From a virus: DNA of 36,491 nt. The DNA lies in IMG/VR virus record IMGVR_UViG_3300037882_002570, positions 1-36,491 of that record; one strand, written 5' to 3'. Made by a program: the position numbers and the translations under genes. Below the pieces are notes generated by a model. The model ran no database searches and was not told the DNA's origin. It saw nothing but the letters and a program-made list of their open reading frames with translations. Positions 1-36,491 of the stretch are shown in pieces (within the stretch, counting starts at the first letter, position 1; every line of letters begins with the position of its first letter).

Positions 1-78
1 AAGGTCGAGGTGGTCGGAAACTCCACCGGAACCACTCGCTTTTTTGTCCGCATCGAGACAGTTGAGCTGACTCATTGA
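1..78 (+). CDS. Tail fibre protein, 3' end (wraps from window end)
   Basis: The first 78 bases encode the last 25 residues and stop codon of the tail fibre gene that also appears complete at 34743-36470. It is the same gene seen twice because of the circular overlap, not a second copy. It is followed 16 bases later by the late-leader motif and then the next fibre-region gene. Confidence 0.95.
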   Translation, partial: KVEVVGNSTGTTRFFVRIETVELTH

Positions 79-99
79 CGCCAGAAACTCAGCAGGGAC
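1..99. repeat. Terminal direct repeat, left copy (circular overlap)
   Basis: Bases 1-99 are identical to 36393-36491. The repeat starts mid-codon-run in the fibre gene and stops inside a late-leader motif, so it respects no gene boundary. A 99-base exact overlap is what a k-mer assembler leaves when it closes a circle, so the molecule is probably circular or circularly permuted with about 36392 unique bases. A genuine short terminal redundancy cannot be excluded. Confidence 0.95.
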
Positions 100-105
100 C
101 ACTCC
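92..105 (+). promoter_or_regulatory. Late-leader motif, copy A (GCAGGGACCACTCC)
   Basis: This copy of GGGACCACTCC begins 16 bases after the fibre stop codon and ends 43 bases before the ATG at 149. Three more copies lie in other late intergenic regions (19504, 21231, 25558), always on the plus strand and just after a stop codon. It is inferred to be a phage promoter or activator element, or a leader RNA element. Confidence 0.55.
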
Positions 106-148
106 GCGTTTTGTTCAAACAGAAACCTCATACATAGAGTTTTGAGTC

Positions 149-517
149 ATGGACTACACTCCCGCCCTCGTTCAACTGGAGAATCACGTTGCTGGGGATA
201 CATGGCAGGGGATTCCTGTAATTGGTCCGATCCTTATCAATGCGCTCCAACCGGGAGTCGCGGCCCAACGGGTGGAAATGTCGCTTTCCCGCACTCCAAC
301 GGGGCCGTCATTTCAATTCGACACGGAAGCTGCTGACGGCGTTTTGCCAATCACCATCGTGGACGCAGACACTTGGGAGTTCATGGTGCCGCCAGTTGGT
401 TTCGATGATTTCACGGTAACACCCGGGAAATATGAAGGACATCTGGCAATCACGGATGCCGCAGGAGAGCGTCTGACCACGCACGAACTGAGAATGACGG
501 TCCTCCACAATAAATAG
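149..517 (+). CDS. Tail-tip / fibre-associated protein, hypothetical
   Basis: A 122-residue protein, first gene after late-leader motif A. I do not recognise a named family. It is rich in short beta-type segments and in Thr, Val and Gly, with a pattern resembling the small Ig-like or BppU-like N-terminal modules found next to tail fibres: a statement about allowed values, then a segment on a measured range, then a strand-rich end. No signal peptide or membrane segment is visible. The start is the ATG at 149, which has no Shine-Dalgarno sequence. It is followed after two bases by the collagen-like gene. A role in the distal tail is inferred from its neighbours only. Confidence 0.7.
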   Translation: MDYTPALVQLENHVAGDTWQGIPVIGPILINALQPGVAAQRVEMSLSRTPTGPSFQFDTEAADGVLPITIVDADTWEFMVPPVGFDDFTVTPGKYEGHLAITDAAGERLTTHELRMTVLHNK

Positions 518-519
518 CC

Positions 520-858
520 ATGCCGAACGAAATTTCAGCCCCAGTCACCCTGGTTCAGAATCAGGTGACAGCCCCGGTCACAACTACTGGCCGTGACGCA
601 TACCAGCTTGCGCTGGCAGGGGGATTCGTTGGCACGCGGGCAGAGTGGCTGGCAAGTCTGGTCGGCCCGCAGGGAGCACAAGGGGCGCAAGGCGAACAGG
701 GCGTTCAAGGCGAAACCGGAAGTCAGGGCCCCCAAGGACCAACGGGGCCCCAGGGTCCGGCTGGTGCAACTGTCGTGACGCTGACGGCCGCCGAATACGA
801 AGCGCTGACTTCGGAAGAGCAACAGGACATCACCAAGATTTACGCCATTGTTGAGTGA
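520..858 (+). CDS. Collagen-like tail fibre protein
   Basis: A 112-residue protein with a collagen-like run of about eleven Gly-X-Y triplets at residues 49-81, rich in Gln and Pro. Before this is a segment (about 26-47) of the type YQLAxxGGFVGTxxEWLxSL, which commonly precedes collagen-like stretches in phage fibres. The C-terminal 30 residues are acidic and probably helical. Such repeats form trimeric rods in phage fibres, so a structural role in a receptor-binding fibre or its extension is likely. The stop codon overlaps the GTG start of the next gene by four bases (GTGA), which implies coupled translation. Confidence 0.8.
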   Translation: MPNEISAPVTLVQNQVTAPVTTTGRDAYQLALAGGFVGTRAEWLASLVGPQGAQGAQGEQGVQGETGSQGPQGPTGPQGPAGATVVTLTAAEYEALTSEEQQDITKIYAIVE

Positions 859-1991
859 GCACCCAATACCAGAACACGCCGAAAACGCTGAGGATCCGGA
901 CCAAGATCACACAGCAAACCGTCAGCACCATTTATCACAATGGCGCGATGGTGCCGTATGTGATTAGAGGGGGGAAGATTGTTCATGCCAAGAATCCAAT
1001 CCCGCTGGATGAATGCGCGTTTCGGATTGTTTCGGATGCGGATGGGAAGTGGTTCGAGTTCGGATTTCTGTCCGCTCATGATCTTGATGGAAATGCCACG
1101 GATGGGTTCACCGATCCTGCAAACTACATCCGATTGATTCCGGAAAACTCGGATGACCTGATGACGTGGAACGAAGGGAATTTCATTCCCTGCCCGACTG
1201 GGGCGGTGGTGGATAATCTTGACGGCACATACTGGTATTGGGCGCGGAGCACTTGGCCGCAAACACTCAACAGCGTGATGCTTGACATGGACCTGCGCTC
1301 CACGCGCGGAGGAAAAACCATCACAGCTCTCACCCTCTTTAATTCTTCCATATCACTGCCAAACTTTCCTTACGCGGTGGAAACCTCAATGGCGCAGCTA
1401 CAAACCGATTTGCGGGCTGCAGGCTACACGGATGCGATTGCGAGCTACACTTCTGCACCATACACGGCGGAGGTGAGGCGGCATTATTTGGCCGATGGGA
1501 TGTATTACGTGCAAAATTTGGATGTCACGCATGACGGTGCCTCCGTAACGGCAGTATATTCGCTCGAGGGCACGCTCGTTACTTTGCCAGGGTATCCTTA
1601 TTCATTGCCAGCGCAGGCGGCGACTCTACAAACCGACTTGGTGGCGGCTGGTCAATCTGGTTCCGTTGTGCGCCTTTTCGCTGGCGAATGGCGCATCTTT
1701 CTTCCCAATCGCGTAACCACGGCCGCTGCTACTGTTCGAAGTCTCAAGGCGACCTTTACGCCCAATGATCCATACCCTGCTTGGAACTCTTTAGGGTCTT
1801 ACTTAGGACTCTTGAATGACAATGTAATCGAGGCTCCTTATTCGAACCTTAGAACCGCTAGTGGCGTTGCTGTCACCGATGCAAGCTCTCGGCAATTTGC
1901 CCGTCTGAAACTCACCGCCGGATCCCGCCCAGGTGCCGACACTCTCACGGGCGCTCTGCTCAACTGGCTCAAAAAAGAAAACCTGCCATGA
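855..1991 (+). CDS. Fibre-region protein with internal duplication
   Basis: A 378-residue protein starting with GTG at 855 inside a four-base overlap with the collagen-like gene. I do not recognise a named family. It contains two related units of about 60-70 residues in the middle, each with a LPxxPY segment followed by an LQTDLxAAG segment (near residues 170-190 and 236-260), indicating an internal duplication. The N-terminal 90 residues have a strand-rich pattern. The position between collagen-like and chaperone-like genes suggests a tail-tip or receptor-binding component, but this is context only. The last four bases overlap the next gene (ATGA). Confidence 0.7.
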   Translation: MSTQYQNTPKTLRIRTKITQQTVSTIYHNGAMVPYVIRGGKIVHAKNPIPLDECAFRIVSDADGKWFEFGFLSAHDLDGNATDGFTDPANYIRLIPENSDDLMTWNEGNFIPCPTGAVVDNLDGTYWYWARSTWPQTLNSVMLDMDLRSTRGGKTITALTLFNSSISLPNFPYAVETSMAQLQTDLRAAGYTDAIASYTSAPYTAEVRRHYLADGMYYVQNLDVTHDGASVTAVYSLEGTLVTLPGYPYSLPAQAATLQTDLVAAGQSGSVVRLFAGEWRIFLPNRVTTAAATVRSLKATFTPNDPYPAWNSLGSYLGLLNDNVIEAPYSNLRTASGVAVTDASSRQFARLKLTAGSRPGADTLTGALLNWLKKENLP

Positions 1992-2599
1992 ATCCTACAT
2001 TCTACACCGCTACCGTTCCGCTTGTTGAACCAATCACCGTTCAAGTCCCAGTGGGGTCCGGTTTGTTTCCCCGTCCTCGGGTTCTCTCGCCGGATGGAGA
2101 GCAGGCAACGGGCCCGCTCACGTTGATCGAATTGGAATGCGCATTCTGGATCGCGCCTCTCACGCAGACAATCCACGCGCAGATTGCTCACGTTCCTGCG
2201 CCCGTTCTGATCTATGGGCCGGAGGATTTTTCCCATGTTGTGACAGACCAGCCGGAGCACCACGCGGCCCGGCTCCTGCAGATTCTCGGCAACGATCCAG
2301 CCGCCGTGCTGCAGGCGGTGATTGATGGGCAACCTTTGCCACTGCCAGTTCGTGTGCCGCGTGAAATCGCCGCGTGGCGTGCTAAGGCTGTGATCGAGAT
2401 GGCCGGCCTTTTGCCTCAAGTGGAAGCCCTTATCGATTCGGTCCCGAATGAAGCCGCCGTAGTCGTGCGCCGCGCGTGGACCGATGGGGCGCCGCTCCAA
2501 CGCACAGGCGCAACCGTTCTTGCTCTTTCGGCGGCGCTGAACCTTTCGGACGCGCAACTCGATGCCATGTTTATTCAAGCGGCATCCCTTGAGGTATGA
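1988..2599 (+). CDS. Tail-region protein, hypothetical
   Basis: A 203-residue protein overlapping its upstream neighbour by four bases. The N-terminal half is strand-rich with many prolines. The C-terminal 65 residues form helices with a pattern (leucine-rich VEALI segment, then RAWxxG, then ALxLSDAQLDAMF) that I associate with the C-terminal part of many small phage proteins encoded right after tail fibres. No catalytic motif is visible. It may be a fibre accessory or assembly protein. It overlaps the next gene by four bases. Confidence 0.65.
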   Translation: MNPTFYTATVPLVEPITVQVPVGSGLFPRPRVLSPDGEQATGPLTLIELECAFWIAPLTQTIHAQIAHVPAPVLIYGPEDFSHVVTDQPEHHAARLLQILGNDPAAVLQAVIDGQPLPLPVRVPREIAAWRAKAVIEMAGLLPQVEALIDSVPNEAAVVVRRAWTDGAPLQRTGATVLALSAALNLSDAQLDAMFIQAASLEV

Positions 2600-3036
2600 G
2601 CCGCATTTTCCAACGGATCCCTGGCACCAATGTGACGCTGGTCAAATCTCGAGACATTTCCGTGATGCAGCGGCTTGCTCTTGTGCGCCCATGGATTTCG
2701 CGATCCGCCAGGACTGGAGCACTTTTACTGCTTTCTCGTCATCCCATCGCGGGCACCGTCGCCAAGAGCCGCAAGGGTTGGCGTATCTATGTTTCCCCGC
2801 TTCACGCAGGAGGCATGACGCTGAGCCAAATCATCGCCCATGAGAGGTTTCACACGTTGCCAGTGGCGGGCCTGTCGGAAATAGCAGCTCATTTTTGGGG
2901 AGGGTTACACCGGCGACCAGGGCGGCTGTCGTGGAAATACGGCCTGCATGATGTGCTGACACTTGCATTTCAGAGGCCGGTCCGATTTATCACTGAGCTG
3001 ATTGCACTTCCCTTACTCATTCTCGCCCTTTCCTGA
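2596..3036 (+). CDS. Small membrane-associated HExxH protein (putative metallopeptidase)
   Basis: A 146-residue protein with a zincin-type motif HERFH at residues 82-86 (His82, Glu83, His86) and a further glutamate at 95 followed by His99, which could complete a zinc site. The N-terminal part is basic. The last 16 residues are strongly hydrophobic and could anchor the protein in the membrane. Small HExxH proteins are known zinc peptidases in many families, but this one is too divergent for me to name. It could act on peptidoglycan-linked peptides or on host membrane proteins. The motif is seen, the activity is inferred. It overlaps the preceding gene by four bases and the following gene by one. 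Confidence 0.65.
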   Translation: MSRIFQRIPGTNVTLVKSRDISVMQRLALVRPWISRSARTGALLLLSRHPIAGTVAKSRKGWRIYVSPLHAGGMTLSQIIAHERFHTLPVAGLSEIAAHFWGGLHRRPGRLSWKYGLHDVLTLAFQRPVRFITELIALPLLILALS

Positions 3037-3386
3037 TGTCCTCCCTTCAAGAAGCCCTTGCTCAAGTGCCAGTCGCCGCGCTCACGGGCGAGCTGCGCCG
3101 GCGCAAACGACTCGAGCACATCGATCATTGGCCGTGCCTGTGCTCAATCGCTAGCGCGTGGGAGATCGATCCCGCAGACTTGTGGATTACCGCCACAAAA
3201 ATCAAAGCCATTGAGGAGGCCCGAATTGCTGCGCTCGTGGGCCTTGTGTTGAATGGCGCCACACCGTGCGCGGCTGCTCATATTTTTGGGATGACGCAAC
3301 AGGCGGCGCGCTACTATACAAAGCAGCATGTATCGCGTATGCAGGAATCCGATTATGCTAGGCGATTCACTTCCGCCATGGCGTAA
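3036..3386 (+). CDS. DnaA C-terminal-like helix-turn-helix protein
   Basis: A 116-residue protein. The C-terminal half (about residues 50-105) follows the order seen in DnaA domain IV: a helix entering with KIKAIEEAR, a long helix (IAALVGLVL), then a helix-turn-helix with G(M/A)TQQAARYY. Known DnaA domain IV binds 9-bp DnaA boxes through this motif; whether this protein binds such sites is unknown. It has no AAA+ domain. It could be a transcription factor for the late or integration region. It is the last gene before attP. The start shares one base with the previous stop (TGATG). Confidence 0.6.
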   Translation: MSSLQEALAQVPVAALTGELRRRKRLEHIDHWPCLCSIASAWEIDPADLWITATKIKAIEEARIAALVGLVLNGATPCAAAHIFGMTQQAARYYTKQHVSRMQESDYARRFTSAMA

Positions 3387-3397
3387 CTTTGCGCGTG

Positions 3398-3414
3398 GTG
3401 GCACCTATGTGGCA
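3398..3414 (+). promoter_or_regulatory. Candidate integrase arm sites, left pair (GTGGCA)
   Basis: Two direct GTGGCA boxes start at 3398 and 3409, eleven bases apart (about one helical turn). A second pair lies on the other side of the attP core at 3569 and 3578. Paired short direct repeats flanking a core are typical of arm-type integrase sites; the assignment is inferred. Confidence 0.4.
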
Positions 3415-3417
3415 CTA

Positions 3418-3435
3418 TTTCACATACATGTGAAA
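3418..3435. repeat. Perfect inverted repeat in attP left arm
   Basis: TTTCACAT and ATGTGAAA form eight-base arms around a two-base centre. A partial further copy (ATTTCACA) lies at 3443-3450. This is consistent with a binding site for a dimeric accessory protein such as an excisionase or host factor; no specific protein can be named. Confidence 0.5.
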
Positions 3436-3464
3436 AACCTATATTTCACAATGCCTGTTCCGGC

Positions 3465-3510
3465 ATTCGTAATGAGCAGGTCGTCGGTTCAAATCCGACC
3501 AGCGGCTCCA
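3465..3510 (+). other. attP core: 3' part of tRNA-Thr(CGU)
   Basis: The segment reads as a tRNA from its anticodon loop to the 3' end: loop TTCGTAA (3466-3472, anticodon CGU), 3' anticodon-stem strand TGAGC, a perfect T arm (GTCGG-TTCAAAT-CCGAC, 3483-3499), acceptor strand CAGCGGC, discriminator T and CCA (3508-3510). No D arm, no 5' acceptor strand and no matching 5' anticodon strand exist upstream, so it is a tRNA fragment. Phages that integrate into tRNA genes carry such a 3' fragment to restore the host gene. The integrase gene starts 83 bases downstream. Confidence 0.9.
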
Positions 3511-3568
3511 TTTTTCGTTGATTTCCCGTTGTTGGAATGTGCGTTTTGTTTGATTTGTTTGGCGCGTT

Positions 3569-3583
3569 GTGGCATTAGTGGCA
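3569..3583 (+). promoter_or_regulatory. Candidate integrase arm sites, right pair (GTGGCA)
   Basis: Two GTGGCA boxes start at 3569 and 3578, immediately upstream of the integrase ATG. With the pair at 3398/3409 they bracket the tRNA-derived core. If the integrase binds here it could also repress its own gene. Confidence 0.4.
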
Positions 3584-3592
3584 CCAGCCACC

Positions 3593-4651
3593 ATGCCGAA
3601 AAGACCAGACTTCCAACCATTCCAACGCGGCGACCGCTGGGTTGTTTCCATTCCGCCGTCCATGACGGCAACCGGAAAGCGGGTTCGCAAGGTATTTCTC
3701 ACGGAGCCTGCCGCAGAAAAGTATGCAGGAAAGCTGCGGGCGTCGCACAATTCCGGAGTGCGCGGCGGGATGATTTCCGCCACGCTGGCTGCACAGGCGA
3801 TCGAGGCGGAGCGGATCTTGGAAGGGACAGGGCTCGGGCTGGTGGACGCGGCCAAGCAGGCTGCCGCGCGGCTCAAGGATGAATCCAGCAAGGAGCCATT
3901 CAAACTGCGGTATGATCGAGCCATCCTTGCCAACGAGGAGCACTGGCGCGACCGATACAAGGCCGACATGGAGCGCCTGCCCAGGTGGCTGCCCAAGTGG
4001 TTCATGGACACTCCCTGCGGGGTGATCGATCGCGCGGAGATCGAGCGGGCGCTGACCGATGGCAAGAAACTGGCGCGCAGCACGATCGACATGAGAGCGG
4101 CCCGAGTGTTGGCCATTCTCGGCTACAGGGAGCGGCACCGCAGTTCCGTCAAAATCCGGATTTTAACGGAAGGCGAGGTGGCGGCCATGTTTGAGGCCTG
4201 CGAGACAGCGGATGAAAAGCGGGTGCTTGCGGTGCTGTTGTTTGCCGGGATCCGACCGGACGCGGAAGGTGGGGAGATCTCACGGATACAATGGGAGGAC
4301 ATTGGGGAGCGATACATCACGGTGCATCCTGATGCGAGCAAGACCGGCTCGGATCGCCTGGTGCCCATCACGCCGCGGTTGAAGGCCGAGCTCAAAGGGC
4401 ACCCAAAGACTGGGCCCGTGGCGCCGGCCGGATGGCGGAAGCGGTGGCAGCGGATCAGGAAGACGGCAAGCATCAGCGGACAGGATGTGACGCGGCACAC
4501 GTTCGCCTCGCACTTTCTCGCATGGAAGGGAGACAAGGCTACCAAGGAGGCCTTGGGCCACACGGCTGGAAGCGAGACGCTGTTTCGGCACTACCGCCGA
4601 GCGGTCACCACTGCGGCTGGGCGGGCCTATTTCCAAGTTGAGACCAAATAG
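3593..4651 (+). CDS. int: Tyrosine-family site-specific integrase
   Basis: A 352-residue tyrosine recombinase that would integrate the phage at the host tRNA-Thr gene whose 3' end lies just upstream. The N-terminal half (1-185) holds arm- and core-binding regions. The catalytic half shows Arg221 (AGIRP), Lys250 (SKTGSDR), the DxxR box with Arg301 in place of the usual HxxR, His323 (LGH) and the nucleophile Tyr334 (FRHY). Replacement of the first His by Asp298 is seen in other members. I chose ATG 3593; a GTG at 3569 would add eight residues but lies in the putative arm sites. The stop is followed at once by inverted-repeat element 1. Confidence 0.92.
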   Translation: MPKRPDFQPFQRGDRWVVSIPPSMTATGKRVRKVFLTEPAAEKYAGKLRASHNSGVRGGMISATLAAQAIEAERILEGTGLGLVDAAKQAAARLKDESSKEPFKLRYDRAILANEEHWRDRYKADMERLPRWLPKWFMDTPCGVIDRAEIERALTDGKKLARSTIDMRAARVLAILGYRERHRSSVKIRILTEGEVAAMFEACETADEKRVLAVLLFAGIRPDAEGGEISRIQWEDIGERYITVHPDASKTGSDRLVPITPRLKAELKGHPKTGPVAPAGWRKRWQRIRKTASISGQDVTRHTFASHFLAWKGDKATKEALGHTAGSETLFRHYRRAVTTAAGRAYFQVETK

Positions 4652-4761
4652 TGGAGGGTGTGGATGGTGTTTTTCTACATCACTAGGAATATCAAAGTAC
4701 AATATAAGGGGCAGAGATTGCCACGGGTTTCCCGAATTACCCTCCACACCCATCACACCCA
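4652..4761. repeat. Inverted-repeat element 1 (G-rich arms, AT-rich centre)
   Basis: Left arm TGGAGGGTGTGGATGGT starts right after the integrase stop; the right arm, ACCCTCCACACCCATCA, lies at 4739-4755. Arms match at 15 of 17 bases. The centre carries TCAAAGTACAATATA at 4692-4706. Element 2 at 16149-16254 has the same arms, the same TCAAAGTAC at the same offset (40 bases) and nearly the same length. Element 1 sits between convergent genes, so it could also act as a bidirectional terminator. Function is unknown; a replication-protein binding site or small mobile repeat are alternatives. Confidence 0.8.
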
Positions 4762-4767
4762 GTGAGC

Positions 4768-5211
4768 CTACTTATCGAGATTGATTGGCTCTTGGGCAGC
4801 TTTCCGCTCAACACCAGCTGGCATGCCGGGAATACTCGAAGGCTTTGGCTCTGGCATCTTGATTGATGAATCTTTGCCAGCCAAAACATCATATTGACCT
4901 TGTGCATAAGCCTTCTTCTCAAGGAGCGGAACGATTTTCTCATAGTAAATCTCAAGGTCTTGCTTCGCCCATTTTTGATTCACATATTTTTCCGCCAGAT
5001 CGGCCGAACTGGCTTGCCATTCGTCTCCGCGTTTCTTTTCTGCGGCAACAGCATCGTTTGCGGATTCCAGCTTTTTTTCTAGGTTTTGAATGGTTGATGC
5101 CTGCTTGTCGATCTTCTCCGCATGATCACGGCTCTCAGTTTTCCATTCATACATCAAGACGGCAATAGCCACCGCCATGATTCCAATCACCGCATATAAA
5201 ATGGCTTTCAT
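4768..5211 (-). CDS. Membrane-anchored coiled-coil protein of the immunity operon
   Basis: A 147-residue protein with an N-terminal membrane segment (about residues 3-21) followed by a long charged coiled coil (about 27-100, heptad-like Lys/Glu/Leu) and a Pro-rich tail (about 118-140). The topology resembles inner-membrane Rz-type spanins and also single-pass superinfection-exclusion proteins. It lies twelve bases downstream of the repressor on the same strand, so it should be expressed in the lysogen. That placement favours a prophage-expressed function (exclusion or conversion) over lysis, where genes lie at 19652-21228. No family is recognised. Confidence 0.75.
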   Translation of the reverse strand: MKAILYAVIGIMAVAIAVLMYEWKTESRDHAEKIDKQASTIQNLEKKLESANDAVAAEKKRGDEWQASSADLAEKYVNQKWAKQDLEIYYEKIVPLLEKKAYAQGQYDVLAGKDSSIKMPEPKPSSIPGMPAGVERKAAQEPINLDK

Positions 5212-5223
5212 TTGAGCAGGGTG

Positions 5224-5832
5224 TCACAGGTTATCCGCTTTGTCGAACCATCCGATCCAATCCAATCCCTCCTCGGCTTGTATATCCGCATGCTCTGGAT
5301 TGAGAGAGCGCAGGACTTTGTTTCCTTCCGCATCTTTGGCCCACTGCTTGAAAGCGGCGGCCCCGTCATAAACGAAGCAGTAGAGCTCGCCGTATTTCAG
5401 GACTGGGCGCTTGAGGGTGGCCTTGTCGCGCAGAACTACTCGCTGCTTGTGTTTGAACCTCGGTTCCATCGAGTCTCCACGTAGCTCAAGAAGAAAGCGG
5501 CCCATACCGAGATCTCGATCCGGCTCGACCATTTCAGCATCGGCCAAGATAGGGAATCCTGCAGCGGCCCTGAGTAGCGGAACCTCAGGGAAGGTGATGA
5601 CCGACGGCGCCGAAGTTTTGGCGGACCGGAGCGCTCTGGCAGTATCGGCAACAAGCTTGGGCAGATCATATTTGCAGGCGCTGAGATCTTCTAGGCCTAT
5701 TTCAAGGCACATTCGCAAGATTTCAGCCTGCTTGTGCCCTGTTCTTTTCACCGCTTCCGACACTTTTTCCATCAATTCCGGCGACATGCGGATCGGGGCA
5801 GAGACGATTTTTACTGATTCGTTGTCGTTCAT
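5224..5832 (-). CDS. LexA-like phage repressor with ribbon-helix-helix DNA-binding domain and S24 peptidase
   Basis: A 202-residue protein that should maintain lysogeny and be self-cleaved in the SOS response. Residues 10-50 form a ribbon-helix-helix pattern (strand APIRM, then KVSEAVKRTGHKQAEILRM), not the usual helix-turn-helix. Residues 83-200 form an S24/LexA peptidase: cleavage site Ala91-Gly92 in an AAAGFP context, nucleophile Ser121 in GDSMEP, and candidate general base Lys162 in FKQW. Its N-terminal domain is about 40% identical to the divergent small protein at 5894 (15 of 36 positions by eye), suggesting both read the same operators. It is the first gene of a leftward operon with the membrane protein. 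Confidence 0.88.
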   Translation of the reverse strand: MNDNESVKIVSAPIRMSPELMEKVSEAVKRTGHKQAEILRMCLEIGLEDLSACKYDLPKLVADTARALRSAKTSAPSVITFPEVPLLRAAAGFPILADAEMVEPDRDLGMGRFLLELRGDSMEPRFKHKQRVVLRDKATLKRPVLKYGELYCFVYDGAAAFKQWAKDAEGNKVLRSLNPEHADIQAEEGLDWIGWFDKADNL

Positions 5833-5901
5833 TTTTAATGACTTATCATAAAAATATCAAAATGACTACTTTTTTCTTGCTGGCGTAGTCAAAATGACTA
5901 C
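5833..5901. promoter_or_regulatory. Operator/promoter region of the lysogeny switch
   Basis: Between divergent repressor and small RHH genes. It contains a perfect palindrome GTAGTCA-AAA-TGACTAC (5885-5901), a second TCAAAATGACTAC (5857-5869) exactly 32 bases upstream of the same string in the palindrome (5889), and a third related site, TGACTTATCA (5839-5848). Repeated TGACT/AGTCA half-sites suit RHH dimers, which often bind short tandem repeats. Very AT-rich stretches (5831-5862) could hold the promoters. The palindrome overlaps the ATG at 5894, so repressor binding there would block the rightward gene. Confidence 0.7.
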
Positions 5902-6124
5902 GTTCCGAAACATGAGCCATCCGGAAACGCAAGAAGTCAGCCAAGCCGAAAAGGTAATCACTCTAAGAATCCAAGAGGCATTAAATTTGAAAGTGGATGA
6001 CGCGGTCAAATCCACCGGTCTGAAAAAGTCCGATGTCATCCGGTTGGCCTTAGAAAGAGGAGTGGACGTTCTGCTGGCACAGTTGCTGTCCGGCGTTCCT
6101 CAACAGGAAGGAAGGGAGGCATGA
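5894..6124 (+). CDS. Small ribbon-helix-helix regulator (Cro-like role)
   Basis: A 76-residue protein that resembles Arc/CopG-type regulators: strand VITLRI, then helix ALNLKVDDAVKSTG, turn, and helix KKSDVIRLALERG. The RHH unit spans about residues 21-58. It is divergent from and adjacent to the repressor and shares its N-terminal domain type, so a Cro-like antagonist role is likely. ATG 5894 sits inside the operator palindrome; ATG 5912 (residue 7) leaves the operator free and is an equally good start, giving 70 residues. It overlaps the next gene by four bases. Confidence 0.75.
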   Translation: MTTFRNMSHPETQEVSQAEKVITLRIQEALNLKVDDAVKSTGLKKSDVIRLALERGVDVLLAQLLSGVPQQEGREA

Positions 6125-6369
6125 GCGCGAGGCCTCAATCCACTCGGAATCTGGTGTCCGCTCGCAAGCTCGGCCTCGAGCTGGGTATGAGCGTGAACGC
6201 CGTCCTGCGGATCTACCGCGACGGGATCATCGATGCCGAGGTCCACGAAGGCACCCTGATCCGCTTCGATGCGGAGAAGGTGAAGGCGACCCTCGCAAAG
6301 AGGGCAAAGCGCAATCGCGGCGAGGTGGCCGCGCCAACCAATCAACCCGGCATGGTGCCGACCTACTGA
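6121..6369 (+). CDS. Excisionase-like helix-turn-helix protein
   Basis: An 82-residue protein with an N-terminal helix-turn-helix of the winged MerR/Xis type: an entry segment about residues 8-20 (LVSARKLGLELG), turn MSVN, recognition helix AVLRIYRDGII, then a strand-like wing with RFDAEKV. The tail is basic. It sits second in the rightward early operon after the RHH gene, where phages often keep an excisionase or activator. It may bend attP DNA during excision or regulate early genes. Translation is coupled through ATGA. Confidence 0.65.
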   Translation: MSARPQSTRNLVSARKLGLELGMSVNAVLRIYRDGIIDAEVHEGTLIRFDAEKVKATLAKRAKRNRGEVAAPTNQPGMVPTY

Positions 6370-6465
6370 TGAAAACTTTCCCCGTTCCGCCAGTGGTGGC
6401 GACCAATGCCTGCCCGTCGGGGGCTTCAAAATAGGCGGAGCGGGGGATTCAACTAGCACAAAACG
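6370..6465 (+). other. Short leader before the two-TM protein
   Basis: About 96 bases without a gene. No clear promoter, terminator or repeat is seen. The last 25 bases upstream of ATG 6466 are A/C-rich (ttcaactagcacaaaacg), the usual start context in this phage. Confidence 0.4.
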
Positions 6466-6780
6466 ATGAAACGATCAGAACGACTTTTTGAGGCATCCAA
6501 ACGAGAGCTTGTCATCTCCGTTGTGAGTGGGTGCTTGATTGCAGCAGTTGGCTCACAAGTCGGCTGGATGGCGCATGAAGGACTGGTAGGGCGTGCGCTG
6601 GCCTGCGTCGCCGGTGTGTTTGTCCTTAGCGTGATCGCGTTCGCCTGCATGGGAAACGCGGTGCGCTTGTTCCGGATGGCACGTGAGGAGCGCATCTGGG
6701 AGATCCGCGAGGAGAACTACTCAACCGACGGCATCAACCTTGAACCGACCCAACGGGCGAATGGAAAGGATCCACGATGA
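6466..6780 (+). CDS. Two-transmembrane-segment protein, hypothetical
   Basis: A 104-residue protein with two hydrophobic segments (about 15-40 and 44-70) separated by a short loop, and a hydrophilic C-terminal tail rich in Arg and Glu. No cysteine lipobox or catalytic motif is visible. Early-region position upstream of replication genes suggests a host-takeover or exclusion role, but nothing more specific can be supported. Holin-like topology is possible, though the lysis genes lie elsewhere. Overlaps the next gene by four bases. Confidence 0.65.
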   Translation: MKRSERLFEASKRELVISVVSGCLIAAVGSQVGWMAHEGLVGRALACVAGVFVLSVIAFACMGNAVRLFRMAREERIWEIREENYSTDGINLEPTQRANGKDPR

Positions 6781-6992
6781 GCCGGTTCGCTCCAGACGAC
6801 ATTTCATCCGCACAGCTGCGCCTTCTGGAATTCGTTCTCCAACAGGCCACCGGCCAGGTCGAGCGCCTGCGCCGTCAGTTTGAAGGCGACGAGATCACAT
6901 CCGGTGATGCCGCCGAAGTGGTCAACAAGATCGCCGGTGCGCTGGCCATCGTCACCGATCCGAACGGCAGGCCCGTGGCGACTACTCGCTGA
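6777..6992 (+). CDS. Small early protein, hypothetical
   Basis: A 71-residue mostly helical protein with two predicted amphipathic helices (about 9-36 and 42-60). No family recognised. It is coupled to the two-TM protein by ATGA and followed by an 83-base C/A-rich leader containing repeats of the type AACCAACGAA before the OB-fold gene. Confidence 0.6.
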   Translation: MSRFAPDDISSAQLRLLEFVLQQATGQVERLRRQFEGDEITSGDAAEVVNKIAGALAIVTDPNGRPVATTR

Positions 6993-7075
6993 CACCAATT
7001 TCAAAACAGGCGCGACCCGCGACGCAGGGCGAACACAGAGAGAAACCAACGAACCAACGAAACCAACAGAACCCC

Positions 7076-7813
7076 ATGAAACTAAGTGAAAAAAAAGGTG
7101 GCGACTTCATGCCACACCCCGAGACCGATGGCACCGTTCGCGCGGTGATTGTGGACGTGACACCGCTCAAAAAGCAGCAAAGCCAATATGGCGAGCGTGA
7201 CGTGTTCCGTCTGGTGTTTGAGACTGAAGTGGAAGACGACGACGGCAAGCGCTTCTGCGTTTGGAGCCGTGGCTACACTCCGAGCCTCAACGAGAAGGCG
7301 AATTTCCGCAAGGATCTGAAGCGCATCCTTGGCCGCGATCTGACCGAAGTGGAGCGCGACGAGTTTGACACCGAGGCCCTGGTCGGCCGTGGCGTTCAAC
7401 TCATCGTTCAACACGAAGAAGGGCAGAACAGCCAGACGTATGCGGTGATCAGCTTCCTTGGGCCCGACAAGGGCAAGGAGCCGCTCAAGCCGTCCGGAAA
7501 TTACACCCGCGTCAAGGACCGCGAGCAAAAGGATACCCACGCAAGTGGCGAGTCGTCCTATCGCAAGGCGCCGAAGGCCGACGAAGGCGAAGGCCGTCAA
7601 GCGTGGCAGAAGTGCAAGGTGCACGTGGGCAAGCATGCCGGCGTGGATCTCGGCGATCTGGACGAAGACGCGGTGCAAGCGCTCATCGAGAAGTGGCTGC
7701 CCAAGCACAAGGAGAACGCCAAGCCCAAGGCCGACGATAAGCGGCTGGCTGCGGCCCTTGAGGAAGTCATGGAGCTGCTCGGCGCGACCGCTGGAGCGGA
7801 AGAGGATTTTTGA
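7076..7813 (+). CDS. OB-fold-like protein, candidate single-stranded DNA-binding protein
   Basis: A 245-residue protein. Residues 10-135 have a strand-rich pattern (VRAVIVDVTPLKK, DVFRLVFETEVE, RFCVWSRGY, GVQLIVQHEE, YAVISFLG) typical of OB-fold or DUF669-like phage proteins. The rest is a hydrophilic Lys/Glu-rich tail (140-245) with a helical end, as in phage SSBs that recruit partners by a flexible C-terminus. It is the first gene of the recombination/replication block and would coat ssDNA at forks. The family assignment is by pattern only; an alternative is another nucleic-acid-binding accessory protein. ATG 7076 lies in a CA-rich leader without Shine-Dalgarno. Confidence 0.65.
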   Translation: MKLSEKKGGDFMPHPETDGTVRAVIVDVTPLKKQQSQYGERDVFRLVFETEVEDDDGKRFCVWSRGYTPSLNEKANFRKDLKRILGRDLTEVERDEFDTEALVGRGVQLIVQHEEGQNSQTYAVISFLGPDKGKEPLKPSGNYTRVKDREQKDTHASGESSYRKAPKADEGEGRQAWQKCKVHVGKHAGVDLGDLDEDAVQALIEKWLPKHKENAKPKADDKRLAAALEEVMELLGATAGAEEDF

Positions 7814-8041
7814 TGCTGGTGCAGGTGTCAAAAGCCCAAACGCGGGGCGGACTCATGCGTGACAGTCGGGAGAGACCGGCAACTCAGCCACGCCTCACCC
7901 TGCTTTATGCGGGGTGGGGCTTTGGTGGCGAGAGGCGGCGAAAGCCGGTGCCAAGTAGTCTGGAAAGATCCGGGCGATGGGTGCGATTCCGTGAGGCTCA
8001 AGAACCTTACGCCGCCGATCAACAAAACCTGCACCACGATC
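7814..8041 (+). other. Intergenic stretch with G/C-rich hairpin, possible ncRNA or attenuator
   Basis: A 228-base gap, the largest in this operon. A hairpin CCTCACCCTGC-TTTAT-GCGGGGTGGGG (7893-7919) is followed by CTTT, a weak terminator candidate. Open frames run through both this gap and the next gene, but their residue composition is that of out-of-frame reading. I found no convincing protein here. A structured leader or attenuator is possible. Confidence 0.4.
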
Positions 8042-8584
8042 ATGCCAACCATCGCCGAAATACTCGCCGCGAAACAAGCGGCCGCCACTACCACCACCAC
8101 ACCTCCGGCCAACAACGAATCGCAACCGCGCATGACACTGGCGGAGCGCGCAGCCAAGGCCAAGGAGGACGCCGAAGTGAAAGCCGCAATCGACCGCATC
8201 GATCCGCCGGGAAAGCGGGAAGCGGCGGCCGCTCGCAAGGCTGCTGCCACGGGGATCGTTCTTTCGCAGGAAATGCCGGTGCCCAAGGGAGAGAACCGGG
8301 GGCAGGCGACACCGATCAAGGGACCGGAAGACATCGCGCCGCGCAGCCTGGGCGCGACCGAGGGGGAGACAATCGACGTGACTCCGCTGCACGCGGACGA
8401 AGCGATCAAGGACTGGCACAAGGCGGTCAACGCGTTCTCGACGGATCTGGTGATCATGCGGGATCCAGTGGATCCGGAACGTGCGTGGCTTGCTGTTCGG
8501 TTGGAGGAAGACCCACGGCATCCACTGCTCATCAAGGATCTGCCGATCTACGAACACCCGATGGCGCGCAAAGACCCGTTTTGA
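8042..8584 (+). CDS. Early phage protein, hypothetical
   Basis: A 180-residue protein; ATG 8042 is chosen because residues upstream in the same frame look random and the ATG has the standard C/A-rich context. The N-terminus is Ala/Thr/Asn-rich and helical with Glu/Lys (about 1-75), probably a flexible coiled region. The C-terminal 70 residues are a globular mixed segment with a conserved-looking stretch AWLAVRLEEDP. No known domain recognised. It lies between the SSB-like and the coiled-coil gene, so a DNA metabolism role is plausible. Its stop overlaps the TTG of the next gene (TTGA). Confidence 0.65.
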   Translation: MPTIAEILAAKQAAATTTTTPPANNESQPRMTLAERAAKAKEDAEVKAAIDRIDPPGKREAAAARKAAATGIVLSQEMPVPKGENRGQATPIKGPEDIAPRSLGATEGETIDVTPLHADEAIKDWHKAVNAFSTDLVIMRDPVDPERAWLAVRLEEDPRHPLLIKDLPIYEHPMARKDPF

Positions 8585-8772
8585 CCATCACGCAGCGGCT
8601 CGCCGCGGAAGTGCGGAGGCTACGCCAAAAGAACTGCCCGCCCCACTGCTGCCATCACTGCTTCCACTCACACGCCCGCACACTTCATCTCAACCACTGC
8701 ATCTGCACCGGACACATCGACCCAACATGGAGAGGCAACGGACTTCTCCCACAGACCATCTCAGCAACCTAG
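8581..8772 (+). CDS. Small Cys/His-rich protein (putative zinc-binding)
   Basis: A 63-residue frame starting with TTG at 8581, which overlaps the previous stop by four bases (TTGA), the same coupling used throughout this phage. It contains six cysteines (19, 23, 24, 27, 40, 42) and eight histidines packed between residues 19 and 45, including C-P-P-H-C-C-H-H-C. That density is far above chance for background reading frames and suggests a small zinc-binding protein, perhaps a nucleic-acid-binding ribbon or zinc-finger. It ends six bases before the next ATG. The non-ATG start makes it easy to miss. Confidence 0.6.
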   Translation: MTITQRLAAEVRRLRQKNCPPHCCHHCFHSHARTLHLNHCICTGHIDPTWRGNGLLPQTISAT

Positions 8773-8778
8773 CACCAC

Positions 8779-9555
8779 ATGAATACCACAGACACAACCA
8801 ACGAGGCCCTGATCCTTTCGGGGCAAGGATACGAAATCGAAATCTCTCCGGACGCGCTTGCGCGGCGTGAGGAGATTGTATCAGCCGCCGCTGCCATCGT
8901 GCAGGTGACGGACAACGAGGAATCCAGCATCGCCGCCCGCCACGTGCGCAACTTGGCTGCGATCCGGATCGAAACCGAGAAGTGCCGCAAGGCAATCAAG
9001 GAACCGGTGCTCGCCGTCGGTAAGAAGATCGACCAGGTCGCCAAGGATTTCCTCAAGGAAGTCGACGCGGAAGAGGCTCGCCTGCGCAAGTGCATCGAAT
9101 CACACGCCACTGAGCAGGCCCGCATCAAGGCCGAGAAGGAAGCGGAGGAACGCAGGATCGCCGAAGAAGCACGCGCAGCGCGTGAGGCTGCCGAAGCCGC
9201 AGCCGCTGCGGCCAGTGAGTCAGGCAAGATCTCGGACGTGATCGCCGCCAAGCAGGCCGAAGCCGAACGCCAAAAGCTACTGGCCGCCCGTATGGACGCA
9301 GCCGAAGAAACCAACTCCGCGCGCATCGCTCACGGTGTGCGGTTTGCCATCGACTTCGAGGTGATCGACGCCCGCACGTTCGCGACCGTGAACCCCGACC
9401 TGGTCGACATCACTCCCCGCCGCGCCGAAACGCTCGCATGGCTGAAAGAATGGGCCGCGTCGGACAAGGACGTGGACCGCGTCATCGGATCGCAGGAAGG
9501 GCTCACCACCGGCGGCATCCGCATCTTCAAGAAACCCATCGTTTCCTCCCGCTGA
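8779..9555 (+). CDS. Coiled-coil DNA-recombination accessory-like protein
   Basis: A 258-residue protein with a globular N-terminus, then a long alanine- and glutamate-rich coiled coil (about 70-180), then a C-terminal globular strand-rich part (about 185-258). The sequence style (IETEKCRKAIKEPVLAVGKKID, then long helix) is that of DUF1351-like proteins often encoded beside RecT/Erf-type annealases and SSBs. No annealase itself was recognised nearby. A structural or scaffold role in recombination or replication is inferred. ATG 8779 follows a C/A-rich leader. Confidence 0.6.
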   Translation: MNTTDTTNEALILSGQGYEIEISPDALARREEIVSAAAAIVQVTDNEESSIAARHVRNLAAIRIETEKCRKAIKEPVLAVGKKIDQVAKDFLKEVDAEEARLRKCIESHATEQARIKAEKEAEERRIAEEARAAREAAEAAAAAASESGKISDVIAAKQAEAERQKLLAARMDAAEETNSARIAHGVRFAIDFEVIDARTFATVNPDLVDITPRRAETLAWLKEWAASDKDVDRVIGSQEGLTTGGIRIFKKPIVSSR

Positions 9556-9583
9556 AATCCAACACCCAGAAAGACTCACCATC

Positions 9584-10756
9584 ATGAGAAACATCACCAA
9601 ATTTGACGCCGAGGTCATCACCGACTTGCATCCGCTGTTCCGCTCGCTGCTGTGGGTGGCTACCGCGCGCAGCAAAGATGACGAGCGGCACATCCTGCAG
9701 CACGTTCACATCGAGCGTGACGCGCTGAATTATTACATCGTGGCCACGGACGGCAAACGCATGCACGTGGGCACATTTGACCCGGGCATGTTCGACACCG
9801 ACATCTCCGCCATCGAGCCGGGCGAATACGAGGTGGTTTCCAAGGCCGCCAAGAAGATCGTGCTGGCAGCCGCTGACGATGCCGGCACATACCCGAAATG
9901 GAAAAGCCTGCTGCCAGACGGTCTGCCAGTGGCGCGTGACATCGTGACCAGGGCGAGCATCAGCCGCTTGGGCATCCGCTCTGGCGTGGTGCTGGCTACA
10001 GACTTTGTGCTGGAGGCCTGCGGGTTCGGTTGCGGATTCGGTAAGGACGAGAGTGTCAGCGTCGAGTTTGCCAGCGAGAGCCCCGGCGGCCCGTTCCTGA
10101 TCTCTCACGAACTTGGCAAGGCTATCGTGATGCCGCTGCGCATGGATGACGACTCGGCGACCACCGAGGAAGAAGCCACAGCGGAGATCCCGGGCGTGCC
10201 TGCACCGAAGAAGCCTGCCGCTCCTGCGCCTGTCGACCACGAACCCGATCTGCTCGACGGTCCACGCATCGTGGACGTTGAAGAAGAGGAAACTCGCGAG
10301 GAGATCAGCGATTACGATGTGACGCAGATGCTCGTGGATCTGGAGAAAACCAACAAGCTGCAACGGAGGAAGAAACTCGACCTGCTACTCAACGACCACG
10401 GACCGGATCTGATCTGCAAGCTGGTTTCCTACAATGAGTGGAACGAACCTGACAAGCATCTGGCTAAATTGATCAAAGAGAAGGCGAACGCTCTCGCTGC
10501 GCCCGTCGATCACGGCCGGATGATGGAAGAGTCGAAAGCGGCAGCCATGGTTGTGATTGGCAAATCACAACGGGACAAAAAATACGCGGCGATCGACAAG
10601 ATCGGATTGGACTGGGGACTGCCAGGGCTCCGGATCATCGAGCAAGTGGGCGGAAAGAAAATTGCGCCTGTCTTCAAGCACCACCTCGACAACCTGATTT
10701 TCGACATGGAGTCAGCGGAAGCTGACTCCCAACCGGAGGGCGACAGCGACTACTGA
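9584..10756 (+). CDS. Sliding-clamp-like protein with C-terminal extension
   Basis: A 390-residue protein whose first 190 residues resemble a bacterial beta clamp in compressed form: ATDGKRM at 54-60 (the ATDGHRLA-type motif), YPKWKSLLP at 103-111 (a FPDYERVIP-like segment) and IVMPLRM at 181-187 (like the C-terminal MPMR motif). Known beta clamps are three-domain proteins of about 370 residues; here fewer domains fit. Residues 200-250 are an acidic, proline-rich linker and 250-390 a helical, charged domain of unknown role. It would tether a host polymerase to DNA. No phage DNA polymerase was found in this genome. Confidence 0.5.
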   Translation: MRNITKFDAEVITDLHPLFRSLLWVATARSKDDERHILQHVHIERDALNYYIVATDGKRMHVGTFDPGMFDTDISAIEPGEYEVVSKAAKKIVLAAADDAGTYPKWKSLLPDGLPVARDIVTRASISRLGIRSGVVLATDFVLEACGFGCGFGKDESVSVEFASESPGGPFLISHELGKAIVMPLRMDDDSATTEEEATAEIPGVPAPKKPAAPAPVDHEPDLLDGPRIVDVEEEETREEISDYDVTQMLVDLEKTNKLQRRKKLDLLLNDHGPDLICKLVSYNEWNEPDKHLAKLIKEKANALAAPVDHGRMMEESKAAAMVVIGKSQRDKKYAAIDKIGLDWGLPGLRIIEQVGGKKIAPVFKHHLDNLIFDMESAEADSQPEGDSDY

Positions 10757-11013
10757 TGCTCTGGGCCGATCCATACGAAGAACTGCGCGCATCATTCACC
10801 GAAGACGACACTGACGCGGCCCGCGCGATGCTCGATACCTGCCGCAACCGCATGAGCGGGCGCGAGCTGGAAGTGTGCGAGCGCATCGCGTCAACGGTCC
10901 AAGAGGATTTCGACGATTTCAACCTGACAGGTAATGACCTGCGTTGGTTTGAATCGCTCAAGACCCAATTTGCGCGGGAGATCGCGCAGTGGAAAGACGG
11001 GGTGCCAGCATGA
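10756..11013 (+). CDS. Small early protein, hypothetical
   Basis: An 85-residue acidic helical protein with no recognisable motif. It shares one base with the preceding stop (TGATG) and four with the next start (ATGA), so it belongs to the clamp-RusA operon. Composition (Asp/Glu/Arg-rich, no cysteine clusters of note) does not suggest a specific role. Confidence 0.65.
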   Translation: MLWADPYEELRASFTEDDTDAARAMLDTCRNRMSGRELEVCERIASTVQEDFDDFNLTGNDLRWFESLKTQFAREIAQWKDGVPA

Positions 11014-11492
11014 CTGCTCAAGAGAAAGAAGTCATCATTCAGCGCATCCCGCTTCATTTGTTCCGCGCCAATGGTGCGCCCAAGGGTCAGCCAAGGCCTC
11101 GCGCATTCGTGCGTGGCAACCGTGCTGCGGTGTATGACCCAGGCACCGCCGAGGGTTGGAAATCCTGCGTCGCTGTGGCGTGCAAGGAGATCGAGGGCGC
11201 ATGCATCCACACGCCGCTCTCGGTCACGCTGACGTTCTTCATGCCGCGTCCGAAGTCTCACTTTCGCACGAATGGCGCGCTCAAGCCCGCCTCTCCCGTG
11301 TTCATCTACGATAACAAGCCGGACGCGGACAATCTCGCCAAGGCCGTGCTCGATGCTCTGACAGGGATCCGCGCATGGCTCGACGACGACCAAGTGTGCG
11401 AGCTCGTTGTGCGGAAGTATTGGGAAATCCCACGGAACAACCCGCCCGGGTGCATGATCCGAATCGAGGAGATGAGGGAGGTGGAGCTGTGA
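11010..11492 (+). CDS. rusA: RusA-family Holliday-junction resolvase
   Basis: A 160-residue protein matching the RusA fold length (about 120-160). Residues 103-127 carry the family signature: KPDADNLAKAVLDALTG followed by AWLDDDQV, giving Asp105, Asp107 and Asp125-127 as metal ligands. The N-terminus (HLFRANGAPKGQPRPR) matches the basic region of these enzymes. It would cut four-way junctions during replication or recombination. ATG 11010 overlaps the preceding stop by four bases; a longer frame from 10989 is out of context. Confidence 0.9.
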   Translation: MTAQEKEVIIQRIPLHLFRANGAPKGQPRPRAFVRGNRAAVYDPGTAEGWKSCVAVACKEIEGACIHTPLSVTLTFFMPRPKSHFRTNGALKPASPVFIYDNKPDADNLAKAVLDALTGIRAWLDDDQVCELVVRKYWEIPRNNPPGCMIRIEEMREVEL

Positions 11493-11863
11493 GCAACCAC
11501 TCAGACGACGACTACGCCCGCGGCGACTGGGAGCACGACCAAATGAAGGATCGGCTCATGGAGGAAAGGCGCGAGCGAGAAGCATTGGAACGCGGTAGGA
11601 TAGCAGAGAAGAATCTGGAGGAGTTGCGCGCAGCCGTTCGGAACCTTCGCGACGTGCAAGGCCGCCACCACACGCAACAGGCCACCGATCGTCTGTTTGC
11701 CCTACTTCCCGAGGGAGTGCCCAAACGGCAACTTCTTTGCGGATGGAGAGGAATGGCTGGAGGCGAGGGATGCATCCTGCCACTCGGTCACGATGAACGG
11801 CACGGATTCAGTGATGGATCTGGTGCTAAGGTAAGCGCCCAAGCTGGAGGTGTCTCTCAATGA
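11489..11863 (+). CDS. Coiled-coil protein with C-terminal Cys/His motif, hypothetical
   Basis: A 124-residue protein starting with GTG 11489, overlapping the RusA stop by four bases. Residues 12-60 form a charged coiled coil (Arg/Glu-rich). The C-terminus carries C-x11-C-x5-H-x3-H (about 87-110; the segment CILPLGHDERHGF), a pattern seen in small phage proteins and consistent with a zinc site. Function unknown. Confidence 0.7.
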   Translation: MSNHSDDDYARGDWEHDQMKDRLMEERREREALERGRIAEKNLEELRAAVRNLRDVQGRHHTQQATDRLFALLPEGVPKRQLLCGWRGMAGGEGCILPLGHDERHGFSDGSGAKVSAQAGGVSQ

Positions 11864-13137
11864 AATATCGCATCGCCGATCTTTTCTGCGGAGCGGGCGG
11901 AACATCCGCCGGTGCCATGGAGGCTGTGCTCGTGCTCGGCAAAAAACCGGAACTGACAGCTATCAACCATTGGCCGCGCGCAATTGAAACGCACACCGCC
12001 AACCATCCCGAGGCACGCCACCTGTGCACCGGAGTGGACAGTGTGAATCCCCGCGATCTATTCGCCGAGGGGGAGCTTGATCTGCTGTGGGCGTCGCCAG
12101 AATGCACTCACCACAGCCGCGCCCGTGGAGGAAAGCCGATGTCGGACCAATCCCGCGCCACAGCATGGTGCGTGGTCCGCTGGGCCGAAGCACTGCGGCC
12201 GCCAGTGATCCTAATCGAGAACGTGCCGGAGTTTGCTGAGTGGGGGCCAATCGGAACCAAGGGGCAACCGCTGGCCAGCCGCAAGGGTGAGACGTTCGCT
12301 GCATGGAAGGCCGCGCTCACCTCGCTCGGATACAAGGTCGACCACCGGCTGCTCTGTGCTGCTGACTACGGCGACCCGACCACGCGCACTCGCTTGTTTG
12401 TCCAGGCCGTGCGCGGACGCCGGCAGATCGTGTGGCCGCACGCTACCCACAGCCGTCATCCTGATCTGATGACAACCCGGCGCTGGAAGAGCGCAGCCGA
12501 CAGCGTGATCGATTGGAGCATTCCGGTGATCCCTATCAACCAACGCAAGCGGCCGCTCGCCGACCGCACTATGGAGCGGATCCACGAAGGGTTGGCGCGC
12601 TACAGCGGCAAGCCGTTCTTAGTCGCAATGGAGCATGGCGGGAGGACCATCTGCGCAACCGCTCCGGTGCCGACCGTGACGTGCGCGAAGGGCGGGGCCA
12701 TGGGCGTGGCGTATCTGCTGAAACTGAGAGGATCGAGCGACGCTCACCTCGCGTCATCCATCAAATCACCAGAGGTGCCACTCGACACGGTATCAGCAGG
12801 CGGAACGCATCACGCGCTCATTCTGGAATACTACGGCAACGGCCAAGCTCGGCCCGCTTCTGAGCCATTGCCGACTGTGACTTGCAAGGATCGGTTTGCG
12901 CTCGTTGACGTGGATGGCGATCGCATCGGATTCCGCATGCTACAGCCGCACGAACTCGCCGCAGCTCAAGGATTCCCCGCTCACTACCAATTCACCGGCA
13001 CCAAGACCGATCAGGTCCGGCAAATCGGCAACGCGGTGCCGCGCAGATTAGCGCGCGCCATCGTGGCTGCCGTGATCTCTCAAAACCCAGACATCTCGGC
13101 AATCGTCGAAGCGGAGGAAAAACAACCAGCAGCATGA
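11860..13137 (+). CDS. DNA cytosine-5 methyltransferase
   Basis: A 425-residue C5 cytosine methyltransferase. Motif I is DLFCGAGG (7-14), motif IV has the catalytic Cys82 in SPEC-T rather than the usual PCQ, motif VI is ENV (120-122), the QxRxR-like motif VIII appears as TTRTR, and motif X is IGNAVP near the C-terminus. The long middle is the target recognition region. It probably protects phage DNA from host restriction; no cognate nuclease is encoded nearby, so an orphan, self-protecting enzyme is likely. Overlaps neighbours on both sides by four bases. Confidence 0.9.
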   Translation: MKYRIADLFCGAGGTSAGAMEAVLVLGKKPELTAINHWPRAIETHTANHPEARHLCTGVDSVNPRDLFAEGELDLLWASPECTHHSRARGGKPMSDQSRATAWCVVRWAEALRPPVILIENVPEFAEWGPIGTKGQPLASRKGETFAAWKAALTSLGYKVDHRLLCAADYGDPTTRTRLFVQAVRGRRQIVWPHATHSRHPDLMTTRRWKSAADSVIDWSIPVIPINQRKRPLADRTMERIHEGLARYSGKPFLVAMEHGGRTICATAPVPTVTCAKGGAMGVAYLLKLRGSSDAHLASSIKSPEVPLDTVSAGGTHHALILEYYGNGQARPASEPLPTVTCKDRFALVDVDGDRIGFRMLQPHELAAAQGFPAHYQFTGTKTDQVRQIGNAVPRRLARAIVAAVISQNPDISAIVEAEEKQPAA

Positions 13138-14486
13138 AACTCGACCCCGATCAAGCCATCGCACTGGCACGCATCAACGAAGGCCGCAATGTGTTCGTCA
13201 CCGGACCGGCCGGAACAGGCAAATCATCCGTGACCGTGGAAGCCATCCGCCGTCGCATCGGTGACCGATCACTCAAGGTGTGCGCCACCACCGGCGTGGC
13301 GGCTCTCAATCTGCGCGACAAACTCGCCACCACGTTTGGCCAGCACGTCGACACATCCACGATCTACCGGTGGAGCGGCATCGGGCTGGGGCCACGCGCC
13401 GGGCAATCGTTCGCCGATTACCTCAATTACATGCGCACACGCGGCCACGCGTGGAAGCGCGCCACCCAGCGGATCCGCGGAACCAACACCTTGATCATCG
13501 ATGAGGTGTCCATGCTCCCCGGGCGCATCCTCGATTTCATCGACCACGTATGCCGCGCCGTCCGCGAAGACATCCGGCCATTCGGCGGCATCCAGGTGAT
13601 CACGGTCGGCGATTTCCTCCAGCTCCCACCCGTCGCCAAAACCGGACAATACGATTGGGCATTCCAATCGGACACGTGGGCCGCTCTCAACTTCTCCAAC
13701 ATTTCGCTGCGCACCGTGCACCGGCAGGACGATCCGGATTTTGTCTCGATCCTGAATCAGTTCCGCGAAGGGACCGTGACCAAACAGGGAGCCGCCATCC
13801 TCAAGAAGCGCGTGGCCATGTTTCCCAAGGCCTCACTTCTCCGGCTCATGACGCACAACGCGCAGGTGGACAAGTGGAACGCATACCAACTCGGCGCGAT
13901 CGACGACCACGAAACGACATTCGACGCCGAGGGCGAAGGACCAACCGAGGAAATCGAATGGCTGAAAAAGAATCTGGTCACTCCAACTCACCTGACGATC
14001 AAGCCAGGCGCCCGCGTCATGATCACCGCCAACCTCCGCGATCCGGAACGCGTGGATTCCCTGCTCGCCGCCAATGGTGACCTGGGCGCAGTCACCGGAT
14101 GGACCGATGACAGCATCGCTGTGCAACTCGACAACGGACGCACCGTCACTGTGGAACCTCACACGTGGGAATTCGACCCAACCGCCGAGGCCGGAACCAC
14201 CGGCACGTTCAAACAATTCCCGCTGCGGCTCGCATGGGCGTGCACGATCCACAAATCCCAAGGGCTCACGCTCGACCGCGCGCTGATCGACATCCGCGCA
14301 GCCCGCGAACCCGGGCAAGCATACGTCGCCATCAGCCGCGTGCGCTCGCTCGACGGCCTCCACCTCAAGGATTGGTTCCAAGGAATGTTCATCTCCCCAC
14401 AGGCCAAGGAATTCCACCGCCGCGTCGAACGTGGCGAGGTGTCAAATGATACCGCCGCAGCACCCAGCTTCAAACTTCAGTCATGA
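13134..14486 (+). CDS. Pif1/RecD-like superfamily 1 helicase
   Basis: A 450-residue helicase with Walker A GPAGTGK(S) at 24-31, Walker B LIIDEVSML with Asp123-Glu124, a GDFLQLPP segment (motif III-like), and a C-terminal UvrD/RecD2-like part with TIHKSQGLTLD and AISRVRS (motifs V and VI). This is the arrangement of the Pif1-like helicase group. It likely unwinds DNA 5'-3' or clears obstacles during phage replication or recombination. Overlaps both neighbours by four bases. Confidence 0.9.
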   Translation: MKLDPDQAIALARINEGRNVFVTGPAGTGKSSVTVEAIRRRIGDRSLKVCATTGVAALNLRDKLATTFGQHVDTSTIYRWSGIGLGPRAGQSFADYLNYMRTRGHAWKRATQRIRGTNTLIIDEVSMLPGRILDFIDHVCRAVREDIRPFGGIQVITVGDFLQLPPVAKTGQYDWAFQSDTWAALNFSNISLRTVHRQDDPDFVSILNQFREGTVTKQGAAILKKRVAMFPKASLLRLMTHNAQVDKWNAYQLGAIDDHETTFDAEGEGPTEEIEWLKKNLVTPTHLTIKPGARVMITANLRDPERVDSLLAANGDLGAVTGWTDDSIAVQLDNGRTVTVEPHTWEFDPTAEAGTTGTFKQFPLRLAWACTIHKSQGLTLDRALIDIRAAREPGQAYVAISRVRSLDGLHLKDWFQGMFISPQAKEFHRRVERGEVSNDTAAAPSFKLQS

Positions 14487-14689
14487 CCTCCGACACCGTC
14501 AACACGCTCGCCGATTACTTGGCCACCATCGATTCCGACTGGCGCACCACCAACGGATACACCGGCCGCGCCGTCCACCGCCGCGCATACTGGCAGAACA
14601 TGGCCGCACGGATCCTGTCCGACAGCGCCAAAACCATGGCCGCCACCAAGAACACTCAACCCAAATCAAAAACCACCTGCACTCGATGA
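14483..14689 (+). CDS. Small early protein, hypothetical
   Basis: A 68-residue protein with ATGA overlaps on both sides, lying between two helicases. It is basic at the C-terminus (Lys/Thr-rich) and has one central helical segment (VHRRAYWQNMAARIL). No family recognised; the overlap pattern argues that it is translated. It may be a helicase accessory or DNA-binding protein. Confidence 0.6.
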   Translation: MTSDTVNTLADYLATIDSDWRTTNGYTGRAVHRRAYWQNMAARILSDSAKTMAATKNTQPKSKTTCTR

Positions 14690-16110
14690 AACTGTCCGAA
14701 CGATTTCCAACCCACACGCCCAAGCCCGCCGCCAAAACCAACGGGAAGGCCATCGATCTGGCCGCGCTCGGCATCGAGGATGTGCCCGATTACTACTACC
14801 CGCAAAGCGAGCGGTTCCTTGTGCGCAACCCGGGCGGCCGGTGGCTGCCAGTGTCCATCTCGTCATACAAGCGGATCCTCGCTGGCCGTGGCGTGAATAC
14901 CGCACGCCAGAAAGGCGAAACCATGAGCGAAGCCGATCACGTGATCGAAAAGACGATCCTCGAAAACGACATCGCACGCTACGGCCCACTGTGCGGACGC
15001 GACTCAGGATTCTACATCGAGAACGGGATCCGCCATCTGGTCACCGAAAACCGCCGACTCATCGAACCTCAGAAGGGCGAGTGGCCGATCATCGACCAGT
15101 TCATCGGCGGGCTGCTACTCTCACAGGAAGACGCCGCAACCGGACACGCCCAAATGCACGCGCTTTTCGGGTGGCTCCAATCGTCCATCCAAGCACTGCG
15201 CGCCGGCCGATACCAACAACAACAGGCACTCGCCATCGCCGGACCCAAGGATTGCGGGAAATCGTTCATCCAACACGCGCTCATCACTCCATGCCTTGCT
15301 GGCCGTGCATCCAACGCCGAGCGCTACTTCATCCGCGGCAACGATTTCAACGGCGAGCTGTTCAACGCCGAACACCTGACACTCGACGACTGCGCCGCAT
15401 CCACCGCCATCCGCGACCGGCTCGCATTCGGTGCCCGCCTCAAGGGCGCCACCGTCGGGGCCTCAGTAGGTGCACTCCACGCCAAGGGCAAAGACGCCAT
15501 CGCCATCCGGCCATGGTGGCGGATCTCGATCACCTGCAACGACGACCCCGAAGCACTGTGCGTGCTGCCGCCATTCAACTCCGACATCGAGGACAAGATC
15601 ATCCTGTTGCGCGCCAGCCGGTTCGACATGCCCATGCCCACCGAAACCCAGGACGAACGCGACGCACTCGCCGAGGCCATCCGCTCCGAGGTGCCCGCAT
15701 TCATCTTCTGGCTGCTCAACGAATACCAAATCCCCTCCGCATACCGCGACCGCCGCCGCTACGGCATCGCCACATTCCATCATCCCGATCTGCTCCAAGC
15801 ACTCGACGGACTCGCGCCAGAATCCGAACTCCTCGACCTCATCGACTCAACACTGGAATTCCAACTCGACGACGGCCCCGTCTGGATCACCGCCGAGGAA
15901 CTCGAAACCAAGATCCGCGACCGCCATCAGTTCCGTGCCGCCCAGGTGTTCACCTACCGTCAGGCATGCGCGAAATACCTCCACCGGATCTCCGTCAAGC
16001 ATCCGGAACGCGTTCAGAAGTCGCGAACCGGTCAGAAAAACGGTTGGCGCATCTCTCCAAAGGAGTTTTCCGCCGTGGAGGGTGTGGAGGGTGGAAACTC
16101 ACTTTTCTGA
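14686..16110 (+). CDS. SF3/D5-type replicative helicase
   Basis: A 474-residue protein with a primase-C-like N-terminal region (1-130) and an AAA+ SF3 helicase core: Walker A GPKDCGKS (186-193), Walker B LTLDDCAAS (Asp234, Asp235) and motif C (SITCNDD around 281-287). Its C-terminal end reads VEGVEGG, encoded by the repeat sequence TGGAGGGTGTGGAGGGT (16076-16092). It is the likely phage replicative helicase or initiator, working with the primase encoded just after the repeat element. ATG 14686 overlaps the previous stop. Confidence 0.88.
   Translation: MKLSERFPTHTPKPAAKTNGKAIDLAALGIEDVPDYYYPQSERFLVRNPGGRWLPVSISSYKRILAGRGVNTARQKGETMSEADHVIEKTILENDIARYGPLCGRDSGFYIENGIRHLVTENRRLIEPQKGEWPIIDQFIGGLLLSQEDAATGHAQMHALFGWLQSSIQALRAGRYQQQQALAIAGPKDCGKSFIQHALITPCLAGRASNAERYFIRGNDFNGELFNAEHLTLDDCAASTAIRDRLAFGARLKGATVGASVGALHAKGKDAIAIRPWWRISITCNDDPEALCVLPPFNSDIEDKIILLRASRFDMPMPTETQDERDALAEAIRSEVPAFIFWLLNEYQIPSAYRDRRRYGIATFHHPDLLQALDGLAPESELLDLIDSTLEFQLDDGPVWITAEELETKIRDRHQFRAAQVFTYRQACAKYLHRISVKHPERVQKSRTGQKNGWRISPKEFSAVEGVEGGNSLF
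16076..16092. repeat. Direct copy of element arm inside helicase C-terminus
   Basis: TGGAGGGTGTGGAGGGT, identical to the left arm of element 2, lies in the last codons of the helicase (encoding VEGVEGG). Start-to-start spacing to the element-2 left arm is 73 bases. The stretch between is AT-rich with short A-tracts (16100-16148). Confidence 0.85.
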
Positions 16111-16148
16111 AAATCGAAACCGTGAAAATGAAACAAGCGTTTAAAAAG

Positions 16149-16254
16149 TGGAGGGTGTGGAGGGTGATTTACTATACTATACGTGAGGTCAAAGTACTAT
16201 ATATAGGACAATCGCTGCAGCTCGGGTTTGACGAATTACCCTCCACACCCTCCA
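16149..16254. repeat. Inverted-repeat element 2, candidate replication origin
   Basis: Perfect 17-base arms: TGGAGGGTGTGGAGGGT (16149-16165) and its reverse complement (16238-16254), separated by 72 bases that include TCAAAGTACTATATATA (16189-16205). It lies between the replicative helicase and primase genes, and a third direct copy of the arm lies at 16076. Repeats next to an initiator helicase plus an AT-rich centre are typical of origins, but this is inferred. Element 1 (4652) is a close relative 11.5 kb away. Confidence 0.75.
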
Positions 16255-16275
16255 CCCCGTGGAATCGTTAAATCC

Positions 16276-17235
16276 ATGCCGCTCGATCACAACAGACTCG
16301 AAAATGTGAAAGCTGGATCCGGCAGGATCTCCGCTCGATGCCCAGCATGTGCCGCCGAAGGAAACGACCGCGCCGGAACCAACCTTTCCATCCGCGCCGA
16401 CTCAGGAGCATACACCTGTGCTCGATACCCGGGTGAATCTGGCCGCTCACATCGATCCGAAATCTTCCGCCTCGCCGGAATTCATCAAGACCGCGATCCT
16501 GCCGCTGACCGCGCATACCGCGCCGGAAAGGTGAAAGTGGAAGCTGCCGCTGTTCCACGCAAACGAGTGAGCCGAGCCATCCGCGAAAAACGCGCCGAAA
16601 TCATCGCCGCTCATCCGTGGACCGAACTCCAAGCACGCGCTGGATCTCCAGAACAACGAATCGGATGGCTCACCGATCCGCGCCGGTTCCTCGCCGCTCT
16701 ATTTCCGGCCGACTCAATCGTGTGGACCGGCTCGGTCTACGCGAGCGGAAAACCAGAGCACGCTGACCGATGGCACACCGTCACCGAGTGGCAAGACCAA
16801 CCCGAGCACACCGTGGGGCCCATGGTCACTCCCGCCACCTGGATGCCCGGCACGTTCTCTCGATCCGCTGACCGCATCACCTCCGCTCCTTATCTCGTGC
16901 TCGACTTCGACGGGTTCGACGGGATCAAGCCAACCACCCCGACCGAACTGCGCGAACACATCGCCGCTTCCCTCGCCATCACCAGATGGATCCGCGAGGC
17001 ACTGCAATGGACGCTGGCCGCCGTGCTCTACACTGGATCGAAGAGCGTTCACGCGTGGTTCCACCACCCAGAACCCGCCGCAATCGAATCCCTCCACCAC
17101 ACTGCCGACGCGCTCGGCGTCGACGCATCTCTCATCGGACACCCCGAACACCCGTGCCGACTGCCCGGGTGGCTTCACTCCAAAACAGGAAAACCAAGCC
17201 GCGTCCTGTGGCTCCAATCCAACACAACACCATGA
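16276..17235 (+). CDS. AEP-type primase with zinc-ribbon N-terminus
   Basis: A 319-residue protein. The N-terminus has Cys22, Cys25, Cys48 and His59, resembling a primase zinc-binding CHC2-like module. A catalytic core follows with archaeo-eukaryotic primase motifs: DFD at 210-212 (metal ligands), SKSVH at 255-259 (motif II, Ser/His) and RLPG at 295-298 (motif III). It would make primers for the adjacent helicase and host polymerase. ATG 16276 follows 21 bases after element 2. The frame from 16228 would begin inside the element and is unlikely. Confidence 0.75.
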   Translation: MPLDHNRLENVKAGSGRISARCPACAAEGNDRAGTNLSIRADSGAYTCARYPGESGRSHRSEIFRLAGIHQDRDPAADRAYRAGKVKVEAAAVPRKRVSRAIREKRAEIIAAHPWTELQARAGSPEQRIGWLTDPRRFLAALFPADSIVWTGSVYASGKPEHADRWHTVTEWQDQPEHTVGPMVTPATWMPGTFSRSADRITSAPYLVLDFDGFDGIKPTTPTELREHIAASLAITRWIREALQWTLAAVLYTGSKSVHAWFHHPEPAAIESLHHTADALGVDASLIGHPEHPCRLPGWLHSKTGKPSRVLWLQSNTTP

Positions 17236-17543
17236 AAAAACCAGAAAAGGAAATCGAGATCAACGAACCGGCTCCGGCGCCCACAGGATACGGAAGCCAT
17301 CACCTCGTGTTCGACCACCAGAAAAACAAGTGGACGCTGCGAGTCACCGTGGACATGGGGCCCAAGGTAGTTGGCAAACGCGTCAAGGTGCTGTTCAAGG
17401 CACAAGACCTCGTCATTGCCTGCATCAAACGCGACGCCATCCTCGAAGCATTCAAGGCACTGGGGCTCAAGATCCACCCGCGCATGCAGAAACCAACCAA
17501 GGCGCAACCCGATCCACCGACAGGGACCACCGCCACCGATTGA
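17232..17543 (+). CDS. Small protein downstream of primase, hypothetical
   Basis: A 103-residue protein, start ATG 17232 overlapping the primase stop. Strand-rich in the middle (HHLVFDHQKNKWTLRVTVDMG, then KRVKVLFKAQDL) and with a Pro/Gln-rich C-terminal tail. No family recognised. It is the last early-type gene before the terminase genes. Confidence 0.6.
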   Translation: MKKPEKEIEINEPAPAPTGYGSHHLVFDHQKNKWTLRVTVDMGPKVVGKRVKVLFKAQDLVIACIKRDAILEAFKALGLKIHPRMQKPTKAQPDPPTGTTATD

Positions 17544-17574
17544 GCCGAGACCAATCCCGAGCGATACACCATCC

Positions 17575-18111
17575 ATGCCAGCGAAGAAGAAAGCCAAGAA
17601 GGCCGCCAAAATTGGCAGGCCCACGCGTCGGACCCAAGCGGTCGAACGCCGCATCATTGAAGGGCTGTCCGCCGGTATACCACTCACCGTGATCTGCCAA
17701 CCCGACAACATGCCCGGCGTGGTCACCGTGTATGATTGGATGAAAGCGGACCCTGATCTTTCCGAACACATCGCGCGCGCGAGGAATGCCGGATGGGATG
17801 CTATTGCCCTTCAAGCACTGACAATTGCCGACACTCCACAGGAAGGAATCGAGCACACCGACACACCGGAAGGACCGCGCATCAAACGAGGTGACATGCT
17901 GGGCCACCGGAAGCTGCAAGTGGAGACGCGGCTCAAGCTGTTGGCGAAGTGGGATCCGAAACGATACGGCGAGCGGATCACCCAAGAACTCAGCGGGCCG
18001 GACGGTGGACCGATCCACACCGCGACCAAGGCGCGCACCACCGAGGAGGAAGCGGCATTCGCGCGCCTGTTGGCGGAGGCGGACGCCAAAGCGCGTCCTT
18101 CAAAAGCATGA
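17575..18111 (+). CDS. terS: Terminase small subunit
   Basis: A 178-residue protein, basic N-terminal tail then a helix-turn-helix (about 20-65, with VERRIIEGLSAGIPLTVIC and VTVYDWMKADPDLSEHIARAR) that is standard for terminase small subunits recognising the packaging site. The C-terminal part (about 85-178) is helical, ending in an Ala/Glu-rich oligomerisation segment. It is placed directly upstream of the large subunit and overlaps it by four bases (ATGA). Start chosen at ATG 17575; the longer frame upstream has unlikely composition. Confidence 0.8.
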   Translation: MPAKKKAKKAAKIGRPTRRTQAVERRIIEGLSAGIPLTVICQPDNMPGVVTVYDWMKADPDLSEHIARARNAGWDAIALQALTIADTPQEGIEHTDTPEGPRIKRGDMLGHRKLQVETRLKLLAKWDPKRYGERITQELSGPDGGPIHTATKARTTEEEAAFARLLAEADAKARPSKA

Positions 18112-19502
18112 AACACCTTCCACCCAAGGACAGCCCAGCCTACTACGCGTGGCGCTCGCTCGGGATGGAGCTTTACGATTGGCAGGCCGAGGCGCTGCAA
18201 TCAATCGGCTGGCAAGCATACGGTGGACCACCGACTGTGATCGCGGCTGCGAACGGATCCGGCAAGACCACCGCTCTGATCGGTCCGGCAGTGGCATGGT
18301 TCCTCGATCGCTACCCACGCGGCAAGTGTGTGATCACTTCCGGTTCGTTCAATCAGCTGCAGAACCAACTTTGGCCCGCTCTGGCCGCTCAATCTGGTGG
18401 ACGGTGGCACATCACCTCCGGATCCGCCCCACTCACGATCACCACACCCGAGGGAGGCAAGGCAATCGGGTTCTCGACCTCCGACCCCAAGCGCGCAGAA
18501 GGATGGCACCCAACGATTGGCGACGACATCGATCCGGTGTTCATCATCGTTGACGAGGCCAAGGGTGTGTCGGATGAGATCTTTGGAGCATTCCAACGAT
18601 GCACCCGCAAATTTCAGCTGTGGACATCCTCCCCAGGTGAACCGGCAGGCCGCTTCCATTCCGCATTCTTCAAGCTCGCGGGCCTGTATTGGACGCGCCG
18701 AGTCACATCCATGGAATGCCCTCACATCCCACTGGAGAAGCGCGAGCGCGACCGGTTGGAGCTGGGCGAGAACTCTCCGCTTTACCGTTCGATGCACTTG
18801 GCCGAGTTCACCAGCCTGGACGGTCGGGTTGTGCTGTCACCGGAGGCACTGGAGAACGCATTCCGGATCCAACCGACTGCCGACGAGAGCGGGGAAAAGG
18901 TGGCATTCTGCGACTACGCAGCCGGAGGAGACGAGAACGCGCTGGCGTGGCGATGGGGGAACGTGCCGCGGCTGCATGCGTTCTGGCGCGACTCCAACAC
19001 GACGCAGGCCCGTCGAGAGTTCCGCCAATACTTCGACCAACTGATGCTCCACCCCGGGCAAGTGTTCGGGGATGCTGACGGCATCGGAAACGTGATCATC
19101 AAGGATTTCATTGAGGAAGGGTTTCGCGTCGAGGAATTCCATGGAGGCATACCGGCCCGAGATCCGTCGAACTACGCCAACCTGATCTCGGAGTGTTGGA
19201 TCGAGGCCTGCCGCGACATCGAGCGAGGCAAGATCCACATCGGACCGCGTGACAAATTCGACCCCGGGTTGTTTGAGCAACTGACCACCCGCCGCCTTGA
19301 GTGGGATTCCAAGGGAAGGCTCAGGATCGAGAGCAAGGATGACATGAGGGCACGTGGAATTCGCTCACCGGACCGAGCCGACGCATACATCGGAGCAATC
19401 ATGTGCGGATCACGGATGACCGGAGCCATCGGAGCGGGCGACATCCTGAGTTCATCCGCTGGTGGAGGTGGCTGGCTGCCTGGGCTCGTCACCGGCTGGT
19501 GA
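18108..19502 (+). CDS. terL: Terminase large subunit (packaging ATPase-nuclease)
   Basis: A 464-residue protein that drives DNA packaging into the procapsid. ATPase: Walker A AANGSGKTT (47-55) and Walker B FIIVDEAKG with Asp149-Glu150. Nuclease of the RNase H fold: Asp269 in AFCDYAAGGDE, Asp322/Asp324 in GDADGIG and Asp425 in DRADAY. The length and motif order fit a terminase large subunit. ATG 18108 overlaps the small subunit stop. Packaging may be headful or site-specific; the sequence does not decide. It is followed three bases after the stop by late-leader motif B. Confidence 0.95.
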   Translation: MKHLPPKDSPAYYAWRSLGMELYDWQAEALQSIGWQAYGGPPTVIAAANGSGKTTALIGPAVAWFLDRYPRGKCVITSGSFNQLQNQLWPALAAQSGGRWHITSGSAPLTITTPEGGKAIGFSTSDPKRAEGWHPTIGDDIDPVFIIVDEAKGVSDEIFGAFQRCTRKFQLWTSSPGEPAGRFHSAFFKLAGLYWTRRVTSMECPHIPLEKRERDRLELGENSPLYRSMHLAEFTSLDGRVVLSPEALENAFRIQPTADESGEKVAFCDYAAGGDENALAWRWGNVPRLHAFWRDSNTTQARREFRQYFDQLMLHPGQVFGDADGIGNVIIKDFIEEGFRVEEFHGGIPARDPSNYANLISECWIEACRDIERGKIHIGPRDKFDPGLFEQLTTRRLEWDSKGRLRIESKDDMRARGIRSPDRADAYIGAIMCGSRMTGAIGAGDILSSSAGGGGWLPGLVTGW

Positions 19503-19503
19503 C

Positions 19504-19516
19504 GGGGGACCACTCC
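19504..19516 (+). promoter_or_regulatory. Late-leader motif, copy B (GGGGGACCACTCC)
   Basis: GGGACCACTCC (19506-19516) right after the terminase stop and 49 bases before the 5' end of the tRNA gene. It is followed by AAGTGG, which pairs with CCACT of the motif (CCACT-cctgca-AGTGG), a feature shared with copy D. It probably starts or controls the lysis-operon transcript that includes the tRNA. Confidence 0.55.
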
Positions 19517-19565
19517 TGCAAGTGGCAACCATCCCGCGCGTCATGCGAGTTTCCCGACGTTCAAC

Positions 19566-19639
19566 CGCAGGATGGACAAGCGGCAAGTCACTGGTCTCAT
19601 ACGCCGGGGTCACGGGTTCGATTCCCGTTCCTGCAACCA
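19566..19639 (+). tRNA. tRNA-Met(CAU), initiator (fMet) type
   Basis: A full cloverleaf of 74 bases with encoded CCA (19637-19639). Acceptor stem CGCAGGA/TCCTGCA has a C1 x A72 mismatch and six pairs; the D stem has A11-U24; G18G19, U8, A14, G15 and A21 are in place; the anticodon loop is CTCATAC (anticodon CAU, 19598-19600); the T arm ACGGG-TTCGATT-CCCGT is perfect; discriminator A73. The C1 x A72 mismatch and purine-11/pyrimidine-24 pair are hallmarks of bacterial initiator tRNA. Anticodon-stem pairs 29-41 and 30-40 are G-C but 31-39 is U-G, so one of the usual three G-C pairs is missing. It lies between motif B and the holin-like ATG. Confidence 0.88.
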
Positions 19640-19651
19640 ACTTTCTCGCCC

Positions 19652-20104
19652 ATGCCACACCGATTCCACGCGATCTCATACGTATTCGCCACAGCGACCG
19701 AAGGCTTGACGCTGTCGATCGCCGCAATCATCGCCAGTCTGAACACGTTGCTCGATGAGGAATCATGGGATCGACTGACCGGCCGGCACGGTGCGCTGTT
19801 CGTGATGGCCATCGCACTGCTGATCTTTTGGAACTCAAACCGCCTGCGTGAACGGCGCGACGCCCAGCGGCAAGACCTGGTCGAGAAGCGGGAGGATATG
19901 CGCAGGCAAGCGGAAGAGGAAGCGCGACAACTGGAAAACGAGGCAAGAGAGAAGCGGCACGCCGAGGCTATGGAATTGCAAAGGGAAAACGCCAAGGTGC
20001 TGGAAGGGCTGACTGGGGAAGGGATCAAGGCACAGTTTCACGTGGCGAAGGCTATCACGGATTTGACCAACGAGCTGAACAATCGGCCATGCGCGATGAA
20101 ATGA
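19652..20104 (+). CDS. Putative holin with long coiled-coil tail
   Basis: A 150-residue protein with two hydrophobic segments near the N-terminus (about 14-34 and 46-62) and a charged coiled-coil tail (about 64-115, Arg/Glu-rich). Two membrane segments close to an amidase gene suggest a holin (permeabilising the inner membrane) or an antiholin/lysis accessory. The long soluble coiled coil is unusual for a holin. It starts 12 bases after the tRNA CCA and overlaps the DUF1353 gene by four bases. Confidence 0.55.
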   Translation: MPHRFHAISYVFATATEGLTLSIAAIIASLNTLLDEESWDRLTGRHGALFVMAIALLIFWNSNRLRERRDAQRQDLVEKREDMRRQAEEEARQLENEAREKRHAEAMELQRENAKVLEGLTGEGIKAQFHVAKAITDLTNELNNRPCAMK

Positions 20105-20523
20105 CCGATCCACATCAACACTTTCCCGATCCGTTTGACTCCCGCCTGTATGGGTATCGAGACAAACAGGCTGTGTGGAAGATCACTCACTACTTCCGCT
20201 ACACCAACCCCGCTTTCCCGACCATCACGGTGCCTTGTGGAGCGCTGACCGATGGAGCATCGATCCCTCAAATCCTGCACAGCTCAGGGCTAGGCCCGAC
20301 AGGTCCATACTTCCGCGGTGCGGTGATCCATGACCATCTTTACTCATTGGACAGCTCGTCACGCTATAGCGCTGTAACTCGCCGCATGGCCGATGACATC
20401 TTTCGCGCGGCCATTATCGATTGCGGATGCTCTCGATCCCTCGCTTTCACCATGTGGTTGGCCGTCAGAGCTTGTGGGTGGATGTGCTACAAGAAGCCAG
20501 AGGGAAAGATCGAGAAAGTATAG
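20101..20523 (+). CDS. DUF1353-family phage protein
   Basis: A 140-residue protein matching the DUF1353 pattern: GALTDGASIP at about 48-57, then a RGAVIHDHLYS segment with invariant-looking HDxLY (about 77-86). These proteins are frequent next to phage lysis genes or tail genes, and their biochemical role is unproven. There is no signal peptide; a C-terminal hydrophobic segment (about 110-125) exists. ATG 20101 overlaps the preceding stop. A regulatory or lysis-timing role is only a guess. Confidence 0.7.
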   Translation: MTDPHQHFPDPFDSRLYGYRDKQAVWKITHYFRYTNPAFPTITVPCGALTDGASIPQILHSSGLGPTGPYFRGAVIHDHLYSLDSSSRYSAVTRRMADDIFRAAIIDCGCSRSLAFTMWLAVRACGWMCYKKPEGKIEKV

Positions 20524-20527
20524 CACC

Positions 20528-20644
20528 ATGGACGAAGACGACGACCACACCGGATCACTGCTTGGATGGTTGTTCATCTTCCTTGCCATTTTCATCGGCG
20601 GGCTGTGTCTGCTCGCCATGCTCACCAGAGCCCTCTCATCATGA
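20528..20644 (+). CDS. Tiny single-pass membrane protein (holin-like)
   Basis: A 38-residue protein: an acidic N-terminus (MDEDDDHTG) and one hydrophobic membrane helix (about 12-33), ending with a short polar tail. It directly precedes and overlaps the amidase gene by four bases (ATGA). Small pinholin-like proteins of this design are often encoded next to endolysins. It could be the holin proper, with the gene at 19652 as partner; which is which cannot be told. Confidence 0.6.
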   Translation: MDEDDDHTGSLLGWLFIFLAIFIGGLCLLAMLTRALSS

Positions 20645-21228
20645 AAATCCTTCCTGACCACTGGATTGACGGAGTAAAGCGCGACCCCATCCCAGGTGGG
20701 GCCGTGATGGCGATCCGCCGCTTTCTCGTCATTCACTTCACAGCCGGGGCCTCCGGAAAGTCATCGATCAACTACTGGCGACAACTCGGCAACGGTGTCT
20801 GCGCTCACTTTGTGATCGAGCGGGACGGGACCATCATCCAATGCCGCCCATGCGATCGCACCGCAGGACACGCAGGCACCAGCAAGTGGAAGGATCCCAA
20901 CACCGGCACAACCTACTACGGGTTGAACGCATGCTCGATCGGGATCGAGCTCGCCAACGGTGGGGACGCCTACCCTGATAAATTCTCGTCACTCCACCCA
21001 ACCCTTGCGCGGCACAAGAACGGCGGGGCTGCCCGCCAATGGGAAACCTACCCACCCGAGCAGATCGCCGCGTGCATCGAACTGGCAAAGACCCTTGTCG
21101 CTCGCTACAATCTGGATGACGTGGTCGGGCACGATGACATTGCACCATCGAGGAAGAGTGACCCAGGTCCGGCATTCCCCATGGGATCGCTGCGCCAAGC
21201 CTGCGGTATGCCGGCGCAGATAGGATGA
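20641..21228 (+). CDS. N-acetylmuramoyl-L-alanine amidase (endolysin)
   Basis: A 195-residue type-2 amidase (Amidase_2/PGRP fold) that would cut the bond between muramic acid and the peptide stem. Zinc ligands are suggested by His32 (IHFTAG) and His164 in GHDDIAPSRKSDPGPAFP; Lys172 and Asp174 complete the signature. No signal peptide and no cell-wall-binding domain are seen, so export depends on the adjacent holin candidates. The gene is last of the lysis operon and is followed by late-leader motif C. Confidence 0.92.
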   Translation: MKILPDHWIDGVKRDPIPGGAVMAIRRFLVIHFTAGASGKSSINYWRQLGNGVCAHFVIERDGTIIQCRPCDRTAGHAGTSKWKDPNTGTTYYGLNACSIGIELANGGDAYPDKFSSLHPTLARHKNGGAARQWETYPPEQIAACIELAKTLVARYNLDDVVGHDDIAPSRKSDPGPAFPMGSLRQACGMPAQIG

Positions 21229-21230
21229 AG

Positions 21231-21244
21231 CAGGGGACCACTCC
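21231..21244 (+). promoter_or_regulatory. Late-leader motif, copy C (CAGGGGACCACTCC)
   Basis: GGGACCACTCC at 21234-21244, five bases after the amidase stop and 42 bases before the portal ATG at 21287. The spacing to the next start closely matches copies A (43) and D (41). Confidence 0.55.
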
Positions 21245-21286
21245 AAAGGAACGCACAAAGGTTTGACGCGTGGCACCCTGCCGACC

Positions 21287-23014
21287 ATGGCGACGACCAC
21301 AAGGAAACCCGCAGGGAAAGCAACGACCAAATCAGAGGCAGCGCTGGATGGTGACCTCCTGCAAAGCATTCACACACAAGCAGCACGTGATCGGCTGTGG
21401 GATTACTTCGAACGCGAGCAAGGCCCCGCGGATGTCCGTGCGTCCCTGGCTGGTGCCATGAGTGGAGACACCCGGCTGCAGCATCTCCTGTTTTCCGCCA
21501 TGCTCGACACATGGCCCAAGCTCCAGAAGGCCATCAACGAGATGGCGCGCCGAGTAGTGACCGAGCCATGGGCCGTGATCCCGTTCGCCAAACGCGGCGA
21601 GGAGCCAGACGAAGCAGCCATGGCCGTGGCCGGAGAGTTCGAGGAGATCCTGTGGGGGATGCGGCCCAAAATTGGAACCAATGAGCTGTCGCTGGAGGGC
21701 CTGATCCGGCACTTGGTGTTTTCCAACTACTACGGCCACGGGGTGGCGGAGATCCGCTGGCACAGGAAAGATGGCATGCTTTTACCGAGGGCAATCAAGC
21801 CGGTGCCTGCTCGATTCTACGGATACCCTGCCGAAACGCCGGACGGTGGAGAGGACCGGCTCGTGTTCTACCCAGACGGGCAGGCATACGCGCCGTATGG
21901 CATCGACTTCCCAGACCACCGGTTTTTGGTGGCAGTAAACACCGGACACCCGACGCACCCAGCCATGGCAGCACCGCTGCGAGCGCTGGCACCATACTGG
22001 TTGGCTGCCGTCTACGGCCTCAAGTGGATGATGAATTTTACCCAACTGTTCGGCATTCCATGGCGCCACGCCGAGGTTGGAGACGTGAAGGACGAAGCCA
22101 CCGTGAAAGCCGCGTTGGCATCCATCGGGTCGACCGGATACATCGTGACCAAGCCGGGATCCAAAATCAACGTGCTCGACGGGGCGAAAGGTGGAGACTC
22201 CATTCCGCAGGCTGTATTGATCGACCTCGCCGATCGCCAGTGTGACCAGTTCATTCTCGGCCAGACGCTCACGAGCGGCACCGACAACAGCGGAAGCCGA
22301 GCACTGGGAGAGGTGCACGAGAACACACTCCACCAAGCCGTGAAGGGCATCGCTGATTTCGTTGGTGGCATCATCACTCAACAACTCATCCCCGCGATCG
22401 GGGCCGCGAACTACGGCCGCACCGACATGCTACCCGAGTTCTGGGCCCGCCACGCCGAGGCCAAAGACGACAAGGCCCGCGCCGAGCGCATGGAGATCCT
22501 GTCCAGATTGGGGCTGCCCATGGACAAGGCCTATGTCTACGAAGACCTTGGCGTTCCTGTGCCACAGGACGATGCCGACTTGTTTCGTCCCCAGGCGAAT
22601 GGTGCGCAGGGAGATCCTGCGACGGGTGGTAGCGGGACGCTGCCCCATGAAACAAAGCCAATGGACGAAGGGAAAGAGGAAGACGAGCTCAAGGAAGAGG
22701 CCAAGAAGAAGGTGGCCGCCGCTGATTCGTCCTCCCTGCTGACTGTCGACCAATTGTCCACTGCCGTGCTGGAAGGCCTCACCGGAGTTTCGCGCGAGTG
22801 GTTGGCGCCGGTGCGCCCGTTCTTTGCTCGCCTCGCTGCGTTGGCCATGTCCAAAACCGTGAGCGATCAAGACTTTCTCGACGCGTTGGACAAAGCCCAG
22901 GCCGAACTACCGGAAATCTTTGAACTGATGGACGCTCAGGCACTGGAGGAAGCATTCATGCAGGCCACCAGCTCTGCTGCGCTGGCCGGAAGTGTCAGCC
23001 GCTACGAGCGATGA
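21287..23014 (+). CDS. Portal protein, Mu gp29-like (DUF935)
   Basis: A 575-residue portal matching the DUF935/Mu gp29 family: an N-terminal helical region followed by YWLAAVYGLKWMMNFTQLFGIPWR, an LADRQCDQFILGQTLTSG segment and the C-terminal helical tail rich in Lys/Glu. It forms the dodecameric vertex ring through which DNA enters. ATG 21287 is preferred over TTG 21263 because the former sits 42 bases after the late-leader motif. It overlaps the next gene by four bases. Confidence 0.88.
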   Translation: MATTTRKPAGKATTKSEAALDGDLLQSIHTQAARDRLWDYFEREQGPADVRASLAGAMSGDTRLQHLLFSAMLDTWPKLQKAINEMARRVVTEPWAVIPFAKRGEEPDEAAMAVAGEFEEILWGMRPKIGTNELSLEGLIRHLVFSNYYGHGVAEIRWHRKDGMLLPRAIKPVPARFYGYPAETPDGGEDRLVFYPDGQAYAPYGIDFPDHRFLVAVNTGHPTHPAMAAPLRALAPYWLAAVYGLKWMMNFTQLFGIPWRHAEVGDVKDEATVKAALASIGSTGYIVTKPGSKINVLDGAKGGDSIPQAVLIDLADRQCDQFILGQTLTSGTDNSGSRALGEVHENTLHQAVKGIADFVGGIITQQLIPAIGAANYGRTDMLPEFWARHAEAKDDKARAERMEILSRLGLPMDKAYVYEDLGVPVPQDDADLFRPQANGAQGDPATGGSGTLPHETKPMDEGKEEDELKEEAKKKVAAADSSSLLTVDQLSTAVLEGLTGVSREWLAPVRPFFARLAALAMSKTVSDQDFLDALDKAQAELPEIFELMDAQALEEAFMQATSSAALAGSVSRYER

Positions 23015-23676
23015 TCCAAATACAGGTCAACGTCAAAGACACCGCGGCTCCGACTCTCGCGGCCCTGATCTCCTCGCTCACGGGCGCTGAGTCAGCGGAT
23101 CTGAATGCGATCGGTGGACGAGCGGCCAGCAATGCGGCGGGGAAATACCACCGAGAGTTCGACAAGGCCGGCGGGTGGAGAGGCAAGCGCTACCTGGGCA
23201 CAGGTAGAGGTGATGGAAGTTCCTTTGGTGCGGATGTGGCGCGTGGGTGGAACCACACCGCTGCCGACGCCACAAGCGCCACGATCACCAACGATGCCAC
23301 CTACTACGCCCACAAGGTAAAGGGCGGAACGATCACACCCAAGCGAGCGAAAGCGCTCACCATCCCGCTCATTCCGGAGGCGCGAGGCCTGTATGCGTCG
23401 GTCTACCAGCAGAACACCGGGCGGCGACTTTTCACCATCAAGGGCAAACACGCGCTGTTTGAGAGAATTGGAAGTATCACGTCCGGTTCCCGCGGGCGCC
23501 GTGGCGCAGCCGGTGGCACCAGCATCAAGACGAGCCAGATCCGCGCGGTGTATGCACTGGTCAAATCCGTGACAAACGGACCATGGCCGGGCGCATTGCC
23601 ACCGGAAGAAATGCTTGCTGTCGCATTCACCAACGCGTGGCGTGACGGCCTTGCGGACATCATAGAAGACTCATGA
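23011..23676 (+). CDS. Mu gpG-like virion morphogenesis protein
   Basis: A 221-residue protein with the pattern of Mu gpG-type tail-head proteins: a short N-terminal strand-helix region, then a conserved middle (WNHTAADATSATITNDATYYAHKVKGG) and a basic C-terminal part. In Mu-like phages this acts in head completion or tail attachment. It lies between the portal and MuF genes and overlaps both by four bases, which is the Mu order of structural genes in part. Confidence 0.7.
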   Translation: MIQIQVNVKDTAAPTLAALISSLTGAESADLNAIGGRAASNAAGKYHREFDKAGGWRGKRYLGTGRGDGSSFGADVARGWNHTAADATSATITNDATYYAHKVKGGTITPKRAKALTIPLIPEARGLYASVYQQNTGRRLFTIKGKHALFERIGSITSGSRGRRGAAGGTSIKTSQIRAVYALVKSVTNGPWPGALPPEEMLAVAFTNAWRDGLADIIEDS

Positions 23677-25403
23677 TCACCAAACCGATGTCATTCGCGG
23701 AGGCAATCCGCTTCCTGCTCGACAAGGAGGATGTGCCTGCTGAGTGGGATGCTGCCGCATGGCAGAAGCAGGAGGCTGATTTTCGCACGCGCTCATTCTT
23801 CTCTGCCAAGGTGGAAAACGCGCGGTTTCTGGATCGGGCGCACGGGTTGCTGTTCGACTACATGGCCAAGACCACCGAGCAGGTAGAGCAGCCGGACGGC
23901 ACAGTGAAGGTGGCGCTCAAGACCGCCGGCCGTGAACACTTTGTGAAGCGCATGCGGGATTTCATGATTGCCGAGGGCATGGCCAAGCCGGACGAGTTCG
24001 CTGGGGTGGATCAGACGGACATCGAGGACATCCGCAGTGTATCTCGCCTGCGCCTGATCTTCGACACGAACGTGCGGCAATCCTACGGGTTCGGACAGTG
24101 GCAGCAGGGGATGAATCCGGCGGTGCTCCGCGCATTTCCAGCGGCAAGGTTGATCCGTGAGCGTGGGGTGAGCGAGCCGCGGCCACGCCATCAAGCACAC
24201 CTGGGGGACGTGATGCTCAAGACGGATCCACGCTGGGCAAATTTCCACAACGATCCGCTGATTGGTGGATTTGGCGTGCCATGGGGCCCGTATGGTTTCA
24301 ACTCGGGCGTGACTCAGGAGGATGTAACACGGTCGGAGGCGCGAAAGCTGGGCCTCGATGTGAAAAACATCGGAACGCCACCAGGCGGAAAGATCACGGA
24401 TGGACTGCGGGCCAGCGTGCGCACCATGGATCCCGCGGTGAAGCGCAAGCTCGTCGATGAGCTGCGCGGAGGACCAAAGCCACAAGATCCGGAAGAGATC
24501 GCCCGTCAGGCCGCCACCAACACGCGCCGGATCATGCTCAAGAGAGGACTGGAGGGCGCCGAGCGAGAAGGGGACACTGCACGTGCGGACCGGTATCGTG
24601 ACGCAATTTCCCAACTTCCACCCGTCGACCAGATCGAGATCGACACCACAGCGGACACGATCGAGATCAAGGTCAAGACGCCGCCGGTGGCCAAGAAGAA
24701 AGCGGCCACGAGAAAGCCGAAAACAAAGGGATCCGACATTGGGCCCAAGCTACGAGTTGCGACCACCAATGCGACCGACATTCGGGCAAAGGATCGTGCT
24801 ATGGCCGCCATCGACGCGGTGCATGGAGACGGGCCGTTGAAGGAGATTCCGTTTGTGACCAAGATCACGAACGGATCAACCCTTGCTCACTACAACCCAT
24901 ACGAGGCCGCGCAGCAGATCGCGCTGGAGAAGCGGACACACTCTGAATTGTCGATTTCTCACGAGGTTGGTCACTGGCTCGATCACATGGCGTTTTGGCG
25001 TGGACCGGGTGCAGCTCAACCAATGAACCGAGTCGACGGGAGCGCCAAATCACGGATGTATGCGGCGATTGCTCGCACGTGGGGCTCGTATGGCCCTGAG
25101 TTCGCTGAGTTCGTGACCGCCGCCAGAAACTCCACAGCGATCAAAACAATTCGCGGAGATTACCGGCTTTCGAAGAGCGGACGGGAATACCTGCTGAGTG
25201 AGCACGAAATGTTTGCACGGGCCTACGCCCAGTGGATTGCCAAGAAGTCAGGCGACCCGGTAATGCTGCAACAAGTGGAAGACGATCTGGCGCTGACGAG
25301 GAAGGGAGTGCAGGCCAACGCCCAATGGGAGTGGGATGATTTCGACCTTGTAGGTGCGGCAATCAGTGGTATTTTCGAGAAGAAAGGCTGGCTTAGGAAA
25401 TGA
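23673..25403 (+). CDS. MuF head-morphogenesis protein fused to a zincin metallopeptidase domain
   Basis: A 576-residue protein. Residues 1-300 match MuF/gp30-like minor head proteins (SFAEAIRFLLDKEDVP, later SRLRLIFDTNVRQSYGFGQWQQ and PRPRHQAHLGDV). A Lys/Ala-rich linker (about 335-355) leads to a separate domain with HEVGH at 430-434 and a distal Glu about 510-512 (SEHEMFARA), the pattern of a zinc metallopeptidase of the HExxH kind. MuF proteins with C-terminal effector domains are known as phage polymorphic toxins, carried on the capsid and delivered with DNA. Here the effector would be a protease. Activity is inferred. Confidence 0.75.
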   Translation: MITKPMSFAEAIRFLLDKEDVPAEWDAAAWQKQEADFRTRSFFSAKVENARFLDRAHGLLFDYMAKTTEQVEQPDGTVKVALKTAGREHFVKRMRDFMIAEGMAKPDEFAGVDQTDIEDIRSVSRLRLIFDTNVRQSYGFGQWQQGMNPAVLRAFPAARLIRERGVSEPRPRHQAHLGDVMLKTDPRWANFHNDPLIGGFGVPWGPYGFNSGVTQEDVTRSEARKLGLDVKNIGTPPGGKITDGLRASVRTMDPAVKRKLVDELRGGPKPQDPEEIARQAATNTRRIMLKRGLEGAEREGDTARADRYRDAISQLPPVDQIEIDTTADTIEIKVKTPPVAKKKAATRKPKTKGSDIGPKLRVATTNATDIRAKDRAMAAIDAVHGDGPLKEIPFVTKITNGSTLAHYNPYEAAQQIALEKRTHSELSISHEVGHWLDHMAFWRGPGAAQPMNRVDGSAKSRMYAAIARTWGSYGPEFAEFVTAARNSTAIKTIRGDYRLSKSGREYLLSEHEMFARAYAQWIAKKSGDPVMLQQVEDDLALTRKGVQANAQWEWDDFDLVGAAISGIFEKKGWLRK

Positions 25404-25552
25404 ACACGGCGGATGACATCATCGACGCGCTGGTTGCTGGAGAAATCACAGCAGCCAAAGCTGTGAGCATGCTGATGGCCCTGGGCATGAGCAAGGAAGA
25501 CGCCGAGTATCAGGTCAATTCCACCGCCACGGTGGACGTTGTGCTGCGGTAA
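25400..25552 (+). CDS. Small head-region protein, hypothetical
   Basis: A 50-residue helical protein overlapping the MuF stop by four bases. Helices ADDIIDALVAG and AKAVSMLMALGMS suggest a compact three-helix or UBA-like fold. Placement directly after MuF may mean it is an inhibitor or partner of its metallopeptidase domain, as immunity genes often follow MuF effectors, but nothing in the sequence proves this. Confidence 0.6.
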   Translation: MNTADDIIDALVAGEITAAKAVSMLMALGMSKEDAEYQVNSTATVDVVLR

Positions 25553-25557
25553 CGCTC

Positions 25558-25572
25558 GCAGGGGACCACTCC
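25558..25572 (+). promoter_or_regulatory. Late-leader motif, copy D (GCAGGGGACCACTCC)
   Basis: GGGACCACTCC at 25562-25572, nine bases after a TAA stop and 41 bases before the ATG at 25614. The following AAGTGG can pair with its CCACT, as in copy B. Confidence 0.55.
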
Positions 25573-25613
25573 ACCAAGTGGCACAATCGACACGCCCGAG
25601 ATAGTTCGGATGC

Positions 25614-26624
25614 ATGTCGATCCTGATCCAAGCCGCCATGACCGCCGCAATCGCAGCGGGTTCCGGTGTGCCTTCCGAGATCGTCTATCTCCCTGAAGGT
25701 GATCACGACATCACGCCGAGCGTGAACGGCAAGGCGCAGCGCATCAAAGTTCGGGTGCCCGCGGATCAAGGCGCACAGATCGCTGCCGCGTTGCAATCCG
25801 CTCTGGCAGATCGCCAGAAGAACAATGTGCGCCCGTGGTTCGACTTTGAACACAAGGCTGGAAAGGCCAGCGCTATTCCTACCGGGTTTCGCTATGAGCC
25901 AGGCAAAGGAATCATGGCCGCCATCGAGTGGACCGGTGCGGGCAAGTCAGCCATCGAGGGCCGCGATTTTTCCTACCTGTCGCCAACATTCCTCATCAAT
26001 GACGATGGCATTCCATCCGGACTGCCAGAGAAGGGACCACTCGCCGCACTGGTAAACGAACCCGCTTTCCGCGAAATCCCGCGCATCGCTGCGAAGGACG
26101 CAGACACTCTTACCAAAGAACCTACCACCATGAGCAAACTCATTTTCGCCGCCCTCGCCATCAACGCTGCCGCCGACAATGCGGAAGCCGAAGCCGTTCA
26201 AGCCATCGACCGTTTGAAGATCGAAGCCAAGGAAGCCGCTGACAAGCTCGCTACCGTCGAAGCCGAAAACAAACAACTGGTGGAAGCTGCCGAGAAGGCC
26301 ACCGCCGATCGTCACGCCTCGCTCGTTGAGGCCGCGGTCACCGCCGGCAAGATCGCTCCCAAGGACGAGGAAACCAAAACCCAGTCGCTCGACTTGCTCC
26401 AAGCCAACGAAGCACTGGGCATCAAGTTCCTTGATTCCCTCCCCGTCAAGTTCGCGGCCTTTGAAAAGCCATTGGTCACCGCCGGTGACGAAAAGGGCAA
26501 AGGCGATTCCGCTACCCGCATCGAAGCGGCGCAAGCCAAGGCCCGCCAAGAACTCGGAGCCAACGCCGGATTCCAACTCGTCTGGGCTCGCGCCACCGAG
26601 ATCGACCCCGAAGCGTTCAACTGA
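25614..26624 (+). CDS. Mu gpI-like capsid maturation protease with scaffold domain
   Basis: A 336-residue protein. The first 165 residues resemble the Mu gpI protease, with the markers WFDFEHKAGKASAIPTGF and GRDFSYLSPTF. The remainder is a helical, Ala/Glu-rich scaffold domain (about 175-290). In Mu, gene I makes both a protease and, from an internal start, scaffold Z. An in-frame ATG at 26130 has the same C/A-rich start context as true genes here. The enzyme would process the scaffold and the capsid during assembly. Confidence 0.85.
   Translation: MSILIQAAMTAAIAAGSGVPSEIVYLPEGDHDITPSVNGKAQRIKVRVPADQGAQIAAALQSALADRQKNNVRPWFDFEHKAGKASAIPTGFRYEPGKGIMAAIEWTGAGKSAIEGRDFSYLSPTFLINDDGIPSGLPEKGPLAALVNEPAFREIPRIAAKDADTLTKEPTTMSKLIFAALAINAAADNAEAEAVQAIDRLKIEAKEAADKLATVEAENKQLVEAAEKATADRHASLVEAAVTAGKIAPKDEETKTQSLDLLQANEALGIKFLDSLPVKFAAFEKPLVTAGDEKGKGDSATRIEAAQAKARQELGANAGFQLVWARATEIDPEAFN
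26130..26624 (+). CDS. Probable internal-start scaffold protein (Mu gpZ-like)
   Basis: Same frame as the protease, starting at residue 173 (ATG 26130) with the leader cctaccacc. It would give a 164-residue helical scaffold alone, analogous to Mu protein Z made within gene I. The start context (C/A-rich, no Shine-Dalgarno) matches that of standalone genes such as 26661 and 34743. No direct proof. Confidence 0.5.
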   Translation: MSKLIFAALAINAAADNAEAEAVQAIDRLKIEAKEAADKLATVEAENKQLVEAAEKATADRHASLVEAAVTAGKIAPKDEETKTQSLDLLQANEALGIKFLDSLPVKFAAFEKPLVTAGDEKGKGDSATRIEAAQAKARQELGANAGFQLVWARATEIDPEAFN

Positions 26625-26660
26625 TCCCACCCCAACTCTCTACCCCAACCAATCAAGACC

Positions 26661-27044
26661 ATGCCACTCGCTCAAACCACCCCAATCGTTGCCATCACCA
26701 ACGGCGCAGCCGCCGTGACTCTCGGCAAAGTAGTCAAGGCCTCTTCGGGCACTTGCGTTGTCACCACCGCCGCAACGGAAGCCGCTCTCGGAGTGGTGAC
26801 CGAAGATTGCGCAGCCAGTGGAGTTGCAAGCATCGCCCCAGCCGGATCCGGTGCCATCGTGTTCGTCGAAGCCTCCGCTTCCGGCATCGCAATCGGTGAC
26901 GGCCTCGCGCCTGTCGCTTCCGGCCAGTGCAACAAGAGCACCACCGCCACCCACAAGGTGTTCGCGGTCGCTCTGGAAGCATCCACCGCTGCCGGTCAAC
27001 TCATCAAGGCTGTTCTCAGCCCTGGTCACCAAACGCTCGCCTAA
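26661..27044 (+). CDS. Head decoration-like protein (DUF2190-like)
   Basis: A 127-residue Ala/Val/Gly-rich protein of alternating strands, similar to the DUF2190/gpD-like capsid cement proteins that sit between protease and major capsid genes in many phages. It probably stabilises the expanded capsid. ATG 26661 lies in a C/A-rich leader. It could alternatively be a small head fibre. Confidence 0.65.
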   Translation: MPLAQTTPIVAITNGAAAVTLGKVVKASSGTCVVTTAATEAALGVVTEDCAASGVASIAPAGSGAIVFVEASASGIAIGDGLAPVASGQCNKSTTATHKVFAVALEASTAAGQLIKAVLSPGHQTLA

Positions 27045-27078
27045 TCTCTGACAGACCCACACCCAACACCATAAGACA

Positions 27079-28005
27079 ATGGCCACTCCTGCAAACATCC
27101 CAACTCTGAACCAGTTCGCCAAGGGTCTGTTCCAACAGACAGCCTCGCCGCTGGCAGACTTCCTCGCTCCTGTGGTGCCCACCGGTGCCGCTCAGTTCAA
27201 CATCATCGACTACGCCAAGCGCAGCTCCTTCCAGGTGCCGAGTGCCAAGCGTGCGATCGGCGGAGACTCAACGGCCGTGGTCACCGATGGTGAGCGCGTT
27301 CTGATCACCCTGCAGCCCTACGCTCTGCACGACATCATCGACACTCACGAGCTCGACCTCGCCACCACTGGCGAAGGATCCCGCCTGCTCCGTGAAGGTC
27401 GCGTGGGCAACCTCGTTTCGCAAGCTGGCAACAGCCGCCTGAGCGAAACCCTGTCCGTGCTCCGCACCGGAGTTGCTGCCACCGCCGAAGTCTGGGGATC
27501 GTCAGACGATCCGATCGCTGACATCGATTCCTACATGAAGACCGTGGCCGACACCATCGGCCCCGTCCCCAACCGGGTGGTGTTCTCCCTCGGTGCCTGG
27601 TCGATCTTCAAGAACGCGACCGCGGTCAAGGGCCGGATCACCAGCGGCAACTCCAAATCCAAGGATGCCGTGGTCATGCTCGACGATGTCGGCAGCCTGC
27701 TGCTCAACCCGAACACCCAGTGCATGGTTTCCACCGTTGCATTCGACACTCGCCTCAACGCGACGACCTCCAAGGCCAACGCGCTGACCGACACGAACGC
27801 CGAGGTGTGGATCTACTACGCAGCCGACAACGCCAACACGTTCGACGCCTCCGCGTTCAAGACGTTCCGCGTGCAAGCCAACCCGTTCGGTGGAGTTCGC
27901 GTCCTTCCGAAAGATTTCGGCGAAAAACACATCGTGGAGTGGACGGAAGCAGCATACGTGAACAACGCGGCTGCAGCCAAACGCCTCACGGTCACCACGA
28001 GCTGA
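27079..28005 (+). CDS. Major capsid protein
   Basis: A 308-residue protein after the protease and decoration genes, in the slot of the major head protein. The sequence (LADFLAPVVPTG, then FNIIDYAKRSSFQVPSAKRAIGG and a C-terminal strand-rich portion) fits capsid E/HK97-fold families seen in PVC-phages. No maturation cleavage site can be read. It is followed by a good terminator. Confidence 0.8.
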   Translation: MATPANIPTLNQFAKGLFQQTASPLADFLAPVVPTGAAQFNIIDYAKRSSFQVPSAKRAIGGDSTAVVTDGERVLITLQPYALHDIIDTHELDLATTGEGSRLLREGRVGNLVSQAGNSRLSETLSVLRTGVAATAEVWGSSDDPIADIDSYMKTVADTIGPVPNRVVFSLGAWSIFKNATAVKGRITSGNSKSKDAVVMLDDVGSLLLNPNTQCMVSTVAFDTRLNATTSKANALTDTNAEVWIYYAADNANTFDASAFKTFRVQANPFGGVRVLPKDFGEKHIVEWTEAAYVNNAAAAKRLTVTTS

Positions 28006-28044
28006 TCTCCTCCCTCTCATCAACTGTGCTAGGTTGCTGTTCCG

Positions 28045-28083
28045 GCCCCCGTTCGCTGCCACCCAGCGGCGGGGGCTCTTTCA
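28045..28083 (+). terminator. Rho-independent terminator after capsid gene
   Basis: Stem GCCCCCG (28045-28051) pairs with CGGGGGC (28070-28076), with an inner pair CGCTG/CAGCG, followed by TCTTTCA. It may limit read-through from the high-level capsid transcript into connector genes. Confidence 0.8.
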
Positions 28084-28095
28084 TAGAAACACCTC

Positions 28096-28557
28096 ATGTC
28101 TTGGGAAACATTCACTGTCGATCACATCAAGGCTCGGATGTCCGTCCGGGAGCTCGAGACGTATGAGGAGGTTGCTCGCTCCGAATACAGCGATGAAAGC
28201 GATGGCGCTGTTGTGCCTTCTGGGTCACCTGATCGCTTGACTCTCATTCACGGCCAGACGCTGGCGCAGTTCCGGGGAGCGATCCGCGCGAATCCTCAAG
28301 TCACGCAAATGGGAGCCGCCGGCACTCTGCCGGACTTCTGCATTGCCTGGGCCTCGATCATCGCCCGTGCAGCCCTCATGGGCCTGCCACCCGTCGAGCA
28401 GGGCATGACCGATCCGCGCCGTGATGAATACAAGGACGCCGTTGAAGGGCTCAAATCCCTGCGCTCGATGAGCTCCACAGCGTTCACCGACTCCGATCCT
28501 GTCGCCGAATCCTCCACGGCCGCAAGCTATGGTGGCAACGACATCCTAGACTTTTGA
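28096..28557 (+). CDS. Head-tail connector protein (Mu gp36-like)
   Basis: A 153-residue protein, first gene after the capsid terminator. It is largely helical (SVRELETYEEVARSEY and later FCIAWASIIARAALMG) with the size of small head completion proteins (DUF1320/gp36 type). It probably joins the portal to the tail. The match is by position and size rather than by strong motifs. Confidence 0.55.
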   Translation: MSWETFTVDHIKARMSVRELETYEEVARSEYSDESDGAVVPSGSPDRLTLIHGQTLAQFRGAIRANPQVTQMGAAGTLPDFCIAWASIIARAALMGLPPVEQGMTDPRRDEYKDAVEGLKSLRSMSSTAFTDSDPVAESSTAASYGGNDILDF

Positions 28558-28560
28558 CGA

Positions 28561-28992
28561 ATGAGCCGCCTCAAATCCATCGCCCAGGCTATCAAGACCC
28601 GCATCGAGGAAATCCCCGAGCTGGTTGGCAAGGTCGTGGTCTATGACTCATCCAGCGTGGAGGCCGAGTTTGATCAGCGGATGGGCAAGGCCAAGGGCAA
28701 GGTGGTGATCGTTCGGTTGCTCACCGGCACCAACACATCCAAGCAAAAGACCAAGGCTCGGTTTTCCGGTAAATACACCGTTTCGCTGTTCACCTCTCCG
28801 GTGCTCAACGCCAAGGACGCCAAAGACAATGACGCTCTCATGGACGAGATCATCGAGCTGCTGCACGGCTGGTGGCCGGCGTCCATTCCATCGTCTGGCG
28901 CGATCTGGTGCTCTACCGACTTACTCACTTTCCCCGATGATCCGCAGTTCGACGTGACGGTGCTCACGCTCGATGCACCCAAACAGGACTGA
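28561..28992 (+). CDS. Tail completion/terminator protein (Mu gp37-like)
   Basis: A 143-residue protein three bases after the previous stop. Mixed strand-helix pattern with VVIVRLLTGTN and YTVSLFTSPVL segments, similar to DUF1834/gp37 and other tail-terminator proteins, which cap the tail tube. Assignment rests on gene order (connector, terminator, tube). Confidence 0.55.
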   Translation: MSRLKSIAQAIKTRIEEIPELVGKVVVYDSSSVEAEFDQRMGKAKGKVVIVRLLTGTNTSKQKTKARFSGKYTVSLFTSPVLNAKDAKDNDALMDEIIELLHGWWPASIPSSGAIWCSTDLLTFPDDPQFDVTVLTLDAPKQD

Positions 28993-29032
28993 TTCTCACC
29001 CATCCACAACCAACCACTAGAAAAACAACACC

Positions 29033-29608
29033 ATGGCATCAAAATTCGGAAGCCTCGAAGAACGCCTTGTCGGCGCTCAAGTATTTTTCTGCGCTGACGG
29101 CGCGGATTTCTCCCTCACGGAAACGCCTGACTTGGCGAGCGCGAGCAACAAGCCCTCCGGATCGGAGTGGACCGACTTCTCGCTTGGCCGCGTGAACATG
29201 GCAAAATACGTCCCAGTGACCAAAGAGCGCAAGCGTGAGTGGGCAGTGTCCACCGGCGGCTACAAGGAGCGCACCGATGTCACGGTAGTCGAAGATGCCT
29301 TCGAGTTCACCATGATCGATTATGCGGTGACCTTGTTCGACCAACTTATGTTCGGCATGGCGAGCACTCCGGTGAGCGGCACACCTCAAACCGCATTCGC
29401 CGACCCGAGCCGCCATCAGGATGGCTGGGTGCGCATGGTTCGCTACGACGAGGATGGCAACCTCTTCTGTGAGGTTGAGATCCACGCTCGCCTCACGCTG
29501 GCCCAAATCCCTGAGGACAAGAACGAGCCCGGCTCACCGGTGATCCGTGTCGGCCATCTGGCTGACGGCGGTGCGCTCGACATCGTTGAGCTCACCTATC
29601 CGGCCTAA
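29033..29608 (+). CDS. Major tail tube protein
   Basis: A 191-residue protein in the tail-tube slot. Strand-rich with Gly/Thr loops (VAQVFFCADGADFSLTE-like N-terminus, then WAVSTGGYKERTDVTVVEDAFEFTM). Length and position are standard for siphovirus tube proteins, with no sheath gene before it. ATG 29033 has the CA-rich leader AAACAACACC. Confidence 0.7.
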   Translation: MASKFGSLEERLVGAQVFFCADGADFSLTETPDLASASNKPSGSEWTDFSLGRVNMAKYVPVTKERKREWAVSTGGYKERTDVTVVEDAFEFTMIDYAVTLFDQLMFGMASTPVSGTPQTAFADPSRHQDGWVRMVRYDEDGNLFCEVEIHARLTLAQIPEDKNEPGSPVIRVGHLADGGALDIVELTYPA

Positions 29609-30039
29609 TGGCAACACGCCGCGTCAGCGCATGGCAAATCATCTGGGCACCGGCTTCTGACGGTGTCCGGACTTTGCTTTCCGCTGGCGACGAGATGGCC
29701 GAGGAAATCGCCACGAACGAGATAGGCGCACACGCGCTTGGCTTCCTCGATGCCGCCACCGCGGCCCGTGTGGTGGCTCGTGGTGGATCACGGCGCAGGT
29801 TGGAAATCTCCCGAGTGCTGACGCATGCGACCCTCAACGCCGCATGGAAGCAGATCTGCTCGGAAATGGCGGAGGACATGTGGGGCATCACATCGACGTT
29901 GCAGATCACGCCAACCGGCGGATCGGCGCGCGAGGTGCGGGCCGCGCTGCTCTCTACATCACACATAATCAGCACGGAGTCGGGGGAGATCGAGACGATC
30001 CACCGCTACCGATTCCGGATCTCGCGCAACACTCTCTGA
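29608..30039 (+). CDS. Tail assembly region protein, hypothetical
   Basis: A 143-residue protein overlapping the tube stop by one base (TAATG). It could be a tail assembly chaperone by position between tube and tape measure genes, but no slippery frameshift sequence linked to the next gene was recognised. The sequence is mixed helix and strand with an Arg-rich centre. Confidence 0.6.
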   Translation: MATRRVSAWQIIWAPASDGVRTLLSAGDEMAEEIATNEIGAHALGFLDAATAARVVARGGSRRRLEISRVLTHATLNAAWKQICSEMAEDMWGITSTLQITPTGGSAREVRAALLSTSHIISTESGEIETIHRYRFRISRNTL

Positions 30040-30043
30040 CATC

Positions 30044-30799
30044 ATGCCAGGAATCACTTTTGCTGCAGGAACGTCATGGCCGGTGCGTCCACTGGCAGAG
30101 GCGACGCGCCCGCTTGTGTGGCCGCAGCCTCGCAAGAGCATTGCAAGGCCACGATTCCCCGACCAGTTCCAGACGCGCTGGGGCGGATCCGTGGCAAGTG
30201 CTGGGTTTGATGATTACGATGCATCGGTGATGTCGATCCCGAGTTTTGCCGTGGGATATGGGTTTTATATTGGCCCCACACTGGGGGCGGGATCTGGATA
30301 CAGATTTGCCCCCATGACGCTGGAATGGAAAAACTTTCCAGCGGACACCTATGTGCAGATGGGCGGAGTATTTGGCCCAAGTCTGACAGCAACAGCACTG
30401 GGCGACGGATCTGCGGAGGGGGGCTATGTGCATCTACAAGTGCAAAGTTCGCGCGCGGATGTCGGCCCAGGCGTTCATCTTGGCTCCAGCATTTACTACA
30501 TGGACGGTGGATCATACCCCGTGGAGTTTGCGGGAGTGTTGGACAGCGTAGTTGCACCGGAAACCGGAGTGACTTGGGAGGGTGAGTTTTTGATGATCAC
30601 TTATGTATCCGTGCGCCGCACCTCCACGGATGCGGTGCTCAAGTATTTTACCATACAGCCCCGCATAATAAGCACGGTATTGCCAAGCCTTGCCGCTGCA
30701 ACCTCAGGGACATTGGCACACACCGGGCGCGCGCTGCGCGTCAAATACAGCGGTGGTCTCTTCACACTGCAAACACCGGAAGGATGGGTGGTATCATGA
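30044..30799 (+). CDS. Tail-region protein, hypothetical
   Basis: A 251-residue protein with a Gly/Ser-rich, strand-rich character and several aromatic residues (GFYIGPTLGAGSGYRF, later YYMDGGSYPVEFAGV). No named family recognised. Its position between tube and tape measure suggests tail-tip or minor tail function. It overlaps the next gene by four bases. Confidence 0.6.
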   Translation: MPGITFAAGTSWPVRPLAEATRPLVWPQPRKSIARPRFPDQFQTRWGGSVASAGFDDYDASVMSIPSFAVGYGFYIGPTLGAGSGYRFAPMTLEWKNFPADTYVQMGGVFGPSLTATALGDGSAEGGYVHLQVQSSRADVGPGVHLGSSIYYMDGGSYPVEFAGVLDSVVAPETGVTWEGEFLMITYVSVRRTSTDAVLKYFTIQPRIISTVLPSLAAATSGTLAHTGRALRVKYSGGLFTLQTPEGWVVS

Positions 30800-31257
30800 C
30801 GCAAACTTGCCCAGTAAAAATCACATGGGAGCGCGGACCATCATCGTCCGTGGTTCTGGTCGCATCTGGGGATTGGATCGCGGCGCCGCTTAGTGGCAAT
30901 GGACAGCAGGAAGTTTTTGATGTGCCGGGGATGGGAGTGGCTGAGGCATATTTCCGCGCGCTTGGTGGAGCCGCGTTGGATCTGACGATCACTCTGGAAG
31001 CGGACGAATCCACGCTGGTGGCAGCCTTGGGGAAACACTTGGACATGCAGTCTGGATGGATCGGGCTTGATGGAAAGAGCGGCACGCTGACCATTGAAAG
31101 CGAAGACGAGGACGATTTGTGGGAGGCCATATTCACACCGTGTGCATTGGTGGAAATGAGCCCAGATCTGCCGAGCGATACGGGAGCCGCGACGGTGAGG
31201 CGCACGCTGCGGTTTGTGAGTGCTCCACCGACATTCAACGACATAGCGGAGGTATAA
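30796..31257 (+). CDS. Tail-region protein, hypothetical
   Basis: A 153-residue protein starting at ATG 30796 (overlap ATGA). Strand-rich N-terminus, a helical centre (TLVAALGKHLDMQ), then a strand-rich C-terminal half. No family recognised. It lies directly before the tape measure gene, a position often filled by a chaperone or baseplate protein. Confidence 0.6.
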   Translation: MTQTCPVKITWERGPSSSVVLVASGDWIAAPLSGNGQQEVFDVPGMGVAEAYFRALGGAALDLTITLEADESTLVAALGKHLDMQSGWIGLDGKSGTLTIESEDEDDLWEAIFTPCALVEMSPDLPSDTGAATVRRTLRFVSAPPTFNDIAEV

Positions 31258-31261
31258 TCTC

Positions 31262-32905
31262 ATGGCTGACAAGAACATCGACATCAAGATCAACACGACT
31301 GCCAACACCACGGGTGCGAAGCAGGCGGGAGCGAGTATCCAAGATCTGGAAAACAAGCTGGAGCAACTTCAACAGGAATTGCGACGAGTGCCGGTGGCTG
31401 GTGAGGATTTCACGCGGTTGAGCGGGCAGATCAAAACCGTGCAGAACGATCTGGCCGGTGCTGAGATCCAAGCGCGCAAGCTCGGAGCCACTACCGGCCG
31501 CAACGGTAACGCCGGAATGGCCATGCTGGAGTTTTCCCGCCTCACTGAAGACGCCCAATATGGACTTCGCGGCATCCTCAACAACATACCGACGCTCGTC
31601 ATGCAGCTCGGTGGCACGGCTGGACTGGCTGGCGCTCTGTCGCTCGCTGCCGTAGCTATCACGCAGCTGTGGGAAAGGTTTGGCAGTGGGTCCAAACAAG
31701 CGGGAGATGATCTGGAGGCTTTGAAGGAAAGGGCAAAGGACGTCAAAGATTTCTACGATGGACTAGCTAAGAAAAACATCGAGTTCAACACGAAGGATGC
31801 AGCAGAGGGCGCTCGTGACCTCAAAAATGAAATCCTAAGTATCGGCCAGAACGCAAAGCTCGAGATCGATAAGTCGTCGCTTGAATCGTCGCGTATTGAG
31901 GCAGAGAAGCGCGTGGCGTTGTCGCGTGAATCACTAAAGCTTGCGGAATTGGAAGCGAAAGCATTGCGCGATGGAAATATGACCGCATTACAATTGACTC
32001 TAGCACGCCTCAATACGGCCAAGAATCTTTTAACTATTGAGTATGAAGCAGCGGAGCTGAAGCGTAGAGATGCTGAGAAAGCCGCCAGATCGAAGCTGAC
32101 AACAGCTGTGATTGAAGAGAGCCGCGCAGTGCCGGGCCCTGATGAGCGGCGGCAGGACGTGGTAGATGTAGTGCAAAAGATCGCTGGGGCGGAGCAGATC
32201 TTGAAGCGCGCCATTGATTACCGGCTGAAGCAATTGGCAGAGGCTCAGAAGGCACTGGAAGATGCGAAAAATGTGGCGGCGATTACCGCGGGCACAGATG
32301 GTGAGTTGATCGCAAGCGGCATGGTGGTGAAAGCGGAAGAGCGGGTTAAAAGTTTGAGCAAGCCAGGCACGGAGGAATCAGACGCTCGGCAGATGATCAA
32401 AACCCTGACCAGCGAAGAACTTCCGAAAGCACAAGAGGCACTGAAGGTCAGTGCGGAGGAATTACTGACATTCACAAGGGCGGTAGAGCTCGCCAAATCC
32501 GAATTTGAGCGGGTGGTGTCAGACAACAAGACACAAGGCGCTGCTGAAAAGCAGATTATCACCGACGCCAATCGTCAAATTAATTTGCAGGGAGAGAAAG
32601 ATCTGACGCAGGTCGCGGCAAAGGAACTGGATGACATTGCCACGGCCGCAGAGAAGGGCGGAAATGCCGAACTCAAACCAGCGGTGGAAAAGATTCGCGC
32701 AATTCTGCAAGATGGCGTGATCACGCTGGATGAGTTGAAAGGGTTGGACCTGCTGATGGCGCAGAACAACCGGATGCTGATGGGGCTTGGTGGTGACATT
32801 ACCAAACAACTCGAAGATGCCAACCGCGCCATCGATGAACTGCGCCGCCAGATCCAGCAGATCCAAGCCACAAGCACCCCAACCGATAACCGGACCAAAG
32901 GATGA
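31262..32905 (+). CDS. Tape measure protein (short)
   Basis: A 547-residue, mainly helical protein with a hydrophobic stretch at about 110-140 (ILNNIPTLVMQLGGTAGLAGALSLAAVAI) and a coiled-coil body rich in Glu/Lys/Ala. This combination is typical of phage tape measure proteins, which set tail length. At roughly 0.15 nm per residue the tail would be about 80 nm, short for a siphovirus. It overlaps the next gene by four bases. A podovirus internal protein is less likely given the neighbours. Confidence 0.75.
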   Translation: MADKNIDIKINTTANTTGAKQAGASIQDLENKLEQLQQELRRVPVAGEDFTRLSGQIKTVQNDLAGAEIQARKLGATTGRNGNAGMAMLEFSRLTEDAQYGLRGILNNIPTLVMQLGGTAGLAGALSLAAVAITQLWERFGSGSKQAGDDLEALKERAKDVKDFYDGLAKKNIEFNTKDAAEGARDLKNEILSIGQNAKLEIDKSSLESSRIEAEKRVALSRESLKLAELEAKALRDGNMTALQLTLARLNTAKNLLTIEYEAAELKRRDAEKAARSKLTTAVIEESRAVPGPDERRQDVVDVVQKIAGAEQILKRAIDYRLKQLAEAQKALEDAKNVAAITAGTDGELIASGMVVKAEERVKSLSKPGTEESDARQMIKTLTSEELPKAQEALKVSAEELLTFTRAVELAKSEFERVVSDNKTQGAAEKQIITDANRQINLQGEKDLTQVAAKELDDIATAAEKGGNAELKPAVEKIRAILQDGVITLDELKGLDLLMAQNNRMLMGLGGDITKQLEDANRAIDELRRQIQQIQATSTPTDNRTKG

Positions 32906-34722
32906 GCGACACATGGACCATAGCCGGTCAAGCCGGAAAGAGTGTGAACGCCACGGCGCGTCCATTGGAGGATCTACGCATTCAAGGAATGCGTGTGAAT
33001 TTCCAATCCATGGCGGTGTCTACAATGACATGGATGGTGTGGCTTAAGGACACCACCGAAATCTCAACATACACTCCGGATCTGCGCCAGACGATGACGC
33101 TCTACCTTAACGGAGACAGGTTCTTCACGGGCTGGGTTATCGGCCGCGATCCCCAGCACAGCACTGGCCGCATTGGATACCGCATCACGGTGGCTGATGC
33201 ATGGTATTTCCTCGCCAATACGATGCTTTCCAGCGAGGTGCTGGATGGGACCGGAGCCTCAGCAGAGAGACCGATCTACCTACTGCCAAGCGGATACCTC
33301 GAAGACCATCTACAAAGCGTGGTGTCGCGGGCCGTGGCGCTTGGCATGCCGGTGCAGGCGGGAGCGATGGCGGACGGTTTCGAGGTTCCTCGCCTGAGCA
33401 TGCAAAACCAATCGATTGCAGCATCTCTTGCGGATCTTATGGCATGGATGGCGGATGGGGTGATGTGGCTCGATCACAGCGGATCCGGAGACGTGGCTGT
33501 GAAGATGAGCCGCCGTGGCAGCGCCAGCACGATCACGGTCGAACATGGAACGGCGATCATCACTGCGGTTGACTTGAAACCGCGCGTCGACCTCGAAGTG
33601 GAGCAGGTCAAGCTGGGCACAGCAAAGCGCTACACGTCAGCCAACAAGCGAGTGACGCAGTTCGTGGAAACCAGCGCAGGGTCGATCACCAGTGTGCTGC
33701 CCACGCGAGGTCTGATTGCGATCACGGGTCCGGAGATCAATCTCACACTTCCACAAGACCTCACGGATAGCGTGGAGATCACGGTGGCAACTCTCACGGC
33801 AACTGCAGCGCTTCAGCATGCGCACGAGCTGCTTCGACAAGCAGGCGCGCCGTATCCAGAGGCGACATTGGAGCAACTCACGGAAGGCGCATTTGGAGCG
33901 ACCATGACCTATCCGCAGGATCCGCTGATTACCATGACGGACCCGGATGGAAACGTGCTCTCGACGGCAGACTGGCCGCATTTTCTCACACAAGGAGAGC
34001 CGAGGGATTGGTGGACCAAGGACGGCATCGAATACATTCAGGCGCGCGTCACAGCAACCGTCATGTCCACATGGACCGATCCCGACATTTACGCAACCAT
34101 CCCGGATCCTCCCAAGTGGGCGCGCCTGGTGGGAGCAAGGCAACGCAGCATCATCCGGTGGGTGAATGGCATCGTGGGCGGCGACACCGAGCTTTTGGTG
34201 GTATGGGAAGCCACCATTTCCGCAAGCGTTTGGGCCGTGCGCGGCCTCACTTCCGGCACACTGATCCGCAAGGAAGATTGGGGATGGTTCAACCCTCCTC
34301 CTGGCCTCGCCGCCAATTTACTTGCCAGTCAAAATTTCGTCCCATGGGAAGGATCGGTGACAACAGTGCAGGAGGTTCTCGCGCACAACAATCCGGTTGG
34401 ATCCAAGCTCAACATCACCGAATGGGTGCCGGAGACCGCTACCATGGGAGCTCTGATCACCGGATGCACGATCATCCCGCGCACTGGGGAGGTTGTTTAC
34501 CAATGCGGACCGCCACTGCGTCACAGCTTCCTCGATCTGGTCAACCGGTTTCGCCAATCCGGATCTGACAATTATTTCTGGTTGGCCGATCCGGATGACG
34601 ACGGCAGCACGGCCGGCGGATGGACCGATCCGGAGGCAGGCCCACCAGACAACGCAACAATCACCGAGGGCGGCGATCCCGAGCTCACCGAAGGCGGCGA
34701 CTACACTCTCGACGAATCATAA
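32902..34722 (+). CDS. Tail hub / distal tail protein
   Basis: A 606-residue protein directly after the tape measure gene, where the distal tail or hub protein normally lies. The N-terminus is strand-rich (Ala/Thr/Val, WTIAGQAGKSVNATAR), with later mixed regions and a C-terminal acidic, Gly-rich tail (EGGDPELTEGGDY). No lysozyme-like motif was seen. It probably forms the tail tip and carries the fibres. Confidence 0.65.
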   Translation: MSDTWTIAGQAGKSVNATARPLEDLRIQGMRVNFQSMAVSTMTWMVWLKDTTEISTYTPDLRQTMTLYLNGDRFFTGWVIGRDPQHSTGRIGYRITVADAWYFLANTMLSSEVLDGTGASAERPIYLLPSGYLEDHLQSVVSRAVALGMPVQAGAMADGFEVPRLSMQNQSIAASLADLMAWMADGVMWLDHSGSGDVAVKMSRRGSASTITVEHGTAIITAVDLKPRVDLEVEQVKLGTAKRYTSANKRVTQFVETSAGSITSVLPTRGLIAITGPEINLTLPQDLTDSVEITVATLTATAALQHAHELLRQAGAPYPEATLEQLTEGAFGATMTYPQDPLITMTDPDGNVLSTADWPHFLTQGEPRDWWTKDGIEYIQARVTATVMSTWTDPDIYATIPDPPKWARLVGARQRSIIRWVNGIVGGDTELLVVWEATISASVWAVRGLTSGTLIRKEDWGWFNPPPGLAANLLASQNFVPWEGSVTTVQEVLAHNNPVGSKLNITEWVPETATMGALITGCTIIPRTGEVVYQCGPPLRHSFLDLVNRFRQSGSDNYFWLADPDDDGSTAGGWTDPEAGPPDNATITEGGDPELTEGGDYTLDES

Positions 34723-34742
34723 AATCTCACACCAGACACACC

Positions 34743-36470
34743 ATGAAGAATACACACATACTTGGAATCATCATCTGGGCGATTAGCGCCCTGCTTCCTG
34801 TTTTTGGACAGGGAGAGAAAGTCAGCGAGCGCACCGCGTTGGCATCAGGAAACCTCGCCCCTGCCACAGACATCCTGCCCATAGTGGATGTGTCCGCTGG
34901 GTCGATCGGATCGAAAAAGATCACAATCAACGATCTTTTTACCGGCTGGGGTTTCACCTCAACCGGTGAAGACATGGCCAAGGCGGCAAACGTGGCAGCC
35001 CAGCGCACCCTACTGGGCCTTGGCACGGCCGCGCTCCTTGATCATGGCACAGGGGTGGGGAATCTAGTGCGCTTGAATGTTTCCACAGGAAACCTCCCTG
35101 CGGTGAATGGCTCACAGCTTACCGATTTGACGCTTGCCAATATCACTCTTGGAACTGGAGCCACGGGAGACATCTACTACCGAAACAGCGGCGGCGTTTT
35201 GACCAAGCTGGCCGTTGGAACGGATGGGCACGTGCTCACTCTTTCCTCCGGCCTTCCCGCGTGGTCCGCAAATGCGCCAAGCCTTGCCAATATCACTCTT
35301 GGAACTGGAGCCACTGGTGACATCTACTATCGAAACAGCGGTGGAGTGCTCACCAAGTTGGCCGCCGGCGCGGATGGTAATGTGCTCACTCTTGCCTCTG
35401 GGCTTCCCTCATGGGCAGCAGGAGGCGGGGGCCTCACCAATTGGACGGATGCGCTGGGCTCCAGCGCCCCGAACGCCACGGTGCCAGTGGCATCTCTGAC
35501 TGCCACGAACGCGGCCACGAACGTGGACGCGGCGATCATCCCAAAAGGCTCAGGCGCGCTCTTGGGGGATCTGCCAGACAGTGCGGCGGCTGGTGGAAAT
35601 AAGCGTGGCACCAATGCGGTGGACTGGCAAACCACCCGCGCGGCAGCCACGGAAGTGGCAAGCGGAGCCACGTCTGTGATCGGTGGCGGATACCGCAACA
35701 CCGCCAGCGGCACCAGTTCTACTGTGGGCGGGGGAGATTGGAGCATCGCCTCCGGCACTACTACCACGATCGGCGGTGGCTACTCGAACACGGCCAGCGA
35801 CACCAACGCGACGGTGGCGGGTGGCCGGTCAAACACGGCCAGCGGTAACAGCTCCACAGTCGGCGGAGGGTTTTCCAACACGGCCAGCGCGGAATACGCG
35901 ACAATCGTCGGCGGCACCGGCAACACTGCCAGCGGAGACACCGCAACGGTGGTGGGCGGAGAGAACAACACGGCGAGCGGAGTCTATGCTTCGGTCAGTG
36001 GATACTATGCCACTACGCGGGGGCTTTACGGCATGCAGGCCAGAGCCGCGGGCAGGTTCGCCGCCCTCGGGGATGCCCAGACAGGCCTGTATCTACTCAG
36101 AGACTCCGTGACCAGTGATACACCAACGGAGATCGCCCTGGGCGACCAGACGCTGGGCTCCACTACCCGCATCGTCCTGCCCAATGATTCCAGCTATGGG
36201 TTCAAGGTGCACGCCGTCGCCAAAATGACCGATGAGGTCACCAAGGTCTGGAGGCAGGAGGGTGCGATCAAACGCGGGGCCAGCGCCGCGACCACCGCCA
36301 TCGTGGGCACGACCACCGAGGCCGTGACCGAGGACGCTGGGGCCTCTGCTTGGGATCTCAACCTTACCGCCGACACGACCAACGGCAGCCTCAAGGTCGA
36401 GGTGGTCGGAAACTCCACCGGAACCACTCGCTTTTTTGTCCGCATCGAGACAGTTGAGCTGACTCATTGA
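34743..36470 (+). CDS. Tail fibre protein with secretion-type N-terminus and YadA-like head repeats
   Basis: A 575-residue fibre. The N-terminus is a classical signal-peptide pattern (charged start, hydrophobic 8-20, then VFGQG before the mature part), odd for a virion protein. Residues about 131-230 form two near-identical 50-residue units (35133-35282 and 35283-35432). Residues about 309-420 hold seven 15-residue repeats of the type TVGGGYSNTASGxxx, like YadA head or trimeric adhesin repeats. The C-terminus is strand-rich and likely a receptor-binding or trimerisation tip. ATG 34743 is preferred over the frame start at 34620, which overlaps the previous gene. It wraps through the circular join to base 78. 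Confidence 0.8.
   Translation: MKNTHILGIIIWAISALLPVFGQGEKVSERTALASGNLAPATDILPIVDVSAGSIGSKKITINDLFTGWGFTSTGEDMAKAANVAAQRTLLGLGTAALLDHGTGVGNLVRLNVSTGNLPAVNGSQLTDLTLANITLGTGATGDIYYRNSGGVLTKLAVGTDGHVLTLSSGLPAWSANAPSLANITLGTGATGDIYYRNSGGVLTKLAAGADGNVLTLASGLPSWAAGGGGLTNWTDALGSSAPNATVPVASLTATNAATNVDAAIIPKGSGALLGDLPDSAAAGGNKRGTNAVDWQTTRAAATEVASGATSVIGGGYRNTASGTSSTVGGGDWSIASGTTTTIGGGYSNTASDTNATVAGGRSNTASGNSSTVGGGFSNTASAEYATIVGGTGNTASGDTATVVGGENNTASGVYASVSGYYATTRGLYGMQARAAGRFAALGDAQTGLYLLRDSVTSDTPTEIALGDQTLGSTTRIVLPNDSSYGFKVHAVAKMTDEVTKVWRQEGAIKRGASAATTAIVGTTTEAVTEDAGASAWDLNLTADTTNGSLKVEVVGNSTGTTRFFVRIETVELTH
35133..35432 (+). repeat. Tandem 150-bp duplication in fibre gene
   Basis: Units 35133-35282 and 35283-35432 encode two near-identical 50-residue segments (beginning LANITLGTGATGDIYYRNSG). 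The opening 30 bases are identical in both units. Such repeats extend fibre shafts. Confidence 0.9.
35670..36003 (+). repeat. Seven 15-residue YadA-like repeats
   Basis: About seven copies of a 45-base unit encode xVGGGxxNTASGxxx. Repeat number may vary between relatives and alter fibre length or binding. The units are degenerate in DNA, so they are probably old. Confidence 0.85.
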
Positions 36471-36491
36471 CGCCAGAAACTCAGCAGGGAC
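36393..36491. repeat. Terminal direct repeat, right copy (circular overlap)
   Basis: Identical to 1-99. It covers the last 78 coding bases of the fibre gene and 21 bases of the leader. See the left copy for the interpretation. Confidence 0.95.

Follow-up and report, generated by a model that had tools for sequence, protein, structure and literature searches.

How would a temperate phage choose between lysogeny and lysis if both regulators at its switch bound DNA through ribbon-helix-helix (RHH) rather than helix-turn-helix (HTH) domains? The locus that raises this question lies in a 36,491-base IMG/VR virus record, IMGVR_UViG_3300037882_002570, the whole of which is called the window here. 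The window terminase shares 45% identity with its counterpart in Akkermansia phage Chambord, and the head, portal and integrase genes match those of the Akkermansia phages Chambord and Chantilly; because of these resemblances, the host is most likely a verrucomicrobium. Close to the integrase, a repressor that joins an RHH head to an S24/LexA-type tail faces away from a small gene for a second RHH protein. We consider it probable that the two form a CI/Cro-type lysogeny switch of a Verrucomicrobia temperate phage, built on the RHH fold and with SOS sensing added by fusion. The locus comprises the following features.

3569 to 4651, plus strand: tyrosine integrase (Pfam PF00589; PHROG integrase 2.5e-18; 58% identical to the integrase of L068)
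4768 to 5211, minus strand: short membrane/coiled-coil protein, co-directional with the repressor and 12 nt downstream of it; weak matches to Rz-like spanins
5224 to 5832, minus strand: RHH-S24 repressor, 202 amino acids, CI-like (Pfam S24 E=2.5e-12; RHH family A2; full-length homologues in L009 and L017)
5248 to 5571, minus strand: S24/LexA-type self-cleaving domain, residues 88-195 (Pfam PF00717 Peptidase_S24 E=2.5e-12; Foldseek; 82% identical to that of L003)
5347 to 5349, minus strand: predicted catalytic Lys162, invariant in six RHH-S24 proteins
5470 to 5472, minus strand: predicted catalytic Ser121, invariant in the same six
5557 to 5562, minus strand: predicted cleavage site Ala91-Gly92, invariant in the same six
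5677 to 5811, minus strand: RHH DNA-binding head, residues 8-52, with strand VSAPIRM followed by two helices
5857 to 5869: putative second operator half-site TCAAAATGACTAC, 32 bp from the copy in the main operator
5874 to 5904, plus strand: predicted small-gene promoter, TTCTTG at 5874-5879, a 19-bp spacer overlapping the main operator, TACGTT at 5899-5904
5884 to 5902: putative main operator O_R, a perfect 8-3-8 palindrome CGTAGTCA-AAA-TGACTACG, that is CGTAGTCAAAATGACTACG; 21 bases kept in L009
5912 to 6124, plus strand: small RHH protein, 70 amino acids, Cro-like partner; start chosen by comparison with L009, the reading frame being able to open at 5894, which is judged unlikely
6121 to 6369, plus strand: small protein with weak excisionase/HTH matches, next in the rightward operon (phrog_66 E=0.003)

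Homologues of this last gene are present in L067, L068, L069 and L125. On the other side, the product of 4768-5211 combines an N-terminal membrane segment with a coiled coil, and a comparable gene occupies the same place in L057; the gene might be expressed in the prophage and serve exclusion or be spanin-like. Further along the window, a DNA methyltransferase gene (11860-13137, plus strand) is 53-57% identical to genes in the prophage regions of L036 and L043.

Related heads and the putative operator between them

The initial annotation had read the two heads as paralogues, and this is borne out by 15 identities over 42 aligned columns, a Smith-Waterman score of 77 that was not reached in 10,000 shuffles, and a profile-profile comparison of the left and right families (97.5%, E=8e-12). 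We relied on profiles and shuffles because composition-adjusted BLASTP detected no similarity between the two window proteins. The annotation had also let the small gene open at 5894, which is probably wrong; that ATG lies within the operator and the equivalent frame in L009 is closed, so 5912 is most likely the start.

The DNA between the genes had been described as carrying repeated TGACT half-sites. A repeat does exist, in the half-site at 5857-5869, matched in L009 and in L017 by one at a distance of 33-34 bp, but the main element is better described as one perfect 8-3-8 palindrome, O_R. The 21 bases from 5884 to 5904 are identical in L009 (relative G102), where the repressors are only 37-41% identical, and the core 17 operator bases recur in the viral contig L057, again between a divergent RHH pair. 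With up to three mismatches allowed, GTAGTCAAAATGACTAC occurs within the window at the operator site only, against 0.05 occurrences expected, and the degenerate palindrome GTAGTCAWWWTGACTAC is found at one place in the 387 genomes searched (the order around the relative L003), which is this operator site. Tested against shuffled versions of the window's intergenic region, this one palindrome comes out at p=0.03. In most loci, the best palindrome sits about 50-64 bp from the left start, a shared position with a combined Fisher p=5e-9 against dinucleotide shuffles and single-locus values from 0.003 to 0.9. A chance origin of the palindrome was rejected on its scarcity in the window and the 387 genomes and on its shared position. 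By eye, its sequence also tracks the strand of the head: VSAPIRM goes with GTAGTCA, TTVKF and STIKF go with GTAG-type palindromes, and VPLAV and TPIAI with TGATATAAG. The exact palindrome is present in ten viral contigs and accompanies an RHH pair only in L057, so that in the virosphere at large the motif does not by itself identify such a pair. In three viral contigs (L055, L059 and L060), GTAGTCAAAATGACTAC or its half GTAGTCAAAATGA is repeated with no RHH gene nearby.

The palindrome overlaps the spacer of the predicted small-gene promoter. A TTnTTG/TAnnnn pair with an 18-20 bp spacer, a motif chosen after inspection, frames the palindrome in 11 of 21 loci versus 0.6 expected from shuffles; a generic sigma-70 scan did not find the proposed small-gene promoter. 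In the window, the small-gene start codon lies 7 nt beyond TACGTT, and at many loci (the window, L009, L017, L057, L070 and L071) the predicted -10 sits 6-8 nt before the start codon. This spacing suggests that the small RHH gene is perhaps read from a leaderless message. The lambda cI message made from PRM is leaderless.

We describe the switch through its anatomy, conservation and homology; for operator occupancy, promoter activity, DNA binding, cleavage and competition, we infer the following course. In a lysogen, the palindrome at 5884-5902 would be occupied by the RHH-S24 protein, aided by the half-site at 5857-5869. Because the palindrome lies in the -35/-10 spacer of the predicted rightward promoter, binding would silence that promoter, and hence both the small RHH gene and the early genes that follow. 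On DNA damage, RecA filaments would induce the repressor to cut itself at Ala91-Gly92 and to leave the DNA. The uncleavable small RHH protein, made from the freed promoter, would then, like Cro, keep this region in its lytic state.

Whether the two proteins could use the same DNA depends on their strands. Three strand positions of RHH proteins face the DNA. In Arc and Mnt, specificity resides in the N-terminal region (Knight and Sauer 1989, as cited in PMC3325190). In 21 non-redundant left/right pairs, we compared likeness within pairs with likeness between pairs. The DNA-facing residues are more alike within pairs (p=5e-5, and p=0.0015 in the core set), whereas the strand core positions show no within-pair excess (p=0.72); for the helices, the excess has p=1e-4 with distant pairs included and 0.08 in the core set. 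This co-variation, together with an operator kept at one fixed position, favours common operators for left and right proteins across loci; in the window's own pair the co-variation is weak, and there the specificity may be shared too.

The most serious alternative is that the small RHH protein does not compete: it would have a site of its own, or take part in early regulation or in excision, and only the repressor would use the palindrome. The two proteins may indeed differ in preference, since the window pair has one facing residue of three in common (S,P,R versus V,T,R) and the L009 pair none. The window, L057 and L028 moreover have a single full palindrome each, and the gene after the small RHH gene is excisionase-like. 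Such independence is, however, at odds with facing residues that co-vary within pairs far more than the strand core residues do, and with the two similar palindromes that L009, L017, L071 and L073 carry in one intergenic region, as expected of one shared specificity. We regard non-competition as unlikely, and competition for shared operators as the likelier reading.

Recurrence of the pair and exchange of the S24 tail

A survey of RHH-S24 fusions, suggested in the initial annotation, covered Verrucomicrobiota and about 50,700 catalogued phage records. From the 387 genomes of the order around L003, it yielded five further RHH-S24 proteins in Verrucomicrobiota (L009, L017, L019, L021 and L027), and at all six loci, the window included, a small RHH gene lies divergent to the fusion. 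No RHH-S24 protein was found by tblastn in the roughly 50,700 described phage records, and the repressor alone, used as query against viral contigs and described phages, gave no match. The six RHH-S24 proteins were too diverse for their alignment to serve in a contig scan; pairs with a short left protein were found by searching viral contigs and genomes with the small RHH family. In all, there are about 20 divergent RHH/RHH pairs, with start-to-start gaps mostly of 75-120 bp and a common operator position, and integrases stand beside L009, L017, L016, L057, L068, L070, L071 and L073. In most of these pairs, the left protein is a short, uncleavable form without S24. The RHH/RHH switch thus occurs more widely than the S24 tail, its variable part. 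The viral contig L057 is one such case: its left protein, 87 amino acids long with an integrase nearby, is about 57-60% identical to the window head and has no S24 tail. Since relatives show the same switch with and without the S24 domain, the damage sensor looks like a plug-in part. RHH genes with the strand KTVITQLRF occur in chromosomal surroundings with no obvious phage genes (L012, L013, L014 and L015), in three cases (L012, L013 and L015) as divergent pairs with GTAACT palindromes; these loci are possibly domesticated switches.

The tails have a history of their own. L003, whose S24 domain is so close to that of the window, has an unrelated head, and the S24 domains of L125 and L126, 71-79% identical to the window's, belong to relatives that share its early genes and, for L125, its integrase. 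In a tree of S24 domains, the window groups with L003 (support 100/100), tails with RHH heads are scattered over four places among those with HTH heads, and well-supported branches force at least four head changes, in whichever direction. A poorly resolved tree of the 72-residue heads places the window nearest the tail-less L057 (82/82). In two different genomes, the RHH-S24 genes L019:845-1474 (minus strand) and L021:850-1467 (plus strand) encode nearly identical tails; their RHH heads differ clearly, and a separate small RHH gene diverges from each. The close likeness of the window tail to one on an unrelated head indicates that heads and tails were exchanged, and by this comparison of sequences the S24 tail has several times been attached to RHH heads or swapped on them. 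The divergent small gene of L003 and L125 encodes a different protein from that of the window, so that head, partner and operator seem to move together. Many repressors of Verrucomicrobia phages look as if built from three domains, an HTH-like head, an RHH-like middle and an S24 tail, among them those of L003 (5626-6384), L005 (8141-8938, minus strand), L008, L018, L022, L025, L026, L125, L126 and Chambord; against solved structures, the profile of their middle domain finds MazE6 and ParD at E=0.017-0.036. The Chambord repressor aligns to that of L009 through this RHH-like middle part.

A bolder reading adds to the switch that the small RHH protein, beyond competing for DNA, poisons the RHH-S24 repressor directly in mixed dimers, that the tail is a portable damage sensor which phages add to or drop from a common RHH switch, and that a single immunity cassette of head, partner and operator is what phages exchange. 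The RHH ribbon is built from one strand per subunit, which makes mixed dimers conceivable; as a whole, we think this extension doubtful.

Does the tail still sense damage? It could instead dimerise or stabilise the repressor, with induction by another route. Most relatives manage without a tail, so the switch can be thrown otherwise, and some phages that lack a cleavable repressor rely on antirepressors or on separate peptidases (PMC10432266), as the short tail-less forms would also have to. Yet residues A90-A91-G92, S121 and K162, all present in the window repressor, are invariant in the six RHH-S24 proteins, and the closest kin of the tail on other heads also keep the cleavage site and the Ser-Lys dyad. 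A tail that has lost its sensing role is therefore improbable. Prophages of Akkermansia muciniphila are inducible by mitomycin C (PMC8008629), and hence a damage response does act on prophages in this phylum. With the tail as a damage sensor, the window and L009 on the one hand and L057 on the other offer a natural comparison of the same switch and operator with and without SOS sensing. What an S24 tail adds, and how a phage gains or loses inducibility, are thus directly testable.

The fold of the two proteins

That the small divergent gene also encodes an RHH protein, as had been proposed, agrees with weak matches of its product to RelB (E=9.7e-4), RelB_DinJ (0.011), aCcr1 (3.5e-6) and a CopG-like repressor (9.5e-5), all below curated cut-offs, and with the match between its family profile and that of the left proteins. 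Against solved structures, the right-family profile finds CopG first, at 0.029. The two RelB-type matches would also suit the antitoxin of a toxin-antitoxin pair, but they reflect the RHH fold; the gene that follows is excisionase-like and not a toxin, and prophage-linked loci pair the small gene with a divergent RHH gene and have an integrase nearby. We rejected the toxin-antitoxin reading as very improbable.

For the repressor, the initial annotation had placed an RHH N-terminus before a LexA-like self-cleaving domain with Ala91-Gly92, Ser121 and Lys162, and both halves of this description hold. The second is backed by the Pfam S24 match and the invariant residues, and Foldseek with the predicted model relates the S24 part to lambda CI, LexA and UmuD; the same fold search returned no match to the repressor head. 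For the head, the evidence comes from its family, homologues and a model. Pfam RHH_1 matches nine of 13 family members (best 1.7e-5) and RHH_5 matches two (1.1e-4), and the left-family profile finds VapB26, RelB and CopG among solved structures, at weak E-values and ranked below two designed repeat proteins. An AlphaFold2 prediction from the single repressor sequence was unusable (pLDDT 36), and a 12-row alignment was used instead. The resulting model, of middling confidence (mean pLDDT 68.5) and a monomer in which the ribbon cannot form, shows an extended stretch followed by helices at 18-31 and 35-45 (pLDDT about 62-80), where an HTH fold would have spoken against the annotation. Family profiles, predicted secondary structure and homologues together support an RHH rather than an HTH head. 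An unusual HTH head with a chance likeness to RHH, for which one could cite that the window head alone stays below every curated RHH cut-off among the Pfam models and that a few relatives have weak HTH matches, is the least probable alternative of all in view of these family, structure-profile and model results and the match to the small RHH family. The description of the S24 family as having an N-terminal HTH domain thus does not fit the window repressor, whose head is RHH by profiles and model.

Comparison with known switches

Regulators of the S24 type are described with an N-terminal HTH (PMC13148647), whereas here a damage-sensing S24 tail stands on an RHH head at six loci; we found no description of an RHH-S24 repressor in the open-licence literature. 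For a little-studied phylum, the arrangement also offers a rule by which the repressors of its phages can be annotated. FddR and other S24 DNA-damage regulators resemble the window repressor as autoregulating S24 proteins that control divergent genes through a palindrome, and differ in their N-terminal HTH (PMC13148647) where the window repressor has RHH. Also comparable are the HTH-S24 repressors of Verrucomicrobia phages (Chambord, L003, L125 and L126): the tails of the last three are 71-82% identical to the window's, but their heads consist of an unrelated HTH-like domain and an RHH-like middle domain. The P22 immunity region immI likewise encodes two RHH repressors next to each other, Arc and Mnt. 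That region, however, is a secondary one inside the late operon and controls the antirepressor gene ant (PMC8022706), whereas the window pair adjoins the integrase in the position of a primary switch, is followed by an excisionase-like gene and not by ant, and includes one protein with an S24 tail. A further parallel is lambda CI/Cro, with its RecA-cleavable CI. In both systems, a repressor with an S24 tail of the self-cleaving type is encoded divergently from a small lytic regulator, the two proteins have related DNA-binding domains, operators lie between their genes and an integrase is nearby; unlike lambda, the window uses RHH rather than HTH for both DNA-binding domains, has one intergenic operator region, and belongs to a family in which most repressor homologues do without the S24 tail.
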